DNA of 64,000 nt, from contig NZ_SMFX01000001.1 of the NCBI RefSeq assembly GCF_004339085.1, forward strand, positions 2,584,573 through 2,648,572, written 5' to 3'. Below the pieces are notes generated by a model that had not been told where the DNA came from, searched no databases, and saw only the letters and a list, made by a program, of their open reading frames with translations. The position numbers and the translations under genes were made by a program. Of this stretch, positions 1 to 64,000 are shown in pieces (position 1 is the first letter of the stretch; each line of letters begins with the position of its first letter). Source of the stretch: Thiogranum longum (GTDB taxonomy: Bacteria; Pseudomonadota; Gammaproteobacteria; DSM-19610).

Positions 1-152
1 CACACAAATTACCTAATCTGACTTGTTAATGAACCCGCTGGCGCTCGTCCAGCGTAGACCGACAATTATGACTTACAAATGCCGATCTCGTCAATACTTT
101 TCTCGCTTCCGGCCAACTCAAACAACCTGTGCCACCCCGAAGCGAAGCGCGC
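1..152 (-). other. Leader of an rRNA operon; 16S gene off the left edge
   Basis: Read on the minus strand, this stretch follows two tandem promoters. It ends at the window edge with a sequence close to the leader just before bacterial 16S genes: TTAACA, then TCAGATTAG, then TTTGTGTG, compared with the E. coli boxA-distal TTTAACA...TCAGACAATCTGTGTG. It has no credible coding sequence. The 16S gene itself lies outside the window, so this is inferred from leader and promoter structure. The stretch 181-346 up to the tyrS stop holds only the A/T-rich UP-like segment and nothing else I can name. Confidence 0.7.
65..94 (-). promoter_or_regulatory. Second (P2-type) rRNA promoter
   Basis: On the minus strand a -35 TTGACG (89-94) and a -10 CATAAT (65-70) are separated by 18 bases. 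It lies about 88 bases downstream of a stronger promoter. The tandem P1/P2 arrangement is typical of rrn operons. Confidence 0.6.
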
Positions 153-180
153 ATTATACAGGCCGTTTGCCGACCGTCAA
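153..180 (-). promoter_or_regulatory. Strong P1-type rRNA promoter with GC-rich discriminator
   Basis: On the minus strand a -35 TTGACG (175-180) and a perfect -10 TATAAT (153-158) have a 16-base spacer. They are followed directly by GCGCGC, a G/C-rich discriminator expected of stringently controlled promoters. Just upstream (181-200) the minus strand is A/T-rich, like an UP element. The promoter reads toward the left edge, consistent with an rRNA operon there. Confidence 0.75.
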
Positions 181-346
181 CTCAAAAAAGGAAATAAATT
201 CTGGCGCTGCCCTGAAGTAAAACAACTACAGTAAAACCATACGGTTGACGTATCCGTCGGTGAGGCAGCATGGCGCAACCAGCACCGATGAGCCGCCGCG
301 CAAGGCGTAACTACACTGGAGGCTGCCTTACTGTATGTAGAGGATG

Positions 347-1549
347 TCAGGCCGAAACGATTCTCACCTGCGCAAAACGCCGTTTTCCGACCTGACAAAC
401 AAACTCATGATCGGGATCCAGCCTTAGCTTTGCGTCAGAAATTTTTTCTCCATCCAGTTTAACTGCACCCTGACGGATCATACGCATGCTTTCCGACGTG
501 CTTGACGTTAAACCTGCATCTTTCAGCGCATTGGCAATCGGGATGCCTCCGGCATCAGCCACAAGCTCAACCTTCGGCATATCATCTGGCATGGCACCCT
601 TCTGGAAACGCTCCACAAAATTCTGCTGCGCCTGCTCGGCCGCCTGCCGGGTGTGGAAACGCTCAACAATTTCGACACCCAGCTCAAACTTGATATCGCG
701 AGGATTACGGCCTTCTTCCATCTGCTGTCGCAACTTACTGATCTCTGAAAGAGGTCTGAAACTTAGCAATTCGAAGTAACGCCACATCAAATCGTCAGAA
801 ATCGACATCAGCTTGCCGAACATTTCGTCTGGCGCATCTGCAATACCGATATAGTTACCCAGTGATTTTGACATTTTCTGCACGCCATCCAGCCCCTCGA
901 GAATAGGCATCGTCAAAACAGTCTGGGGTTTCTGGCCATAGGCTTCCTGCAACTGCCGGCCAACCAGCAAGTTGAATTTCTGGTCCGTACCTCCCAGCTC
1001 AACATCTGCCTTCAACGCTACCGAGTCATATCCCTGCACAAGAGGATAAAGAAATTCATGGATAGCGATGGGCTGGCCAGAGCCGTATCGCTTGTTGAAA
1101 TCATCGCGCTCCAGCATCCGGGCGACCGTATGTTTCGCCGCCAACTGAATAAGATCAGCCGCCGACATCTCGTTCATCCAGCTGGAGTTGAACATCACAA
1201 GTGTCTTTTCCGGATCAAGGATTTTGAATATCTGCTGCTCGTAAGTCTTTGCATTCTCGATGACTTCATCGCGAGTCAAAGGCTTGCGCGTGATATTTTT
1301 GCCGGTTGGATCTCCGATCATGCCGGTAAAGTCGCCTATCAGAAAGATGGCCTCATGGCCCAGATCCTGGAACTGCCTCAGTTTGTTCAGCAACACGGTA
1401 TGCCCAAGGTGCAGGTCAGGTGCTGTCGGGTCAAAACCCGCTTTAACACGTAATGGCTTACCGGTTTTCAGGCGCTCAACCAGCTCTGATTCAACCAGAA
1501 TTTCCTCTGCACCCCGCCTGATCTGCTCAAGCGCCTCTTGCTGCGACAT
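347..1549 (-). CDS. tyrS: Tyrosyl-tRNA synthetase
   Basis: The protein charges tRNA-Tyr with tyrosine in the cytoplasm. The 400-residue protein shows the class I signatures HLGHT near residue 50 and KMSKS near residue 225, and a C-terminal S4-type RNA-binding region ([13 protein letters not shown]). The open frame continues about 108 codons upstream, but those residues do not look like protein. I chose the ATG at 1549 because GGGAGAGG sits a few bases before it and MSQQEAL matches the family start. It is divergent from mepM and lies just upstream of the inferred rRNA promoters, a common gammaproteobacterial arrangement. The product is not in doubt. Confidence 0.97.
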
Positions 1550-1719
1550 CCAACCTCTCCCGGATCCCTGAAAAATAAGGCGAAAGGGTATCACACCTCT
1601 GCCGATAACCGAGCCAGGGTGGCATGCTTTCTGCCTTGAAATACCTGAATATTGATTCACCGGTTGACCCCGGCGGCCTATGTCAGTTAGCTTTACATAC
1701 TTATTTAAAAGGGATTTCA

Positions 1720-3126
1720 GTGCGGTACAACAACTCATCACTGCGGGATTACAGCACCGGTTGGAGCGATAGCCGGTCGTCAAAACGTTCACCGAAAGGC
1801 CTTCGGTGGGCTCTGCTTGGTTCGGCTTCCGGCCTGGCCATCGGCCTGTTCTCACTGACATCATTTGATGCAAACGCCATAAAAGTCAAAGAGTTATCAA
1901 TTGACTTGCCGGTACCTGAAATGGTATCCGAAAGTGCCGGCACGTACATGGAAACAACTGTCGCCGAACCTCGACAAGAAGATGCGGCCACGCAACCTGA
2001 GCCTGCACCAGCACCTCTCGCAAAAGGTGAATGGCACACTGTTACGGTGCGCGAAGGCGACAGTCTGGCGCGTATTTTCTCAAAACAGGACATTCCGGCC
2101 ACACAGCTCCATCACCTGATCGCCAGCGGAAAAGTCGCCAAAAAACTGACTAGAATCTATCCAGGTCAAACGCTACGCCTGCGAACCACACCTGAAGACG
2201 GCCTGCTGGAACTGAAATATGAAATCGATGCGTTGAACCAGATCGAGGTTTCACGTAACGGTGATAATTTCGACGCACAACTGGTCACCCGGGCACCGGA
2301 ACGCCGTAAAGTCCAGGCGACCGGCGAAATCAACAGCTCATTGTTTCTCGCCGCTCAAAAGGCTCATTTGCCCGAAAATATTGCCATGGAGCTGTCCAAC
2401 ATCTTTGGCTGGGACATCGATTTTGCCCTGGACATCCGCAAGGGTGACCGCTTCACTGTGATATACGAAGACCTCTACCTTGACGGGGAGCGTATTGGTA
2501 CGGGCAACATCCTCGCCGCCGAGTTTATAAACCGCGACAAAACTCACCAGGCAGTACGTTATACAGATGCGCGCGATCATACCGACTACTATTCGCCCGA
2601 AGGCCGCAGCATGCGCAAGACTTTCCTGCGCACCCCGGTGACCTTCTCGCGTATCAGCTCGCGCTTCAGTCTTGGCCGCAAGCACCCCATCCTGAACACC
2701 ATCCGCAGCCATAAAGGTGTGGACTATGCCGCACCACGCGGAACCCCGGTCAAGGCGACAGGCGCCGGGAAGATCGTTTTACGCGGCAAAAAAGGGGGCT
2801 ACGGCAAAACAGTAGTGGTTCAGCACGGCAGTCGCTACAGCACCCTGTACGCACACCTCAACAGTTATGCCCGTGGTCTACGCAATGGCAGTCGCGTCCA
2901 GCAGGGCCAGGTTATTGGTTACGTTGGCAGCACCGGCCTGGCAACCGGACCACATCTGCATTATGAATTCCGCGTTAACGGCGTACACCGCAACCCACTT
3001 ACCGTAAAGCTGCCGGATGCCGCACCCCTGCAACGCACCTACATGGCAGATTTCAAACTGAAAACCGGAAACCTGCTGGCTCGCCTGGAACTTGCCAGGT
3101 CACAGGCCATCGCTCTGAAAGAGTGA
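1720..3126 (+). CDS. mepM: LysM/M23 murein DD-endopeptidase, MepM-like
   Basis: This is a periplasmic Zn hydrolase that cuts peptidoglycan cross-links during wall growth. An N-terminal membrane anchor ([18 protein letters not shown]) is followed by a LysM-like segment ([15 protein letters not shown]), an OapA/Csd3-like middle region, and an M23 domain with the metal motifs HKGVD, YAHL and GPHLHYEF. I prefer the GTG at 1720, preceded by AAAAGGGA. An in-frame ATG at 1624 would add 32 residues and has no good ribosome site. It lies 33 bases before anmK, so peptidoglycan cleavage and recycling genes are paired. Some relatives are named YebA. Confidence 0.9.
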
Positions 3127-3159
3127 GCGGCCGCATACTACTGTACATGCACGTATTTC

Positions 3160-4278
3160 ATGGCTGAGTACTACCTTGGCCTGATGTCTGGCACCAGCAT
3201 GGACGGTATCGATGCTGTGCTGGTCGATCTGCAGAACGCCCGTCCCGAACTTGTTTGCGCACAGACATTCGCCTGGCCAGACGCGATCCGTCAACAACTC
3301 TCACAGATTGTCGATCAACCGGAGGTGGTTTCACTCCACAGCCTGGGGCAACTCGATGCACTCACGGGCGAAACCTTTGCCTATGCTGCACAGTCGCTTG
3401 CCCGGGAAGCCGGGATAGCTGCAGAGGACATTCTCGCCATTGGCAGTCATGGACAAACCCTTTTCCATGCACCGAACAGTACCCCGGCTTTCAGCCACCA
3501 GTGCGGTGATCCGAATCGTATTGCTGAAATCACCGGCATCACCACCGTTGCCGATTTCCGCCGCCGTGACATCGCTGCCGGTGGCCAGGGTGCCCCGCTG
3601 GTTCCCGCATTTCACCAGGCTGTTTTTTCCAGCCCCGATCAAGACCGTGCTGTGCTCAATATTGGCGGTATGGCAAACCTGACGGTTCTTCCAGGCAAGG
3701 CAGCTCCGGTTCTGGGGTTCGATACCGGGCCGGGCAATGTCCTGATGGATGCCTGGCACCGCAGGCACCGCCACGATCCCTACGACAAGGGCGGCGCATG
3801 GGCGGCACAAGGGGAATGTCTGTCAGCCTTGCTGGAAACGCTGCTTGAGCACCCTTTCCTGCAACAGGTCCCGCCCAAAAGCACGGGACGTGAAGTGTTC
3901 TGCGCAAACTGGCTTGACGAACAGCTCGGTCGACTGCGGCTGACAAGCCCGGCAAAAGCAGAAGACATACAACGTTCGCTACTGGAATTTACGGCCAGGA
4001 CCATTGCTGACGCCGTCAGGCGACATGCTGCCGGAACGCGTCAGTTACTGGTGTGCGGAGGTGGCGCGCATAACACGCTACTCATGCAGCGAATTGCTGA
4101 ATTCCTGGGAGATATAGAAATCGCTTCGACCGAGGACTTCGGTCTGCACCCGGACTGGGTGGAAGCCGTTGCCTTCGCCTGGCTGGCGAAAGCAACACTG
4201 CAGGGTCAGCCAGGCAATCTGCCCTCTGTTACTGGCGCCTCACATCCCGTGGTACTGGGTGCAGTCTATTTCGCATGA
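3160..4278 (+). CDS. anmK: Anhydro-N-acetylmuramic acid kinase
   Basis: AnmK phosphorylates and opens 1,6-anhydro-MurNAc recovered from the cell wall, giving MurNAc-6-P for recycling. The 372-residue protein begins MAEYYLGLMSGTSMDGIDAV, the family hallmark. It contains GFDTGPGN and the ATP-site glycine run VCGGGAHN near residue 300. The length is normal. It follows mepM in the same direction and probably shares its transcript. Its last 13 bases overlap the 3' end of the convergent citrate synthase gene. With ampD and ampE at 25-26 kb, the window holds several parts of the murein recycling pathway. Confidence 0.96.
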   Translation: MAEYYLGLMSGTSMDGIDAVLVDLQNARPELVCAQTFAWPDAIRQQLSQIVDQPEVVSLHSLGQLDALTGETFAYAAQSLAREAGIAAEDILAIGSHGQTLFHAPNSTPAFSHQCGDPNRIAEITGITTVADFRRRDIAAGGQGAPLVPAFHQAVFSSPDQDRAVLNIGGMANLTVLPGKAAPVLGFDTGPGNVLMDAWHRRHRHDPYDKGGAWAAQGECLSALLETLLEHPFLQQVPPKSTGREVFCANWLDEQLGRLRLTSPAKAEDIQRSLLEFTARTIADAVRRHAAGTRQLLVCGGGAHNTLLMQRIAEFLGDIEIASTEDFGLHPDWVEAVAFAWLAKATLQGQPGNLPSVTGASHPVVLGAVYFA

Positions 4279-5432
4279 CGTTCAGAGATCGGTACGTAGC
4301 TGCGCTTCGACTCACCGGAATAGACCTGGGTGGGGCGGAAGATACGATTATCACCGAGCTGTTCACGCCAATGCGCCAACCAGCCGGCGGAACGCGCAAC
4401 AGCAAAAATCGAAGTGAACTGGTCCGGTGGAATACCCATCTCCAGGTAGAGAATCCCTGAATAGAAATCGACGTTGGCGTACACACCTTTGGGCGCCAGT
4501 TTTTCTTCACAGGCTTCTTCCAGGGCCAGCGCTGTTTCGAACAACGGCCCCATATTACCGCCTCGCTGCTCCATTAATTCGCGCATCATTTTCTGCAGGA
4601 TAGTCGCACGAGGATCTTTTACCTTGTATTCACGGTGACCCATACCCCAGATCTTGGCCTTTTTGGCCAGTTGTTCTTCGAGCCAGGGCCGGACATTTTC
4701 CGGTCGGCCGATCTCCTTCAGCATTTCCACCACCCGCTGGTTGGCACCGCCGTGTAACGGGCCTGCCAGGGTACCAACGGCAGCCGCCACCACCAGGAAG
4801 GGGCTGGCCAGTGTGGAGCCTGCCACCAGCGCCGCAAAAGTCGAGGCATTGATGGTATGTTCCGCGTGCAGGATCAGGCAGGCGTCCATGATGCGTGCCA
4901 GCAGGGGATCCGGATCTTCGCCGCTGAACATGTACAGCAGATTTTCGGCATAGTTAAGATCCTTGCGCGGTGGGATTGGATCGTAGCCGTTACGCACATG
5001 TTCCCAGTTCGCCACGATCGTTGCCATGCGGGCAATAATCTTGACTGACATGTTGTGCACATAATTCAGATCCTGGCACTGCATCCCTCCGGTGAGACAT
5101 TCATCACCCGGATAGAACATACCAAGGCTGGCCACGGCAGTTTGCAGCATTTCCATCGGGTGCCCGGTAGCTGGCAGGGACTTCATAATGTCACGCACGT
5201 TGTACTTGACCACGCGACTGGCGCGTAAATGCTTTTCAAACGCCGCCAGTTCATCGGCGGTAGGCAGGCGACCGTCAAGTAATAGCAGGGTCGTTTCCTC
5301 GAAGGTGCTGTTGAGCGCCAGCTCCTCGATGGGATAACCACGGTAGGTCAGGATGCCAAGATTGCCATCCAGGTCCGAAATATTCGACTGTGTCGCCGGC
5401 ACACCTTCCAGGCCGGGCAGGTATTCGCTCAT
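4266..5432 (-). CDS. gltA: Citrate synthase (short type)
   Basis: The enzyme condenses acetyl-CoA and oxaloacetate to citrate. At 388 residues it is the short form rather than the 430-residue E. coli hexameric form. Catalytic regions are visible: HAEHTINAST around residue 195 (His), GMGHREYKVKDPRA around 265 (His), and NVDFYSG around 320 (Asp). A 2-methylcitrate synthase is a close relative and cannot be excluded, but no prp genes are nearby. A strong hairpin terminator for the upstream erpA gene lies just before it, so it should have its own promoter. Its 3' end overlaps anmK by 13 bases. Confidence 0.92.
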   Translation of the reverse strand: MSEYLPGLEGVPATQSNISDLDGNLGILTYRGYPIEELALNSTFEETTLLLLDGRLPTADELAAFEKHLRASRVVKYNVRDIMKSLPATGHPMEMLQTAVASLGMFYPGDECLTGGMQCQDLNYVHNMSVKIIARMATIVANWEHVRNGYDPIPPRKDLNYAENLLYMFSGEDPDPLLARIMDACLILHAEHTINASTFAALVAGSTLASPFLVVAAAVGTLAGPLHGGANQRVVEMLKEIGRPENVRPWLEEQLAKKAKIWGMGHREYKVKDPRATILQKMMRELMEQRGGNMGPLFETALALEEACEEKLAPKGVYANVDFYSGILYLEMGIPPDQFTSIFAVARSAGWLAHWREQLGDNRIFRPTQVYSGESKRSYVPISERHAK

Positions 5433-5538
5433 TCCTATCTCCTGATTACAGGGCGCGGCTTTTCGCGCCAGGCATGACGGGGGGGTATTCTACAGAGCCT
5501 GACGGCTAACGCATCTGGAATGCCCTCTCCAGAATGAA

Positions 5539-5563
5539 AAAAGGCGCAAAAATTGCGCCTTTT
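5539..5563 (-). terminator. Rho-independent terminator downstream of erpA
   Basis: An 11-bp perfect stem (AAAAGGCGCAA paired with TTGCGCCTTTT) has a 3-base loop. On the minus strand the run of T continues past the stem, so it terminates erpA before gltA. Confidence 0.85.
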
Positions 5564-5583
5564 CAAAAAACTTACAGCGTTTA

Positions 5584-5949
5584 TCAGACCGCGAAGGACG
5601 AGCCGCAGCCGCAGGTCGTGGTTGCGTTCGGGTTACGAATAACGAAGCGTGCACCTTCCAGGTCTTCCTTGTAATCGACTTCTGCGCCGACCAGGTACTG
5701 GAAACTCATGGGATCGACAACCAGCTTGACGCCATCCTTTTCAATCTCTGTGTCGCCCTCGTTGACCGTTTCCTCAAACGTGAAGCCGTACTGAAAGCCC
5801 GAGCAGCCACCACCTGTTACAAAAACGCGCAGCATCAGCTTGTCGTTGTCTTCTTCCTCGACCAGACTCTTTACCTTTCTGGCGGCATCATCGGTGAAAA
5901 CCAGCAGTTCTTCCGAAGTTTCCATATTCTGGGCAGTGTTTTCGCTCAT
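5584..5949 (-). CDS. erpA: Iron-sulfur cluster insertion protein ErpA (A-type carrier)
   Basis: An A-type carrier that delivers Fe-S clusters to apo-enzymes, including those of isoprenoid synthesis and respiration. The family fold is plain: [15 protein letters not shown] with the first cluster Cys, and the C-terminal TTCGCGSSF with the other two Cys. I chose the ATG at 5949. A TTG at 5967 would add six residues, but GGAG lies between the two and fits the ATG. The minus-strand promoter upstream carries an IscR-like box, and a terminator follows the gene, so it is probably a single-gene unit behind the bactofilin gene. Confidence 0.95.
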
Positions 5950-5989
5950 TGATCCGGCTCCACTCAATTACTGAAATTCCGATGCACTC

Positions 5990-6022
5990 AGTATGCATTT
6001 ACCTAGTAATTTGGTCAAGTAT
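5990..6022 (-). promoter_or_regulatory. erpA promoter with an IscR type-1-like binding site
   Basis: On the minus strand a -35 TTGACC (6013-6018) and a -10 CATACT (5990-5995) have a 17-base spacer. The -35 lies inside ATACTTGACCAAATTACT followed by AGGTAAT (about 5997-6022). This closely resembles the E. coli iscR promoter site (ATAGTTGACCAATTTACTCGG). In E. coli, IscR carrying a 2Fe-2S cluster represses iscR and erpA. The site overlaps the end of the bactofilin gene. Confidence 0.7.
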
Positions 6023-6456
6023 TACTTGATTGCCGTCATGCTCGACTCCCCCAATACCGGGGCCTCCTCATTGCCTGACAATTCTGATGGATCAAGTGCT
6101 TTCCGATGTACCATATTTCCGTTTACTTCCGCCCCCATCGCCATTTCGATCAGGCAATAGTAGAGGTTACCGGTAACCCGCGCATGGCTGGCCAGTTCAA
6201 CCCGCCCGCTGACATGGACATCACCCACTACGGCTCCGTTCAATACCAGGTTGGGGACCTGCACGTCACCTTCGATGGCGCCCTGCTCACTCACCGTCAA
6301 CACGGCCCCGGAGCCCGACTCGGCAATAATATTTCCCTCGACCCGGCCGTCGATATGCAAGCCACCGCTGAAGTGAATATTTCCCTTCAGGCGCGTGTGT
6401 TGACCGATAATGGTGTCGATACCGGAACAGCCGGCACTTTTTCCCCATCCAAACAT
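6022..6456 (-). CDS. Bactofilin-family polymer-forming protein
   Basis: Bactofilins are small cytoskeletal proteins that polymerise without nucleotide into a right-handed beta-helix and usually act at membranes in cell shape or wall placement. The 144-residue sequence shows the regular short repeats of glycine and hydrophobics typical of the DUF583 core (GNIHFSGGLHIDGRVEGNI, GDVHVSGRVEL, VTGNLYY, VNGNMVHR), with flexible ends. The ATG at 6456 has a strong AAGGAG. It sits between erpA and a coiled-coil membrane protein that probably works with it. Confidence 0.9.
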   Translation of the reverse strand: MFGWGKSAGCSGIDTIIGQHTRLKGNIHFSGGLHIDGRVEGNIIAESGSGAVLTVSEQGAIEGDVQVPNLVLNGAVVGDVHVSGRVELASHARVTGNLYYCLIEMAMGAEVNGNMVHRKALDPSELSGNEEAPVLGESSMTAIK

Positions 6457-6492
6457 TGTTGTCTCCTTAGCCTGGCAAGACCGGCCTGTCAT

Positions 6493-7206
6493 TCAGGTCG
6501 GCCACTCCATTGTTGTTTCGACGCCAGATGGCTGCCCTTTACCCCGGGGTTTCAAACGGACGGTCACCCGCTGTGGTTCAAAGCCGTCAGGCAGCACGAG
6601 TTCTCCTGCAAAATGTTGGAAATACCTGAACTTATAGTTCAAGACTGCAGCATCTCCAGGCGTCAGCGCTGACAGCGGCAGTTTGACCTGTTTGCCATCC
6701 TGCAAGCCTTCGACTTCAAGCGCGATGGTGCCACGCGCATAGCGATCATTACGTTTCAACTGCGTCAGGGTCAGATTATAGTCAAAATGCCCTGACTCAT
6801 GTCCGGGAACCAGTTCAAGACGCTGTATACGCAAACCGGCTTTTTCACCACCGGGCGACACAATACCGCGATAAAATTCCAGCTCTCTCCGTAACTCCAG
6901 CAGCTCATTCTGCAGGGCCGCATAGGAATCGCGCACTTCAAGGTTTGCAAGCCGGTCGATCTCACTCGATTTCTCCAGCACCGCCACCCGCTCACGCAAT
7001 TCACGATTACGTTTTTCAAGCTTTTCGATCTGGCTATCCAGGTGACCACGTTCCGACTTCAGCTGCACCAATTCATCACCGGCATACTGCTTGCCGAAAT
7101 TGAACGCCATCGACGCGCCCAGCAAGGCCAGTAAAACCAGTATGCCAAGCAACAGCCACAACATCCTCGGTGAATACACCAGTATCTTGCGTTGACTGCT
7201 ATCCAC
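6493..7206 (-). CDS. Membrane-anchored coiled-coil protein, DUF6776-like
   Basis: One N-terminal membrane helix (MLWLLLGILVLLALLGASMAF) is followed by a coiled coil (about residues 45-115, rich in Glu, Lys, Arg and Leu) and a beta-rich periplasmic region. I assign it to the DUF6776 type from this architecture and from its place beside a bactofilin gene. No enzyme motif is present. It may tether or organise the adjacent bactofilin. The start is uncertain: a GTG at 7206 gives 237 residues, while an internal ATG just before the membrane helix would drop 14. Confidence 0.75.
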   Translation of the reverse strand: MDSSQRKILVYSPRMLWLLLGILVLLALLGASMAFNFGKQYAGDELVQLKSERGHLDSQIEKLEKRNRELRERVAVLEKSSEIDRLANLEVRDSYAALQNELLELRRELEFYRGIVSPGGEKAGLRIQRLELVPGHESGHFDYNLTLTQLKRNDRYARGTIALEVEGLQDGKQVKLPLSALTPGDAAVLNYKFRYFQHFAGELVLPDGFEPQRVTVRLKPRGKGQPSGVETTMEWPT

Positions 7207-7242
7207 GGGAACAAGCTCGCCCGGATCGCGTTTGCATCCTCA

Positions 7243-8274
7243 TCAGGGCAGCAAGGCAATGCCGCGCAGACCGGCGGCTTCATCCAGCCCGAACATGATA
7301 TTCATGTTCTGCAGCGCCTGGCCTGCTGCGCCCTTGACCAGGTTGTCGATAACGGAAAGCACTACAACCACGTTCGATGCAGGCGCGCGGTGGACCGCCA
7401 GCCTGCAGTGATTCGCACCTTTGACGGAGCGGGTTTCCGGGTGTGATCCGGCCGGCAGCACATCGACGAACGGTTCATCCCGGTAGCGCGCTTCAAACAG
7501 GGATTGCAGGTCCAGGTCCGGATCGTCCAGCTGCAAGTACAGTGTGGCATGTATGCCACGGATCATCGGCGTCAGGTGCGGCACGAAAGTAAGCCCTACC
7601 TGCTGGCCGGAAACGGTTTCCAGACCCTGCCGGATCTCCGGTAAATGGCGATGCCCCGGCACTCCGTAGGCCTTGAAGCTCTCGGAAGTTTCCGCCAGCA
7701 GTGTTCCCACGGCTGCCTTGCGCCCGGCACCGCTAACCCCGGATTTGCAGTCGGCAATCAGGCAGGACAGGTCGATCCCCTCATACTCCAGCAAGGGCAT
7801 GAAACCAAGCTGTACCGCCGTGGGATAACAACCCGGATTGGCCACCAGGCGGGCATCGGCGATCGATTTGCGATTCACTTCGGGCAAACCGTACACCGCC
7901 TCTTCCAGCAAACCCGGACAGGCATGGGGCATGCCATACCACGCCTCCCATAAGGCCGGATCTTTCAGGCGAAAATCTGCTGCAAGATCGATCACCTTCA
8001 CACCCGCATTCAGCAGCGACTCTGTCATTTTCATGGCAATGCCGTTGGGGGTGGCGAAAAACACCAGCTCACACGCCGCCAGTCGCTCCGGATCCGGTTC
8101 ACTGAAATCAAGGTCGACATGTCCTCGCAGGTTCGGGAACAGGTCCGCCACCGGCGTACCCGCTTCGCCTCGCGAGGTGACCGCCTCCAGCTGCACCCCG
8201 GGATGCAACGCCAGCAATCTCAACAATTCAACACCGGTATACCCGGTCCCGCCTACTACGCCAACCTTGATCAT
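7243..8274 (-). CDS. argC: N-acetyl-gamma-glutamyl-phosphate reductase
   Basis: ArgC reduces N-acetylglutamyl phosphate to the semialdehyde with NADPH, the third step of arginine synthesis. The 343-residue protein begins [21 protein letters not shown], the dinucleotide fold, and has the catalytic Cys in [14 protein letters not shown] near residue 150. The upstream in-frame 40 codons look non-coding, so I start at the ATG at 8274. I saw no ArgR box in the 158 bases upstream. The other arginine genes in the window, argE and argA, are 54 kb away. Confidence 0.95.
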
Positions 8275-8432
8275 GAAGGGTTCCGTCGCGTTTATGACAT
8301 CAAAGACGCTCATTCTCCGCACAACACCACAGTTTGTCCATGCACGGCAATTGCATGTGCGCGCCGGAGAAAATACCATGTCGCCCGCAGACACCCCGTA
8401 TTCTCCAGGATGCCACAGGGCGACAACACCTC

Positions 8433-9740
8433 ATGCTGACTCATCTTCGCAATTCCGGGAAAGACCTGCTGTCGCCGGACGCCTGGAAAATCCGGCTGAT
8501 CTTCTGGGCCGGTGCAGTTGTGGTTGGACTGGTCGCCTCCGGCTTTGCCATCAGTACTGTGTACGTCGAAAAGGGCTTTCATACGCTGCTCGACTATGGA
8601 GACTGGGTGCCCTTCATCCTCTGCCCGGTCGGCCTGGTACTGGTCTCCTGGCTGACCCGGAAAGTTTTTCCGGGATCCCAGGGCAGCGGCATCCCGCAAT
8701 CGATTGCCGCCCTGCAATTGCCCGAACATACCTCGCGCACTGTGCTTCTGTCGTTCCGGATTGCCTTCGGGAAAATCCTGCTGACATTGCTCGGCCTGCT
8801 CAGCGGCGCATCGATAGGCCGCGAAGGACCGACCGTTCACATCGGTGCAGCCATCATGTTCTCGCTGGGGCGCTTCGCCAAGTTCCCGCACCACTATATG
8901 GATCGTGGCTTGATCCTTGCCGGGGGTGCAGCCGGTATTGCAGCCGCCTTCAACACTCCCCTGGCCGGCATTCTGTTTGCTGTGGAGGAAATGGGACGCT
9001 CGTTTGAAGAGCGCACCAGTGGCGTGCTACTGACGGGTGTTTTCATAGCCGGTATAACTGCCGTGGTGGTACAAGGTAACTACACCTACTTCGGTAGCAC
9101 CTCAGCCGGATTACAGACATCGCAAATGCTGGTGCCAATCCTTGTTTGCGGTATTGTCGGCGGCCTGCTGGGCGGACTATTCAGCACTATTCTTATCCAG
9201 GGGACCAGGCGCCTGGCGCCGGTCATGCAGCGCCGCCCGGTAATTATTGCCATACTTTGTGGCCTGGGTATCGCCGGCGCCGGTTACCTGTCCGGTAACA
9301 CGGCTTATGGCACCGGCTATGAGGAGGCTTCATCTATCCTTACCGGCTCCAGCACATTGCCGGAAAGCTACCCTCTTATGAAAATGCTGGCGACAATCTT
9401 CTCTTACCTGAGTGGAATCCCCGGCGGTATCTTTGCACCCTCGCTGGCAACCGGTGCCGGCGTAGGGGCGGAAATTGCCAGCTGGATGCCATCAATGCCG
9501 GTGTCCGCCATTATCATCCTCGGCATGGTCGGTTACTTTACCGGTGTCGTGCAAACGCCCATAACCGCTTTTGTCATCGTGATGGAGATGACCGATAACC
9601 AGGAACTGCTGCTGCCATTGATGGCAACCGCTTTCATTGCCTACGCGACATCCCGCATTGTCTGTCCGGAGCCTATTTACCGTGAACTGGCCCGTAATTT
9701 CCTTCCACCACCCGTGGAAAAGAAAACACCTGTAGATTAA
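8433..9740 (+). CDS. clcA: ClC-family chloride channel/antiporter
   Basis: A polytopic membrane protein moving chloride, most likely as a Cl-/H+ exchanger. The selectivity motifs are all present: GSGIPQS, GREGP carrying the gating Glu, and GGIFAPSL. The second (proton) Glu lies in AVEEMGRSFEE. The sequence ends near residue 435 without CBS domains. The ATG at 8433 is chosen because residues upstream (Cys- and Pro-rich) do not look like a ClC N-terminus, but the ribosome site is weak. It diverges from argC and is followed by a palindromic repeat. Confidence 0.9.
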   Translation: MLTHLRNSGKDLLSPDAWKIRLIFWAGAVVVGLVASGFAISTVYVEKGFHTLLDYGDWVPFILCPVGLVLVSWLTRKVFPGSQGSGIPQSIAALQLPEHTSRTVLLSFRIAFGKILLTLLGLLSGASIGREGPTVHIGAAIMFSLGRFAKFPHHYMDRGLILAGGAAGIAAAFNTPLAGILFAVEEMGRSFEERTSGVLLTGVFIAGITAVVVQGNYTYFGSTSAGLQTSQMLVPILVCGIVGGLLGGLFSTILIQGTRRLAPVMQRRPVIIAILCGLGIAGAGYLSGNTAYGTGYEEASSILTGSSTLPESYPLMKMLATIFSYLSGIPGGIFAPSLATGAGVGAEIASWMPSMPVSAIIILGMVGYFTGVVQTPITAFVIVMEMTDNQELLLPLMATAFIAYATSRIVCPEPIYRELARNFLPPPVEKKTPVD

Positions 9741-9756
9741 GCCCTGATTAATACAT

Positions 9757-9831
9757 CATTGCGAGCACAGCGCGGCAATCTCTTTCAGTCTCGTGGCAGA
9801 CATGGGAGATTGCCGCGCTGTGTTCGCAATG
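9757..9831. repeat. Dispersed palindromic repeat, copy 1
   Basis: Two 26-base arms (9757-9782 and 9806-9831) are inverted copies with a single mismatch, around a 23-base centre. The arms run CATTGCGAGC to GCAATCTC. A diverged second copy of the same ends is found at 27154-27253. The element is intergenic between clcA and the next gene, and its RNA would fold into a long hairpin. Confidence 0.9.
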
Positions 9832-9877
9832 AGTATGGCTGTTCGCGCTGAACTGACCAACACGGTACCATTTCGCC

Positions 9878-10411
9878 ATGAAACTGAAAGATAACCTGAT
9901 CGCACTGTTTGCACTGGCGCTGGTTGCCGGCATGGGTTACCTGTGGCTGGCCCCGGCCGGTCTTTCCAAGGCACCGGATATCACGCTGTCAACGATCCAT
10001 GGAGATAAAATCACGCTGTCACAACTGCGCGGTAAACCCGTGCTGGTTAATTTCTGGGCCACGACCTGCCCGGGTTGCATCAAGGAAATGCCCCACCTTG
10101 TAGCACTGTATAAAGCGCTTGCACCGAAAGGACTGGAGATCATCGGTATCGCCATGCCCTACGACCCGCCAAACCAGGTTATCGCTTTAGCCGGCACGCG
10201 AAAAATACCTTACCCCATTGCCCTTGATATCAAGGGTGAGGCGGCACATGCTTTTGGCGATGTCCGCCTTACTCCCAGTAATTTTCTCATTGCGCCCGAT
10301 GGCCGTATCGTTCACCAGAAGATCGGGGAGATGGACATGGACAAGGTTCGTGCGATGATTAACGATATGCTGGCCCGGTCCGGCAACTCGCAGACAGCGA
10401 GTGCCAACTGA
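9878..10411 (+). CDS. TlpA-like membrane-anchored thioredoxin-family protein
   Basis: A 177-residue protein with an N-terminal membrane segment (IALFALALVAGMGYLWLA) and a periplasmic thioredoxin fold. The redox motif is CPGC in NFWATTCPGCIKEMP (about residue 65), followed by the cis-Pro loop LTPSNFLI. Such proteins reduce disulfides in periplasmic partners, for example in cytochrome c maturation or stress defence. The substrate here is unknown. It ends two bases before hemJ begins, so the two are almost certainly co-transcribed, which hints at a link to heme proteins. Confidence 0.88.
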   Translation: MKLKDNLIALFALALVAGMGYLWLAPAGLSKAPDITLSTIHGDKITLSQLRGKPVLVNFWATTCPGCIKEMPHLVALYKALAPKGLEIIGIAMPYDPPNQVIALAGTRKIPYPIALDIKGEAAHAFGDVRLTPSNFLIAPDGRIVHQKIGEMDMDKVRAMINDMLARSGNSQTASAN

Positions 10412-10413
10412 CC

Positions 10414-10830
10414 ATGCTGTGGATCAAGGCCTTTCATATTATCTTTATGGTGACCTGGTTCGCCGGACTGTTTTACCTGCCCCGGCTGTTTGTTTATCAC
10501 GCAGACTGCCAGGACCAGGTCGGGCATGAGCGCTTTGTCATCATGGAACGCAAACTGCTGGCCATCATGACACTGGGCGCCATACTGGCAGCATTTTTTG
10601 GTTTCTGGCTGCTGGCCGGCTGGCACTGGCCGCTTGTGGAGCACTGGCTGCAGCTAAAACTGGTGCTGGTTGCAGCACTCATCCTCTACCATTTCCAGTG
10701 TACTCGTATCGTGACACAGTTTCGTCTCGGTAAAAACTCCCACTCGGGAATATTCTATCGTTGGTTCAATGAGATACCTGCTTTGTTGCTGGTAGCGATC
10801 GTGCTGCTTGCTGTCATTCGACCGGCCTGA
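10414..10830 (+). CDS. hemJ: Protoporphyrinogen IX oxidase HemJ
   Basis: HemJ oxidises protoporphyrinogen IX in the membrane, the next-to-last step of heme synthesis. The 138-residue protein has four predicted membrane helices and begins MLWIKAFHIIFMVTWFAGLF, where the conserved His lies; the conserved PRLFVYH follows. The length matches the family. It starts two bases after the TlpA-like gene. A copper-resistance CopD-like protein has a similar outline, but the N-terminal signature fits HemJ better. Confidence 0.9.
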   Translation: MLWIKAFHIIFMVTWFAGLFYLPRLFVYHADCQDQVGHERFVIMERKLLAIMTLGAILAAFFGFWLLAGWHWPLVEHWLQLKLVLVAALILYHFQCTRIVTQFRLGKNSHSGIFYRWFNEIPALLLVAIVLLAVIRPA

Positions 10831-10884
10831 CCAACGCCCCGCCCTTCTGCGTTTCCTCTCTCAAACATAGACTAATATTATCTT

Positions 10885-10924
10885 AATGCGAACGATTTGC
10901 ATTTAGTTTAATTTTTCCTATAAT
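10885..10924 (+). promoter_or_regulatory. Fur-box promoter for the porin gene
   Basis: AATGCGAACGATTTGCATT (10885-10903) is a near-palindrome matching the gammaproteobacterial Fur consensus AATGANAATNATTNTCATT with three mismatches. A -35-like TTGCAT (10897-10902) lies inside it, with a 16-base spacer to a perfect TATAAT (10919-10924). Fur binding would block the promoter, so the downstream gene should be made in low iron. Confidence 0.75.
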
Positions 10925-10967
10925 GTGCAACCAGTCGAAACCAATCCGCACCGAGGACAACAGGAAA

Positions 10968-12182
10968 ATGAAGATGAAGCGATCAATGAAAACAGGTATC
11001 AGTCTTGCCGCCGCACTCCTGACCACAACGGCAGGTGCAGCCCAACTACCTTCTCCGGAAGTCATGTGGGACATCATCCAGAAGCAACAGAAAGAGATCG
11101 ACGCACTCAAGGCCGTCCAGAAAGATACTGACGAGAAAGTCGAAGCCACTGTCCAGGCCATAGAAGAACAGACAACGGATGGTTCACACGGCACTTCCCT
11201 TGCGAGCGGTAAAACCCGGGTCGGCGGCTATGGTGAACTCCACTACAACAATCTCGATACCGATAACGGCAGCGAAAAGTCACTGGACTTCCACCGTTTC
11301 GTACTCTTTTTTGGTCACCAGTTTACGGATCGCCTGAGGTTCTTTTCTGAACTCGAACTGGAACACGCCTTTAGCCAGGACACCGCAGATGGTTCAGGCA
11401 AGGGCGAAGTCGAACTTGAGCAGGCGTATATCGAGTACGACCTCAATGATCGACACCATGTCCGCGGCGGGGTATCACTCATCCCGGTCGGCATCCTGAA
11501 CGAAACCCATGAACCGCCTACCTTCTATGGCGTGGAACGCAACCCGGTCGAAAAGAATATTATCCCTGCCACCTGGTGGGCCGCCGGTGTCGGTGCACGC
11601 GGCGAGATTGCGCCGGGCTGGGGTTATGACGTTTCCCTCCACGAAGGTTTGAACAACAGCGCCTATAACATCCGCAAGGGCCGGCAAAAGAGCGCCGAAG
11701 CCGATGCACATGACCTTGCCTCGACTGCACGTATCAAGTGGACAGGAGTGGCCGGTATTGAGCTGGCCGCCTCGATCCAGTACCAGCAGAATATCACCCA
11801 GGGCATCGACAATGATGCCAGTGCCTGGCTGTACGAAGCCCACGCCGATATTCAGCGTGGACCCTTCGGGCTACGCGCGCTTTACGCCATGTGGGACATC
11901 GATGGCAGTGGTGCAAAGGCTGTCGGCGCGGACCAGCAGGAAGGCTTCTATATCGAACCTTCCTACAAAGTGACACCAAAATTCGGTGTATTTGCCCGCT
12001 ACAACCAGTATGACAACGCGGCAGGAAACAATGCAGATACCGGAAAAAAACAGTACGATGTTGGTGTAAATTACTGGCTGAACCCGGACGTTGTCCTGAA
12101 AGCGGATTACCAGAAACAGGATAACGAAAGCAACACGGGCGAGAAAGATGGCTTTAACCTGGGTATCGGTTATCAGTTCTGA
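10968..12182 (+). CDS. Iron-regulated outer-membrane porin
   Basis: A signal peptide (LAAALLTTTAGAA) precedes a short coiled coil (IIQKQQKEIDALKAVQKDTDEKVEATVQ) and a long beta-barrel ending GIGYQF, with the C-terminal Phe used in barrel assembly. It resembles the carbohydrate/phosphate-selective porin group, without a clear substrate. I chose the ATG at 10968 because the predicted transcript begins downstream of the earlier in-frame ATG at 10923, and GAGGA lies ten bases before it. A Fur box overlaps its promoter and a strong terminator follows. The two downstream genes suggest a role in iron uptake or reduction. Confidence 0.85.
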   Translation: MKMKRSMKTGISLAAALLTTTAGAAQLPSPEVMWDIIQKQQKEIDALKAVQKDTDEKVEATVQAIEEQTTDGSHGTSLASGKTRVGGYGELHYNNLDTDNGSEKSLDFHRFVLFFGHQFTDRLRFFSELELEHAFSQDTADGSGKGEVELEQAYIEYDLNDRHHVRGGVSLIPVGILNETHEPPTFYGVERNPVEKNIIPATWWAAGVGARGEIAPGWGYDVSLHEGLNNSAYNIRKGRQKSAEADAHDLASTARIKWTGVAGIELAASIQYQQNITQGIDNDASAWLYEAHADIQRGPFGLRALYAMWDIDGSGAKAVGADQQEGFYIEPSYKVTPKFGVFARYNQYDNAAGNNADTGKKQYDVGVNYWLNPDVVLKADYQKQDNESNTGEKDGFNLGIGYQF

Positions 12183-12209
12183 CCCTGCCGGAAACATACA
12201 GCCAGCAGG

Positions 12210-12242
12210 GCTATGGGGCACGCTGTGCCCCATAGCTTTTTT
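12210..12242 (+). terminator. Strong terminator after the porin gene
   Basis: A perfect 12-bp stem (GCTATGGGGCAC paired with GTGCCCCATAGC) with a 3-base loop is followed by six T. It sits between the porin and the FMN-binding gene, so the downstream pair depends on read-through or its own start. Confidence 0.9.
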
Positions 12243-12261
12243 ACGTTCCAGGTAAACTGTT

Positions 12262-12795
12262 ATGCGCAGCATGAAAAATTTATGGCCACTGCTTGCACTG
12301 TTGTTATGGCTCCCCGCAACAGCTGATGAAAGTAACGCAGCGGAAGCCTTTCTTGAAGAAGCTTTTCACGGCAAAGTGCCAGAACCGGCAATGGTCTGGC
12401 TCAGCGGTGAACGCAAGCAAGCCGTTGCACGTATCCTCGGCCATAATTACCCCGCCCTGCGTATCCGCTACTGGCGCAGCGATCAACGAAGTGCATGGAT
12501 ACTCGAAGAAACCGGCAAGGAACAACCCATCACCATTGGCGTCATCGTCAACGATGGCACACTTGAGCGCATCAAGGTTCTCGCCTTCCGGGAAAGCCGG
12601 GGGGGCGAAATACGTTATCCCTTCTTCACCGATCAGTTCAAGGGCATTGGCATCGATGACCGGCAGGAGTTGAACAGGCATATCGATGGAATTTCGGGCG
12701 CCACCCTGTCGGTAACCGCGATGAAAAAGGTTGCTGCCCTGGCCCTGTACCTTGACAGCATCACGGGAAAACAGGATGTCCAGACAGCACCATAG
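12262..12795 (+). CDS. Periplasmic FMN-binding domain protein
   Basis: A 177-residue exported protein (signal peptide LWPLLALLLWLPATA) with an FMN_bind domain. The motif DGISGATLSVTAMKK near residue 140 matches the site where ApbE links FMN covalently to the second Thr (SGAT), so it is probably a periplasmic flavoprotein. Its 3' end overlaps the PepSY gene by 20 bases. The porin, FMN-binding and PepSY trio behind a Fur box suggests extracytoplasmic electron transfer to ferric iron, but the reaction is inferred. No apbE gene is visible in the window. Confidence 0.85.
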   Translation: MRSMKNLWPLLALLLWLPATADESNAAEAFLEEAFHGKVPEPAMVWLSGERKQAVARILGHNYPALRIRYWRSDQRSAWILEETGKEQPITIGVIVNDGTLERIKVLAFRESRGGEIRYPFFTDQFKGIGIDDRQELNRHIDGISGATLSVTAMKKVAALALYLDSITGKQDVQTAP

Positions 12796-13537
12796 AAAAC
12801 AGCGCTTCAAGCTGCGTTCCTTCTACGTGTGGCATCGCTACATGGGGGTTGCTGCGGCACTGTTTACACTGGTCATTGCCTTTACCGGTATTCTGCTAAA
12901 CCACACGGAAACATTCAGGTTCAGGGACTCACATGTGCAATCCACATGGATACTCGACTGGTACGGCATTGAAGCGCCTGATCAACTCCTGAGCTTCCCG
13001 GTCGGTGACCGTCACATCACCCTGATGGGTGATGACCTGTACCTGGACCGCAAGGAAATCGGTGACGACTATCACGATCTGACCGGCGCATTACAGCTTG
13101 GCGATATGCTGGTCGTTAGTGTCAACAACAACATCCTGCTATTGACACCACGCGGCGAAATGATCGAGCGCCTCAAACGCAATGACGGGGTACCTGCCGG
13201 GATAGAACAGATCGGTATCGATGCCGGGGGCAAGCTTGCCGTGCGCACCCGGCATGAGATATATCGGCCGGATAAAGACTTTATCCGCTGGCAGCGACTC
13301 GATAACAAGGGCAGTGACATTCGCTGGGCCACACCCGTACCACTGGAGCCGCGTCTGAAAAAATTGCTGCAGAATCATTTCCGGGGGGAAGTGCTGCCGG
13401 TCGAGCGCGTACTCCTTGACCTGCACAGCGGGCGTTTCTTCGGCAAGGCCGGACCCTGGCTGTTCGATATAGCTGCAGCGCTATTGATTCTGTTGTCGCT
13501 GACCGGGACCTGGATCTGGCTCAAACGCCGCCGCTGA
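12776..13537 (+). CDS. PepSY-associated transmembrane protein
   Basis: Two membrane helices flank a periplasmic domain: an N-terminal one in WHRYMGVAAALFTLVIAFTG, where the HR..G pattern is typical of PepSY_TM proteins, and a C-terminal one near FDIAAALLILLSLTGTWIW. Relatives are often encoded with siderophore receptors or ferric reductases. The ATG at 12776 lies inside the end of the FMN-binding gene, implying translational coupling. I infer that it passes electrons to, or anchors, the FMN protein. It is convergent with ptsP, only 14 bases away. Confidence 0.82.
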   Translation: MSRQHHRKQRFKLRSFYVWHRYMGVAAALFTLVIAFTGILLNHTETFRFRDSHVQSTWILDWYGIEAPDQLLSFPVGDRHITLMGDDLYLDRKEIGDDYHDLTGALQLGDMLVVSVNNNILLLTPRGEMIERLKRNDGVPAGIEQIGIDAGGKLAVRTRHEIYRPDKDFIRWQRLDNKGSDIRWATPVPLEPRLKKLLQNHFRGEVLPVERVLLDLHSGRFFGKAGPWLFDIAAALLILLSLTGTWIWLKRRR

Positions 13538-13551
13538 CAGCAGGCACGACA

Positions 13552-15816
13552 TCAACGGCCTGCACGTATCAGCCCACCAAGGCCCGCTTCATCCAGACTG
13601 TTGTGCAACAACGCGCGAACGGCAGTAGCATCTTCCAGTAACCAGGTTTCTTCCAGCAGGCTCTGCATCTTTTCGGTATTAAAACTGCGCAACACCCACT
13701 TCACGCGTAGCAGACTGGCAGAACTCATACTCAGCGAATCCACTCCCATACCGAGCAGCAACAGGGCCGCGGCGGGATCACCTGCCATTTCACCACACAC
13801 ACTTACAGGGCGTTGATGTGCATGCGCCTCGACAACCACCTGGTGAATAGCGCGCAACACTGCGGGGTGCAGCGCATTATACAGATCACTGACCTGTGCA
13901 TTATTGCGATCCACCGCCAGCAAATACTGGGTGAGGTCATTGCTGCCAATGGAAAAGAAATCCACACGCTTTGACATGGCCGGTACCTGGTAGACTGCCG
14001 ATGGCACTTCGATCATGACGCCGATTTTCGGGTAGGTGGTCTGTTCACCTTCCTCGACCAGTTCTTCGTGCGCACGTCGCACAAGGCCTGCAGCTTCGTC
14101 AATCTCATTGACGCTGCTGATCATGGGCAACATCAACTGCAAATTATCAAGTCCCGCGTTGGCGCGCAGAATCGCGCGTACCTGGGTAAGAAAGATTTCC
14201 GGGTGATCCAGCGCAATACGAATACCGCGCCAGCCAAGAAAGGGATTCTCTTCCTCTACCGGGAAGTAAGGCAGTGCCTTGTCGCCACCGATATCCAGCG
14301 TACGCACCGTCACCGGTGATGGCGCAAAAGCCTCCAGCACCTGGCGGTAAATTCGAAACTGCTCTTCCTCACCCGGGAAACGGTCACGGATCATGAAAGG
14401 CACTTCGGTACGGTACAGGCCCACCCCTTCGGCACCGCAGCGTAGCGACGGCGAAATATCCGATAACAGGCCGGTGTTCGCATATAGCGGTATGTGTACA
14501 CCATCAGGCGTTTCCGAAGGTAATTCTATAAGATCCAGTAAATCCTGGGACAGCGCCGCCTCTTCTTCCTGCAGGCGCTGAAATTCTTCACGGATAGCGC
14601 GCGACGGACGCACGAACAGACGCGCCTGATAACCATCAACAACAATATTCTGGCCTTCCAGGCGATTGACCGGGAGGTCTTCAACGCCCATCACGGCAGG
14701 GATGCCCAGCGCACGCGCCAGAATCGCGACATGAGAAGCGCTTGAACCACGCGCTGACACAACACCAATCAGGTACTGTACCGGCACTTCGGCCAGCTGA
14801 CTGGCACTGATCTCTTCACCGACCAGGATGGTATCCGGTTCAAAGGAGCGCTGAACCGGACTGGTGCTTTGCAAATGCTCAAGGATACGCCGCCCGAGGT
14901 CACGTACATCGCTGGCTCGCTCTCGCAGGTACGGGTCTTCCATCGCCTCGAAGGCATCGACGTGTTCAACAATCGTCTCGCGCAAGGCACCCGGCGCCCA
15001 GTTGCCTGCACGAATTCTTTCGATAGTGCCTTCGACAAGATTCTCGCTGCGCAGCATCATTATGAGCGCGTCGAACAGTGCAATATCTTCTGCCGGCAGG
15101 GAATCGACCATGCGCGCAGACATCATGCGCATATCGCGTTCGACCGCACCTACTGCTGCACGGAACTCGGCAATTTCAGTCTCTGTATCCTCAGCCGGGC
15201 GATCCGGAATGGCTTCCAGATTTGCCATCGGGTACACCACGCGCGCATGACCGACTGCGGCGCCCGGTGTACCGGAATTACCTTTCAGGGCATAGCGTGA
15301 TTCATCGGTTTGCTGCAGCAGGTGAGTGATATCGCCACTGGCACCCGCGTGACTGATAGCGCCCGCCAACTGCGCAGCCAGGGTAAACAGGAAAGTTTCC
15401 TCAGGTTCTGCAAAACGTCTCCGCTCACGCTGGCGCACCACCAGCACGCCCAGCACCTTGCGGTGCTGGACGATTGGCACGCCGAGGAAACCGTGGAAAG
15501 GATCCTCACCGATTTCGCCCGTATAGACATAGGCCTTGTGTGAAGACGCATCATCGAGGTTGAGCATCTCCTCACGACGCGCCACCACACCGACCAGGCC
15601 TTCGCCAAAGTTGAACCTTACCTTGCCGACGGCATCCGGGTTATACCCGTCTGTCGCCATCAATACGTGCTGCTGTCTCTCCGTATCGGTAAGGTAGACC
15701 GAGCAAACGTCCACCACCATCGCCTGTTTGACGCGAGTGACGATAATGGAAAGCGCGCGTGCCAGGTCCGGCGCGCGATTCACTTCCTGAATAATACGTC
15801 TCAGGGTATCGAGCAA
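13552..15816 (-). CDS. ptsP: PTS-Ntr enzyme I (phosphoenolpyruvate phosphotransferase)
   Basis: PtsP passes phosphate from phosphoenolpyruvate to NPr in the nitrogen-related PTS, a regulatory system often linked genetically to rpoN. The 754-residue protein has an N-terminal GAF domain (about 1-165), the EI N-terminal region with the phosphorylated His in RGSSASHVAILARALGIP (about residue 355), and the PEP-binding barrel (LGWRGIRIALDHPE, DFFSIGSNDLTQYLLAVDR, VCGEMAGDP). The start is probably the TTG at 15816, giving MLDTLRRI as in E. coli. It follows rppH with 44 bases between, the usual operon. Confidence 0.95.
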   Translation of the reverse strand: MLDTLRRIIQEVNRAPDLARALSIIVTRVKQAMVVDVCSVYLTDTERQQHVLMATDGYNPDAVGKVRFNFGEGLVGVVARREEMLNLDDASSHKAYVYTGEIGEDPFHGFLGVPIVQHRKVLGVLVVRQRERRRFAEPEETFLFTLAAQLAGAISHAGASGDITHLLQQTDESRYALKGNSGTPGAAVGHARVVYPMANLEAIPDRPAEDTETEIAEFRAAVGAVERDMRMMSARMVDSLPAEDIALFDALIMMLRSENLVEGTIERIRAGNWAPGALRETIVEHVDAFEAMEDPYLRERASDVRDLGRRILEHLQSTSPVQRSFEPDTILVGEEISASQLAEVPVQYLIGVVSARGSSASHVAILARALGIPAVMGVEDLPVNRLEGQNIVVDGYQARLFVRPSRAIREEFQRLQEEEAALSQDLLDLIELPSETPDGVHIPLYANTGLLSDISPSLRCGAEGVGLYRTEVPFMIRDRFPGEEEQFRIYRQVLEAFAPSPVTVRTLDIGGDKALPYFPVEEENPFLGWRGIRIALDHPEIFLTQVRAILRANAGLDNLQLMLPMISSVNEIDEAAGLVRRAHEELVEEGEQTTYPKIGVMIEVPSAVYQVPAMSKRVDFFSIGSNDLTQYLLAVDRNNAQVSDLYNALHPAVLRAIHQVVVEAHAHQRPVSVCGEMAGDPAAALLLLGMGVDSLSMSSASLLRVKWVLRSFNTEKMQSLLEETWLLEDATAVRALLHNSLDEAGLGGLIRAGR

Positions 15817-15860
15817 GTTTCAGATTCCATTCAAGTCAGGGCAAATGCCCGTGAAGCCAC

Positions 15861-16364
15861 TCAGCGAGTGGCCATATCCGGCACCTTGCCGTCGGGAAAG
15901 ATCAGCGGTGCCAGCTCGTGCAGTGCTTTTTTATAGACTGTGCGTTTGAAGGGCACCACTTCACTTAACGGGTGCCAGTAATCCACCCAGCGCCAGTTAT
16001 CGAATTCCGGCTTGTCGCTCAGGTCAAGCCTCACAAAGCGTTCGTCGCCCACCAGCCGTAACATGAACCAGACCTGTTTCTGACCGATGCACACCGGTTT
16101 CTGATGATGACGGATAAATCGCTCAGGCAGTCGGTAACGCATCCAACCACGTGTTGATCCCAGAATGTCCACGTGCTCCGGCTCCAGGCCAATCTCTTCC
16201 TCCAGCTCACGATACATGGCCTGCTCGGGTGTTTCCTTGTCCTGAATACCACCTTGCGGAAACTGCCAGGCATCCTGGCGGATCCGCCGCGCCCATAACA
16301 ACTGACCTTGCGGATTCGTCAAGATAATCCCGACATTCGCCCTATAACCATTTGAATCAATCAC
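15861..16364 (-). CDS. rppH: RNA pyrophosphohydrolase (Nudix)
   Basis: RppH removes pyrophosphate from mRNA 5' ends and starts RNase E decay. The 167-residue protein carries a full Nudix box: [23 protein letters not shown]. It also has the family start [15 protein letters not shown]. The first codon is GTG (16362-16364). It is first in an operon with ptsP, a gene order conserved in Gammaproteobacteria. Confidence 0.95.
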
Positions 16365-16546
16365 TTGCGCGCTCTATAGAATCTTTTATTGAATAAAACC
16401 ATTGTACACACGGCGTCAAGCGGCGCAAATCCGTAGGGTAAGGAGGCTCAAACTCGAGAAGACACCCCTGCCGTGTATAGTCTGATTTACCTTTGTCGGT
16501 GGTACGACTATCCTGCACACGCAGTTTACCTTAACGGATAAAAATC

Positions 16547-17200
16547 ATGGCCTTGGCGCTCTTTGATCTCGACAATACACTCCTTGCCGGCGACAGTGAC
16601 TATCTGTGGGGCTGCTATCTTGCAGAACACGGCATCGTCGACGGCGAAGCCTATGAATCCGAAAATCAACGCTTTTATGACCAATATCTCGACGGAAGCC
16701 TGGATATTCATGAATTTTTACGTTTTCAGCTTAAACCCCTGGCCGACCATAGCCGGCAACAACTGGAAGCCTGGCGAGAAGAATTTCTGGCTACCCGGAT
16801 CGAGCCCATCATGCTCGAAAAAGCCCACCAGCTGCTTGATCGGCACCGCGCTGCTGGAGACGAATTACTGATTATTACTGCCACCAATCGCTTTATTACC
16901 GAGCCAATTGCAGCGCGTTACGGGATCAGACACTTGCTGGCCACCGAGCCTGAACTTCGCAATGGCGAGTACACTGGCGGAATCATTGGCGAACCCTGCT
17001 TTCAGGGCGGCAAAGTCAAACGCCTGCAACAGTGGCTGAAAGAAAATCGTGCCACACTGGACGGCAGCTGGTTCTACAGCGACTCGCATAATGACCTGCC
17101 CCTACTCGAACAGGTCGACTACCCGGTCGCTGTCGACCCGGATGACAAGCTCCGCGCACTGGCCAACGAACGCGGCTGGCCGGTAACCAGCCTGCGTTGA
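16547..17200 (+). CDS. HAD-superfamily hydrolase, SerB/IB type
   Basis: A cytoplasmic phosphatase-like protein of 217 residues. HAD motif I is ALFDLDNTLLAGDSD with both Asp, motif II is LIITATNRF, and motif IV is FYSDSHNDLPLLE; a Lys in GGKVKRL supplies motif III. The long helical cap after motif I places it with the SerB-like class that includes phosphoserine and histidinol phosphatases. The substrate is unknown. It ends four bases before btuC, so it may be part of that operon, perhaps as a phosphatase in corrinoid nucleotide-loop handling; that link is only positional. Confidence 0.85.
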   Translation: MALALFDLDNTLLAGDSDYLWGCYLAEHGIVDGEAYESENQRFYDQYLDGSLDIHEFLRFQLKPLADHSRQQLEAWREEFLATRIEPIMLEKAHQLLDRHRAAGDELLIITATNRFITEPIAARYGIRHLLATEPELRNGEYTGGIIGEPCFQGGKVKRLQQWLKENRATLDGSWFYSDSHNDLPLLEQVDYPVAVDPDDKLRALANERGWPVTSLR

Positions 17201-17204
17201 CACA

Positions 17205-18182
17205 GTGAAGCCACTACGCCCTCTACCTCTGTTTGCAGCACTCGGTCTTGCCACGCTGGCCGGACTCTGGCTGAGCCTCGATACCGGAACTGCCACGCTC
17301 CAGCTGAGTGACTTTCTTGCGGACAGTGGCACACTCAATACACAAATCCTGCTGGAGCTTCGCCTGCCACGCACTGCCACCGCTTTCGTCACTGGCGCCT
17401 TGCTGGCAATCGCCGGCGCACTTATGCAGGTGCTGTTACGCAACCCGTTGGCTGACCCCTACATCCTCGGTGTCTCAGGTGGTGCCTCGGTTGGTGCGCT
17501 GCTGGCATTGTTGCTGGGTGCCGGTGCACTGCTTCTGCAGGCCTCGGCTTTTACCGGAGCGCTGATATCAACGCTACTGGTCTTTGTACTGGCGCGCGGA
17601 CACGGTAACTGGAATACCACCCGTCTGTTACTTACCGGCGTGGTACTGGCCGCTGGCTGGGGAGCGCTCATCAGCCTGCTGCTCGCCATCAGTCCCGCCA
17701 GCCATATACAGGGTATGCTGTTCTGGCTGATGGGCGATCTCGGTTATGCACACCTGCCTGTCGCCGGCAGCGTTATATTGTTGGTTACTGCAGTGTTTGC
17801 CATTGCATTGTCCCCGTCACTGAACCTGCTGGCCAGCGGTGAACTGCGTGCCGCATCACTCGGTGTAGAGGTCAACAAACTTCGATTCACCCTTTATATT
17901 CTGGCATCACTGGCGACCGCTACGGCCGTCACACAGGCAGGCAACATCGGCTTTATCGGTCTGATCGCACCGCACATGCTGCGTCTTGCGGGCGCCCGGG
18001 ATTATCGTCTGCTGATCCCCGGTGCCGCATTATTCGGGGGCGCGCTTTTATTATTTGCAGATGCACTGTCGCGCAGCCTGGTAGCTCCACAAATGCTGCC
18101 GGTCGGCGTACTGACTGCACTGCTGGGGGTACCGATGTTCCTGCTCCTGCTATACCGTTCGCAGGACAACCGGCATGCCTGA
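17205..18182 (+). CDS. btuC: FecCD-family ABC permease, probable vitamin B12 transporter
   Basis: An inner-membrane permease of about ten helices for cobalamin or ferric chelates. The family motif is seen in NPLADPYILGVSGGASVGAL, and the ATPase contact region in GFIGLIAPHMLRLAGARDYR. The start is a GTG at 17205, four bases after the HAD gene. The stop overlaps the ATPase gene by eight bases. B12 is the likely cargo because a BtuF-like binding protein and a corrinoid adenosyltransferase lie within 5 kb; siderophore or heme transport cannot be fully ruled out. Confidence 0.88.
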   Translation: MKPLRPLPLFAALGLATLAGLWLSLDTGTATLQLSDFLADSGTLNTQILLELRLPRTATAFVTGALLAIAGALMQVLLRNPLADPYILGVSGGASVGALLALLLGAGALLLQASAFTGALISTLLVFVLARGHGNWNTTRLLLTGVVLAAGWGALISLLLAISPASHIQGMLFWLMGDLGYAHLPVAGSVILLVTAVFAIALSPSLNLLASGELRAASLGVEVNKLRFTLYILASLATATAVTQAGNIGFIGLIAPHMLRLAGARDYRLLIPGAALFGGALLLFADALSRSLVAPQMLPVGVLTALLGVPMFLLLLYRSQDNRHA

Positions 18183-18954
18183 AAATATCCCGCTGCTGCA
18201 AACCACCGATGTCGACATCTGCATCGGCGACAAAGTCTTTGCCCGCACCCTGAACCTCGAGGTAAAACCCGGACAATGCTGGTGCATTCTTGGCCGTAAC
18301 GGCGCCGGCAAGACCACGTTGCTGCATACGTTGGCAGGGCTCCATTCACCCACCACGGGACAAGTGCGACTCGAAGGCAATCCTGTCCAGACACTGGCGC
18401 GTAAATATATCGCTCAGCGGCTTGGTGTGCTGTTCCAGAACCAGGAAGACCACTTCCCTGCGACAGTCATGGAAACCGTCTTGCAAGGGAGGCACCCTTA
18501 CCTGCGCAGTTGGCAGTGGGAATCCAGGACAGACCGGGATATTGCCAGTAACGCCCTGACACAAGTTGATCTGAGTGGCTTTGCCGAACGCGATGTGCAG
18601 ACCCTCTCAGGCGGTGAGCGCCAGCGTGTTGCTATTGCCTCTTTGCTTGCCCAGCAACCCCGCCTGCTTCTGCTCGATGAACCGACAAATCATCTGGATC
18701 TGCAACATCGCATTCAAATTCTGGAACGACTACGTGACCACACCCGGAAAAACGCTACCGCGATTGTCATGGTGTTACACGATATCAATCTCGCGGCGCG
18801 CTTCTGTGACCACACGATACTGATGAGTGGGCAGGCACAAATTCGTGTCGGAGAAAGCAGGGATATCCTTCGGACGGAAACACTGGAGCAGGCATTCAAC
18901 TACCCTCTGACAGCCCTCCAGACAGCACATGGAAAGGCCTGGCTACCCCAATAA
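18175..18954 (+). CDS. btuD: ABC transporter ATP-binding protein, probable vitamin B12 transporter
   Basis: The ATPase partner of the preceding permease. Walker A is GRNGAGKTT (about residue 40), the signature is LSGGERQRVAIA (about 143), Walker B is LLLLDEPTNHLD (about 163), and the switch His is in MVLHDINLA. At 259 residues it has the usual length for FepC/BtuD-like proteins. It overlaps btuC, so the two are translated together. A 261-base non-coding stretch follows before the next gene, ending in a possible sigma-54 promoter. Confidence 0.9.
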   Translation: MPENIPLLQTTDVDICIGDKVFARTLNLEVKPGQCWCILGRNGAGKTTLLHTLAGLHSPTTGQVRLEGNPVQTLARKYIAQRLGVLFQNQEDHFPATVMETVLQGRHPYLRSWQWESRTDRDIASNALTQVDLSGFAERDVQTLSGGERQRVAIASLLAQQPRLLLLDEPTNHLDLQHRIQILERLRDHTRKNATAIVMVLHDINLAARFCDHTILMSGQAQIRVGESRDILRTETLEQAFNYPLTALQTAHGKAWLPQ

Positions 18955-19165
18955 ATGTAAATTATTTCGACACATAGTAAGTTGGGGCAATTTCTCTCTG
19001 TAACCTCGAACTCTCGTAAATAGACACCTATCATGCTGTTAATAGAATGTTATTCTGATAATCCGTCATTGCAGGCCAGTCAGCTTTAATCGGAAATTTT
19101 TACACATTTAGATTGCGACAACCGGGGTAATTCGCTAACTGACTGAGTTTTCAGCATCTTCTCAA

Positions 19166-19183
19166 ACGGCATAGCAATTGCTC
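19166..19183 (+). promoter_or_regulatory. Candidate sigma-54 promoter
   Basis: Bases 19168-19169 are GG and 19180-19181 are GC, with exactly ten bases between (GGCATAGCAATTGCT), matching the -24/-12 pattern GGCAC-N5-TTGCT at most positions. A start of transcription near 19193 would lie about 23 bases before the DUF5658 gene. The leading T of TGG is C here, so this is weaker than the candidates at 40.6 and 46.6 kb. Confidence 0.45.
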
Positions 19184-19215
19184 CGTTTAAGTAAAGAATC
19201 TGCGGAAAAGTCATC

Positions 19216-19704
19216 ATGCCTTCAGGCAACACAGCAACAGCGTTGAACAGCCAGTCCCGTGCTGAAGAGCGGCGTGATCAATTGGATCGCCGTCGCCACA
19301 GCTGGCGCACCGTAACCTACTGTGGCTTGCATGGCCGCGGCCGCCGCCGGCATGCGCGCCGTGAAGGACACAACTACTACCTGGACTGGTATGACCCAAG
19401 GCTGGTGATGACAGGCCTTGGCATTGTCCTGTTGAGCTGCCTGGATGCGCTGCTGACGCTGACGCTGCTCAATCGTGGCGCCTATGAAGCCAATCAGTTC
19501 ATGGCACAGCTGATGGAAATCGGTATCGGCACTTTTGTTGCCACCAAAATTGCCATTACCTGTATCGGCATCCTGTTCCTGCTGATGCATTCGCACTTTC
19601 GCATTCTGAAAGTCACCAGCGGCAAGCAGGTACTCAAACTGCTGCTGTCAGTTTATGGCGTACTGATTCTGTATGAAGCCGTATTGTTGGGAGTGATGGA
19701 ATGA
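19216..19704 (+). CDS. DUF5658-like small membrane protein
   Basis: A 162-residue protein. A basic, Arg-rich N-terminal stretch (residues 15-50, with RRRHSWRT and GRGRRRHARREG) precedes three likely membrane helices. The segment YDPRLVMTGLGIVLLSCLDALLTLTLLNRGAYEANQFM fits DUF5658. The function is unknown. It separates btuCD from the tonB/adenosyltransferase genes and may be read from its own candidate sigma-54 promoter. It is convergent with the next gene, nine bases away. Confidence 0.75.
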   Translation: MPSGNTATALNSQSRAEERRDQLDRRRHSWRTVTYCGLHGRGRRRHARREGHNYYLDWYDPRLVMTGLGIVLLSCLDALLTLTLLNRGAYEANQFMAQLMEIGIGTFVATKIAITCIGILFLLMHSHFRILKVTSGKQVLKLLLSVYGVLILYEAVLLGVME

Positions 19705-19713
19705 CAAAAAAAA

Positions 19714-20154
19714 TTAACTGGAAAACAGCCGCTGCCACCAGCGGCGCCGGTTGCCGGGTTGCGGCATCGGCGCTTGCAAGTCGGCTGGAGGCAGCTTGGA
19801 AAGAATCCAGCCGGGCAGGGGCGGGTTATCACTGTATCCGCAGGACACACCCAGGTTGTTCGGGTCAAAGATTTTCACGAAACTGGGGTTAGCCGGGTCA
19901 TCGACATAGACAATGCCACAATAGTCTTCCTCATGCTCCTTGCGCAGTAAAACATCGATCTCATCGACAAAGCGCAGCACGTCATCAGCGTCCGCGGTCT
20001 CCTCCGGCGGTGTTTCGCCAACGGCATATACATACCATTCACCGGCTGCATCGGCTCTCAGACGCTCCCAAAGTTCATCGAGATGTTCCCAGCGCAGCAC
20101 GCCATAAAACGTACCCTTGAACTCACGATGAAATTCGCTCTGTAAACCGTTCAT
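19714..20154 (-). CDS. Hypothetical acidic protein
   Basis: I do not recognise this 146-residue protein. It has no signal peptide or membrane segment, is rich in Asp, Glu and Trp (about residues 20-90), and ends in a basic Trp tail (NRRRWWQRLF). That layout suggests a soluble cytoplasmic protein with a short membrane- or nucleic-acid-binding end. The coding potential looks real: an even protein-like composition, an ATG start, and a position filling the gap between two genes. Confidence 0.6.
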   Translation of the reverse strand: MNGLQSEFHREFKGTFYGVLRWEHLDELWERLRADAAGEWYVYAVGETPPEETADADDVLRFVDEIDVLLRKEHEEDYCGIVYVDDPANPSFVKIFDPNNLGVSCGYSDNPPLPGWILSKLPPADLQAPMPQPGNRRRWWQRLFSS

Positions 20155-20337
20155 GACCTGCCCACCTGCCGTCTGAGTATCGGTGAAGCCTAATACACTC
20201 GCAGAACCCGCTCAACGGCAAATCGCTAACAGCAAAAACAGGCTTTAAACTCATAGGCTTACCGTCTCCGTCTATTGACAGGCCATCCGCCTGACGCGTA
20301 CAGTGGCGCATCTTTCCAGACCCTCTCAGCCCTGCTC

Positions 20338-21063
20338 ATGGATCTTCGCATTGCCGTATTTGTAACTGCATCAACGCTCGCCCACAGCGTCCTCATGCTA
20401 TGGCCTGCTGCAGACCGGACTCAACAACTGACCGTTGGTGGAGAAGCGCGGGCGTTACAGGTAACACTCGCATCCCTGGCTGGAAGCACTGAGCACAGCA
20501 TAGCCCGGGCCGGGAATACACAAGCCCTGGCGCCAGCAAACGACCTGCAACGGGATAGCGACCGTAAAAAAAATATTCTCGCGCCTGTTCCTGTAGCAGC
20601 GAAAACGGTCAGCCCCGTCGCGGCAAAGCAGGGTACAGACGTATCGCAATTTACCGGAAGCACACCACAACCGCTGGCCGAAAACACAACGCCACACTCC
20701 GATACTACAGCCAGGCAACCGGCCTCGCGCCAGCAGATGACAACCACGCAACACAGCAGTACCAAACTTGTCAGCGAATATATCAGCGCCGCATTGAGAA
20801 ACCGGTTGGCACAACACTTTGAATATCCCTGGCTGGCACAACAGCGTGGCTGGGAAGGCCGTGTGCTTTTATCGCTACGTGTGGCAAGCAACGGCAGCCT
20901 GACCGAATGGAAAATTATACAAACCTCCGGCTACCGCACTCTCGACCAGTCAGCACTGAAGGCCGTAAAGCGCATCGAACATCTTCCCCAGGCCAGACGC
21001 TGGCTAAAGAATGGATCTCTGGAAGTTCGGCTCCCCGTGCAATACAAGTTACTCGGAAGCTGA
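20338..21063 (+). CDS. TonB-family energy transducer
   Basis: A TonB-like protein of 241 residues that would pass proton-motive energy to outer-membrane receptors. It has an N-terminal membrane anchor (IAVFVTASTLAHSVLMLW), a long flexible Thr/Pro/Gln-rich periplasmic linker (about 35-150), and a C-terminal TonB domain (YPWLAQQRGWEGRVLLSLRVASNGSL, then TSGYRTLDQSALKAVKRI). The linker has few Pro-Lys/Pro-Glu repeats, so it is not classical. I prefer the ATG at 20338 over an upstream TTG. Its position before a corrinoid adenosyltransferase suggests service to B12 uptake. Confidence 0.85.
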   Translation: MDLRIAVFVTASTLAHSVLMLWPAADRTQQLTVGGEARALQVTLASLAGSTEHSIARAGNTQALAPANDLQRDSDRKKNILAPVPVAAKTVSPVAAKQGTDVSQFTGSTPQPLAENTTPHSDTTARQPASRQQMTTTQHSSTKLVSEYISAALRNRLAQHFEYPWLAQQRGWEGRVLLSLRVASNGSLTEWKIIQTSGYRTLDQSALKAVKRIEHLPQARRWLKNGSLEVRLPVQYKLLGS

Positions 21064-21067
21064 AGGC

Positions 21068-21613
21068 ATGGGACACCGCCTGTCAAAAATCTACACCCGT
21101 ACCGGCGATAACGGCGAAACCGGACTCGGTGACGGCTCACGGGTTTCCAAGGATGCATTTCGTATAGAAGCCATCGGCACCATAGACGAACTGAACAGCC
21201 TGATCGGAGTCATGCTGAGTGGTGAAATGCCAGAGGAAATACGAGCGGAATTGACTGAAGTACAGCACCAGCTGTTTGACCTTGGTGGTGAATTATCTAT
21301 CCCCGGGCACACTATTCTGGAAGCAGCTGCTGCCGAACAGCTGGAACAACAGCTCGATGCGTTGAACGCCAGCCTGCCAATGCTGAAAGAATTTATACTG
21401 CCCGGTGGCTGCACGGCTGCCGCTCACTGCCACCTTGCGCGTAGTGTATGCCGGCGTGCTGAACGGAGACTGATCACGTTGGCCGGCACTGAATCCATCA
21501 ACCCTGCTGCCGTTCAATACATCAATCGCCTCTCGGATTACCTGTTTGTGCTGGCACGTCACCTGAACCGTAGCGCCCGGGTACCGGACGTGCTGTGGCG
21601 TCACGACCGCTAA
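21068..21613 (+). CDS. Cob(I)alamin adenosyltransferase, PduO type
   Basis: The enzyme transfers adenosyl from ATP to reduced corrinoid, making adenosylcobalamin. The 181-residue protein has the PduO/MMAB hallmarks: IYTRTGDNGETGLGDGSRV near the start, FRIEAIGTIDELNS, and CRRAERR with NRLSDYLFVLAR near the end. The start at 21068 is four bases after tonB. Within the local B12 locus it completes salvage after uptake. Its 3' end overlaps the end of the convergent binding-protein gene by 92 bases. Confidence 0.92.
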   Translation: MGHRLSKIYTRTGDNGETGLGDGSRVSKDAFRIEAIGTIDELNSLIGVMLSGEMPEEIRAELTEVQHQLFDLGGELSIPGHTILEAAAAEQLEQQLDALNASLPMLKEFILPGGCTAAAHCHLARSVCRRAERRLITLAGTESINPAAVQYINRLSDYLFVLARHLNRSARVPDVLWRHDR

Positions 21614-22496
21614 CATTACCCTGTCGCGCCTGATCAATGTGTTCACACAGTTCCTGTGCCGCCTGCACGGCACGCGGTGTCTGCCTCTCCAGCAGTTCTG
21701 CCGGGACAGTGTAGAGATGACCGGCCTGAACGGCGCGCAGGCTTTTCCATTGGCGCCAACGCTCTTCCCAGCCAGCACTTTTGCCGGGGTGGCGACCGGC
21801 AATCAGCACCTCCGGATCAGCTTTCAGCACAGCTTCAGGATCTACTGCCGGGGCAAGGTCTGCTAAATCATCAAAAATATTTACAGCCCCGCACAGGCTC
21901 AGCCAGTGGCTGATCAGATGCTGACCATTTACGGTCATCAGTGGCTGATCCCAAATCTGGTAGAACACCGTCACCGGTCGTCGACCGGCGTAACGAGATC
22001 GCAAGGCGTCTACACGCTCACGAAATGCTTCAGCTGCCTGCTGCGCCTTTACCTCACTATCTGCCAGTCGGCCGAGTGCAAGAAGATTTCTGGCAATCCC
22101 ATCTATATCGCGTGGCTCGGAATAGAAAACCTTAATGCCAAATTGTTCCAGCTGGCGTAGCTGCAACCTGGCATTGCCACTTAACCACGCCACCACCAGG
22201 TCCGGCCGCTGCGCAACAACAGCTTCCACATTCAACCCGGCACCACTACCGACACGTGGTAACTGGCGCGCAGCCGGTGGCCAGTCGCTGTACTCGGACA
22301 CGGCAACCACGCGATCGCCTGCGCCCGCGGAAAACAGCAATTCTGTCGCATGGGGAGAAAGACTCACAATCCGGTGTGCCGGCTGTTCCAGGTGGATAAT
22401 ACGGCCTGCATCATCCCTGGCTTCCACGGCAGCACTGGCCCGGCCCGTCAGCATGCCCAGAACCAGTAAGACAAGAAATACTCTCATGCAGGCCAT
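21522..22496 (-). CDS. btuF: Periplasmic cobalamin-binding protein, BtuF-like
   Basis: A helical-backbone metal-receptor protein that hands cobalamin to BtuCD. A signal peptide (RVFLVLLVLGMLTGRASA) precedes the two lobes, with family signatures HRIVSLSPHATELLFSAGAGDRVVAVSEYSD and DLVVAW. The start is either the ATG at 22496 or the one at 22487. The last 30 or so residues (SGRDATARPVPGRYGSGD) look like antisense read-through of the adenosyltransferase gene rather than a conserved tail. It lies in the same locus as btuCD but on the opposite strand. Confidence 0.87.
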   Translation of the reverse strand: MACMRVFLVLLVLGMLTGRASAAVEARDDAGRIIHLEQPAHRIVSLSPHATELLFSAGAGDRVVAVSEYSDWPPAARQLPRVGSGAGLNVEAVVAQRPDLVVAWLSGNARLQLRQLEQFGIKVFYSEPRDIDGIARNLLALGRLADSEVKAQQAAEAFRERVDALRSRYAGRRPVTVFYQIWDQPLMTVNGQHLISHWLSLCGAVNIFDDLADLAPAVDPEAVLKADPEVLIAGRHPGKSAGWEERWRQWKSLRAVQAGHLYTVPAELLERQTPRAVQAAQELCEHIDQARQGNVSGRDATARPVPGRYGSGDVPAQTGNPRGD

Positions 22497-22549
22497 TCTA
22501 CGCGAGACGCAAAAGGCGGGTATAATCCGCCGCCAGTCATATTTGGGTT

Positions 22550-23314
22550 ATGCATATGAAAGATCCGATTGTCATTATTGGTCTGGGTGAAATGGGCGGC
22601 GTATTCGCGCGGGGCTTTTTGCGCAGCGGGCACCCGGTCTACCCGGTCACCCGTGATACGGACTGCGGGGCGTTGGCTGCCGAACTGAAGACACCGGAGC
22701 TGGTACTGATCGCCGTTGCCGAGAAAGACCTGCACCCGGTTCTGAAACAGATCCCCACCGTCTGGCGCGACCGTATAGCGCTACTGCAAAACGAGTTGCT
22801 CCCCGCCGACTGGGTACAATACGGCTACGATAATCCCACCGTTATCTCCGTCTGGTTTGAAAAGAAAAAAGGCCAGGATGCCAAAGTCATCATCCCTTCC
22901 CCTGCTTTCGGACCCAAGGCCGGCCTGCTTGCCGAAGCACTGGGCAACATCGATATCCCTGTCACTGTACTGGAGGATGCAGACCAGCTGCTGTTCGAGC
23001 TGGTACGTAAAAATGTTTACATCCTGACCACCAACATTGCCGGCCTGAAAACCGGCGGCACAGTCGGTGAGTTATGGTCACAACACCAGGACCTGGCGCG
23101 CGCCGTGGCCAGTGAAGTTATCACCCTGCAGGAGAAGCTCACTGGCCACAACTTCGACCATGAAGCCCTGATCAAGGCCATGGTGGAAGCTTTTAACGGT
23201 GATACCGAACACAAGTGCATGGGACGCAGTGCACCGGCACGCCTGCAACGCGCCCTGGAACTTGCGGATCAATACGGGGTGGATGTGCCGGTCATGCGCA
23301 AGATTGCAGGATAG
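22550..23314 (+). CDS. NAD(P)-binding oxidoreductase, ketopantoate-reductase-like
   Basis: A 254-residue protein that opens with a Rossmann motif (IVIIGLGEMGGVFARGFLRSG) and has an all-helical C-terminal half, like 6-phosphogluconate or ketopantoate reductases. A Lys in FELVRKNVYILTTNIAGLKTGG sits where ketopantoate reductases place a catalytic residue. The substrate is not identifiable. The start is either ATG 22550 or 22556. It is divergent from btuF, with a TATAAT inside a small inverted repeat (GGCGG/CCGCC) near 22515-22530. Confidence 0.7.
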   Translation: MHMKDPIVIIGLGEMGGVFARGFLRSGHPVYPVTRDTDCGALAAELKTPELVLIAVAEKDLHPVLKQIPTVWRDRIALLQNELLPADWVQYGYDNPTVISVWFEKKKGQDAKVIIPSPAFGPKAGLLAEALGNIDIPVTVLEDADQLLFELVRKNVYILTTNIAGLKTGGTVGELWSQHQDLARAVASEVITLQEKLTGHNFDHEALIKAMVEAFNGDTEHKCMGRSAPARLQRALELADQYGVDVPVMRKIAG

Positions 23315-23374
23315 CTCACCCGCTCACCGCCGACAGCTTGTCTATACCCTGCCCAGGGTGTCTGAAAAGGAAAA

Positions 23375-23911
23375 CTATACCTCGTCAGGGACGATTTCCG
23401 GCAAATCGGTTTCGCCAAAATCGATGCCAGCCTGTGACAGGAGCGTTGTAATCTGTCCCCGGTGATGGACCTGGTGAAGAAACATGTGTAGCACCAGGTC
23501 TCCCATTCGTTTTTTATGTCGCTCACCGTTGTGACTGGTGTACCCGAGAGGCTGATCCAGGTCGACTTCCTTCAGGTCAGCGCACCAGGCGATAATAATA
23601 CTGTCCAGCACCTCCCGCTCTTCTGCAAAAACAGACAGGTCGGCAAAAAGGACCAGGTCCAGACGATCCGGCTTCTTTATCTTGCTCAGGGGCTCCAGTG
23701 AAACATAAGCACTCGGGTGCGAAGCGAATCTCTTCAACCACAGGATGTCTCCGATCATAATATGGTTGAGGGTTCCTATCACCGAGCTGAAAAATGCCCC
23801 TTTGTCTTCGGCCAACCCGGCAACTGACAGCCCGGCGGAAGCTTCGATGATGCGCCCGTTCATCAGGCGGTTGTATTCCGCCAATAATACGCACTGTGAT
23901 TTTTCACTCAT
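23375..23911 (-). CDS. DinB-family protein
   Basis: A four-helix-bundle protein of 178 residues of the DinB/YfiT type. The metal-site histidines are seen in TLNHIMIGDILWLKRF and in MFLHQVHHRGQITTLLSQAG, the family hallmark. Family members are metal-dependent thiol transferases or of unknown role. The usual Asp/Pro end (IVPDEV) follows. It is convergent with the preceding reductase-like gene; the small gap holds a short ACCCTG/CAGGGT hairpin, which is too weak to call a terminator. Confidence 0.88.
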   Translation of the reverse strand: MSEKSQCVLLAEYNRLMNGRIIEASAGLSVAGLAEDKGAFFSSVIGTLNHIMIGDILWLKRFASHPSAYVSLEPLSKIKKPDRLDLVLFADLSVFAEEREVLDSIIIAWCADLKEVDLDQPLGYTSHNGERHKKRMGDLVLHMFLHQVHHRGQITTLLSQAGIDFGETDLPEIVPDEV

Positions 23912-23971
23912 GCATCAGATACCCTTCTGTATCCCTGTTTACCTGTATGTTCATTTCCTGTCTTTTCTGCT

Positions 23972-24895
23972 TCAGCCTTGTAATATTTCTTCCAGACTCC
24001 ATAGCCACGCTGCGCCCCTGACCCCGCTGGAATCGCCATAAAGCGGCCTCAGCAGTTGCGTGTCAACACGATCCGAGAAAACATATTGCTGCCAGACCTG
24101 TGGAACTTCACGATACAGGCGTTCGATATTTCCAACCCCACCACCGAGCACAATAATATCCGGATCGATCAGGTTGATGACACCGGCCAGCGCACGCGCC
24201 ATGCGGTCAACATAGGCGTCTATCACCCTGACGGCAAGCGCTTCGTCACGCGCTGCGGCGGCGGAAATTTTCTGTGCATTAATAAATATACCACCCGCCT
24301 GTTGATACTGGCGTTCCAGCGCGGGACCGGAAAGCCAGGTTTCGATACAACCCGATCGGCCACAGTAGCAATCCGGGCCTGGGCGTTCTTCATCAGCCGG
24401 CCAGGGCAGCGGATTATGTCCCCACTCGCCGGCTATAGCGTTGATACCGGACAACAGCTTGCCGTCAACCACAATGCCGGCACCGGTGCCGGTCCCGACA
24501 ATCACACCGAAAACACTGCTGGCATCGGCGGCAATCCCGTCGCTGGCTTCGGACAGGGCAAAACAGTCTGCATCATTTGCGAGGCGTATCGGGCGCTGCA
24601 AGGCTTGCTGCAAATCATCCCGTAGTGGTTTGCCATTGAGGCAAGTGGAATTGGAGTTTTTCATCAGACCGCTGGCTGGTGATATGGCGCCGGGCGTACC
24701 GATGCCGATACTGGCATGGCAGGCCAACTCGTCTTCAGCACGCGTTACCAGCCCGGTGACGGTTTTCAGTATGGCGGGATAATCACCCTGCGGCGTTGCA
24801 ACACGCCAGCGCAGACATTCATCGCCACCTTCATCCAGTGCAATGATTTCGGTCTTGGTGCCTCCAAGGTCAATACCGAAACGTACCCTGCTCAT
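23972..24895 (-). CDS. ROK-family sugar kinase (fructokinase-like)
   Basis: A cytoplasmic ATP-dependent sugar kinase. It starts with the phosphate loop FGIDLGGTKTEI, contains GIGTPGAISP and the ROK zinc-finger/active-site region GEWGHNPLPWP...CYCGRSGCIETWLSGPALE, and ends with the adenosine site IVLGGGVGN. The sequence most resembles Mak-type fructokinases; a glucokinase or N-acetylglucosamine kinase is possible. It is followed by ampE, 13 bases before the kinase start on the same strand order (ampD, ampE, kinase). Confidence 0.88.
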   Translation of the reverse strand: MSRVRFGIDLGGTKTEIIALDEGGDECLRWRVATPQGDYPAILKTVTGLVTRAEDELACHASIGIGTPGAISPASGLMKNSNSTCLNGKPLRDDLQQALQRPIRLANDADCFALSEASDGIAADASSVFGVIVGTGTGAGIVVDGKLLSGINAIAGEWGHNPLPWPADEERPGPDCYCGRSGCIETWLSGPALERQYQQAGGIFINAQKISAAAARDEALAVRVIDAYVDRMARALAGVINLIDPDIIVLGGGVGNIERLYREVPQVWQQYVFSDRVDTQLLRPLYGDSSGVRGAAWLWSLEEILQG

Positions 24896-24908
24896 CGGCT
24901 ACCTGTAA

Positions 24909-25775
24909 TCAGCCGGACCAGCCGGCCAGTGTCAGCAACGAGAGCACGACCACCCAGATAGTGAGCGTTCGCCACACCAGGCGCATGGCGGCACGAACCG
25001 GAGAGGCAACACCCTCGATAACCGTACTTTCATCTGACAGACCAAGCGCGCCTTCGCCGGTGAAAGCCAAAACATCACAGGAACCTTCACTGCCACGCGG
25101 TATTTCGCGGTGTGCGGCGCGCCAGCCTTCTATAGCGGCATCAAAGTGACCACTCAGTGCGTAACCCAGTGCCAGCAGGCGTGCCGGTATCCACACCAGA
25201 ACACTGTAGGCCCACTCGATAGCATCGCCATAGTCTCCGGGCTCACGACATTCACGGTACATCACAACCACACTGCGATACATCACGGCACCTACCGGCC
25301 CCAGCAGCACAAACCAGAACAGTACGGCAAACAACCGGTCATTGGCCTCGATCAGCACTGCACGTGCAATCCGGCGTTCATCGCTGTCATCCCCCGCCAG
25401 TGCTTCGTCACCAAGCAGGCGGGCGGCAGCGCGTGCGCGCAGTTCTTCATCGGTAGAATCCGCGACTTCGCAATAGGTATTCACATCGATGGCCAGATCA
25501 CGTGGCCCCAGGCAATACACAAAGGTGCCCACGTAGAACAACAGGCCGATCAGACCGAACAACATGTCGTGCAACCAGACCTGGAGCAGCGCGGTCAGAA
25601 CCCACACCGGAAGCAGTACCAGCATAACCCCCGCGATACCGTCCCACAAACCACCGGAGAACCGTGAATGCACGGCATCTACCCAGGCGAGGAACTGCCG
25701 GTAGTGACGGTACTCGTGCAGGTGCGTCAGCAGGCGATCTGCAATAATGCCAAGGATAGCTGAAATCAGTGTCAT
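24909..25775 (-). CDS. ampE: AmpE-like inner-membrane protein
   Basis: AmpE is a membrane protein encoded with AmpD in the beta-lactamase/murein-recycling locus; its exact function is unsettled. The 288-residue protein matches the family length, with several membrane helices and the Glu/His-rich start LHEYRHYRQFLAWVD. The ATG at 25775 gives the family start MTLISAILG; upstream in-frame codons are antisense-like. It lies 55 bases after ampD on the same strand, the classic ampDE pair. Confidence 0.85.
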   Translation of the reverse strand: MTLISAILGIIADRLLTHLHEYRHYRQFLAWVDAVHSRFSGGLWDGIAGVMLVLLPVWVLTALLQVWLHDMLFGLIGLLFYVGTFVYCLGPRDLAIDVNTYCEVADSTDEELRARAAARLLGDEALAGDDSDERRIARAVLIEANDRLFAVLFWFVLLGPVGAVMYRSVVVMYRECREPGDYGDAIEWAYSVLVWIPARLLALGYALSGHFDAAIEGWRAAHREIPRGSEGSCDVLAFTGEGALGLSDESTVIEGVASPVRAAMRLVWRTLTIWVVVLSLLTLAGWSG

Positions 25776-25830
25776 GGGGCTGCCAGTGTGGGAAAGTCCG
25801 GCTAACGCTACCGGTTGCGCGCGCGGACTG

Positions 25831-26409
25831 TCAAGCCAGCAGAACGTGCAGCCGCTCCCAGTCAAAGGCAAAGCCAGGATCGGTTTTGCGGCCCGGGGCA
25901 ATATCCGCGTGTCCAACAATGTCCTGGGCACCGATTTCCGGGTGATGAGTACGCAAGAGGCGGATTACCCGGGCCAGCTGGCGGTATTGGGCGGGTTCAT
26001 AGGATGTTTCGTCCTGCCCTTCCAGTTCGATGCCGATAGAAAAATCGTTACAGGCTTCACGCCCCCTGAAGCAGGATTTGCCGGCATGCCAGGCACGGCG
26101 TGAGAAGGGCACATATTGCACCAGCTCGCCGTCACGACGTATCAAAAGGTGGGATGACACACGCAGATCCGCGATTTCAGCGAAATAGGGGTGTGCAGTG
26201 ACATCCAGCCGGTTTGTGAAAAAATCATCAATCCAGGGTCCGCCATATTCACCCGGCGGCAGGCTGATGCCGTGTACTACAATCAGGGAAATCACACCGG
26301 GAGCCGGTCTTTCGTCGCAATTCGGCGACAAAACACGCCGAACATCGACCAGCCAGTCGCCATCTTCCGTCAATTCCATTATGTTTACCGTTTGTTGCCG
26401 CTGCGCCAT
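25831..26409 (-). CDS. ampD: 1,6-anhydro-N-acetylmuramyl-L-alanine amidase
   Basis: AmpD is a cytoplasmic Zn amidase that releases peptide from anhydro-muropeptides, supplying anhydro-MurNAc to AnmK (encoded at 3.2 kb) and keeping AmpR-type regulators off. The Amidase_2 fold is clear: IVVHGISLPPGEYGG (metal His), RRAWHAGKSCFRGREACNDFSIGIELEG, and GHADIAPGRKTDPG with the last His and Asp ligands. The start may be ATG 26409 or 26379. The length of about 190 residues is normal. Confidence 0.94.
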   Translation of the reverse strand: MAQRQQTVNIMELTEDGDWLVDVRRVLSPNCDERPAPGVISLIVVHGISLPPGEYGGPWIDDFFTNRLDVTAHPYFAEIADLRVSSHLLIRRDGELVQYVPFSRRAWHAGKSCFRGREACNDFSIGIELEGQDETSYEPAQYRQLARVIRLLRTHHPEIGAQDIVGHADIAPGRKTDPGFAFDWERLHVLLA

Positions 26410-26478
26410 TATGGCGTGCCGGCCTGTTCCGTTACAATGCAGCGCAGTTTTGTTGTTCAGGGATCATCAGGAGCCTTT

Positions 26479-27147
26479 GTGAAATCGATTATTCTTACCC
26501 TCGCCCTTGTGCTGGGCGTGCTTGGCCAGGCCATGGCAGAAACCCGCTACGTCAGTGACCGACTGGAAATCCAGATGCGCGCCGGCAAGGGTACCCAGTT
26601 CCGTATTCTTCGCAGCCTGCCCAGCGGGACCCCCCTGGAAGTGCTCGAGGTTGATAAAGAAAACCAGTATTCGCGTGTGCGTGCGCCGGATGGCGTGGAA
26701 GGCTGGGTACTCAATCACCTGTTGATGTCAGGTCCATCGGCACGTGACCGGCTGGCAAAAGCCGAGAAAAAACTTGCCCAGCTGGAGCTGGAGAACAGGA
26801 AGCTGAAAGCGGCACTGGCGGATTTGCGCAAGGCCAAGGGCAGCACGGACAAGGAACGCAGTTCGTTACAGAAGGAGGCCAACCGGGTCAGTCAGGAGCT
26901 GGAACGTATCCGCCGCACTGCATCGAGCGCGCTGGCCATAGATGCCGAGAACAAGGAACTGAAAAGCAGGATTGCTAACTATGAACGCCAGTCGCAAAGC
27001 CTGCTGCAGGAAAACCAGAGCCTGAAAGACCGTACTGCGCGAGACTGGTTTATGGTCGGGGCCGGGGTGATCCTTCTCGGTATGATCATCGGCCTGATCA
27101 TTCCACGCATTCGCTGGCGCAAGAAGTCGAGCTGGGATTCACTTTAA
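26479..27147 (+). CDS. SH3-domain and coiled-coil membrane protein (TIGR04211-like)
   Basis: A 222-residue exported protein. Its signal peptide (SIILTLALVLGVLGQAMA) precedes a bacterial SH3 domain (about 20-85, with VSDRLEIQMRAGKGTQFRILRSLPSGTPLEV), a long coiled coil (about 90-190), and a C-terminal membrane helix (FMVGAGVILLGMIIGLIIPRI) with a basic tail. This is the layout of E. coli YgiM. The start is a GTG at 26479 with CAGGAG upstream. It is divergent from ampD, and a palindromic repeat follows. SH3 domains of this type often bind peptidoglycan. Confidence 0.88.
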   Translation: MKSIILTLALVLGVLGQAMAETRYVSDRLEIQMRAGKGTQFRILRSLPSGTPLEVLEVDKENQYSRVRAPDGVEGWVLNHLLMSGPSARDRLAKAEKKLAQLELENRKLKAALADLRKAKGSTDKERSSLQKEANRVSQELERIRRTASSALAIDAENKELKSRIANYERQSQSLLQENQSLKDRTARDWFMVGAGVILLGMIIGLIIPRIRWRKKSSWDSL

Positions 27148-27153
27148 TCCCCT

Positions 27154-27253
27154 GTCATTGTGAGTGCCCGGAGTCAGGGCATAAACACAGCGAGGCAATC
27201 TCCTTCGGCCTGGAGCCAGGCCGGAAAGATTGCTTCGTGGTATTCGCAATGAC
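27154..27253. repeat. Dispersed palindromic repeat, copy 2
   Basis: The outer arms (GTCATTGTGAG at 27154 and ATTCGCAATGAC ending at 27253) and inner segments (GAGGCAATCT, AGATTGCTTC) match the ends of the element at 9757-9831. The centre carries its own palindrome (TTCGGCCTGG and CCAGGCCGGAA). It is longer and more diverged than copy 1. It lies between two convergent genes and could serve as a bidirectional terminator-like hairpin. Confidence 0.85.
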
Positions 27254-27276
27254 AGCAGTCTCGAAACCGCGAGACG

Positions 27277-28956
27277 CTATTCGTCTGTCACACAACCGTG
27301 CGATGCATCCTTTACGTTCTTGATGTACTTGTACAGGGTGCCGCGTGTTGCCGTGTAGGCCGGCATCGTCCACCCGGCACGACGCTTTTCCATTTCCTCA
27401 TCACTGACCTCCACATCGAGACGCTGCGTACTGGCGTCGATGCTGATGATGTCGCCATCACGGATCAGACCGATCGGGCCACCCTCCTGCGCTTCCGGCA
27501 CCACATGACCAATAATGAAACCGTGTGAGCCGCCGGAAAAACGCCCGTCGGTTATCAGTGCGACATCCTTGCCGAGACCGGCCCCCATGATGGCCGAGGT
27601 CGGGGTCAGCATTTCCGGCATGCCGGGACCGCCCTTCGGCCCCTCGTAGCGAATCACCACCACATCCCCTTTCTGTATCAGGCCCTTTTCCAGACCGGCC
27701 AGCATGGCTTCCTCGCGGTCGAACACGCGCGCCGGGCCGGAAAAGGCCAGACCTTCCTTGCCGGTGATCTTCGCTACCGAACCGCCGGGCGCAAGGTTAC
27801 CCTTGAGAATCTGGATATGTGCGGTTTCCTTGATCGGCCTGTCGATGGGCATGAAGACTTCCTGGCCCGGTGTCAGCCCCGGCACATCGGCAACATTCTC
27901 GGCCAGTGTCCTGCCGGTCACCGTCAGGCAGTCACCGTGCATCAAGTCCTGCTCCAGCAAATATTTGATAACCGCCGGTGTTCCACCTACGTTGTGCAGG
28001 TCTTCCATCACGTATTTGCCGGATGGCTTGAGGTCGGCCAGGAACGGTACGCTGTCGCTGATTTTCTGGAAATCATCAATGCTCAGCGGCACATCTACGG
28101 CTCGCGCCATGGCAAGCAGGTGTAGCACCGCATTGGTTGAACCACCCAGCGCCATGATAATCACCATGGCATTCTCAAATGCCTGCCGGGTCATGATGTC
28201 GCGTGGTTTGATATCGTGCTCGAGCAGGTAACGGATCGATTGACCCGCCTGCAGGCATTCCTCGAGCTTGCCCGGATCAATTGCCGGGATCGAGGAACTG
28301 TAGGGCAGACTCATACCCATCGCCTCGATTGCAGACGCCATGGTATTGGCCGTGTACATGCCACCGCAGGCACCTGCGCCCGGACATGCGTGCGCAACAA
28401 TCTGTTTGCGCTCCTCGTCATCGATTTTGCCGGCCAGGTATTCACCGTAACTCTGGAATGCCGAAACAATATCCAGCGTGGCATTTTTCCAGTGACCGGG
28501 CTTGATGGTACCGCCGTAAACCATCAGTGCCGGCCGGTTGACGCGGCCCATGGCGATCATCACGCCGGGCATGTTCTTGTCGCAACCCGGGATCGAGATA
28601 TTGGCGTCGTACCACTGGGCGCCCATCACGGTTTCGATGGAATCGGCGATGATGTCGCGCGACTGCAGCGAATAGCTCATGCCATCAGTGCCCATGGAAA
28701 TACCATCACTGACACCTATGGTATTGAAACGTAACCCGACCAGGCCGGCTGCACGCACTCCTTCCTTCACCTTGGCGGCGAGATCATTGAGGTGCATATT
28801 GCAGGTATTACCCTCCCACCAGACGCTGGAGATACCCACTTCGGCTTTCGCCATATCCTCGGGCTTCATACCCGTGCCGATCAGCATGGCCTGCGAGGCG
28901 CCCTGCGAACGGGGTTCGGTGATACGGGAACTGAAGCGGTTCAGTTTGTCAGCCAT
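27277..28956 (-). CDS. ilvD: Dihydroxy-acid dehydratase
   Basis: IlvD dehydrates dihydroxy acids in valine, isoleucine and leucine synthesis and needs an Fe-S cluster. The 559-residue protein has the cluster Cys in [12 protein letters not shown] and [18 protein letters not shown], and the family end motif [24 protein letters not shown]. The length fits the shorter IlvD class, and the ATG at 28956 gives the usual [12 protein letters not shown]. It stands alone, with no other ilv genes adjacent. The 262 bases upstream to gspC hold no gene I can support. Confidence 0.97.
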
Positions 28957-29218
28957 TTTCCTTCCTCATGGCGCCAGGATGGCGCAGTTACGGCAAAGCA
29001 CTCGATTGTACCGGTCAATCCCTGGCCCTCCAATGGCGTATCGAAATCAGCTGCCGGCGCCTCCCGCTGGACACTTGTCCAGACTTGGCGCTTTTTTCGC
29101 CCGCCTCAGGAACCCCGCGCTGATATTCAGCTCTAAGTTTCACGTTAACTCGCTGTTTTCGACTAGAATAATGAATAGCTGCCAATTTCCCGGGGCGCAC
29201 CCGTAACGCTCGTCCGCG

Positions 29219-30130
29219 ATGCAGCAGAAAACACCCTGGATAATGATGACAACTCTGCCAGAAAACTTTCAAATCGGCGCCCTGAATCGTCGCTTGCCGA
29301 CACTGACAAATATCATACTGACACTTGTCATTGCCTGGATGGCTGCCCGATTGACCTGGCAACTGGTTCCCGCGCCCCCCCGACCTGATATTCCTGAACA
29401 CAATATCCCGAGCCGGCAGCAACCCACGCGGCCCCGGGACCTCGACCGGAACATTGCCGAGCTGCACCTGTTTGGCACGCCCGGCAAACGGGTCACCTCC
29501 AAACCTGCACCCGGCCAGAGTGCACCGGCTACCCGGCTCAAATTGACCTTGCGAGGCCTGTTGGCCACCGATAATCCGGATACTGCACTGGCCATAATCC
29601 AGGACCCGAAAAAAGACGAGCGGCATTTTTCCATCGGCGACTCTGTATTTGCTATGGCAACATTAAAAGCAATTTACCCGGACCGGGTCATCCTGTTGCA
29701 CAACGGGCGCTACGAAACGCTACACTTGCCTGAAAACCGAATTGCACTCAAAACACCAAAACCCCGCCCTGTTGGCCAGCGGCTAGGCAAAAACCGTGAG
29801 CGCGTAGAGCGTATGACGAGGCTGGTGAAGGAATATCACAAGAAAAAACTCGAGAATGTACGCAACCCCTGGCAGATCATCCAATGGGAGCCTGTTATGA
29901 AAAATGGAAAGATCGCCGGGATGAAGCTGGAGGCGGAAGAGGAAAAAGATTTTCTCAATCGTCACGGACTCGATCTGGGTGATGTCGTTACCAGTATAAA
30001 TGGCCACGAACTGGATGGTGGCGAAGGACTTGTCAAGGCGCTGGATGCAGTCTCTGAAGCAGAGGAACTGGTATTTGGTATCCAGCGTGGCGGTAAAGAA
30101 AAGCAGGTTCATGTACATGTACCACAATAA
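29219..30130 (+). CDS. gspC: Type II secretion GspC-like protein
   Basis: GspC spans the inner membrane and links the type II secretion platform to the GspD secretin. The protein has one N-terminal helix (TNIILTLVIAWMAARLTWQLV), a homology region (about 75-165, LHLFGTPG, LKLTLRGLLATDNPDTALAIIQ, FSIGDSV) and a C-terminal PDZ domain (about 215-300, GMKLEAEEEKDFLNRHGLDLGDVVTSINGHELDG). The first ATG lacks a clear ribosome site, and an ATG at 29243 is an alternative. Unusually, no gspD follows; two ankyrin-repeat genes do. It could be an orphan adapter. Confidence 0.85.
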   Translation: MQQKTPWIMMTTLPENFQIGALNRRLPTLTNIILTLVIAWMAARLTWQLVPAPPRPDIPEHNIPSRQQPTRPRDLDRNIAELHLFGTPGKRVTSKPAPGQSAPATRLKLTLRGLLATDNPDTALAIIQDPKKDERHFSIGDSVFAMATLKAIYPDRVILLHNGRYETLHLPENRIALKTPKPRPVGQRLGKNRERVERMTRLVKEYHKKKLENVRNPWQIIQWEPVMKNGKIAGMKLEAEEEKDFLNRHGLDLGDVVTSINGHELDGGEGLVKALDAVSEAEELVFGIQRGGKEKQVHVHVPQ

Positions 30131-30190
30131 GTACATGTCCAAACCTGAAAATATGCAAGCTGATCAGAATATTTTACAAGAGGCACTCCT

Positions 30191-31843
30191 ATGAAGACCC
30201 GTTACTCATTACCCGCACTCATACTCTCGCTCAGTATCACACAAGCCTGGGCGGGCATGGGCAGTACCACCCCGGCCGATACTGATGCCGCAAAAAAGCA
30301 AATAGAACTGATCCGCAAGGAACAGGGGGCGCCTGAAATCAAGGCCACACCGATTCTTGAAGCCCTGATACGAAATGACATGGCAACTGTCAACAAAATG
30401 CTCGAAGCAGGTGGCGACCCGAACGAAACTAATGCCGCCGGACTCTCGTTACTGATGATTGCTGCACACAAGGGCGAAACCGGACTGGTTGATCGTCTGA
30501 TCAAGATGGGCGCCAGTATCTCGGCACGAGATTCCGCCGAGCGCACCGTCTTGATGTTCGCCTCCATTGGTGGTCACGATAATCTGGTAAAGCACCTGGT
30601 CAAACTTGGCGCTGACATCAATGCGGCTGATGATGAAGAGAATACACCGCTGCACTTTGCAACCGAAAACGGAAACCTCGAGGTCGTCAGGACCTTAATC
30701 GACGCCGGTGCCGATATCGACCCACGCAATGCGGACAAGAAAACGCCTCTGATGCTGGCTGCACGCGGCGGTTACGAGGATGTCGCACTTGCGCTGATAA
30801 AAGCCGGCGCCAATGTTAATGCGAAGACACCTGACGGGAATACCGTATTGATGGATGCCGCAACAGGTGGCAGCCTGAAAACCGTACAGGCACTGATCAG
30901 CAAAGGTGCCAATGTCAACGCACGCAATGTCAAACCCGGTTTCGTGGCGCTGCATATGGCCATACATAATAACCACGATGACATAGCCAATGCCTTGCTG
31001 GATGCCGGAGCAGACCCGAAAGCGAAAACTGATGGTAATACCACAGCACTGATTGCTGCCGCTGCGAGCGAACGCACCCACATTGTGAAACGCCTTATTG
31101 AAATGGGTGCGGACATCAATGCCAGGGGTAACCACGGTCGCACCGCCCTCATGACGGCTGCAAAGCATGGCAGTCATGATGCAGTCAAGCTCCTGCTCAA
31201 GCATGGTGCCCACGTCAATGATACCAACACGACTGGCTGGTCGGCACTGGCCTATGCCATTGGCAATAACCACGTTGACGTGGCCCGCACCCTGGTTAAA
31301 GCCGGCGCCAACCTGGAAACACGCGAACAAAGCCAGGGGGGAACTCCACTTATGGTAGCCATATTCCGTGGTAACAAGGATGCACTCGACTACCTTCTCA
31401 CCCTGGATATTGATATTGATGCCCGCGGATTCAAAAATATCACGCCCCTGATGGAAGCTGCGAAATCAGGCCGCGACAAGTTCATGGAAGCACTTCTCAA
31501 CAAGGGCGCCGATGTAAACCTGCAAGATGATGCCCGCATGGCAGCTATCCACTACGCGGCCATGATCAACAAGCCCGACCCGGTTGCGGTGCTGCTCAAG
31601 CACGGCGCAAAAGTCGATATGAGAAACCAGCTTGGTGCCACACCACTCATTCTTGCCGCATGGTGGGGTGATCCGGAGACAGTCGATTTGCTGATAAAAG
31701 CCGGTGCCGACATAAACATTATCGATAACAGTGGCCAGACAGCACTCGATTTTGCGATCAAGCGCGCACGCGGACCGGGCATGGTCGAGCGCCTGAAAAA
31801 GGCCGGCGCCAAAACCGCCAGCGAACTGGTTAGCGGACAATAA
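30191..31843 (+). CDS. Secreted ankyrin-repeat protein (about 15 repeats)
   Basis: A 550-residue protein with a signal peptide (LPALILSLSITQAWA, cut before Gly) and about 15 consecutive ankyrin repeats from about residue 50 to the end, each near 33 residues with the TPL..AA..G...V..LL..GA.. pattern (for example NTPLHFATENGNLEVVRTL). No enzymatic domain is visible. The repeats should form one long curved protein-binding surface in the periplasm or outside. It begins 60 bases after gspC and is followed 14 bases later by a second ankyrin gene, so the three are probably one operon. Confidence 0.92.
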   Translation: MKTRYSLPALILSLSITQAWAGMGSTTPADTDAAKKQIELIRKEQGAPEIKATPILEALIRNDMATVNKMLEAGGDPNETNAAGLSLLMIAAHKGETGLVDRLIKMGASISARDSAERTVLMFASIGGHDNLVKHLVKLGADINAADDEENTPLHFATENGNLEVVRTLIDAGADIDPRNADKKTPLMLAARGGYEDVALALIKAGANVNAKTPDGNTVLMDAATGGSLKTVQALISKGANVNARNVKPGFVALHMAIHNNHDDIANALLDAGADPKAKTDGNTTALIAAAASERTHIVKRLIEMGADINARGNHGRTALMTAAKHGSHDAVKLLLKHGAHVNDTNTTGWSALAYAIGNNHVDVARTLVKAGANLETREQSQGGTPLMVAIFRGNKDALDYLLTLDIDIDARGFKNITPLMEAAKSGRDKFMEALLNKGADVNLQDDARMAAIHYAAMINKPDPVAVLLKHGAKVDMRNQLGATPLILAAWWGDPETVDLLIKAGADINIIDNSGQTALDFAIKRARGPGMVERLKKAGAKTASELVSGQ

Positions 31844-31857
31844 CAGGGGTATTCCGG

Positions 31858-32766
31858 ATGAATCATTACAAACAGTTCTGGCTGACTTTCGCCTTACTGG
31901 CAGGGTTCCTTGTCACACCATTAATCCAGGCAACTGAAAACACGCCACTGATCGATGCGGTGCGGGCAGGTAACCTCTCCGAGGTTGACACCCTCATCAG
32001 TAAAGGTGTCGATCCCGATCAGTCGGATTCAGACCAGAGCTCTGCACTACTGTTCGCCATAGGCGCAAACAAAACGGTTATTGCCGAACACCTGCTGGAT
32101 GCAGGAGCCGACCCTTCACTCAGCAATTCACGCGGCTGGAATGCGTTGATGGTGGCCGCACAGACAGGCAATCTGCCACTGGTCAAACGCCTTATCAAGG
32201 CCGGCGTCGATGTCAATACGCACACCAAGACAAACTGGTCAGCGCTGACTCTGGCTGCACAGAACGGTCATACTGGCAGCGTCAAAACCCTCATTGAGGC
32301 TGGAGCAAACCTGAATGTGTTCACCCAGGATGGGTTTACCCCCATCATGGTTGCCGCACACAAGGGACATACCGATACTTTAAAAGTGCTTCTGGATGCC
32401 GGCGTAGACCCTGACCAGAAGGAAGCCGAACGCGAAACCACTGCATTAATCCTCGCTGCAGCAGAGAACCACGTTGACACCCTGAAGCTGCTGATTGATC
32501 GCGGTGCAAAAATCGATGCCCGGGACAAGTTTGGCCAGACGGCCCTAATCTGGTCTGCCTGGCATGACAAATATGATGCTGCCAGATTCCTGCTGGAAAA
32601 AGGGGCTAACCCAAACATTGCCAACAAGGAAGGCAAGACAGCTCTACGCTTCGCCCTGCACGGCGGCAACCAGAAACTGATCGGGTTGCTGCGTGATGCC
32701 GGCGGCAAGGAAGGACATGAAGCAGTCCCGGTTACGCCTGTACCCCAAAATAATCACTCGATGTAA
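31858..32766 (+). CDS. Secreted ankyrin-repeat protein (about 8 repeats)
   Basis: A 302-residue paralogue-like companion of the preceding gene. A signal peptide (FWLTFALLAGFLVTPLIQA) precedes about eight ankyrin repeats (about 22-285; for example NALMVAAQTGNLPLVKRLI) and a short Pro/Val tail. The shared organisation suggests duplication and divergence, with this copy shorter. It is likely periplasmic or secreted and likely to bind a protein partner. It is 14 bases after the larger ankyrin gene and 18 before a small exported protein. Confidence 0.92.
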   Translation: MNHYKQFWLTFALLAGFLVTPLIQATENTPLIDAVRAGNLSEVDTLISKGVDPDQSDSDQSSALLFAIGANKTVIAEHLLDAGADPSLSNSRGWNALMVAAQTGNLPLVKRLIKAGVDVNTHTKTNWSALTLAAQNGHTGSVKTLIEAGANLNVFTQDGFTPIMVAAHKGHTDTLKVLLDAGVDPDQKEAERETTALILAAAENHVDTLKLLIDRGAKIDARDKFGQTALIWSAWHDKYDAARFLLEKGANPNIANKEGKTALRFALHGGNQKLIGLLRDAGGKEGHEAVPVTPVPQNNHSM

Positions 32767-32784
32767 GCAGCCGGAGCAATACCT

Positions 32785-33216
32785 ATGCAAACGTTACTGA
32801 GAACTTCATTAATCATTATTTTCCTGCTGGGCAGCAAAGGCCTGCTGGCCGAGTCCGAAACACCGGAATCTGTCTACAACCACTATCTGGATTCTGTTCT
32901 GAAGGCGAATAGCCTGGATGAGCTGTTTGTCTTCTGGACAATCAATCATATCAATGAAGTCAATGAGGAAATCCGTCGTGCCGCGCGAATTGGGCGTAAT
33001 GCCGGGGAAGACAAAAAAGCCGCTCTCAAGCAGATGAAAGCCCGGGCCACCATCACAGACCGCAATAGTGTCAGCAAGGAAATAACCGGCGGACGCAGCA
33101 AACTGAACTACAACGCAACCAGCAAGGAAAAGAATGAAAGTTACAACATAGTCGTTGATATGCTATTTGAAGACGGACAGTGGAAAATTATTCGTGAACG
33201 CATGCTGCACAAATAA
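32785..33216 (+). CDS. Small exported protein of unknown function
   Basis: I do not recognise this 143-residue protein. It has a signal peptide (LLRTSLIIIFLLGSKGLLA), a helical N-terminal half (ESVYNHYLDSVLKANSLDELFVFW), and an alternating C-terminal half (SYNIVVDMLFEDGQWKIIRERM) that resembles the last strands of an NTF2/DUF4440-like or lumazine-like fold. It is last in the gspC-ankyrin operon. It may be a periplasmic partner or chaperone of the ankyrin proteins; that is inferred only from position. Confidence 0.65.
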   Translation: MQTLLRTSLIIIFLLGSKGLLAESETPESVYNHYLDSVLKANSLDELFVFWTINHINEVNEEIRRAARIGRNAGEDKKAALKQMKARATITDRNSVSKEITGGRSKLNYNATSKEKNESYNIVVDMLFEDGQWKIIRERMLHK

Positions 33217-33227
33217 CCCGTAACTTT

Positions 33228-33716
33228 TTATTGACCTGATTTTGATTTATTCACCGCATCGGCGAGCGACGAGCGCGAGTCCTTGTAGTCCCGCTGCATT
33301 CGGCGGCTCAATTCGGCAGCGTCACGCTCCTCGGGCGGCATTCGGTTAAGCTGCTTCTGGAAATGCTGCTCGAACTCTCCAAGAGAAGCTGCACCTGGAT
33401 TTGGCGGCGCGGTATATTGCACTGAGCCCGTTTGCAAGGAAGGCGGTGGCTCATCCACGGGCGCATTGGCAGCGGCCTCATTTCCTGTTGCCGGGGAACC
33501 ATCCGCCTGTCCTGCGATATCGTCAGACGCACTCTCTGCGGCCCCTGGTTGGACAAGCACCCGCTCCACATCAGGAACGGAAGGCACCTTACTGCCTTCT
33601 TCCGCTGACTGCACCACATGCTCATCTGTTTGCTGCTGCTGCTGGATATAGCGATACGCTATAACAACACTGGCAAAAAGCACAACAGCAGCGCCGTACA
33701 TTAAAAACTGTTTCAT
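33228..33716 (-). CDS. Small membrane-anchored protein coupled to the CusA gene
   Basis: An unrecognised 162-residue protein: one N-terminal helix (MYGAAVVLFASVVIAYRYI), a Gln-rich stretch, a disordered Ala/Pro/Glu/Ser-rich linker (about 30-110), then a charged helical end (EFEQHFQKQLNRMPPEERDAAELSRRMQRDYKDSRSSLADAV). It has no Cys or His metal motif. Its ATG (33714-33716) overlaps the CusA stop as ATGA, so translation is coupled, with GAGGTGG upstream. It may be an accessory or assembly factor of the efflux pump. Confidence 0.7.
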   Translation of the reverse strand: MKQFLMYGAAVVLFASVVIAYRYIQQQQQTDEHVVQSAEEGSKVPSVPDVERVLVQPGAAESASDDIAGQADGSPATGNEAAANAPVDEPPPSLQTGSVQYTAPPNPGAASLGEFEQHFQKQLNRMPPEERDAAELSRRMQRDYKDSRSSLADAVNKSKSGQ

Positions 33717-36700
33717 TTTTCCACCTCGGGATAACGGCGCACCTGCCAAATATAATAGAGTGCAGGAATCAAAATCATTGACACGAGTGGTGCCGTCACC
33801 ATGCCACCCACCATGGGTGCTGCAATACGACGCATCACTTCTGAACCTGTCCCTGCGCCCAGCATAACCGGTAACAGTCCGGCAATAATCACTGCCGCCG
33901 TCATGGCCTTGGGGCGTACACGCTGTACGGCGCCCTCTGCCACTGCTGCACGAAATGCGACGCGAGTGGTTGGCTGGCGACGGCGCACCGCTTCGTCAAG
34001 ATACACCAGCATAACAACACCAAACTCTGCTGCTACACCGGCCAGCGCAATAAAACCGACGCCGACGGCCACGGAAAGATTGTAACCCAGGCCATACAGC
34101 AGCCAGAAACCACCTACCAGCGCCAGCGGTACGGCGCCCATCACCATCAGTGACTCGGTAAAATTTCGAAAACTCAGGTACAGCAACAAAAGGATAATCA
34201 CCAGTGTGACAGGGATAATGACATTGAGTCTCTCCCGCGCCCGTTCAAGGTACAGGTACTGGCCTGTCCAGTGCACCGTATAGCCGGCAGGCAGATCGAT
34301 ACGTTCCGCCACCACCTGTTTCGCTTCGTCCACGTACGAGCCAAGATCACGATCCGAAATATTGACATAAACCCAGCCACTCAGACGTGCATCCTCACTA
34401 CGTATCATTGCCGGTCCGTTGGTGATTTGTATATCTGCCACATCCCGCAACTGAATATGCTCGTCACGCGAAGTCACGATTGCAAGATTCTGTATTGCAT
34501 CCAGTGAGTCGCGCACATAACGTGGGTAACGCAGGTTGACAGGGTAGCGCTCACGCCCCTCCACGGTATAAGTGACATTAACGCCGCCTACTGCGACATT
34601 AATCAACTCCTGGATCTCCTCCACGCTGAAGGCATAGCGCGCCGCCGCATCACGGTCGATGTCAACCTCGATATAGCGCGCGCTGGTAGCTCGTTCGGAA
34701 AACACAGACCGGGTACCCGGCACCGTGCGTACGATCGGCTCGATCTGTTCGCCGATACGCTGAATGACCTCAAGATCGGGGCCGGATATGCGAATACCAA
34801 CCGGTGTATTCACACCGGTGGATAACATATCAATGCGTGTCCTGATCGGCATCAGCCATGCGTTACTGAGGCTTGGCACCTGCACACGCGCGTCGAGTTC
34901 CTGCTTGATCCCTTCCAGCGTCATGCCTTCGCGCCACTGATCGCGAGGCTTTAACTGGATTGTGGTCTCCATCATGGTAAGTGGAGCCGGATCGGTTGCG
35001 GTTTCTGCACGACCAACCTTGCCGAAGACACGCTCGACTTCCGGGACCGTCATGATTAACTTGTCAGTCTGCTGCAACAACTCACGCGCTTTGCCGATTG
35101 ATATTCCGGGAAAGGCTGTTGGCATGTACAGCAGGTCACCCTCATCCAGCTCGGGCATAAATTCCGCGCCGAGCTGCGAAAGTGGCCACAGGCTGCTGGC
35201 AACCAGCAGCAGCGCAAGCCCAACGACACGCCATGGATGGTTGAGTGTTGCCTTGATAACGGGTTGATAGAGCGCAATCAACCCACGGTTGACCGGGTTG
35301 GCATTTTCGTTACGAATATGACCACGCACCAGGTAAACCAGCAATGCCGGTACCAATGTAATGGAAAGCCCTGCTGCTGCCGCCATGGCAAAGGTCTTGG
35401 TATACGCCAGAGGCGTGAACAAGCGGCCTTCCTGTGCCTCCAGGCTGAAAACAGGAAGGAAGCTCAGGGTGATAATCAACAGCGAGAAGAACAGTGGTGA
35501 CCCCACCTCGGTCACAGCGGCAGTAATTGCTGCAATACGATTCTCACCACCGGAACGTTCCAGGTGCTTGTGCACATTCTCGATCATCACTATGGCCGCA
35601 TCCACCATGGCGCCGATGGCAATTGCTATACCGCCCAGTGACATGATATTGGCATTGACGCCCTGCTGCTCGATCAGAATGAATGCTGCAAGTATACCGA
35701 CCGGGAGGCTGATCAAAATCACCAGAGAGGAACGGAAATGATAGAGAAACACCGCGCATACCAGCACCACAATAACGAATTCCTCCAGCAATCGCTGGGA
35801 CAGGGTTTTGACAGCCCTGTTTATCAGGCCGGAACGGTCATACGTCGTTACCAGTTCCACCCCCTTCGGCAGACTGTTTCGGATAGCACTGATTTTGTCC
35901 TTTACTGCATCTATCGTAGTCAGTGCATTTTCGCCAAAGCGCATGACAATTATTCCACCCACCACTTCGCCCTCACCATTCAGCTCCGCAATGCCACGAC
36001 GCATTTGTGGCCCGGTACGGATCTCGGCGATATCATCCAGCATTATCGATGCGCCGGACGCACCAACGCCAAGTGGTGGAATCTTTCGCAAATCATCGAT
36101 GGACTCGATATACCCGCGTGATCGCACCAGGTATTCAGCCTCTGCCATTTCAACTACCGAGCCACCGGTTTCGTGGTTGGCGCTGCGAATCGCCCGCTTG
36201 ACTGCTGACAGCGGGAGTGAATGCAGGCGCAACAGATTGGGATCTATAACAACCTGATACTGTTTGACCATGCCACCAACGGTCGCCACTTCGGCAACGC
36301 CGGGTACTGTCTGCAGTTCATACTTCAGGAACCAGTCCTGAAGACTGCGTAACTGCGACAGATCCCGGGAACCGCTGTGATCAACCAGTGCATACTCGAA
36401 AATCCAGCCCACCCCGGTAGCGTCCGGACCAAGCGACGAACTTGCCTCGTCCGGTAACTGGCCTGAGACCTGGCTGAGATATTCGAGCACACGCGAGCGT
36501 GCCCAGTAAGGGTCTGTCCCGTCCTCGAAAATAATGTAAACGAAAGAATCACCGAAGAATGAATAACTGCGTACAGCAGTTGCGCCCGGCACGGCAAGCA
36601 TGGCCGTCGACAAGGGATAGGTGACCTGATCCTCTACGACCTGCGGGGCCTGCCCCGGGTAGCTGGTCTTGATAATAACCTGGACATCAGACAGATCGGG

Positions 36701-36817
36701 TATGGCATCCAGCGGAATGGTACGCATCGCGTACAAACCCCAGACAGAAACCAGTGCCGCCAGCACCAGTACCAGCAGCCGGTTTTGTATGGACCAGCGA
36801 ATAATAGCTGCGATCAT
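33713..36817 (-). CDS. cusA: Cu(I)/Ag(I) efflux RND pump, CusA-like
   Basis: An inner-membrane heavy-metal RND pump of 1034 residues driven by the proton gradient. The Met positions that carry copper in E. coli CusA are kept in context: YMPTAFPGIS, APLTMMETTIQ and RIDMLSTGVNTP. The proton-relay segment GGIAIAIGAMVDAAIVM is also typical. This marks it as a Cu/Ag pump rather than a Zn/Co CzcA. It follows the CusB-like gene by 12 bases and is coupled to a small anchored protein. No outer-membrane CusC or periplasmic CusF is adjacent. Confidence 0.92.
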   Translation of the reverse strand: MIAAIIRWSIQNRLLVLVLAALVSVWGLYAMRTIPLDAIPDLSDVQVIIKTSYPGQAPQVVEDQVTYPLSTAMLAVPGATAVRSYSFFGDSFVYIIFEDGTDPYWARSRVLEYLSQVSGQLPDEASSSLGPDATGVGWIFEYALVDHSGSRDLSQLRSLQDWFLKYELQTVPGVAEVATVGGMVKQYQVVIDPNLLRLHSLPLSAVKRAIRSANHETGGSVVEMAEAEYLVRSRGYIESIDDLRKIPPLGVGASGASIMLDDIAEIRTGPQMRRGIAELNGEGEVVGGIIVMRFGENALTTIDAVKDKISAIRNSLPKGVELVTTYDRSGLINRAVKTLSQRLLEEFVIVVLVCAVFLYHFRSSLVILISLPVGILAAFILIEQQGVNANIMSLGGIAIAIGAMVDAAIVMIENVHKHLERSGGENRIAAITAAVTEVGSPLFFSLLIITLSFLPVFSLEAQEGRLFTPLAYTKTFAMAAAAGLSITLVPALLVYLVRGHIRNENANPVNRGLIALYQPVIKATLNHPWRVVGLALLLVASSLWPLSQLGAEFMPELDEGDLLYMPTAFPGISIGKARELLQQTDKLIMTVPEVERVFGKVGRAETATDPAPLTMMETTIQLKPRDQWREGMTLEGIKQELDARVQVPSLSNAWLMPIRTRIDMLSTGVNTPVGIRISGPDLEVIQRIGEQIEPIVRTVPGTRSVFSERATSARYIEVDIDRDAAARYAFSVEEIQELINVAVGGVNVTYTVEGRERYPVNLRYPRYVRDSLDAIQNLAIVTSRDEHIQLRDVADIQITNGPAMIRSEDARLSGWVYVNISDRDLGSYVDEAKQVVAERIDLPAGYTVHWTGQYLYLERARERLNVIIPVTLVIILLLLYLSFRNFTESLMVMGAVPLALVGGFWLLYGLGYNLSVAVGVGFIALAGVAAEFGVVMLVYLDEAVRRRQPTTRVAFRAAVAEGAVQRVRPKAMTAAVIIAGLLPVMLGAGTGSEVMRRIAAPMVGGMVTAPLVSMILIPALYYIWQVRRYPEVEK

Positions 36818-36829
36818 CTTAACCGCCCG

Positions 36830-38104
36830 TCAGTGCGTATGACCACTTTCATTGTGTTCCGGTTTCGATGCTTCCGGCTCCTGCATACGACGAAAGCTAG
36901 CCGTCAGGCTGCTCTCTGAGTCGATCAGGAACTGACCGGACACTACAACAGTTTCATCACCCTGCAATCCCGATAAAATCTCTACCCGGCCATTACTGAC
37001 AATGCCTGCACGTACTTCTACGGGCTGATAATGCCCGTCATCCCGGACCACGATAACGCGCTCACCATCACCCGTACGAATCACGGCATCAGCCGGCACC
37101 CACAGCACATCCTCGTGCGGCTGCGCGTAGATCGTCACGCTGGCAAACATCGATTTACGCAGCAGCGGGTTCATGGTCAGGAATCTTAACCGTACGGTCA
37201 GGGTACGCGTCTTGTAACTGATAGATTCATTAACACGCTCTACCGTACCCTCGAATTCCTCGCCCGGCAGCGACGGGATCGTCATAACTGCGCGCTGCCC
37301 ATACTTGAGCCATGTCCACTGGCGTTCGAAAACTTCAGCCGAAACATTGGCGACAATAAGCCCCCCGAGTCGGGCTACAGTAGTATCGGCTTCAACAGGA
37401 TCACCTTCCTTCAGAGGAATTTCCATAATTGAGCCATCCTGTGGCGCATACAGTGTAAGATTCCTTTCAACCTCTCCACTTTCTTCCAGTTTGCGCACCT
37501 TGTTTCCCGGGAAACCCAGTTTTGCCAATGTTTCCCAATGTTGTTTCATGGCATCGTTATCACCGGCTCTGAAAGCTGCCAGGTAGTCCTGCTGTGCCTG
37601 CAGGCGTTCAGGTGAAAATATTTTTGCAAGCTCTTCTCCACGTCTGACAGATTCACCAGTGCTTCGTTCGAGCACCCATTCGACTCGCCCGGCAAGCCTC
37701 GGCATGATAGTTCGGCCACCACTTGGTGTGATTTTACTGATGCTCCCGGTAGTCCGGATCAAACGCTGCAGGGTCCCGCGCTGCACCGGTGAAGTGCGTA
37801 TCCCCAGATTGTGTTCCATGACTGGCGAAATCCATACTTGTGGCGGGCCACCAGCTGAAGCAGCAGCCTCATTTTCTGCCAGCACGAGATCCATGCCACA
37901 AACCGGACAACTACCCGCCTCAGACGTAATAATTTCCGGGTGCATGGGACAGACGTAATGGCTTGTATCGTGCAGCCCGATCTCGTCCAGTGCCGGTTTA
38001 CCTTGAACAACCGGATTCCGGTCGGCAAACAGCAACCATCCTGACAACAGGCCGGCTACGAATAATAAAGGCAACGAATAGAGAACCGTGATTTTTCTGG
38101 ACAT
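36830..38104 (-). CDS. cusB: Cu(I)/Ag(I) efflux periplasmic adaptor, CusB-like
   Basis: The membrane-fusion subunit joining the RND pump to an outer-membrane channel. The 424-residue protein has an N-terminal anchor (LYSLPLLFVAGLLSGWLLF) and then a heavy-metal-binding domain, YVCPMHPEI...GSCPVCGMDL (about residues 50-72). Barrel-sandwich and beta-barrel domains follow (GRVEWVLERSTGESVRRGEELAKIFSP, YAPQDGSIMEIPLKEGDPVEADT). The end is His-rich (KPEHNESGHTH). It is first in the operon; no metal-sensing regulator is adjacent. Confidence 0.92.
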   Translation of the reverse strand: MSRKITVLYSLPLLFVAGLLSGWLLFADRNPVVQGKPALDEIGLHDTSHYVCPMHPEIITSEAGSCPVCGMDLVLAENEAAASAGGPPQVWISPVMEHNLGIRTSPVQRGTLQRLIRTTGSISKITPSGGRTIMPRLAGRVEWVLERSTGESVRRGEELAKIFSPERLQAQQDYLAAFRAGDNDAMKQHWETLAKLGFPGNKVRKLEESGEVERNLTLYAPQDGSIMEIPLKEGDPVEADTTVARLGGLIVANVSAEVFERQWTWLKYGQRAVMTIPSLPGEEFEGTVERVNESISYKTRTLTVRLRFLTMNPLLRKSMFASVTIYAQPHEDVLWVPADAVIRTGDGERVIVVRDDGHYQPVEVRAGIVSNGRVEILSGLQGDETVVVSGQFLIDSESSLTASFRRMQEPEASKPEHNESGHTH

Positions 38105-38203
38105 GGTGCTGCTTGCCTGAGTGACGGTTGGCCAAGTATAGCGCCATCCGGGTATTCATCATCAATCTTCCCTTTTTCCAACCCCCTGGTAGTCAGAAAG
38201 TTC

Positions 38204-38234
38204 GAAAAAAGGAGGGGGGTCATCCAGACCCCCC
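38204..38234 (-). terminator. Terminator after the SBP56-like gene
   Basis: An 8-bp stem (GGGGGGTC, 38214-38221, with GACCCCCC, 38227-38234) and a 5-base loop. On the minus strand a run of six T follows at about 38204-38210. It separates this gene from cusB downstream. Confidence 0.8.
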
Positions 38235-38282
38235 AAGTATTACCTGCTACCTGTTCTTATGCGAGGAACTTTTCAGTTCGAC

Positions 38283-40490
38283 TTATTCCCACCACGCGAT
38301 GCCATGAGGCGCAGCGTGGCCGGTATCACCGTGCGGCCATGATGCACGGTCAAAGTCGACACAGCCATCGAAGTAGCTGTAGTAGAAATGCGGTCCATAG
38401 CGCTGACCTTCATCACCGTAGGAGCTCACATCGGTGAACAGACCAAACAGCGAGTCGGTGTAGATGCGGCCTTTACCGATACCACGGTTGAGACGCTTAC
38501 GCATCTTCAGCATGCAGACACGGTCATCACCCACAGAACCGGTGCCCGGCAGCTGACCAACCGGGTTCGGCAGTGCATATTCACGCAGATCGACGAAGTA
38601 CAGGCTCGATGCGACACGTTTTTCTGCACGGTTGTAGATAGTGAAGTGAGGACCACCCTGGGACAGGAAGTTATCCAGTGAATCCAGGTTCTGGCTGTCG
38701 GCTACCACCGGGCAATCCGACGCACCGTTGTTTCGCTTGGCAGCGAAAGTGGTGGTTGGTTCACCGGTGAACATATGGGCATAGCCCGGATCATCACTGG
38801 CGGTATAGTAGCTGGCATCAGCGTAATCACACTCGATGTTATTGATGTTGTCACCCTTGGCAAGCAGCGGACGTATATCAAACAGCATGATACGGCGTGA
38901 GTGCTGCAACGGGTAATCACGATCAAAGGTCGGCTGACCCGGCGCTACGATACCGGCTATCGGAGCGACAAGGTAAGTATCGTCCTGCGTAGTGAAGAAC
39001 ACCGAGAAACCGGTGCATGGCCCGCTGTCATACAGTGCACGCAATTCAGGACGCACACCATTCTGCCAGGTAGTCATGTCAGGGGTGTAGAACAGCGTAC
39101 CACCACACATGGAAGCCACGAAACCGCCTTTGGAGTAGTACGGAGCCGCACCATTTGTTGTCCAGGCAGCCATCAGGCCTTCCGGTTCTTCCATGGTAAC
39201 AGCCGAGGAACCTAGCTGCTCTGGACCACCACCTTCACGACCCTCAACACGAGGACCGTCAGGCACCTGGGCAAGATCATCAGGTGTATAGGTACCGGAA
39301 GCCTGGGTTTTCAGCTTGTTCAGATCCCAGAAACGGATTGTTGTACCCATGTCATAGGTCTGGGTTGTTGCTGCCCCTTCTTCATTGTCAGGCGGAGTCG
39401 CACCAGCCAGTGCCAGGGAAACCGGGTCACCATAATCAGAAGTCACCAGCGTGTTCAGATCCTGACGCGCGAAGATGCCGTGCGGATGCGCAATTCCAGC
39501 TGTGCTCGGTGCAACAGTTTCCGGTGCACCGGCCAGAATCGCACACAGACCACACTGCCAGCGAGGCTTGTAACGCTGGGGGGCATCACCACCTTCGTAG
39601 ACAGCACTGAATTGACGAACGTCCATTCCGTCCTTGTCGAAAATCACCACACCACCCGGCGTGGTCAAGGTCGGAGGCAGCTGAGGCGCTGCGCCCATAT
39701 TGCTGGGGAACCCCCAGTTACCCTTGGCACCCATGAAGGAGGATGCCATCAGGCCGTCACCAACATCGATGAAATCATCAGTGCCGGACAGCGCATCGGT
39801 ACGCGGATCAAAACCACCTGAAATCACCAGGCCACACATGTTGTCGTAGGCCGGATCTGTACCCATGCTGGTTTCATCATAACGAATCACTGCGCTGGTC
39901 ACGTCTCCGCCGACGATGGTACCGTCAATCGGACGAACGTTCATCGGGTCATTGACGTTACAACCAAACACATTGGCAGAAATCAGGCCGCCGGCAAACA
40001 ACAGCTTGTCGCCCGTATCTTCGTCGATAGAGATGAATGCGTTAGTGTGATGAGACTCGTTGGCGAACTGTGAAGTAATACCACCCTGAAACAGGCCACC
40101 TGTTCCAGCTGTCGGTACAGGCACAATACTGCCATCTGTCACACTGCTATCGAGGCCAAACTCAACTTCGGCCAACAGGTGGGCATTCAGTACTGGCGGC
40201 AACTGAACCGTGTTGGCCACTGCACCGTAATTGTAAATATCACTTCGGGTCGCATTAATGACAGCAATAAAATCACCGTCAGGGGTGCCGGTGGTTGCCG
40301 CGCCCTTGCCGTTAACTTCATAGTTGGGATCGTAATCGTTGTCTAGTGCTGCTCCGTCCATGGTCTGCCAACCGCCTTTATCACCGGTCCAGACCATCAA
40401 GTACTTGGCTGCGTGGGCAGAACCAGCCATGACCATGGCGGAACCGACCGCGACAGCAAGTGCCGTCTGCTTAATCGTTTTCAATTTCAT
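38283..40490 (-). CDS. Large secreted protein resembling SBP56/methanethiol oxidase
   Basis: A 735-residue exported protein (signal peptide ALAVAVGSAMVMAGSAHA). Several segments align by eye with selenium-binding protein 56/methanethiol oxidase propellers: AHPHGIFARQDLNTLVTSDYGDP followed by TTIRFWDLNKL, and GGPHFTIYNRAEKRVASSLYFVDLREY. It is far longer than the usual 450-residue members and has extra Cys (WQCGLCAI) and a His-rich end (WPHGDTGHAAPHG) that could bind copper. The fold is probable; the reaction is inferred. GGGAGG upstream supports ATG 40490 over GTG 40508. A candidate sigma-54 promoter precedes it. Confidence 0.55.
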   Translation of the reverse strand: MKLKTIKQTALAVAVGSAMVMAGSAHAAKYLMVWTGDKGGWQTMDGAALDNDYDPNYEVNGKGAATTGTPDGDFIAVINATRSDIYNYGAVANTVQLPPVLNAHLLAEVEFGLDSSVTDGSIVPVPTAGTGGLFQGGITSQFANESHHTNAFISIDEDTGDKLLFAGGLISANVFGCNVNDPMNVRPIDGTIVGGDVTSAVIRYDETSMGTDPAYDNMCGLVISGGFDPRTDALSGTDDFIDVGDGLMASSFMGAKGNWGFPSNMGAAPQLPPTLTTPGGVVIFDKDGMDVRQFSAVYEGGDAPQRYKPRWQCGLCAILAGAPETVAPSTAGIAHPHGIFARQDLNTLVTSDYGDPVSLALAGATPPDNEEGAATTQTYDMGTTIRFWDLNKLKTQASGTYTPDDLAQVPDGPRVEGREGGGPEQLGSSAVTMEEPEGLMAAWTTNGAAPYYSKGGFVASMCGGTLFYTPDMTTWQNGVRPELRALYDSGPCTGFSVFFTTQDDTYLVAPIAGIVAPGQPTFDRDYPLQHSRRIMLFDIRPLLAKGDNINNIECDYADASYYTASDDPGYAHMFTGEPTTTFAAKRNNGASDCPVVADSQNLDSLDNFLSQGGPHFTIYNRAEKRVASSLYFVDLREYALPNPVGQLPGTGSVGDDRVCMLKMRKRLNRGIGKGRIYTDSLFGLFTDVSSYGDEGQRYGPHFYYSYFDGCVDFDRASWPHGDTGHAAPHGIAWWE

Positions 40491-40575
40491 TGTTGGGTAC
40501 CCTCCCACTTGACGTGGATTGTTTGGTAAACCAGCACCCGTCTAGTGGACAGGCGCCATTCAGCAAACAGTACTA

Positions 40576-40593
40576 TTGCAATGGCCGGGCCAA
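40576..40593 (-). promoter_or_regulatory. Candidate sigma-54 promoter for the SBP56-like gene
   Basis: On the minus strand the sequence TTGGCCCGGCCATTGCAA matches the -24/-12 consensus TTGGCACG-N4-TTGCA with one mismatch. GG (40590-40591) and GC (40578-40579) are exactly ten bases apart. The predicted start near 40565 is about 75 bases before the ATG. It is nearly the same as the promoter at 46574-46590. Confidence 0.75.
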
Positions 40594-41000
40594 CTTGATT
40601 TCCACACTTAAAACAGAGGGTTATATGACTTACTGTCTCCGTGAGGCGACGCTTGATAATATCTGGCTCATAGTGTAAATAATTCCGACATGACAAATAT
40701 TTTCAAATCACTGCCAGTTATAGAAATAGTGATTTTTATTTATATTATTCATGGAATTAGTGACTATATAGACATTGATTTATATCCGCTCTTGCCAAGC
40801 CCGCTCAAGCCAAAATCTGATCAGAACAAGTATGCAGTTAACAATAAATCGTTTAAATACAATTAAATAATTGTATCAAACATGTAAACAAATGCGACGG
40901 AGGGCATGACCATGCTGCCAGTCTGTCATGTCATGTACGTCAATGCTTCCAGTCAACGGAGCATTTGCTCATGAAGAAAAATGTGGGCGGGACACACTTC
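40594..41000. other. A/T-rich intergenic control region
   Basis: No gene is supported here. The region upstream of the sigma-54 promoter is A/T-rich (40680-40880). It holds ACATGACAAATA at 40688-40699, which also occurs in one arm of the inverted repeat at 46247-46280, and TGTCATGTCATG at 40924-40935, whose complement shares CATGACATGACA with that repeat. These could be activator-binding sites. I see nothing else in it. Confidence 0.5.
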
Positions 41001-41005
41001 ACTGC

Positions 41006-41034
41006 AAAAAAAACCCGCTTGAAAAGCGGGCTTT
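41006..41034 (-). terminator. Terminator after the DUF2892 gene
   Basis: A GC-rich stem (AACCCGCTT and AAGCGGGCT, one mismatch) with a short loop. On the minus strand it is followed by eight T (41006-41013), ending transcription from the DUF2892 and possibly the Crp/Fnr gene. Confidence 0.85.
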
Positions 41035-41065
41035 TTCAGCTTTCCGGTAACCGCCGGGAAGGCTC

Positions 41066-41266
41066 TCATTCGGCGGAACGGCAACCCCCGAATCCGAACA
41101 GTGAGTAGGCCGGACACCAGCCCACAATACCGGTCAGCAGCGGCACAACGCCAATCAGACCCCAGGGATAAAGTATCCCGGTCCATGGACCAGCAAAGGT
41201 CAGCCCTACCAGTGCAGCGCCCGCAACAATACGAATGACTCGTTCAACCCCACATACATTTGCCAT
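41066..41266 (-). CDS. DUF2892 (YgaP-like) small inner-membrane protein
   Basis: A 66-residue protein with two membrane helices. It begins NVCGVERVIRIVAGAALVGL and contains GIVGWCPAYSLFGFGGCR, the pattern of the membrane part of YgaP and stand-alone DUF2892 proteins. Two Cys near the second helix end are conserved in the family. Fusions of this domain to rhodanese suggest a sulfur-related role. It follows a Crp/Fnr regulator gene by 104 bases on the same strand, a pairing seen in many sulfur-metabolising bacteria. Confidence 0.88.
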   Translation of the reverse strand: MANVCGVERVIRIVAGAALVGLTFAGPWTGILYPWGLIGVVPLLTGIVGWCPAYSLFGFGGCRSAE

Positions 41267-41370
41267 GATTTACACCTCGCAACAGCATTTCGGTTATCAG
41301 GTGTCAGTAACTATACAAAGCTGGCATACGGGGCTGCAGTGACTAAATCACATAACCCCGCTGTTTCGGG

Positions 41371-42036
41371 TCAGTGTACTGCTTCCCAGACGCGAGTCAG
41401 CGCCTCAGGCCTGATAACCTCTACCGCCCCACGGTGTACAGCGATAAAGCCCTCTTTTTCGAATACCTTCAGCTGACGGCTGACCACTTCACGCGCCGTA
41501 CCCAGCTCACTGGCAAGCTGCTGGTGAGTTGCCGATACCGACCCCGGCTGATTACCGCATCGATCCACAAGATGCTTCGCAAGCCGGGCATCGACTCGAC
41601 CAAAGGCGACATCCTCGACACGTTGTATCAGGTCACCCAGCCGTTGCCCCTGGTTGGCGAAGACAAACCGCCGGAAGGCTTCGGAGTGCCCCAGTGCTTC
41701 ATTGAATACAGACTGTGGAATCACCAGCGCGTCGGTCTCTTCGTCGGTAATACCTTCTGCGGGATAAGATTCTTCGCTGATCAGGCAGGAAGTAGTGATC
41801 ACACAGGACTGGCCGTCGGTAACCCGGTAAAGCACCACTTCCCGACCCCCCGAAGACAATGCCTGAACACGCAAACTGCCACGGATAACGACAAGATAAT
41901 TCCTGCAGGCATCCCCTCTGTGAAATACGGTATGCCCAGAGGGCAGCTGCACACTCTGCACCTGCCTGCGCAATTGCTGCAGGACCATATCATCCTGCGG
42001 AAACCATTGATCAAGTATGTTCGGGGCGCCACTCAT
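41371..42036 (-). CDS. Crp/Fnr-family transcription regulator
   Basis: A 221-residue regulator: a cyclic-nucleotide-like beta-roll (LPSGHTVFHRGDACRNYLVVIRGSLRV, about 30-60) and a C-terminal winged helix (SATHQQLASELGTAREVVSRQLKVFEKEGFI). It lacks the N-terminal Cys cluster of Fnr, so it is not an Fe-S oxygen sensor of that type. Its signal is unknown. The ATG at 42036 is supported by AAAGGTG. It probably controls the adjacent DUF2892 gene; Cys in the roll (GDACRN, SCVITTSCL) could be redox-sensitive. Confidence 0.88.
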   Translation of the reverse strand: MSGAPNILDQWFPQDDMVLQQLRRQVQSVQLPSGHTVFHRGDACRNYLVVIRGSLRVQALSSGGREVVLYRVTDGQSCVITTSCLISEESYPAEGITDEETDALVIPQSVFNEALGHSEAFRRFVFANQGQRLGDLIQRVEDVAFGRVDARLAKHLVDRCGNQPGSVSATHQQLASELGTAREVVSRQLKVFEKEGFIAVHRGAVEVIRPEALTRVWEAVH

Positions 42037-42092
42037 AGTGACACCTTTTATCCACCAATCATCTGGCGGAGTCAACCTTGATCGAATGAGGC

Positions 42093-42120
42093 AAAAAAAA
42101 CGCGGGCACATGGCCCGCGT
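42093..42120 (-). terminator. Terminator after the outer-membrane protein gene
   Basis: An 8-bp stem (ACGCGGGC, 42100-42107, with GCCCGCGT, 42113-42120) and a 5-base loop. On the minus strand it is followed by a run of T (42093-42100). Confidence 0.88.
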
Positions 42121-42177
42121 TAATCATCCGGTTCAGTGGGAGGGAATTCGCTGAATAACTGAACCTGGAATCCTTTG

Positions 42178-43191
42178 CTAGAAAACAACCTGCCAGCCTG
42201 CTGAAAGCTGCCAGTCGGCGCTCATCTGCACGCCATCAAGATTCTCATAAACCGGTACGCCCGCCTCTAAAGCCAGCCTGCTGCCATTAAAGACACCCTG
42301 CGGGCCATAAAAGTTCACACCAACCAGAAAATCAACCCGTGAGCCGCCCTGCAACTCCGGGTCGGCAGTCGCTACCATCAGCGGGTTCAGCTCTGGATCT
42401 GCGCCATCGATCTCGTCCCAGGTCTGTGCCTTGAGGCGCAGTGAGCCTTTAAGTGAAGGCGACAACTTTCGGGAAACCCAGCCACTCAATTCCAGGCGAT
42501 CACCCAGTGTGTAATCATTATCGTTGTCGCCGAGCCGGATGGTTGCCATCGCCTGCGCACCCAGCGACCATACATTGCTCTGTCGGCTCCAGGTGATGCC
42601 GGGCAGAAGATCCCACGTACCGGAACCCAGCTGCATCGGATAAGGCAGCTGCGCATCGGCAGCCGCCGGCGTATCGTCGCTTGCATCAATATCTCCGGTC
42701 GGGACAGACAGACCAAAATTCAACAAGATGCTGTTGCCCGGCGCGGCAGACAATGCATAGACCCCCCGCAGACTGATATCGCCGAGCCCGTCACTGCGGG
42801 TTGTAAAACGCACACCCATGCGCGTGATGTGATCCATATCCTTGCGGAGCAGCGGAACCATAGCCATTAACGACAGACGATCACTCACGGAATACATGGC
42901 ACCGAACATGTGCATCTCCATGTCCATACGCAATGGCGCAACCATATACTCGGACAGGATATCTGCAGTACTGATATGACTGTCACCATCGCGCATACCA
43001 TCCATATGCATACGCATATAACTGTAGGTAAACATCAGATCACCCGCGGTGTGGACGTGGTCCCCCATGACCCCGGCAGGCGCCTGCCCGAGGTGGTTCG
43101 CGTGGCCGGTGTGATGCACATGTTCGACAGCCTGCACCTGCGGGCTGCTGAACAGTATTGTTGCCAGTAGTGCTGTGATTTTCGTTGACAT
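42178..43191 (-). CDS. His/Met-rich outer-membrane transporter-like protein
   Basis: A 337-residue exported beta-barrel protein. After a signal peptide (ALLATILFSSPQVQA), the N-terminal stretch is rich in His and Met (VEHVHHTGHANHLG, YSYMRMHMDGMRDGD, MDMEMHMFGAM), which could bind copper. The rest alternates strand-like segments and ends WQVVF with the C-terminal Phe of barrels. Relatives are annotated as putative transporters beside metal-resistance genes, which fits the CusBA operon 4 kb away. A RegA-type site lies in its upstream region, shared with regB. Confidence 0.75.
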   Translation of the reverse strand: MSTKITALLATILFSSPQVQAVEHVHHTGHANHLGQAPAGVMGDHVHTAGDLMFTYSYMRMHMDGMRDGDSHISTADILSEYMVAPLRMDMEMHMFGAMYSVSDRLSLMAMVPLLRKDMDHITRMGVRFTTRSDGLGDISLRGVYALSAAPGNSILLNFGLSVPTGDIDASDDTPAAADAQLPYPMQLGSGTWDLLPGITWSRQSNVWSLGAQAMATIRLGDNDNDYTLGDRLELSGWVSRKLSPSLKGSLRLKAQTWDEIDGADPELNPLMVATADPELQGGSRVDFLVGVNFYGPQGVFNGSRLALEAGVPVYENLDGVQMSADWQLSAGWQVVF

Positions 43192-43265
43192 TCCCGACTC
43201 CCGTTAAAGTATTTATCTTTTGATTTTATGACGGGTACTTTAACAATGACGTGCATCCTGGAGAA

Positions 43266-43282
43266 TGCGACACAGTGTCGCA
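43266..43282. promoter_or_regulatory. Candidate RegA/PrrA operator
   Basis: A perfect 17-base palindrome, TGCGACAC A GTGTCGCA, lies between the divergent outer-membrane gene and regB. It contains GCGAC and GTCGC half-sites five bases apart, matching the published RegA/PrrA half-site type (GCGNC...GNCGC). It could control both genes and give RegBA autoregulation. Confidence 0.6.
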
Positions 43283-43398
43283 CCCGTCCGGAATGTAACG
43301 GAACACAGGGATAATAAACATGAACCCGGATCTCTGACATACTTAACCCAATAATATGCCGTAATCTGCTTTTTCCACCGACGGATAGAATACTTTTC

Positions 43399-44670
43399 AT
43401 GTTGATGAAAAACCCCGAAAAATCGAGCAGTTCGAGTAACCTCAGGCGTCTGGCACTGCTGCGGGGGCTAATGCTGACCGCCGAACTCGTTGTAGTCCTG
43501 GGGGTATATTTCCTCGCCAATATTGCGCTACCACTGATACCGCTATTTACAATTTTTACACTCATGGCTTTCGCAAGTCTGTGGACCTGGAAACACGCAG
43601 GCAATGGCGCGATCATCAGCGACCGGGAATTTTTTCTGCAGCTTTGCACCGATGTACTGGCACTGACCGCCGTACTCTATTTCACCGGTGGTGCTACCAA
43701 CCCCTTTGCGTGGCTGTTCCTTATTCCGTTGATTATCGCTGCAACGGTTCTGTCCACGCCGGCCGTCTGGTTTATGGCGGCCCTGACCACGCTGTGCTAT
43801 TCCCTGCTGTTCTTTTTCTACCAGCCACTCGGAAATGACGCCCACATGCACCATGATCAGGCTTTCAGCCAGCACATCTTTGGCATGTGGTTCGGCTTTG
43901 CGCTCAGCGCCGTACTTATTGCCTGGTTTGTCGTTGGTATTTCCAACACACTGCGCCAGCGTGATGAACTACTCGCACGTGCACGCGAACAGGCATTGCG
44001 CGATGAACAGCTGGTTGCACTGGGCACACTGGCCACCGGTGCTGCGCATGAACTCGGCACACCACTTTCTACTATGGCTGTGGTTACCCGTGAGCTGGAG
44101 CGCGCGGAAGTACCGGACAGCATGAAGCGCAAACTGACCATACTGCGCAGCCAGGTTGATCGCTGCAAGCAGGCCCTGTCGGTTATCTCGGCTTCTGCCG
44201 GCGAGCTACGCGCGGAAAGCGGCGGACTCGCACCTGTCCTTACCTGGCTGGAGCATATTATCGATACCTGGAAAGCCCAACGCCATGACGCATCGATTAC
44301 CGTTAACTTTCCACAACAAATAACCGACGCTGCCATTATCGATGAGCAAACCCTGCAACAATCCATTATCAACCTGCTGAACAATGCAGCAGATGCCTCG
44401 GGAGAAGAGCTGGTCATGGAGGTCCGCCGGGACAGCAGCAAACTTACTATCGATATACTCGATCGGGGACCGGGCCTGCACCCGAAAATCGCGGCCACAC
44501 TTGGAGAACAACAGAGCAGCAACAAGGAACATGGAATGGGCCTGGGCCTGCTGTTAACCCATGCAACCCTGCGGCGCCTTGGCGGAGATATAGCCCTGTT
44601 CGATCGCCAGGGCGGGGGCACCTGTACGCGTATACAACTGCCGCTAACGAGACTGGATACCCCTCTATGA
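43399..44670 (+). CDS. regB: Redox sensor histidine kinase, RegB/PrrB type
   Basis: A membrane histidine kinase that reads the redox state of the quinone pool and phosphorylates RegA. Six N-terminal helices (to about residue 180) include the quinone-site motif GGATNPF (97-103). The H-box is LATGAAHELGTPLS with His217. A Cys at 256 (DRCKQAL) matches the redox Cys of RegB, followed by N-box NLLNNAADAS and G-box GMGLGLLL. It overlaps regA by four bases. The pair probably switches respiratory and energy genes, plausibly including the nearby sulfur and metal genes. Confidence 0.93.
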   Translation: MLMKNPEKSSSSSNLRRLALLRGLMLTAELVVVLGVYFLANIALPLIPLFTIFTLMAFASLWTWKHAGNGAIISDREFFLQLCTDVLALTAVLYFTGGATNPFAWLFLIPLIIAATVLSTPAVWFMAALTTLCYSLLFFFYQPLGNDAHMHHDQAFSQHIFGMWFGFALSAVLIAWFVVGISNTLRQRDELLARAREQALRDEQLVALGTLATGAAHELGTPLSTMAVVTRELERAEVPDSMKRKLTILRSQVDRCKQALSVISASAGELRAESGGLAPVLTWLEHIIDTWKAQRHDASITVNFPQQITDAAIIDEQTLQQSIINLLNNAADASGEELVMEVRRDSSKLTIDILDRGPGLHPKIAATLGEQQSSNKEHGMGLGLLLTHATLRRLGGDIALFDRQGGGTCTRIQLPLTRLDTPL

Positions 44671-45215
44671 CTGACACCGCCGGTATTCGCCCCACCCTGT
44701 TACTTGTCGATGACGACGAGCTGTTCTGCGAAGTACTCGAAGATGCCCTGCAGGATCGGGGCTACCAGGTAGAGAGTGCACACAATATCACTTCCGCCCT
44801 GGAGAAAGCCGGTAACCTGGACCCCGAGTATGCGGTTATTGACCTGCGTATTGGCCAGGAATCAGGCCTGACGCTGGCAGCACAGTTACATGCCCGTGAT
44901 GAAAATACACGCATGGTGATTCTTACCGGTTATGCCAGTATTGCTACTGCGGTTGAAGCCATCAAGCTGGGCGTCACCCACTACCTGGCCAAGCCTGCGG
45001 ATGCCGATGAAATCCTTGCTGCACTGCACAGGGATGAAGGAAACTCCGAGGTTCCGCTATCGATCAGCCCGATGAGTGTCAAGCGTCTCGAATGGGAGCA
45101 CCTGCAGAAGGTCCTGACAGAATGTGGAGGCAATATTTCTGCTGCTGCGCGTAAACTTAATATGCATCGCCGGACACTGCAGCGGAAACTGGCAAAGCAT
45201 CCGGTCAGAAAATAA
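44667..45215 (+). CDS. regA: Response regulator RegA/PrrA/ActR
   Basis: A 182-residue regulator. The receiver has the acidic pair in LLLVDDDELF, phospho-Asp59 in YAVIDLRIG, Thr in VILTGYAS and Lys in LAKPAD. A Fis-like helix-turn-helix closes the protein (GGNISAAARKLNMHRRTLQRKLAKH). This compact design and the helix sequence are characteristic of RegA. The start overlaps the regB stop, so the two are coupled. A candidate operator lies upstream of regB. Confidence 0.94.
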   Translation: MTDTAGIRPTLLLVDDDELFCEVLEDALQDRGYQVESAHNITSALEKAGNLDPEYAVIDLRIGQESGLTLAAQLHARDENTRMVILTGYASIATAVEAIKLGVTHYLAKPADADEILAALHRDEGNSEVPLSISPMSVKRLEWEHLQKVLTECGGNISAAARKLNMHRRTLQRKLAKHPVRK

Positions 45216-45225
45216 TTACACCGTA

Positions 45226-46104
45226 TTAACGATTCGCAATCCAGACCGTAACACGCCGGTTCTTTGCCCAGGCCCTGTCATTACTCTGTTCAACCTCTGG
45301 CTGGCTCTCTCCGAAGTATCTCGATTCAATTGACTTTGCAGGAACGCCACGAGAACGCAGGTAGCGTGCCACCATACCCGCGCGCTTGTGTGACAATGCC
45401 ATATTGAAATCCGGGTCACCGCGTTCATCCGCATGACCACCCAGCACAATACGGAAATCCGGTTTTTTACGGTAGTCACGTGCTATATCTTCAAGAATGC
45501 GCCGGGCTTTACGACTCAGGCTTGCGCTGTTGGTCGAAAAGAAGACCCGCTTCTCTGCGCGTGGCTCAAAATCCAGGTAATGCAGACCTGCCGTACACTC
45601 GAGAAACTTCGGCAGTGCTTCACGAAAACGCACCGGCATCAATGTAACCCTGACTTTGTCGCGCCCATCACCCCAGTCATCGAATTCGATTGTCGGTTGC
45701 ATACCCTGCTCAAGCTCATAGTAGAGACGGAGCGCCTGATCGCGCGGAATACTGAGTGGCGTCTTGCCCTCCTTCAGCCTGAAACTGCCCAGGTCTCGCT
45801 GAACTTCCTGGTGCTTCCAGGGCGGTGCCTCTGACTGAATCTGTGCCTGTTGCTCCCTTACTGGCGGCTGATCAGCAAACAGGGAAAATTTCAGCCTCTG
45901 CCCTGAATGCTGTTCAAATCGCACACGCCCGAAGCGCGGAATCCGATGCGTCAGCGAACAATGCTTCGGTGTCGCATCTACTACCCACTTTGACTCTTCC
46001 CAGTTTGACTGAAACTGCTGCAAATTCGCGAACACGGGCAGACTGAACAAGGAAAACACGAGCACGCAGCTCGCGGGAAAAAGAGTTTTGTATAAAATGA
46101 TCAT
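45226..46104 (-). CDS. motY: MotY-like OmpA-family protein
   Basis: MotY forms the T ring of sodium-driven flagellar motors and binds peptidoglycan through an OmpA domain. The 292-residue protein has a signal peptide (LVFSLFSLPVFA), a MotY-like N-terminal domain (WEESKWVVDATPKHCSLTHRIPRFGRVRF, WKHQEVQRDLGSFRL) and an OmpA_C domain (FSTNSASLSRKARRILEDIA, GGHADERGDPDFNMALSHKRA, NRRVTVWI). I start at ATG 46104 just before the signal peptide. No other motility genes are in the window. It is convergent with regA. Confidence 0.82.
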   Translation of the reverse strand: MIILYKTLFPASCVLVFSLFSLPVFANLQQFQSNWEESKWVVDATPKHCSLTHRIPRFGRVRFEQHSGQRLKFSLFADQPPVREQQAQIQSEAPPWKHQEVQRDLGSFRLKEGKTPLSIPRDQALRLYYELEQGMQPTIEFDDWGDGRDKVRVTLMPVRFREALPKFLECTAGLHYLDFEPRAEKRVFFSTNSASLSRKARRILEDIARDYRKKPDFRIVLGGHADERGDPDFNMALSHKRAGMVARYLRSRGVPAKSIESRYFGESQPEVEQSNDRAWAKNRRVTVWIANR

Positions 46105-46246
46105 GGCCTGTTTTCGACGCAAAAGGCCCACACCTTGAGTTTGCCGCTCGAGTTTTTTGATGGCACACCACTTGCAAAGCAACATACCGAATGTGACTTT
46201 GTCACTAAATACTTGGAATACCCTTACATTCTCCCTGATAAATTTG

Positions 46247-46280
46247 TGTCTATTTGTCATCATGACATGACAAATAGACA
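46247..46280. promoter_or_regulatory. Perfect 14-bp inverted repeat, candidate activator site
   Basis: TGTCTATTTGTCAT (46247-46260) and its exact complement ATGACAAATAGACA (46267-46280) flank a 6-base centre, CATGAC. No run of T follows, so it is not a terminator. It lies about 300 bases upstream of the sigma-54 promoter and 143 bases upstream of motY. Part of it, ACATGACAAATA, recurs at 40688-40699 upstream of the other strong sigma-54 promoter. Confidence 0.65.
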
Positions 46281-46573
46281 GTCGACTACAGCGGCCTGTC
46301 GATGAATGTTACAGAATTATACCCTTTGAGCATCCCCATCAAAATTCTAATAAATATATATCTTTCAATAGATTGAGGGATAATTAAATTAGATTATTAG
46401 TATTATATAATTTTCTTATGTAAATATTTAAGGGATAGCTAATACAGCAACCTGGCGTATTTATTGTTTAATTATGTCGAAATTTCTATCACTTTTCCGG
46501 GCCGATATCCCGGCATCTGAACCAATGCTCACAAATAATTGTATATTATTGTTTATATAGTAATTTTCCTGAT

Positions 46574-46590
46574 TGGCCCGTAACTTGCCA
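46574..46590 (+). promoter_or_regulatory. Candidate sigma-54 promoter of the sulfur cluster
   Basis: TTGGCCCGTAACTTGCCA has GG (46575-46576) and GC (46587-46588) exactly ten bases apart and matches TTGGCACG-N4-TTGC with one mismatch. Transcription would begin near 46600, 116 bases before the first gene. A sigma-54 activator gene closes the cluster at 60945. Confidence 0.75.
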
Positions 46591-46715
46591 TGTTCCCAGA
46601 CGATCGTTCATGGCTGAACATGAACATTCACATAATGAATCGCAGATAACTGCGAAAAAGCAGACAAGGCGGCCGGATCCACGAAATGACCCGGCACCGC
46701 AAGAGGACGGGAAAA

Positions 46716-47147
46716 ATGGAAAATTTCACGCCAGTGGCTTCGCTGGTCGGCGGCATATTGATTGGTCTCGCCGGAGCAGCCATGTTGTATTTCAATGCCA
46801 AGATTGCCGGTATCAGCGGTATTTTCGGCGGACTCCTTCAAACCAAAAAGAACGACACCCTGTGGCGCGTACTGTTTGTTGCCGGCCTGCTCAGCGGTGG
46901 CATTGTCATCGATCTTTTTCACCCCGCAGCGCTCGATTTCAGCGTTGACCGATCCATGCCTGCCGTGATCGTTGCCGGCCTGCTGGTTGGCTTCGGGGCA
47001 CGTCTCGGCAATGGCTGTACCAGCGGCCACGGTGTCTGCGGTATTGGCCGACTCGCACCGCGTTCTATTGTCGCCGCTGCGACATTCATTGTCACAGGTG
47101 CAATTACTGCCATCGTTGTAAACCACTACTTCGGGGGTTCGATCTGA
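46716..47147 (+). CDS. YeeE/YedE-family membrane protein, N-terminal half
   Basis: A 143-residue membrane protein of the sulfur-transport family (thiosulfate uptake TsuA and PmpA relatives). About four helices are visible, and the signature GARLGNGCTSGHGVCGIGRL carries the two Cys thought to handle the sulfur group. It is a split form: the second half is the next gene, whose ATG overlaps this stop. The ATG at 46716 is supported by GAGGACGGG. It is first in the sigma-54-linked cluster, so import of a sulfur compound is the likely role. Confidence 0.88.
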   Translation: MENFTPVASLVGGILIGLAGAAMLYFNAKIAGISGIFGGLLQTKKNDTLWRVLFVAGLLSGGIVIDLFHPAALDFSVDRSMPAVIVAGLLVGFGARLGNGCTSGHGVCGIGRLAPRSIVAAATFIVTGAITAIVVNHYFGGSI

Positions 47148-47620
47148 TGTTGCCTAATATTGTAATTTTCCTTAGCGGGTTTGTTTTTTCCATTGGCCTT
47201 GCCGCTTCCGGCATGACGCAACCGGAAAAAGTCATAAGCTTCCTCGACTTTGTAGGTAACTGGGATCCCAGCCTGGTCATGGTGCTGCTTGGCGCGGTAG
47301 TAACCTATTTCATCAGCCAGCGACTGATACTCAAGCGTGACAGCGGTGTATTCGGCGACAAATTCCAGCTGCCCACCCGTATGGATATAGACACTCCGCT
47401 GGTTGCAGGCGCCGCCATGTTCGGTGTTGGCTGGGGCCTGGTCGGCTTTTGCCCAGGTCCGGCGCTGGTTTCCGGCGTCACTGGTAACCCCCAGGTTCTC
47501 ACCTTCGTGCTGTCCATGTCGCTTGGCATGTACCTGTTTGGCTCCCTGCATCTGCGTTACAGCAGTGAGCCCGACGGTGGCGCAAGCCCGCTTGATGCCA
47601 TCGCAGTTCGCAGTACCTGA
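47147..47620 (+). CDS. YeeE/YedE-family membrane protein, C-terminal half (DUF6691-like)
   Basis: A 157-residue membrane protein that pairs with the preceding gene. It has the second family signature, VGWGLVGFCPGPALVSG with a conserved Cys, and SIGLAASGMTQPEKVISFLDFVGNWDPSLV near the start. Four or so helices are predicted. The start overlaps the previous stop (TGATG), giving coupled translation. Together the halves equal one full-length YedE/TsuA-like transporter. The substrate is inferred, not shown; thiosulfate or persulfide sulfur is likely. Confidence 0.88.
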   Translation: MLPNIVIFLSGFVFSIGLAASGMTQPEKVISFLDFVGNWDPSLVMVLLGAVVTYFISQRLILKRDSGVFGDKFQLPTRMDIDTPLVAGAAMFGVGWGLVGFCPGPALVSGVTGNPQVLTFVLSMSLGMYLFGSLHLRYSSEPDGGASPLDAIAVRST

Positions 47621-47635
47621 CCGGAGCGAGACACT

Positions 47636-48445
47636 ATGGTCAAGGAAACCTTTTTCGGTACCCGCATTAAACGCATGATGACGCTGCTTTTCGCTCTAGT
47701 TATTGCGGTTGTGCTGGGATATCGCTTCACTCACAAGCCCAACTTCCTGGCGGTCGAAACTGATGCCGTTGCGGCACTGGAAGGCAAGCATCTCGCACTG
47801 AACGGGCGCGACGGAATTGCCGCCTGTTCAGCCTGCCACGGCCAGAACGGTGAAGGCAATGAACCGCTAGGTTACCCGCGACTTGCCGGCCTGCACCCGC
47901 GCTACATCGCCAAGCAGTTACAGGACTTTGCACGTGACCAGATGGATATCGGTGTCAAGGTCGATCCGATTGCCCGCGACTACCAGAAAACGCCGCGCAT
48001 CTATAAAGACCTCACCATCTACTCCCCCGGTATTCGCCGCGACGCCATGATGAACCCGATTGCGCAGGCCCTGACCGAAGAAGAGATCTACAACGTATCC
48101 CACTACTACGCGAGCCTGCCGTTTTCCGCCAACCCTGAACCGGTCGATTTCGAAACCCTGGAGCGTGGGCACGAACTCGCAGTACGTGGAAAACCCGAAT
48201 ACCTGATGCCGCGCTGCAATGCCTGTCACGGACCGAATGGCGAAGGCTTCGGCGAACACTTCCCGCCACTGGCCGGGCAACCGGTCAAATACATTGTCCG
48301 CCAGATCAACAAGTGGCAAAACGGCGACCGGGACAATGATCAGCTCGCCATGATGAAGAACACGGCCAACCTGCTGACGGATGGCGACAAGATTAACGCC
48401 GCACGCTATTACAACAACAAATCGTACAGCGTTAACCAGGAGTAA
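47636..48445 (+). CDS. Membrane-anchored diheme cytochrome c
   Basis: A 269-residue protein with an N-terminal membrane anchor (MTLLFALVIAVVLGYRF) and two class I cytochrome c domains. The heme motifs are CSACH (64-68) and CNACH (194-198), with later Met residues as likely axial ligands. The repeated CHGxNGEG pattern is that of c4/c553-type electron carriers. Placed just before a TsdA-like cytochrome, it is a good candidate for the electron acceptor that passes electrons to the terminal oxidase. Confidence 0.92.
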   Translation: MVKETFFGTRIKRMMTLLFALVIAVVLGYRFTHKPNFLAVETDAVAALEGKHLALNGRDGIAACSACHGQNGEGNEPLGYPRLAGLHPRYIAKQLQDFARDQMDIGVKVDPIARDYQKTPRIYKDLTIYSPGIRRDAMMNPIAQALTEEEIYNVSHYYASLPFSANPEPVDFETLERGHELAVRGKPEYLMPRCNACHGPNGEGFGEHFPPLAGQPVKYIVRQINKWQNGDRDNDQLAMMKNTANLLTDGDKINAARYYNNKSYSVNQE

Positions 48446-48452
48446 CGGCACC

Positions 48453-49361
48453 ATGAAAATAATTCCTTTCCTGCTGCTGGCCATTGCTGTAGCAACGGGT
48501 GCGCCACCCATCGCAAAAGCCGAACCGCTTGATCCGCTGGAGGTACGTCCTACCCTGGTACGTCCGCAGGTCAGCCTGCCGACTAACCTGATTACCGTGC
48601 CAGTGGTTAACCCGGGCGAGTATTTTGTACCGCCTGCCTATGACGATATCCCGGATGACAAAACCGGCGACATGATTCGCTGGGGGCGCAATATTTTTGT
48701 GAACACGCAGAAATATGCACCGCGATATGCCGGCAATGGCCTGAATTGTGTCAGCTGCCACCTGTCAGAGGGGCGCCAGCCTTACGCGGCCCCGCTGTGG
48801 GCCGCCTACCCGATTTACCCGGAATCCCGTAACAAGACCAAGCGTGTCGTGACTTTCCCGCAACGTATTCAGTCCTGTTTCAAATACAGCATGGATGGTA
48901 TCGCCCCGACAGTAGATGCCCCGGAAATGGATGCGCTGGTGACCTACGCCAAGTGGCTTTCGACCGGTGCACCGGTTGGTGTGGCGCTGCCGGGCCGCGG
49001 CTTTGCAAGCATCAAGAAAACACACGACCCCTCGACTATTGAGGGCGAAATTATCTACAACTCCCGCTGCGCTATCTGTCATGGCGCCAATGGTGAAGGG
49101 CAAAAGAACCGTAACGGAGAGGGATACATGTTCCCGCCACTGTGGGGCATGGACTCCTTCAACCGCGCTGCCGGCCTCAACAAGGTGAAAACCGCGGCAC
49201 AGTTCATAAAGGCCAACATGCCGCTGGGCTCCGGTTACACGCTGACCGATGACGAGGCGCTGGACGTTGCCGCCTACATGTGGATTCACTTCCGCCCGGA
49301 TGACCCGCGCGCCTCATTCTTCATGAACCGCTTTTCACCAAAACCCGGCGGAGGTAACTGA
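48453..49361 (+). CDS. TsdA-like diheme thiosulfate dehydrogenase
   Basis: A periplasmic diheme cytochrome of 302 residues (signal peptide IIPFLLLAIAVATGAPPIAKA). The heme sites are CVSCH (99-103) and CAICH (206-210). The context GRNIFVNTQKYAPRYAGNGLNC and QRIQSCFKYSMDG matches TsdA; Cys142 lies where TsdA uses a Cys as axial ligand of the active heme. TsdA joins two thiosulfates to tetrathionate, or the reverse. It starts eight bases after the diheme carrier. A different sulfur substrate is possible given the unusual neighbours. Confidence 0.85.
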   Translation: MKIIPFLLLAIAVATGAPPIAKAEPLDPLEVRPTLVRPQVSLPTNLITVPVVNPGEYFVPPAYDDIPDDKTGDMIRWGRNIFVNTQKYAPRYAGNGLNCVSCHLSEGRQPYAAPLWAAYPIYPESRNKTKRVVTFPQRIQSCFKYSMDGIAPTVDAPEMDALVTYAKWLSTGAPVGVALPGRGFASIKKTHDPSTIEGEIIYNSRCAICHGANGEGQKNRNGEGYMFPPLWGMDSFNRAAGLNKVKTAAQFIKANMPLGSGYTLTDDEALDVAAYMWIHFRPDDPRASFFMNRFSPKPGGGN

Positions 49362-49363
49362 GC

Positions 49364-51025
49364 ATGAATCGCAGCAACACTCACCCGCTGGTGCGTCGTT
49401 TCCTGCCGTTCACGGAATGGTTGCCGATGCTCGACGCCATGACGGTACGTAATGACATCTGGGCAGGTGTTGCCGCCGGCATCCTGATTCTTCCACAGGC
49501 CATTGCACTGGCCACCATGGCGGGGCTGCCACCGGAGATCGGGTTGTATACGTCGATCTTCCCGGTAATCGTGTGTGCGCTGTTTGGCTCGTCCTGGCAC
49601 GTACTGTCCGGCCCCAACACTTCGATCTCGGTAATGGTTGCCACCATCATCGGCGGTTACGCCAGCCTCGGCACACCGGACTGGATCATGTACACGCTGA
49701 CGCTGACCTTTATCGCCGGTGTCATACAGTTACTGTTCGGGGTGCTGAAGCTGGGCGTGGTGTTCAACTACTTCTCGCACACCGTCATGGTCGCCATTGT
49801 CACCGGCGTTGGTATCATTATTATTATCCAGCAGATCGGTAACTTCCTGGGACTGACGGTCAACCCCGGCGAACCGGTTCAAGACACCCTGTATTCCATG
49901 CTGTTCCGCATGCCCGAAGTGAACTGGTGGGCCGCATCACTGGGTATACTCACTGTCGTTACCGGCATGCTGGTCAAACGCTGCTTCCCGCGTCAGCCGG
50001 CCATTATCATTGCGGTTATCGTCGGCATGGCCGGTGGATGGCTGCTCGAATTTCTGTTCGGTGCCGGCAATACCAATGTCGACAAGCTGGGTTACCTGTC
50101 ACTGGAAATCCTGCCCCTGTCAGCACCTGACTTCAGTCCGACCAACTTCTACGAAGCGGCAGAAGGCCTGATGATGGGCGGATTCATCATCGCCTTTCTC
50201 GGCCTGATGCAGTCTGCCGTCATCGCGCGCGCCATGGCGGTCAAGTCCGGTCAGCATGTGGACATCGACCAGGAAGTCATCGGCCAGGGCCTGTCCAATG
50301 TGGTTGGCAGTTTCCTGAGCTGTTACCCCAGCTGCGGATCATTCAACCGCAGTGCATCCAACATCGAAATCGGCGGAAAAACGCCACTGGTTGGCATTGT
50401 CTCGGCAATCGTGCTGGCGCTGCTGGTGGCTTTTGCCTCACCCATCATTGCGCAGATGCCACTGTCCGTCATGGCGGGCATCCTGTTCCTGGTCGGTGCC
50501 GGCCTGATCAAGATAAAGGACATCAGGAAGCTGCTGGCGATCCGCGGCGAGCCGCGCATTTCATTTCTGCTGGTCTGTTTCACCACGGTTTACGGCGGCC
50601 TGGAGTGGGCAGTCATGCTGGGTATTGCGGTTTCCATCATTGCCTACATGCGCCATGTATCGCGCCCGGAACTGGACCTGCTGTTCGAGAACGAGGCTGA
50701 ACAGTACATGCCTGATGGCGTGCATGACGCAACAGTAGTGCAACTGTCCGGCTCTATTTTCTTCGGTTCCACACACGCTATTGAACGAGGTTTCTCGGAC
50801 CTGGCTCACGAGGATCATCGTGCCAACCCGCTGATAATCGCCGGCGAACTGATAGACAATATGGACGATGCCGGCGCCGCTTCGATCGCGCAGGAAGCAC
50901 GCAAGCGCAGGGAGTCCGGTGGCGATCTGATTCTGTGGCTGCGCGACCATAATCTCGACGACCTGCTACAGCGTAGTGGCCTGGTATCGCTACTGGGTAA
51001 GTACAACATTCATTACGCGAGCTGA
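49364..51025 (+). CDS. SulP-family anion permease with STAS domain
   Basis: A 553-residue inner-membrane transporter: about ten or more helices (residues 30-420; entry motif GILILPQAIALATMAGLPPEIGLYTS, and YPSCGSFNRSASN) and a C-terminal STAS domain (about 440-550). SulP proteins move sulfate, bicarbonate or related anions. Here it could export sulfate made by sulfur oxidation or import anions. It begins three bases after the TsdA-like gene and is followed at 17 bases by the DsrE gene. Confidence 0.92.
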   Translation: MNRSNTHPLVRRFLPFTEWLPMLDAMTVRNDIWAGVAAGILILPQAIALATMAGLPPEIGLYTSIFPVIVCALFGSSWHVLSGPNTSISVMVATIIGGYASLGTPDWIMYTLTLTFIAGVIQLLFGVLKLGVVFNYFSHTVMVAIVTGVGIIIIIQQIGNFLGLTVNPGEPVQDTLYSMLFRMPEVNWWAASLGILTVVTGMLVKRCFPRQPAIIIAVIVGMAGGWLLEFLFGAGNTNVDKLGYLSLEILPLSAPDFSPTNFYEAAEGLMMGGFIIAFLGLMQSAVIARAMAVKSGQHVDIDQEVIGQGLSNVVGSFLSCYPSCGSFNRSASNIEIGGKTPLVGIVSAIVLALLVAFASPIIAQMPLSVMAGILFLVGAGLIKIKDIRKLLAIRGEPRISFLLVCFTTVYGGLEWAVMLGIAVSIIAYMRHVSRPELDLLFENEAEQYMPDGVHDATVVQLSGSIFFGSTHAIERGFSDLAHEDHRANPLIIAGELIDNMDDAGAASIAQEARKRRESGGDLILWLRDHNLDDLLQRSGLVSLLGKYNIHYAS

Positions 51026-51041
51026 ACAAAGGTAAATCCAC

Positions 51042-51464
51042 ATGACTTTCAAATACTGGTTAACCGGTCTGGCTCTTGCAGCCATTACATCCACAACCCT
51101 GGCTGCCGAGCAGTTGAAGTACCAGGTACTGCTGCAGGTCAGCGAAAACAGTGTCGACAAAATGAATACCACGCTGAACACTGCGCGCAACCTGCAGCAC
51201 CAGTTTGGACCGGATAACGTCGAAGTTGAAATCGTCGTATTCGGTGATGGTGTCAACACACTGAAGTACTACGCCCCCATTCCGATTGCCGACAAGGTCG
51301 AGGAGGCAACTGTCGAGGGCGTGCGTATCGTGGCCTGTGAAATAGCCATGCGTACTCACAAGCTGCGTCCTTCCGACATGCTTCAGCAACTGCGCTACGT
51401 GCCTTCAGGCGTTTCAGAACTGGTTGAAAAACAATACCAGGGCTGGGCCTACGTGCGCCCCTGA
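51042..51464 (+). CDS. Periplasmic DsrE-family protein
   Basis: A 140-residue DsrE/F-like protein with a signal peptide (WLTGLALAAITSTTLA). The fold is suggested by KYQVLLQVSENSVDKMNTTLNTARNL, VEIVVFGDGVN and the single Cys in GVRIVACEIAMR, which is where sulfur-carrying members bear the persulfide. Cytoplasmic DsrE relatives move sulfur between proteins; an exported one suggests periplasmic sulfane handling. It lies between the SulP permease and a SoxB-like gene. One Cys only, so it would be a carrier rather than a redox enzyme. Confidence 0.87.
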   Translation: MTFKYWLTGLALAAITSTTLAAEQLKYQVLLQVSENSVDKMNTTLNTARNLQHQFGPDNVEVEIVVFGDGVNTLKYYAPIPIADKVEEATVEGVRIVACEIAMRTHKLRPSDMLQQLRYVPSGVSELVEKQYQGWAYVRP

Positions 51465-51480
51465 GACGGATAACAGATTC

Positions 51481-53313
51481 ATGACACTAACTCGCACACT
51501 ACTCCGCAACCTGGCTCTGCCGCTGGTGCTGTTCGCATCCGCCGCCAGCGCCGGCGATGGTGAAGTCACCCTGATTCACATCGGTGACCTGCACGGTCAC
51601 CTGGTGCCGCGTCCCAATATGCGTGATGGTGACGATGATCGTGGTGTTATGTCCGGCGGGCTGGCCTATGTCTATGACCAGATCAAGAAAATCCGGAGCG
51701 AACACCCGGATAATCTGCTGGTTAACACAGGTGACACCATCCAGGGTTCTGCAGAAGCACTGTATTCGCGCGGTAAAGCCATGGCCGACATCCTCAACCT
51801 GTTTGAAATCGACGCCTTTGCTCCCGGGAACTGGGATTTCCTGTACGGTCCGGAGCGCTTTCGCGAACTGTTTGCCGAGGTAGACGGACGCAAGCCAATG
51901 TTCAACTGGCAGACATTGTCCGCCAACCTCTACTACGCAACGTTATATGAATTCCCTGAAACGCCCTATGCAAAACAGGCCGGCCAGCGTGTTGTGCCCC
52001 CTTACATGATCAAGGAAATTAATGGTGTACGAATAGGCATCATCGGGCTTACCGCAGACCGTGGCCCGCAAGCTGTGAGCACCCGCGTCATGGACGGCTT
52101 TTACCTGACACCTGGCGAGGAGGAACTACAGGCCGCCATCCCCAAACTGCGCAACGAGGAAAAGGTCGATCTGCTGGTTCTGATCTCTGAACGTGGCCTT
52201 GCAGCGAATCTGGAGTTGGTGGAAACCTGGCCCGGCATTGATGTTGTACTGTCCTCGGACATGCACGAGGAAACCTGGAAGGTTGTCGAGGCAAAATCCG
52301 GCACGCTACTGGTCGAGGAAGGCCAGGACGGCACCATGGTTGGTGAAATGAACCTGACAGTCAGGAATGGCAAGCTGGCCAGCTGGGACTTCAAGGCACA
52401 CCGCATCACGGTAGAAAACAACCAGCCCGACCCGATGATCGCCGCCAGGGTCGAGGAGATTCGCAAAACATTCGTCAAGGGTGCGGAATTTGTTCCTCAC
52501 GTCAACCCGATGAACGGCTACGTACTGCGCGCACCGATTGATACAACAATCGGTTATACCCGGAAGGCCCTGCACCGCTCCAACTATGCCGATGCCAAAT
52601 CCCTGCCGGCAGTTATTGAAGGTTCATCGCATGACTTCCTGGCCGACGCCTTTCGCGGCGCCTGCGAATCAGACATCGGCCTCATCCGCGGTTTTCGTTA
52701 TGGAACCCATATCGCGCCCGGACCGATCAAGCTGGAAGACATCTACCACTATATTCCGATTGGCCCGCAGATCGCCTGCGGCCTGATCAGCGGAGACGAC
52801 CTGCGCCTGATGATAGAGAACGGCGCACAGGGTTCGTTGACCAGTATTGTAGGTTACTGGGGTGGCGGCTGGCTGCTGGCTTTTTCCGGCATCACCTATG
52901 ATCTCGATCCGTATAACCAATGGGGCTTCCGCGCCAGTAACATTCGCGTCAATAACGAGGCCCTGGATCCGGAACGCTACTACACGGTGGCGGGTTACTG
53001 GTACCTGGATCTGCCCGGCAAGATCAATCGCTCGCGAGCACTGGAAATCAAGGTGCTCAAGGACCGCTTTGGCGGCATTGTCGATGCAACTGCCGTAGTA
53101 GCCTACTACCTGCAAACATTGCCCGGTCACACTGTCGATCCCGAATTGAATCGCATTAACCTGCTGAAACCCTTGCCACCGCCTATTGCAGGCAACCGTG
53201 AAATACAGCCGCTGGGCGGTGCCCCGCGTCCCGAGTATCTGCTTGCAGATGAAGACATCAAGCGCCTCGCTAAACGGCGCACTACGCAGAATACTGCTCA
53301 TGGAGACCAATAA
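51481..53313 (+). CDS. SoxB-like periplasmic metallophosphatase-fold protein, copy 1
   Basis: A 610-residue exported protein (signal peptide LLRNLALPLVLFASAASA) of the 5'-nucleotidase/SoxB family. The metal motifs are LIHIGDLHGHLVP, VNTGDTIQGSAEAL and GNWDFLYGPERF (116-120). The Trp and FxYG match SoxB GHWEFTYG rather than the GNHE of nucleotidases, favouring thiosulfohydrolase-like chemistry. Two ligand positions differ: the usual SHxG is ISERG and the usual GHTH is SDMH (260-262). A C-terminal nucleotidase-type domain is present. The stop overlaps the MMPL start. Confidence 0.82.
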   Translation: MTLTRTLLRNLALPLVLFASAASAGDGEVTLIHIGDLHGHLVPRPNMRDGDDDRGVMSGGLAYVYDQIKKIRSEHPDNLLVNTGDTIQGSAEALYSRGKAMADILNLFEIDAFAPGNWDFLYGPERFRELFAEVDGRKPMFNWQTLSANLYYATLYEFPETPYAKQAGQRVVPPYMIKEINGVRIGIIGLTADRGPQAVSTRVMDGFYLTPGEEELQAAIPKLRNEEKVDLLVLISERGLAANLELVETWPGIDVVLSSDMHEETWKVVEAKSGTLLVEEGQDGTMVGEMNLTVRNGKLASWDFKAHRITVENNQPDPMIAARVEEIRKTFVKGAEFVPHVNPMNGYVLRAPIDTTIGYTRKALHRSNYADAKSLPAVIEGSSHDFLADAFRGACESDIGLIRGFRYGTHIAPGPIKLEDIYHYIPIGPQIACGLISGDDLRLMIENGAQGSLTSIVGYWGGGWLLAFSGITYDLDPYNQWGFRASNIRVNNEALDPERYYTVAGYWYLDLPGKINRSRALEIKVLKDRFGGIVDATAVVAYYLQTLPGHTVDPELNRINLLKPLPPPIAGNREIQPLGGAPRPEYLLADEDIKRLAKRRTTQNTAHGDQ

Positions 53314-55598
53314 TGGTTGAGACAATCGCAACCGCTATCCTGCGAGGACGCTACCTGTGGGTTCTTCTTACCGTCATGTTCGTCGTATGGGCTGCCATGG
53401 GCGGGCGCAACCTGACGCTGACAACCGACTACCGCGTATTCTTCAGTGAGGAAAATCCGCAACTGACGGCTTTCGAAGCGCTACAGAACACCTATACCAA
53501 CAATGACAATGTTCTGATAGTACTGGCACCAAAGAACCACAAGGTGTTCACACGCAAGACCTTGGCCGCCGTCGAAGCTATCACCGAGGAAGCCTGGCAG
53601 GTGCCCTTCTCGATTCGGGTCGATTCACTGACCAACTACCAGCACACAGTAGCCGAGGAAGATGACCTGGTAGTCGGCGACCTGGTAGTAGATGGTGCCA
53701 ACCTGATGGACTCCAGCCTTCAGCGCATCAAGAACATTGCGCTGCACGAACCACTACTGGTGAATCGCCTGATATCACCCAGCGGTGAAGTGACCGGCAT
53801 CAATATCACCATCCAGACACCGGGTATCGACCAGACCACCGAAGTCCCCAGTGTTGTGGCGTACGCACGTGACATGGTGAAGAAGTACCAGGACATCTAC
53901 CCGCACCTGGACTTTTATATCACTGGCACGGTGATGATGAACAACGCTTTCCCCGAAGCATCCAAACACGACATGCGCACACTGGTACCACTGATGTTCC
54001 TGGTTGTGTTTGTTGCACTGTGGTTCCTGTTGCGCTCGCTCACCGGAATTATCGCCACCCTGCTGGTCGTGGCTTTTTCCATCGCGACCGCTATGGGACT
54101 GGCTGGCTGGATCGGTATTCGCATGACACCCCCGGTCGGTAGTGCACCAACTATTGTACTGACACTGGCGGTTGCGCACTGCGTTCATCTGCTGGTTGCA
54201 TTGATGCACAACATGACGAAGGGCATGGACAAGCGTGCTGCCATGTTCGAGGCCCTGCGCGTCAATTTCCAGCCTATCGCGCTGACCAGTCTGACAACAA
54301 CTGTTGGCTTCCTGAGCATGAACTTCTCGGACGCACCACCGTTCCGCGACCTCGGCAACATCGTCGCCATGGGTGTAATTGCCGCATGGGTCTACTCCTT
54401 TGTCTTTATGCCGGCACTGGTGATGATTCTTCCGATACGCACACATGCCAACCAGGAAACTGCCAGCAAGTGGATGAGCAGTCTTGGTGAGTTTGTACTG
54501 AACAACCGCCGTATGTTGTTCTGGGGCAACCTTGCCCTGCTGGTCGTCCTGGCATTCTCCATTACCCGTAATGAACTGAACGACCAGTTTGTCGAATATT
54601 TCGACGACAGCATCGAGTTCCGGCGCGCCACAGACTTCGTCACCGACAATCTGACCGGCATCTACACCATCGACTACTCGCTGAAAACCGGTGGTAGCGG
54701 CAGTATCAACGAGCCGGAACAGCTGCAGGTTATTGAAAACTTCGCCAACTGGTATCGCGAACAGCCGGAAGTCATTCACGTCAATGTGATTACCGATATC
54801 ATCAAACGGCTGAACATGAACCTGCACGGTGATGACCGTAGCTGGTACCGGATACCTGAAAGCCGTGAACTTGCTGCACAATATTTCCTTCTCTATGAAA
54901 TGTCGCTGCCCTATGGCCTGGATCTGAACAACCAGATCGATATTGACAAGTCGGCCTCACGTATGACGGTAACGGTAAATAATCTCACCACCAACGAACT
55001 GCTTCTGGTTGAAGCACGTGCGAGGGAATGGCTGGAAGCCAACGCACCCGCACACATGCACACCGTTGGCGCCAGTCCGGCCATCATGTTTGCGCATATC
55101 ACATCGCGCAATATCCGCAGCATGCTCAAGGGCAATGCCATGGCCATGGTGTTGATCTCCTTCATGCTGATTTTTGCCTTCCGTTCGATCAAGTTCGGGT
55201 TACTCAGCCTGGTACCCAACCTGATGCCCGCCATTATGGCCTTCGGCCTGTGGGGACTGCTGGTCGGTGAGGTAGGTGTTTCGCTTTCCGTGGTAGTTGC
55301 CATGACGCTGGGTATCGTGGTGGATGACACCATTCACTTCATGAGCAAGTACCTGCGTGCCCGTCGCGAACAGGGACTGAGCGCCGAAGACGCGATTCGT
55401 GCTGCCTTCTCCAGTGTTGGCGTCGCACTGATCATGACTTCGATCGTACTTATTGCCGGTTTTGCGGTGCTGGCCCTTTCTTCATTCAAGATGAACGCCG
55501 GCATGGGGCTCCTGACGGCCATTACCATCGCACTGGCACTGTTTGCCGACTTCCTGTTCCTTCCGCCCCTGTTACTGAAAATCAAAGGTAAAGTCTGA
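53313..55598 (+). CDS. MMPL/RND-family membrane permease
   Basis: A 761-residue permease with the two-fold RND plan: each half has one helix, a large periplasmic domain and five helices. The second half carries VVVAMTLGIVVDDTIHFMSKYLRARREQG, the family proton-site region. Such single-chain MMPL proteins move lipids or other hydrophobic molecules out of the inner membrane. Its start overlaps the SoxB-like stop by one base, and its end overlaps the LolA-like start, so three genes are translationally linked. The cargo is unknown. Confidence 0.9.
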   Translation: MVETIATAILRGRYLWVLLTVMFVVWAAMGGRNLTLTTDYRVFFSEENPQLTAFEALQNTYTNNDNVLIVLAPKNHKVFTRKTLAAVEAITEEAWQVPFSIRVDSLTNYQHTVAEEDDLVVGDLVVDGANLMDSSLQRIKNIALHEPLLVNRLISPSGEVTGINITIQTPGIDQTTEVPSVVAYARDMVKKYQDIYPHLDFYITGTVMMNNAFPEASKHDMRTLVPLMFLVVFVALWFLLRSLTGIIATLLVVAFSIATAMGLAGWIGIRMTPPVGSAPTIVLTLAVAHCVHLLVALMHNMTKGMDKRAAMFEALRVNFQPIALTSLTTTVGFLSMNFSDAPPFRDLGNIVAMGVIAAWVYSFVFMPALVMILPIRTHANQETASKWMSSLGEFVLNNRRMLFWGNLALLVVLAFSITRNELNDQFVEYFDDSIEFRRATDFVTDNLTGIYTIDYSLKTGGSGSINEPEQLQVIENFANWYREQPEVIHVNVITDIIKRLNMNLHGDDRSWYRIPESRELAAQYFLLYEMSLPYGLDLNNQIDIDKSASRMTVTVNNLTTNELLLVEARAREWLEANAPAHMHTVGASPAIMFAHITSRNIRSMLKGNAMAMVLISFMLIFAFRSIKFGLLSLVPNLMPAIMAFGLWGLLVGEVGVSLSVVVAMTLGIVVDDTIHFMSKYLRARREQGLSAEDAIRAAFSSVGVALIMTSIVLIAGFAVLALSSFKMNAGMGLLTAITIALALFADFLFLPPLLLKIKGKV

Positions 55599-56389
55599 TG
55601 AAAATTCTGAATACGTTTTTAATCGCCCTGCTCGGTATGAGCGCCTTCAGCAGCCCATTGCTTGCTGATACGGCAGATGACAGGGGACTCGAGATCGCCG
55701 TTGAGGCAGACAAACGCAAAAACGGTTTCGGTGATTTTACTGCCGACCTGCTGATGGTTCTGCGAAACAAACAGGGCGAGGAAAGCACGCGCGAGCTGCG
55801 CTCCAAAAACCTTGAAGTTGAAGGCGATGGCGACAAGAGCCTGACCATCTTTGACCGCCCGCAGGATATCAAGGGCACCGCGCTACTGACCTTTACACAT
55901 AAAACCGGCTCCGATGACCAATGGCTGTACCTCCCTGCGCTGAAACGCGTCAAGCGTATTGCCTCCAACAACAAGTCAGGCCCGTTTATGGGCAGCGAGT
56001 TTGCCTACGAGGATATCAGCTCCCAGGAAGTCGAGAAGTACACCTACAAGTACTTGCGCGACGAACCGCTTGACGGGGAAGCCATGTTTGTTTTCGAGCG
56101 CTACCCGGTTGACAAGAAATCCGGATATACCCGCCAGGTCGTATGGATGGACCAGGACGAGTACCGGGAACGCAAGATTGTTTACTACGATCGCAAAAAC
56201 TCCCTGCTGAAAACACTCACCTTCTCCGGCTATGAAAAGTATCTGGACAAGTTCTGGAAAGCTGCAGAAATGGACATGACCAACCACCAGACCGGCAAGA
56301 GCACAAAGCTTGCCTGGAGCAACTACGCGTTCGGCACCGGGCTGGGTGATCGTGATTTTGATCGCAACTCGCTGAAACGGGCGCGCTAG
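55598..56389 (+). CDS. Outer-membrane lipoprotein-sorting (LolA-like) protein
   Basis: A 263-residue periplasmic protein (signal peptide LIALLGMSAFSSPLLA) of the LolA-like family found beside MMPL permeases. Signature segments are ADKRKNGFGDFTADLLMVLRNKQGEES, LLTFTHKTGSDDQWLYLPALKRVKRI and GSEFAYEDISSQEVEKYTY. The half-barrel fold binds acyl chains or other lipids. It starts inside the MMPL stop (TGATG), and an outer-membrane barrel gene follows at 13 bases. It is likely to ferry the permease cargo across the periplasm. Confidence 0.9.
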   Translation: MKILNTFLIALLGMSAFSSPLLADTADDRGLEIAVEADKRKNGFGDFTADLLMVLRNKQGEESTRELRSKNLEVEGDGDKSLTIFDRPQDIKGTALLTFTHKTGSDDQWLYLPALKRVKRIASNNKSGPFMGSEFAYEDISSQEVEKYTYKYLRDEPLDGEAMFVFERYPVDKKSGYTRQVVWMDQDEYRERKIVYYDRKNSLLKTLTFSGYEKYLDKFWKAAEMDMTNHQTGKSTKLAWSNYAFGTGLGDRDFDRNSLKRAR

Positions 56390-56402
56390 GACACCAGCCC
56401 CC

Positions 56403-57608
56403 ATGATGCATGCCGGATACAGACTGAAAACCATCTCCTTGTGCACTGCCATGTGCGCCAGCTACGCCGGTGTAGCTGGAGAATGGTCGGGTAACGCCGG
56501 CGTGGAATGGCTGGCCTTCCCCAAGCAGGCTCTGTCTGATGCCCAGCATGACAGCTACCTGTCGTTTTCACTCGAGCCCGAGTATTACCACGAGTGGGAC
56601 CACGGCAAGAAGAGCTTCACATTTGAGCCGTTCCTGCGTCGTGCGCAATACGATACCGCACGCACACACGCTGATATCCGCGAACTGAACATTGGCGTAA
56701 CTTCGGAATGGTGGGAACTGACAGCCGGGATCAGCAAGGTCTACTGGGGAATCACCGAGTCGCAGCACCTGGTCGATATCGTCAACCAGACTGACCTGGT
56801 AGAGAATCTCGACACCGAAGACAAGCTGGGACAACCCATGCTTGACCTGACACTGGTCGGTGGTGACCTCGGAACACTCGACCTGTTTGTTCTGCCCGGC
56901 TTTCGTGAAAGGACCTTCCTCGATGAAGACGGGCGGCCGCGCTTCGGGCTGGTAGTGGACCGGCAAAACCCGCTGTATGAGAACAACAGCGAAGACCGCC
57001 ATATCGACTTTGCAGCACGCTGGTACCAGTACATCGGTGACTGGGAAGTCGGGCTTTCCCATTTCCATGGCACAGCACGCACACCTGAAATGATCATTAC
57101 TCCCACCGGCCCGTTTACCCCCCCGGTTCTGACGCCGTTTTATCCCCAGATCGACCAGACCGGGCTGGAAGTGCAGGGTATTTTCGGCGCATGGTTGTGG
57201 AAACTGGAAGCCATTCACAACACCGGCTTCGACCACAGCCCCTTCTTCGCCGCTGTCGGCGGTTTTGAATACACCTTTGTACTGGAGAACGGTATGGAGA
57301 TCGGGGCGCTGATGGAATATTCGTGGGATGAACGGGACGAGAAAACACCTTCCCGGTTCCAGAATGACATGCTGGTCGGCACCCGACTGACCTTCAATGA
57401 TGTACAGAGCACACAGGTACTGGCCGGAGTGATTGTGGATATGGAGGGTGCCGGTCACAGTTACAACCTGGAAGCCGAACGCCGTTTTGGCGAAAGCTGG
57501 AAGCTTTCGCTGGAAGCCCGTGGGGTATTTCACGTCGAACCCGGCGACTTCCTCTATCAGTCCAGAAGAGACAACTCGTTCCGCTTCACCGCGGCGAGAT
57601 ACTTTTAA
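56403..57608 (+). CDS. Outer-membrane beta-barrel protein of the MMPL cassette
   Basis: A 401-residue exported barrel. After a signal peptide ending near AGVAGEW, strand-like segments alternate (YLSFSLEPEYYHEWDHGKKSFTFEPFLRRAQYDT, IRELNIGVTSEWWELTAGISKVYWG) to a C-terminal aromatic (FTAARYF). The sequence is acidic and aromatic-rich; it resembles the barrel proteins that accompany MMPL and LolA-like genes. It is the natural outer-membrane end of that three-part path. It closes the tight run of overlapping genes; the next gene is 25 bases on. Confidence 0.78.
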   Translation: MMHAGYRLKTISLCTAMCASYAGVAGEWSGNAGVEWLAFPKQALSDAQHDSYLSFSLEPEYYHEWDHGKKSFTFEPFLRRAQYDTARTHADIRELNIGVTSEWWELTAGISKVYWGITESQHLVDIVNQTDLVENLDTEDKLGQPMLDLTLVGGDLGTLDLFVLPGFRERTFLDEDGRPRFGLVVDRQNPLYENNSEDRHIDFAARWYQYIGDWEVGLSHFHGTARTPEMIITPTGPFTPPVLTPFYPQIDQTGLEVQGIFGAWLWKLEAIHNTGFDHSPFFAAVGGFEYTFVLENGMEIGALMEYSWDERDEKTPSRFQNDMLVGTRLTFNDVQSTQVLAGVIVDMEGAGHSYNLEAERRFGESWKLSLEARGVFHVEPGDFLYQSRRDNSFRFTAARYF

Positions 57609-57633
57609 TATTACATGCAGGGCAGGGTATGAC

Positions 57634-58422
57634 ATGAACAATCTATATGCATCGTCACCGGATGTCACCAGCATCCGCTACAAAACAGCGCCACAGGATG
57701 GCAAGATAAAAATATTCATCCTGGGCCACAAGGACTTTTCCATAGATAGCATGGCCCGCATGGTTGAAGACAAGGGCAACAACTACATGGTTTCCTGTGT
57801 AGAACCCGGCGACGCCTGCATGGCGAAGTTAGTTGCAACCGAACCCGATGTGCTGATGATCCAGAAGGAAGTCCTCAAGGAACCCCTGGAACGTACCATC
57901 CATGGCATCCTTGGCGAGTACCCGAATATCCGCATCCTGGTATTCGGGAAAGACATGGACAGTGACTACCTGTACCGGCTGGTGCGGGCCGGCGTGCATG
58001 GCTATATCAACGAGCGCATGACCGGTGAACATATCGAACGCGCCCTGGCATCCATTCTCGAGGGCAACAACTGGATTGAACGCCACATCATGGAGCGCTT
58101 CATCAAGACCCAGCAGGAACTTGATGATGTACTGGAAACACAGTTCTACGAGAAAATCAGCCAGTTGTGCGACAATCTGACCAAACGCGAAACAGAAATT
58201 CTCTGCGAAGTCATGAAAGGCCTGGCCATCAAGCAGATCGCCGAGGAAGTGCACCTGTCACACCAGGGCGTGAAAATGCACCTCGCCAAGCTGTTCAAGA
58301 AGTTCAGGGTCAGCAACAGGAATCAGCTGATACTGGCCGCCTTCGACGAGATCAGCCCGGTAGAAGATCTTTCCATGCTGTTGCGTAATGGCCTGCAGAA
58401 AAAATTGCACGCCAGCGGATAA
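57634..58422 (+). CDS. LuxR-type regulator with a degenerate receiver domain
   Basis: A 262-residue NarL-like protein. The C-terminal helix-turn-helix is standard (LTKRETEILCEVMKGLAIKQIAEEVHLSHQGVKMHLAKLFKKF, about 187-230). The receiver keeps its overall pattern, but the acidic pair is Gly31-His32 (IFILGHKD) and the phospho-acceptor position is Gln77 (PDVLMIQKEVL). It cannot be phosphorylated in the normal way and may respond to a ligand or partner. The ATG at 57634 has AGGG upstream. It closes the cassette before a terminator. Confidence 0.88.
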   Translation: MNNLYASSPDVTSIRYKTAPQDGKIKIFILGHKDFSIDSMARMVEDKGNNYMVSCVEPGDACMAKLVATEPDVLMIQKEVLKEPLERTIHGILGEYPNIRILVFGKDMDSDYLYRLVRAGVHGYINERMTGEHIERALASILEGNNWIERHIMERFIKTQQELDDVLETQFYEKISQLCDNLTKRETEILCEVMKGLAIKQIAEEVHLSHQGVKMHLAKLFKKFRVSNRNQLILAAFDEISPVEDLSMLLRNGLQKKLHASG

Positions 58423-58449
58423 TCAGGCTGTTCATATACCCTGTCTTTT

Positions 58450-58475
58450 AGCCCGGCATGACGCCGGGCTTTTTT
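58450..58475 (+). terminator. Terminator ending the sulfur/MMPL operon
   Basis: An 8-bp stem (AGCCCGGC, 58450-58457, with GCCGGGCT, 58463-58470), a 5-base loop and six T. It ends the long co-directional run that begins at 46716. Confidence 0.92.
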
Positions 58476-58767
58476 AAGACTTTTTAATCGCCGGAATGCA
58501 CTTCATTTCAACAGGATCCGGCCAACCACAAGACATACTGAACGTATATCCATGTCTTGTCCTGGCTGCCCTTCGTATCCTTCCTGCAGAGATATACATT
58601 TGTACAGTAAATTGCCCTATTTAAAATAGGCGCCAAGCCACTTCCCCAACACCCTGAAAAAATGCGACTTTAGGTCCCACGACAGGCCTTGTCAGCAAGG
58701 CCGTCAGATTTATAAATGGCTTATAAATCTTTTGCCACGGATGGAAATACCGCGAAGGAGAACATGA
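58476..58767 (+). promoter_or_regulatory. Structured upstream region of the second SoxB-like gene
   Basis: No gene is supported. It contains a 9-bp inverted pair, ACAAGACAT (58528-58536) and ATGTCTTGT (58552-58560), 15 bases apart, a possible operator. Two adjacent hairpins follow: GGCCTTG/CAAGGCC (58685-58702) and GATTTATAA/TTATAAATC (58707-58729). They sit just before AAGGAG and the ATG, so they may shape mRNA stability or translation. I did not find a convincing sigma-54 or sigma-70 promoter. Confidence 0.5.
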
Positions 58768-60687
58768 ATGAAGCTCACCCGATACCTGACTCTGGCTGCA
58801 CTGATTCTGGCCCATGGATCACTGCAGGCTGCAACAAAAACAATTACATTGATCGAACTCAACGATCTGCACGCGCACCTGATTCCGCACAAGGACCTGG
58901 TATCTGATGGCAATGGTGGTACCACAATCGCCACTCGCGGCGGCCTGACGCGCATCGCAACTGCGGTGAAGCAGATCCGCGCTGATAATCCCAACAATAT
59001 TCTGATGAATATCGGCGATACCACGCATGGTGGCGTTGAAGCGCTGTTCTCGATGGGTAACGCGATCATGGGTCCGCTGAATTCGCTCGGCGTCGATGTA
59101 GGCGTTGCCGGTAACTGGGACTTTTACTACACTCCTGGCGTAACACGGGCACGCTATGGGCGATTCGATACCAGCCTTGGCGGCATCATCCAGGTTCCGA
59201 TCCCCGGCATGGACAATTTGATTGGTATCATTCAGCCGAATTATCCCAATCTTGGTGCGAACGTCTCTGATTTCACGGATTTCTTCCCGATTCTTCCTGA
59301 CTTTATGCCCGCGACATGGAACAAGACCATCGCCGGTGTAAATGTTGGCTTTATCGGGCTGACATCTGACATTGTCGCCGACATGCACAGCATGCTCGCC
59401 ACCGGCTTTAACTTTGCCCAGGGCGAATCAGAACATCTCGATATCGTTCAGCGTTATGCCGACAAGCTGCGTAACAACGGTGCAAACCTGGTTGTTGTTA
59501 TGAGTGAACTGGGGATTCACAAGACAAAGCGCCTGGCCGACCTGGTCGACCCGGGTTCCGTTGACGTGTTCTTTGCTGCCCATACCCACGAAGCTACCTA
59601 TACACCTATCACTTCCGAGAGTGGTGCACTGGTCGTGGAAGCCGGCAACGACGGTTACCTTGGACGTATGGATATCGTAGTCGATGTTCGCAAGCGCTGG
59701 CGCAGCACCACCGTTACGGTGAAAAGTAAAAACTGGACCCTGATTGAACTTGATGACAGCGTGGCAGAAGACCCGGACATGGTTGCCCTGGTTAACGAAG
59801 CCCGTGCGCCCTACCTTGGCGACAACGTGTTCCTGGAGGCGCCCCCGTTTGTCATGCAGACGCTGACCCAGTCCATCGACACGGTGGTAGGTCATGCCGA
59901 CAGCCTGATCGACCGCAAGGATTCACTGGAAAGCAGTTTCAATAACGGCTGGTCAGACCTGTTACGCCAGACGACCGGTACCCAGATGGCCATGACACCC
60001 GGTTTCCGTATGGGTGCCACCATTGGCGCAACCGGTACGGTGTATGAAGATGGTGCAGTGGCCGACGGCGCAATCACCATTGAGGACGCCTACCGTTTCT
60101 TCCCGATGGCCTACTCTATCTCCACCGGGCAGGTCACTGGCGTCCGCTTCCGCGAGATCGTCGAGGACGTATTGACCCGTACCTTCTCTCCCGATGTCTT
60201 TAAACAGCGCGGCGGCTGGACCTACGGCTTCGCTGGTGTGGATCTGACAGTTGACCTGGCCGCCCCTGATGGTCAACGCATTCAGGCCATGAGTTACAGC
60301 GACACCGGCGTGGCAATATCTGACAGCGACAATATCAGCATCACCGGCTGCCGACGTACACCCATTGAAGAAGGCGACGATATTCTCTGCGCCTACGACG
60401 GCTTCACCAACATCGACCCGGTTATCGGTGGTGGCCCGGGACCGTTCGACCTGTTGCCTATCCAGGCAGTCGAACTGTTCCAGCAGGCACTTGCAGCCAA
60501 CCTTTTCAATGGCGCACGGGCCAACATCACGGATAGCAACAATACGCCTCGCTGGCCTGAAACCGAGTTCATTCAGCCGCTGGAAGGCGTCGGTACACCA
60601 ACTGGAGATAATGGTGGCGCTGAAGATTGTGGCGCATTCGCCTTCCTGTGTGGTGGTGGCGGTTTTGGAGGCTTCTTCGGCTTCTGA
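58768..60687 (+). CDS. SoxB-like periplasmic metallophosphatase-fold protein, copy 2
   Basis: A 639-residue exported protein (signal peptide YLTLAALILAHGSLQA) of the 5'-nucleotidase/SoxB family. Motifs are LIELNDLHAHLIP, MNIGDTTHGGVEAL and GNWDFYYTPG, with the Trp shared with SoxB. The third motif is VVMSELGIHKTK, where the usual metal His (SH) is Glu, while AAHTHEA is intact. A nucleotidase-type C-terminal domain follows. The extreme end is unusual: CGAFAFLCGGGGFGGFFGF, with two Cys and a Gly/Phe run. It has its own leader and terminator. Confidence 0.82.
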   Translation: MKLTRYLTLAALILAHGSLQAATKTITLIELNDLHAHLIPHKDLVSDGNGGTTIATRGGLTRIATAVKQIRADNPNNILMNIGDTTHGGVEALFSMGNAIMGPLNSLGVDVGVAGNWDFYYTPGVTRARYGRFDTSLGGIIQVPIPGMDNLIGIIQPNYPNLGANVSDFTDFFPILPDFMPATWNKTIAGVNVGFIGLTSDIVADMHSMLATGFNFAQGESEHLDIVQRYADKLRNNGANLVVVMSELGIHKTKRLADLVDPGSVDVFFAAHTHEATYTPITSESGALVVEAGNDGYLGRMDIVVDVRKRWRSTTVTVKSKNWTLIELDDSVAEDPDMVALVNEARAPYLGDNVFLEAPPFVMQTLTQSIDTVVGHADSLIDRKDSLESSFNNGWSDLLRQTTGTQMAMTPGFRMGATIGATGTVYEDGAVADGAITIEDAYRFFPMAYSISTGQVTGVRFREIVEDVLTRTFSPDVFKQRGGWTYGFAGVDLTVDLAAPDGQRIQAMSYSDTGVAISDSDNISITGCRRTPIEEGDDILCAYDGFTNIDPVIGGGPGPFDLLPIQAVELFQQALAANLFNGARANITDSNNTPRWPETEFIQPLEGVGTPTGDNGGAEDCGAFAFLCGGGGFGGFFGF

Positions 60688-60709
60688 TTTTCTACTCTGC
60701 AAACCTGAA

Positions 60710-60739
60710 CCGGGGGCTTATTCAGCCCCCGGTTTTTTT
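60710..60739 (+). terminator. Terminator after the second SoxB-like gene
   Basis: A 9-bp stem (CCGGGGGCT, 60710-60718, with AGCCCCCGG, 60724-60732), a 5-base loop and seven T. The rest of the gap to 60945 is A/T-rich and holds no gene. Confidence 0.92.
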
Positions 60740-60944
60740 AATTCCAAGGCATGAAAAATTAGTTTTATGCCAATATGTCAGTAACTTACAATACATAAAT
60801 TACCCCATGATATCGCCACATCCAAAAGATAATCAAATACTTATATCCTCTGACATATGTACATTGCACCATTCTGGTCTACACTCAATACAGCGTTATA
60901 CGGGCCTGCCAGAATGACAGAAGTTTTCGGGTTCAGGAGGATAT

Positions 60945-62300
60945 ATGAGTAAAGACAAGATCTCGGTCGAGGTTCAGTCACTCATCGATGCACAGGATCA
61001 TCCTTTTGTCCTGATCGATGAAAACTATAATATAGTCGCTGCAAATATTGCCTACAAACAGGCCTACAGTGTAGAAACCCAGGATATCCTTGGTCACAAA
61101 TGTCACCAGGTATCGCACCGCTCCGACGTGCCATGCCACATGAATGGCGAAGACTGCCCACACAAGGCCGTCTTCGAAACCCGCGCTCCACACCAGGTAT
61201 TACACATTCACTATGACACCAACGCACAACCTGAGCATGTGCGTATCAAGGGCTCACCCATTTATGGCCTGGACGGTTCATTATTTCTTGGTGAAGCGGT
61301 ATTTCCTCTCGCCCACAGCGAAGATCTCGACTGTGAACAGCAACGTTTGTCAGGGCAGTCCAGGGCATTCCTCGAATGCATTGAACACCTGACACGGGCA
61401 GCAGCAACCAGCGCACCGGTTCTGATATTCGGGGAAAGCGGCGTTGGCAAGGATCTGGCGGCGGAATACATCCATCGTCGCTCTGACCGCAACGGGCATT
61501 CCTTTACCATGGTGGACTGCAGCGCTATCTCCGAGTCGGTGTTTGAAAGCGAGTTGTTCGGTCACGAGCGTGGGGCCTTCACAGGCTGTATCGGACGCCG
61601 CTACGGGATGTTCGAGCAAGCAGATGGCGGCACCCTGTTTTTTAACGAAATAGGCGACCTGCCGCAATCGCTGCAAGGTCGCTTGTTACGCGCCATGGAG
61701 ACCGGGCAGTTCAGGCGCGTAGGGGGACGGGAACTGCTCAGTGCAAACGCCAGAATTATCTGCGCAACCAGCAAGAACCTGCGACACCGGGTCGCAAACA
61801 ACGAATTCCGGGCTGACCTTTACTACCGGATTGCCGGGATCCTGTGTGAAATTCCGCCACTACGCAATCGTCGTGAAGACATCCCTGAACTGGCCGAAGC
61901 CCTGTTACAAAGAATGGGACCTGAAAATACTGCGGCATACCACCTTACCAACGAAGCCATACAGGTACTGAAGACCCATGAATACCCGGGTAACGTGCGC
62001 GAGCTGCGCAATATTCTGCTGCGCGCCACAGCACTCAGCACCAATGGCATTATCACACCCGCAGAAATCTACCTTGATGTGCCCATCGAATCAGGGTATG
62101 CCGAAACCACACACCCGATAGCGAACCCGGATGGCCCGGAACCTTCCATCAAGGGCCTGGAATCACAGTACATTGCCGAACTACTGGCCGAACACCAGGG
62201 CAAGCGCGCCAAGGTTGCGCAAATTCTGGGGATCAGTGAACGGACGCTGTACCGTAAACTGAAACAATATGGCTTGCAGTCAATTGGCCGCTCTGCCTGA
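60945..62300 (+). CDS. Sigma-54-dependent activator with a Cys/His-rich PAS domain
   Basis: A 451-residue enhancer-binding protein: a PAS domain (about 10-125) with Cys53, His54, His58, Cys64 and Cys71, an AAA+ domain, and a Fis-type helix-turn-helix (KVAQILGISERTLYRKLKQYG). Walker A is GESGVGKD (163-170) and the sigma-54 loop GAFTG is intact (210-214), but Walker B reads LFFNEIGD, with Asn234 in place of the usual Asp. The Cys/His set could bind metal, an Fe-S cluster or heme for redox sensing. It is the likely activator of the sigma-54 promoters nearby. AGGAGG precedes the ATG. Confidence 0.92.
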   Translation: MSKDKISVEVQSLIDAQDHPFVLIDENYNIVAANIAYKQAYSVETQDILGHKCHQVSHRSDVPCHMNGEDCPHKAVFETRAPHQVLHIHYDTNAQPEHVRIKGSPIYGLDGSLFLGEAVFPLAHSEDLDCEQQRLSGQSRAFLECIEHLTRAAATSAPVLIFGESGVGKDLAAEYIHRRSDRNGHSFTMVDCSAISESVFESELFGHERGAFTGCIGRRYGMFEQADGGTLFFNEIGDLPQSLQGRLLRAMETGQFRRVGGRELLSANARIICATSKNLRHRVANNEFRADLYYRIAGILCEIPPLRNRREDIPELAEALLQRMGPENTAAYHLTNEAIQVLKTHEYPGNVRELRNILLRATALSTNGIITPAEIYLDVPIESGYAETTHPIANPDGPEPSIKGLESQYIAELLAEHQGKRAKVAQILGISERTLYRKLKQYGLQSIGRSA

Positions 62301-62404
62301 ATCGGGCGACAGCATGTGTTTCCATGAAAGTGTAGTCTTGCGGATTATCCCTGCGGGGTTGTGACAGGCTTTTCCCGTTTTCCGATACGCGTTAGGCTGC
62401 ACAC

Positions 62405-63571
62405 ATGCACAACACACCCGACCTGTTGGAAATGATCGATGGCCTGATCTCTGCACCTTCGGTGAGCAGTGTCAACGCCGCATTTGATCAGGGCAATCGC
62501 CAGGTAATCGAACGGCTGGCCAACTGGCTGGACCCACTCGGCTACCAGGTCGAAATCATGCCGCTGGCGGGGCAACCGGACAAGGCCAACCTGATTGCCA
62601 CGCTAGGCAGCGGCCCCGGAGGACTGGTACTGGCGGGGCACACGGACACCGTACCCTGGGACGAGGGTCGCTGGAATGTTGATCCGTTCAGCCTCACGCA
62701 AAAGGACAATCGCCTGTACGGCCTTGGTACTTCGGATATGAAGGCCTTTCTTGCGCTGGCCATCGAAGCCGCAAGCCGGTTTGATGCCAGCCAGTTCCGC
62801 GAGCCGCTGATCCTCATCGCCACGGCTGATGAAGAAAGCTCCATGGCAGGTGCCCGCGCTCTGGTGGATGCCAGGCGCCCGCAGGCCCGATACGCGGTGA
62901 TTGGCGAGCCGACCGGATTGCGCCCGATACGCATGCACAAGGGTATCCTCATGGAGGCCATACACCTGCGCGGACGTTCCGGGCATTCCAGCGACCCCTC
63001 GCTTGGCAACAATGCGCTCGAGGGTATGCACAAGGTCATCGGTGAACTGATACGCTGGCGCACCGAACTGCAAGCCGGGCATCACAACCCGCTGTTCGAT
63101 GTACCGACACCGACGCTCAACCTCGGGCATATCCACGGCGGTGACAATCCCAACCGGATTTGCGCTGACTGCGAACTGCATATTGATCTCCGCCCCTTGC
63201 CCGGCATGGAAATCGAGGCCTTGCGCCATACCCTGCAAACCCGCCTTGCCGGTGTTATCGAAGGTAGCGGACTGGAGCTGGACTGCCATCCATTATTCGA
63301 AGGTACGCCGGCCATGGAGACAGATGCGGCTTCGGAAATTGTGCGTACAAGCGAGGTTCTTACCGGATATGACGCTACCTCCGCAGCCTTTGGCACCGAG
63401 GCGCCTTATCTCAACAGCATGGGCATAGATACCGTGGTGCTGGGTCCTGGCGATATCGACCAGGCCCATCAGCCAGACGAATACCTGGCTTGTGATCGCA
63501 TTGAGCCGACGCTTGAACTGCTCAGGCAACTCATCACACGCTTCTGTCTCGCACCCGGGAGCCGGACCTGA
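62405..63571 (+). CDS. argE: Acetylornithine deacetylase
   Basis: ArgE removes acetate from N-acetylornithine, using metal, in arginine synthesis. The 388-residue M20 peptidase-like protein has GLVLAGHTDTVPWDEGRW (metal His and catalytic Asp), YGLGTSDMKAFLALAIEA, the Glu pair in ATADEESSMAGARAL, and a C-terminal GTEAPYLNSMGIDTVVLGPGDIDQAHQPDEYL. All ligand positions look intact. It precedes argA by 48 bases, a known gene pair. The 104 bases upstream hold no clear ArgR site. Confidence 0.94.
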   Translation: MHNTPDLLEMIDGLISAPSVSSVNAAFDQGNRQVIERLANWLDPLGYQVEIMPLAGQPDKANLIATLGSGPGGLVLAGHTDTVPWDEGRWNVDPFSLTQKDNRLYGLGTSDMKAFLALAIEAASRFDASQFREPLILIATADEESSMAGARALVDARRPQARYAVIGEPTGLRPIRMHKGILMEAIHLRGRSGHSSDPSLGNNALEGMHKVIGELIRWRTELQAGHHNPLFDVPTPTLNLGHIHGGDNPNRICADCELHIDLRPLPGMEIEALRHTLQTRLAGVIEGSGLELDCHPLFEGTPAMETDAASEIVRTSEVLTGYDATSAAFGTEAPYLNSMGIDTVVLGPGDIDQAHQPDEYLACDRIEPTLELLRQLITRFCLAPGSRT

Positions 63572-63619
63572 ACATGCTGCAGCTGTTTTTCGCGGCACGA
63601 AACCGGTAATCTGTCCCGC

Positions 63620-64000
63620 ATGCCCGACAAACAACTCCATAAGAAAGCGGACAGCTTCGTTGAAAATATCCGCCAGGCCGCACCCTATATCCAGGCGCAC
63701 CGCGGCTCGACCTTTGTGCTGATGTTCAGCGGCGAGGCCGTGGATGAGCATTTTGACCGTCTGGTACACGATATCGCGCTGCTACACACCTTCGATATAC
63801 GGCTGGTGCTGGTGCATGGCGCACGCCCGCAAATCGAACAACGCCTGAAACTGCGCAAGGCGAAAATGCATTATGTAAATGACTTGCGTGTGACTGATGA
63901 CGAGGCACTGGCCTGTGTCAAGGATGCAGTCGGCAGCCTGCGCGTTGAAATCGAGGCGCAACTTTCGATGAGTCTTGTCAACACCCCTACAGCCAATGCC
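63620..64000 (+). CDS. argA: N-acetylglutamate synthase, 5' part (cut by window end)
   Basis: ArgA acetylates glutamate, the first committed step of arginine synthesis. The frame from ATG 63620 stays open for 127 codons to the window edge. The translated start has the amino-acid-kinase-like domain: HRGSTFVLMFSGEAV, RLVLVHGARPQIEQRL and YVNDLRVTDDEALACV, all typical of ArgA. The acetyltransferase domain would lie beyond the edge. Its position directly after argE supports the call. Confidence 0.92.
   Translation, partial: MPDKQLHKKADSFVENIRQAAPYIQAHRGSTFVLMFSGEAVDEHFDRLVHDIALLHTFDIRLVLVHGARPQIEQRLKLRKAKMHYVNDLRVTDDEALACVKDAVGSLRVEIEAQLSMSLVNTPTANA

Follow-up and report, generated by a model that had tools for sequence, protein, structure and literature searches.

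What does a SoxB-like hydrolase do when two histidines of its metal site have been replaced and no soxYZ or soxAX genes lie next to it? The question is raised by a gene whose product we call SoxB', found in the window, a 64,000-nucleotide stretch of DNA. The gene belongs to a tight, co-directional row in the order YeeE-half, DUF6691, TsdB, TsdA, SulP, DsrE, SoxB', MMPL, LolA-like and outer-membrane-type protein, laid out in the window as follows:

46686-47620, plus strand: two short YeeE/YedE-family proteins (PF04143 half and DUF6691), a PmpA/PmpB-like pair at the head of the operon
47636-48445, plus strand: TsdB-like dihaem cytochrome c
48453-49361, plus strand: TsdA-like thiosulfate dehydrogenase with two CXXCH motifs and a Cys haem ligand (QRIQSCF)
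49364-51025, plus strand: SulP-family anion (sulfate) transporter
51042-51464, plus strand: periplasmic DsrE-family protein with a signal peptide and a single Cys (IVACEIAMR), a candidate sulfur carrier
51481-53313, plus strand: SoxB-like hydrolase SoxB', 610 aa, with a signal peptide and Metallophos and 5_nucleotid_C domains
53313-57608, plus strand: accessory genes, retained in Thiohalobacter and in L033, for an MMPL transporter, a LolA-like protein and an outer-membrane-type protein

The SoxB' reading frame runs from an ATG at 51481 to a stop codon ending at 53313; initiation at an alternative TTG, at 51424, would lengthen the protein by 19 residues and run into the DsrE gene. Its N-terminus reads as a Sec-type signal peptide. 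The TsdA-like neighbour possesses the two CXXCH motifs and the haem-1 Cys ligand expected of TsdA, and matches the structures of TsdBA (5lo9, 5e-57) and TsdA (2e-51). It carries Leu in place of the usual Met of GAGM, in the region where the haem-2 ligand is expected, as do its counterparts in L037 and L040. The core TsdB-TsdA-SulP-DsrE-SoxB' is conserved in nine loci (the window, L031, L032, L035 and L036-L040) that represent about three lineages, their hosts being Thiohalobacter, a Chromatiaceae MAG and other gammaproteobacterial MAGs. The YeeE/YedE pair, for which PmpA/PmpB serves as the comparison (PMC11582611), was found only in Thiohalobacter copies of the operon.

All three motifs on which the case rests (PGNWDFLYG, ISERGLA and LSSDMHEE) are found in the translation, and alignment to T. 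thermophilus SoxB (2wdc) places GNW on SHW, SERG on SHNG and SDMH on GHTH. The earlier note, which had pointed out the SoxB-type Trp together with SERG and SDMH, was right in this respect. The ligand roles listed below are those which we take to hold from family knowledge (the UshA assignments) and from the alignments:

51586-51594, plus strand: D36 and H38 (GDLHGHL), metal-1 ligands by family knowledge, invariant in 60/60 proteins
51733-51735, plus strand: D85 (GDT), bridging ligand, invariant in 60/60
51829-51834, plus strand: N117, a metal-2 ligand that is His in classic SoxB, together with W118, the SoxB-type Trp at the position of the nucleotidase catalytic His
52189-52191, plus strand: E237 (SERG), at the place of the metal-2 His in SHxG; 41/41 on the GNW branch, 0/30 nucleotidase controls
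52258-52260, plus strand: D260 (SDMH), at the place of the metal-2 His in GHTH; 26/26 in the clade, two others on the Glu branch, 2/30 controls
52264-52266, plus strand: H262, retained metal-1 ligand, 60/60
52696-52698, plus strand: R406 (GFRYG), which corresponds to the Arg in VRWG of SoxB and occurs in none of the nucleotidase controls

Metal site 1 (D36, H38, D85 and H262) is kept, as it is in every one of the 60 family members. Metal site 2, as predicted from the alignment, is turned from a His-rich into an all-oxygen set, D85/N117/E237/D260. With such a set, one of the harder ions Mn, Mg and Ca is more likely at this site than a His-liking metal. Classic SoxB rows read H,H,H at the metal-2 positions in 10/10 cases, and the 30 nucleotidase controls have His at 237 without exception and His at 260 in 28, the other two carrying Asp. 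The replacement of two His ligands by Glu and Asp, claimed from the single sequence, is therefore a conserved property (41/41 and 26/26), and all seven ligand positions are invariant across the 26 divergent members of the SDMH clade. The suspicion that such substitutions might be common among nucleotidases finds nothing in its favour for Glu237 and a little for Asp260. It follows that the Glu is diagnostic and that the Glu and Asp pair is a rare combination, while Asp260 alone was dropped as a unique mark because of the two controls that share it. In L136 and L137, two members of the nucleotidase family, position 260 is Asp and position 38 is Tyr, so single ligand swaps do occur elsewhere in that family. 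Sequencing error, a pseudogene or chance are ruled out by the conservation of E237 and D260 and by dN/dS values of 0.08-0.13 among the Thiohalobacter orthologues, which indicate purifying selection.

The distribution of these residues follows a tree of 60 proteins (quick IQ-TREE, SH-aLRT support), a sample outside which the Erythrobacter flavus proteins, among them the SoxB D0Y83_01365, fall. The Glu form makes up one branch (support 98) that holds the GNW-type proteins, and the Asp form is nested in it as one clade (support 100). Its sister is a group of short SoxB-like proteins whose ligands are of the HW/SHLG/GHTH type (support 95), and classic SoxB forms a separate group (support 100). Outside the target clade Asp260 recurs in L024 and L050 (GDTH), both on the Glu branch; D260 arose once more elsewhere. 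On this tree the ligand changes are a clade signature, a two-step rebuilding of one metal site. When 369 gammaproteobacterial genomes were sampled, 17 gave a match to a profile of the clade at E <=1e-80, the weakest of these matches being Glu-form relatives.

SoxB' is predicted to have the SoxB fold and is at the same time other than SoxB proper. Against the SoxB equivalog model TIGR04486 it scores 195.4 bits, below the cutoff of 550, while the classic SoxB of the same genome (L048) reaches 887.5. This score was dropped as the sole separator of SoxB from nucleotidases, since a GNHD nucleotidase-like protein (L060), with 255 bits, exceeds SoxB'. The AlphaFold2 model (pLDDT 88.9) has SoxB as its best solved structural match (Z 37.7, rmsd 2.1, 477 residues), nucleotidase structures reaching Z <=35.6, a modest gap. 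In a profile search E is 8e-103 to SoxB versus 1e-59 to the best nucleotidase, with classic SoxBs included in the underlying alignment. What is shared with SoxB (TIGR04486; T. thermophilus 2wdc, 2wde and 4uwq) is the fold, the metal-1 ligands, the Trp of HW/NW and the Arg of V/FRW/YG; what differs is the metal-2 set (D,N,E,D versus D,H,H,H), the bit score, the lack of soxYZ alongside and the clade. The description of a SoxB-like protein with an altered metal site is thus borne out by score, fold and ligands.

That the operon has taken in a nucleotidase or phosphatase of the ordinary kind is the least credible of the readings considered here. SoxB' does belong to the family, its Pfam domains being those of 5'-nucleotidases, and with UshA and CD73 it shares the two-domain architecture, the Asn at 117 and the metal-1 ligands. 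However, Trp118 takes the place of the catalytic His of GNHE, which is present in 30/30 controls; E237 is found in none of them; R406 is missing from all of them, 27/30 having Gly there; and, in addition to D260, there is the sulfur-oxidation gene context. It is Trp118 and Arg406, both of which occur in all SoxB types, and a model closest to SoxB structures that set SoxB' apart from nucleotidases.

DsrE directly adjoins SoxB' in 12 loci of the SDMH clade, and its Cys is invariant in all aligned SoxB'-linked copies. In a thirteenth locus, L112, the two proteins appear to be fused: PF02635 is recognized at residues 659-738 with 25.8 bits (cutoff 22.7), and a DsrE profile built without L112 and searched against that one protein finds the domain at E 2e-9. 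The fusion is a single ORF of one MAG; a search of 38 further genomes, drawn for their kinship with the host, did not find it again. Furthermore, scanning of the neighbours revealed no DsrE or TsdA near many genes of the SDMH clade (e.g. L051, L052, L113-L117 and L121), and no common sulfur theme among the neighbours of other SDMH loci. A DsrE carrier therefore cannot be general unless it is encoded elsewhere in those genomes. The SDMH-type SoxB' of L111 (9495-11687) has a C-terminal tail rich in Cys (PF00839), and its neighbours are a divergent TsdA-like gene and one for a secreted DsrE-like protein. Secreted DsrE-like genes also adjoin classic SoxB genes (L041:902-1387 and L064:11772-12239), so the link between SoxB and DsrE is wider than the SDMH clade.

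SoxYZ was said to be absent, which holds for the window and fails for the genome. The sole SoxY match (G000:C1:620801-621109) lies near the classic soxB (about 618-619 kb) and about 2 Mb from SoxB'. A family search covering 16 genomes with such SoxB-like genes detected SoxY in 15, this one among them. Since the genome encodes both SoxY and a classic SoxB, the SoxB' module comes on top of classic Sox and does not stand in for a pathway that is missing.

TsdA is an enzyme that makes tetrathionate. The DsrE-family protein DsrE3A of Metallosphaera cuprina takes a thiosulfate group from tetrathionate to give Cys-S-thiosulfonate (PMC4175335), SoxY-S-S-SO3 is bound by SoxB at its dimetal site (PMC5336275), and in E. 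flavus, in a cluster that includes tsdA, deletion of SoxB leads to accumulation of tetrathionate, the proposed pathway placing SoxB downstream of TsdA with no SoxYZ (PMC7608252). These published steps fit together, and from them we infer that SoxB' may hydrolyse DsrE-Cys-S-S-SO3-. TsdB-TsdA would oxidise thiosulfate to tetrathionate, or else attach thiosulfate itself, in the way that SoxAX loads SoxY; periplasmic DsrE, through its only Cys, would take up the thiosulfate group as Cys-S-S-SO3-; SoxB' would split off the terminal sulfonate by hydrolysis, so that sulfate is set free and DsrE is left with a persulfide that it hands on; and SulP might move sulfate or another anion. We hold it plausible, if somewhat short of probable, that thiosulfate is oxidised here by a module independent of SoxYZ, in which SoxB' acts in the periplasm as a metal-dependent S-S hydrolase. 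The narrower idea of a carrier-swapped Sox-like step, with DsrE standing in for SoxYZ, TsdA for SoxAX, and a SoxB relative with an all-oxygen site 2 cleaving the carrier-bound thiosulfonate, is put forward more tentatively. The earlier note had named the persulfide on DsrE as a possible substrate: the 12 loci, the apparent fusion and the invariant Cys speak for DsrE as the partner, but a hydrolase of this type would act on a thiosulfonate or on free tetrathionate, so the persulfide is expected as the product.

The step could also proceed without a carrier. SoxB' might hydrolyse free tetrathionate or another polythionate, as was proposed for E. flavus SoxB, with DsrE only collecting or relaying the sulfane sulfur afterwards. 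The adjacent TsdBA would supply tetrathionate, the short HW-type sister clade adjoins TsdBA in Bradyrhizobium, and the genetics of E. flavus were obtained in a system without SoxYZ (PMC7608252). This evidence is purely genetic, however, and a free substrate leaves both the DsrE adjacency and the apparent fusion unexplained, so we regard this route as possible, although doubtful. It is unlikely that SoxB' simply provides a second thiosulfohydrolase with a retuned metal site for the SoxYZ of the genome. SoxYZ could partner it in vivo, given that 15 of the 16 genomes encode SoxY, and fold, Trp and Arg are the same as in SoxB; but a classic SoxB already sits near soxY in the same genome, SoxY matches lie at other places than SoxB', and the local partner is DsrE. 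We have equally little belief in a catalytically weak or dead homologue that binds DsrE or serves for docking. With this would agree the two altered ligands and the fusion, while the invariance of the seven ligand positions in divergent members, dN/dS of about 0.1 in Thiohalobacter and the ability of the replacement residues to bind metal argue against it.

The TsdA-SoxB pathway of E. flavus 21-3 (PMC7608252) comes close to the SoxB' locus: a SoxB-like gene accompanies tsdB/tsdA with no local soxYZ, a likeness judged from the cluster description. It was the sole close parallel in a literature search for the SoxB-like/DsrE/YeeE combination, which itself was not found. The short SoxB-like proteins that plasmids encode next to TsdA or DsrE form the sister clade of the tree and differ from SoxB' in keeping HW, SHLG and GHTH-type ligands. 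The theme returns in Bacteroidota, where a Hymenobacter plasmid (L081:1226-7425) combines YeeE/DUF6691 and a TsdA-like cytochrome with DsrE and a SoxB-like gene of the short type. DsrE3A of M. cuprina (PMC4175335) is, like the DsrE of the window, a DsrE-family protein with Cys, and its reactive Cys gives a precedent for Cys-S-thiosulfonate; it is, however, archaeal, hdr-linked, equipped with two Cys and of a different DsrE group, whereas the window protein has a signal peptide and one Cys.

SoxB is in use as a marker gene of the Sox pathway. SoxB genes with no other sox genes have been reported in marine MAGs (PMC12345210). The operon of SoxB', TsdA and DsrE suggests an overlooked variant of thiosulfate oxidation; if this is true, a branch tied to TsdA and DsrE gives such solitary genes a testable role and warns against annotating genes of this branch as SoxB or nucleotidase. 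In addition, nature would then offer a graded set of metal-2 sites (H,H,H; N,E,H; N,E,D) for probing the role of each ligand in the dimetal hydrolase fold.

The family as a whole is expanded in this genome. A second SoxB-like paralogue in the window (58768-60687, plus strand) is of the Glu form with an intact second motif (GNWD/SELG/AHTH); it follows a LuxR-type regulator gene (about 57640-58422), and the same pair is seen in L032. Further SoxB-like genes lie outside the window (G000:C1, at about 588930, 1615927, 2894480-2896096, 2897128 and 618290; L047-L050), four of the Glu form and one classic SoxB. A tandem SoxB' copy in L051 (12671-14568, G045) is split into two frames and is probably a decaying duplicate. 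On a haloarchaeal plasmid (L083:4929-6713) a Glu-form SoxB-like gene (GNWD/TEIG/AHTH) is followed by rhodanese and multicopper oxidase genes.
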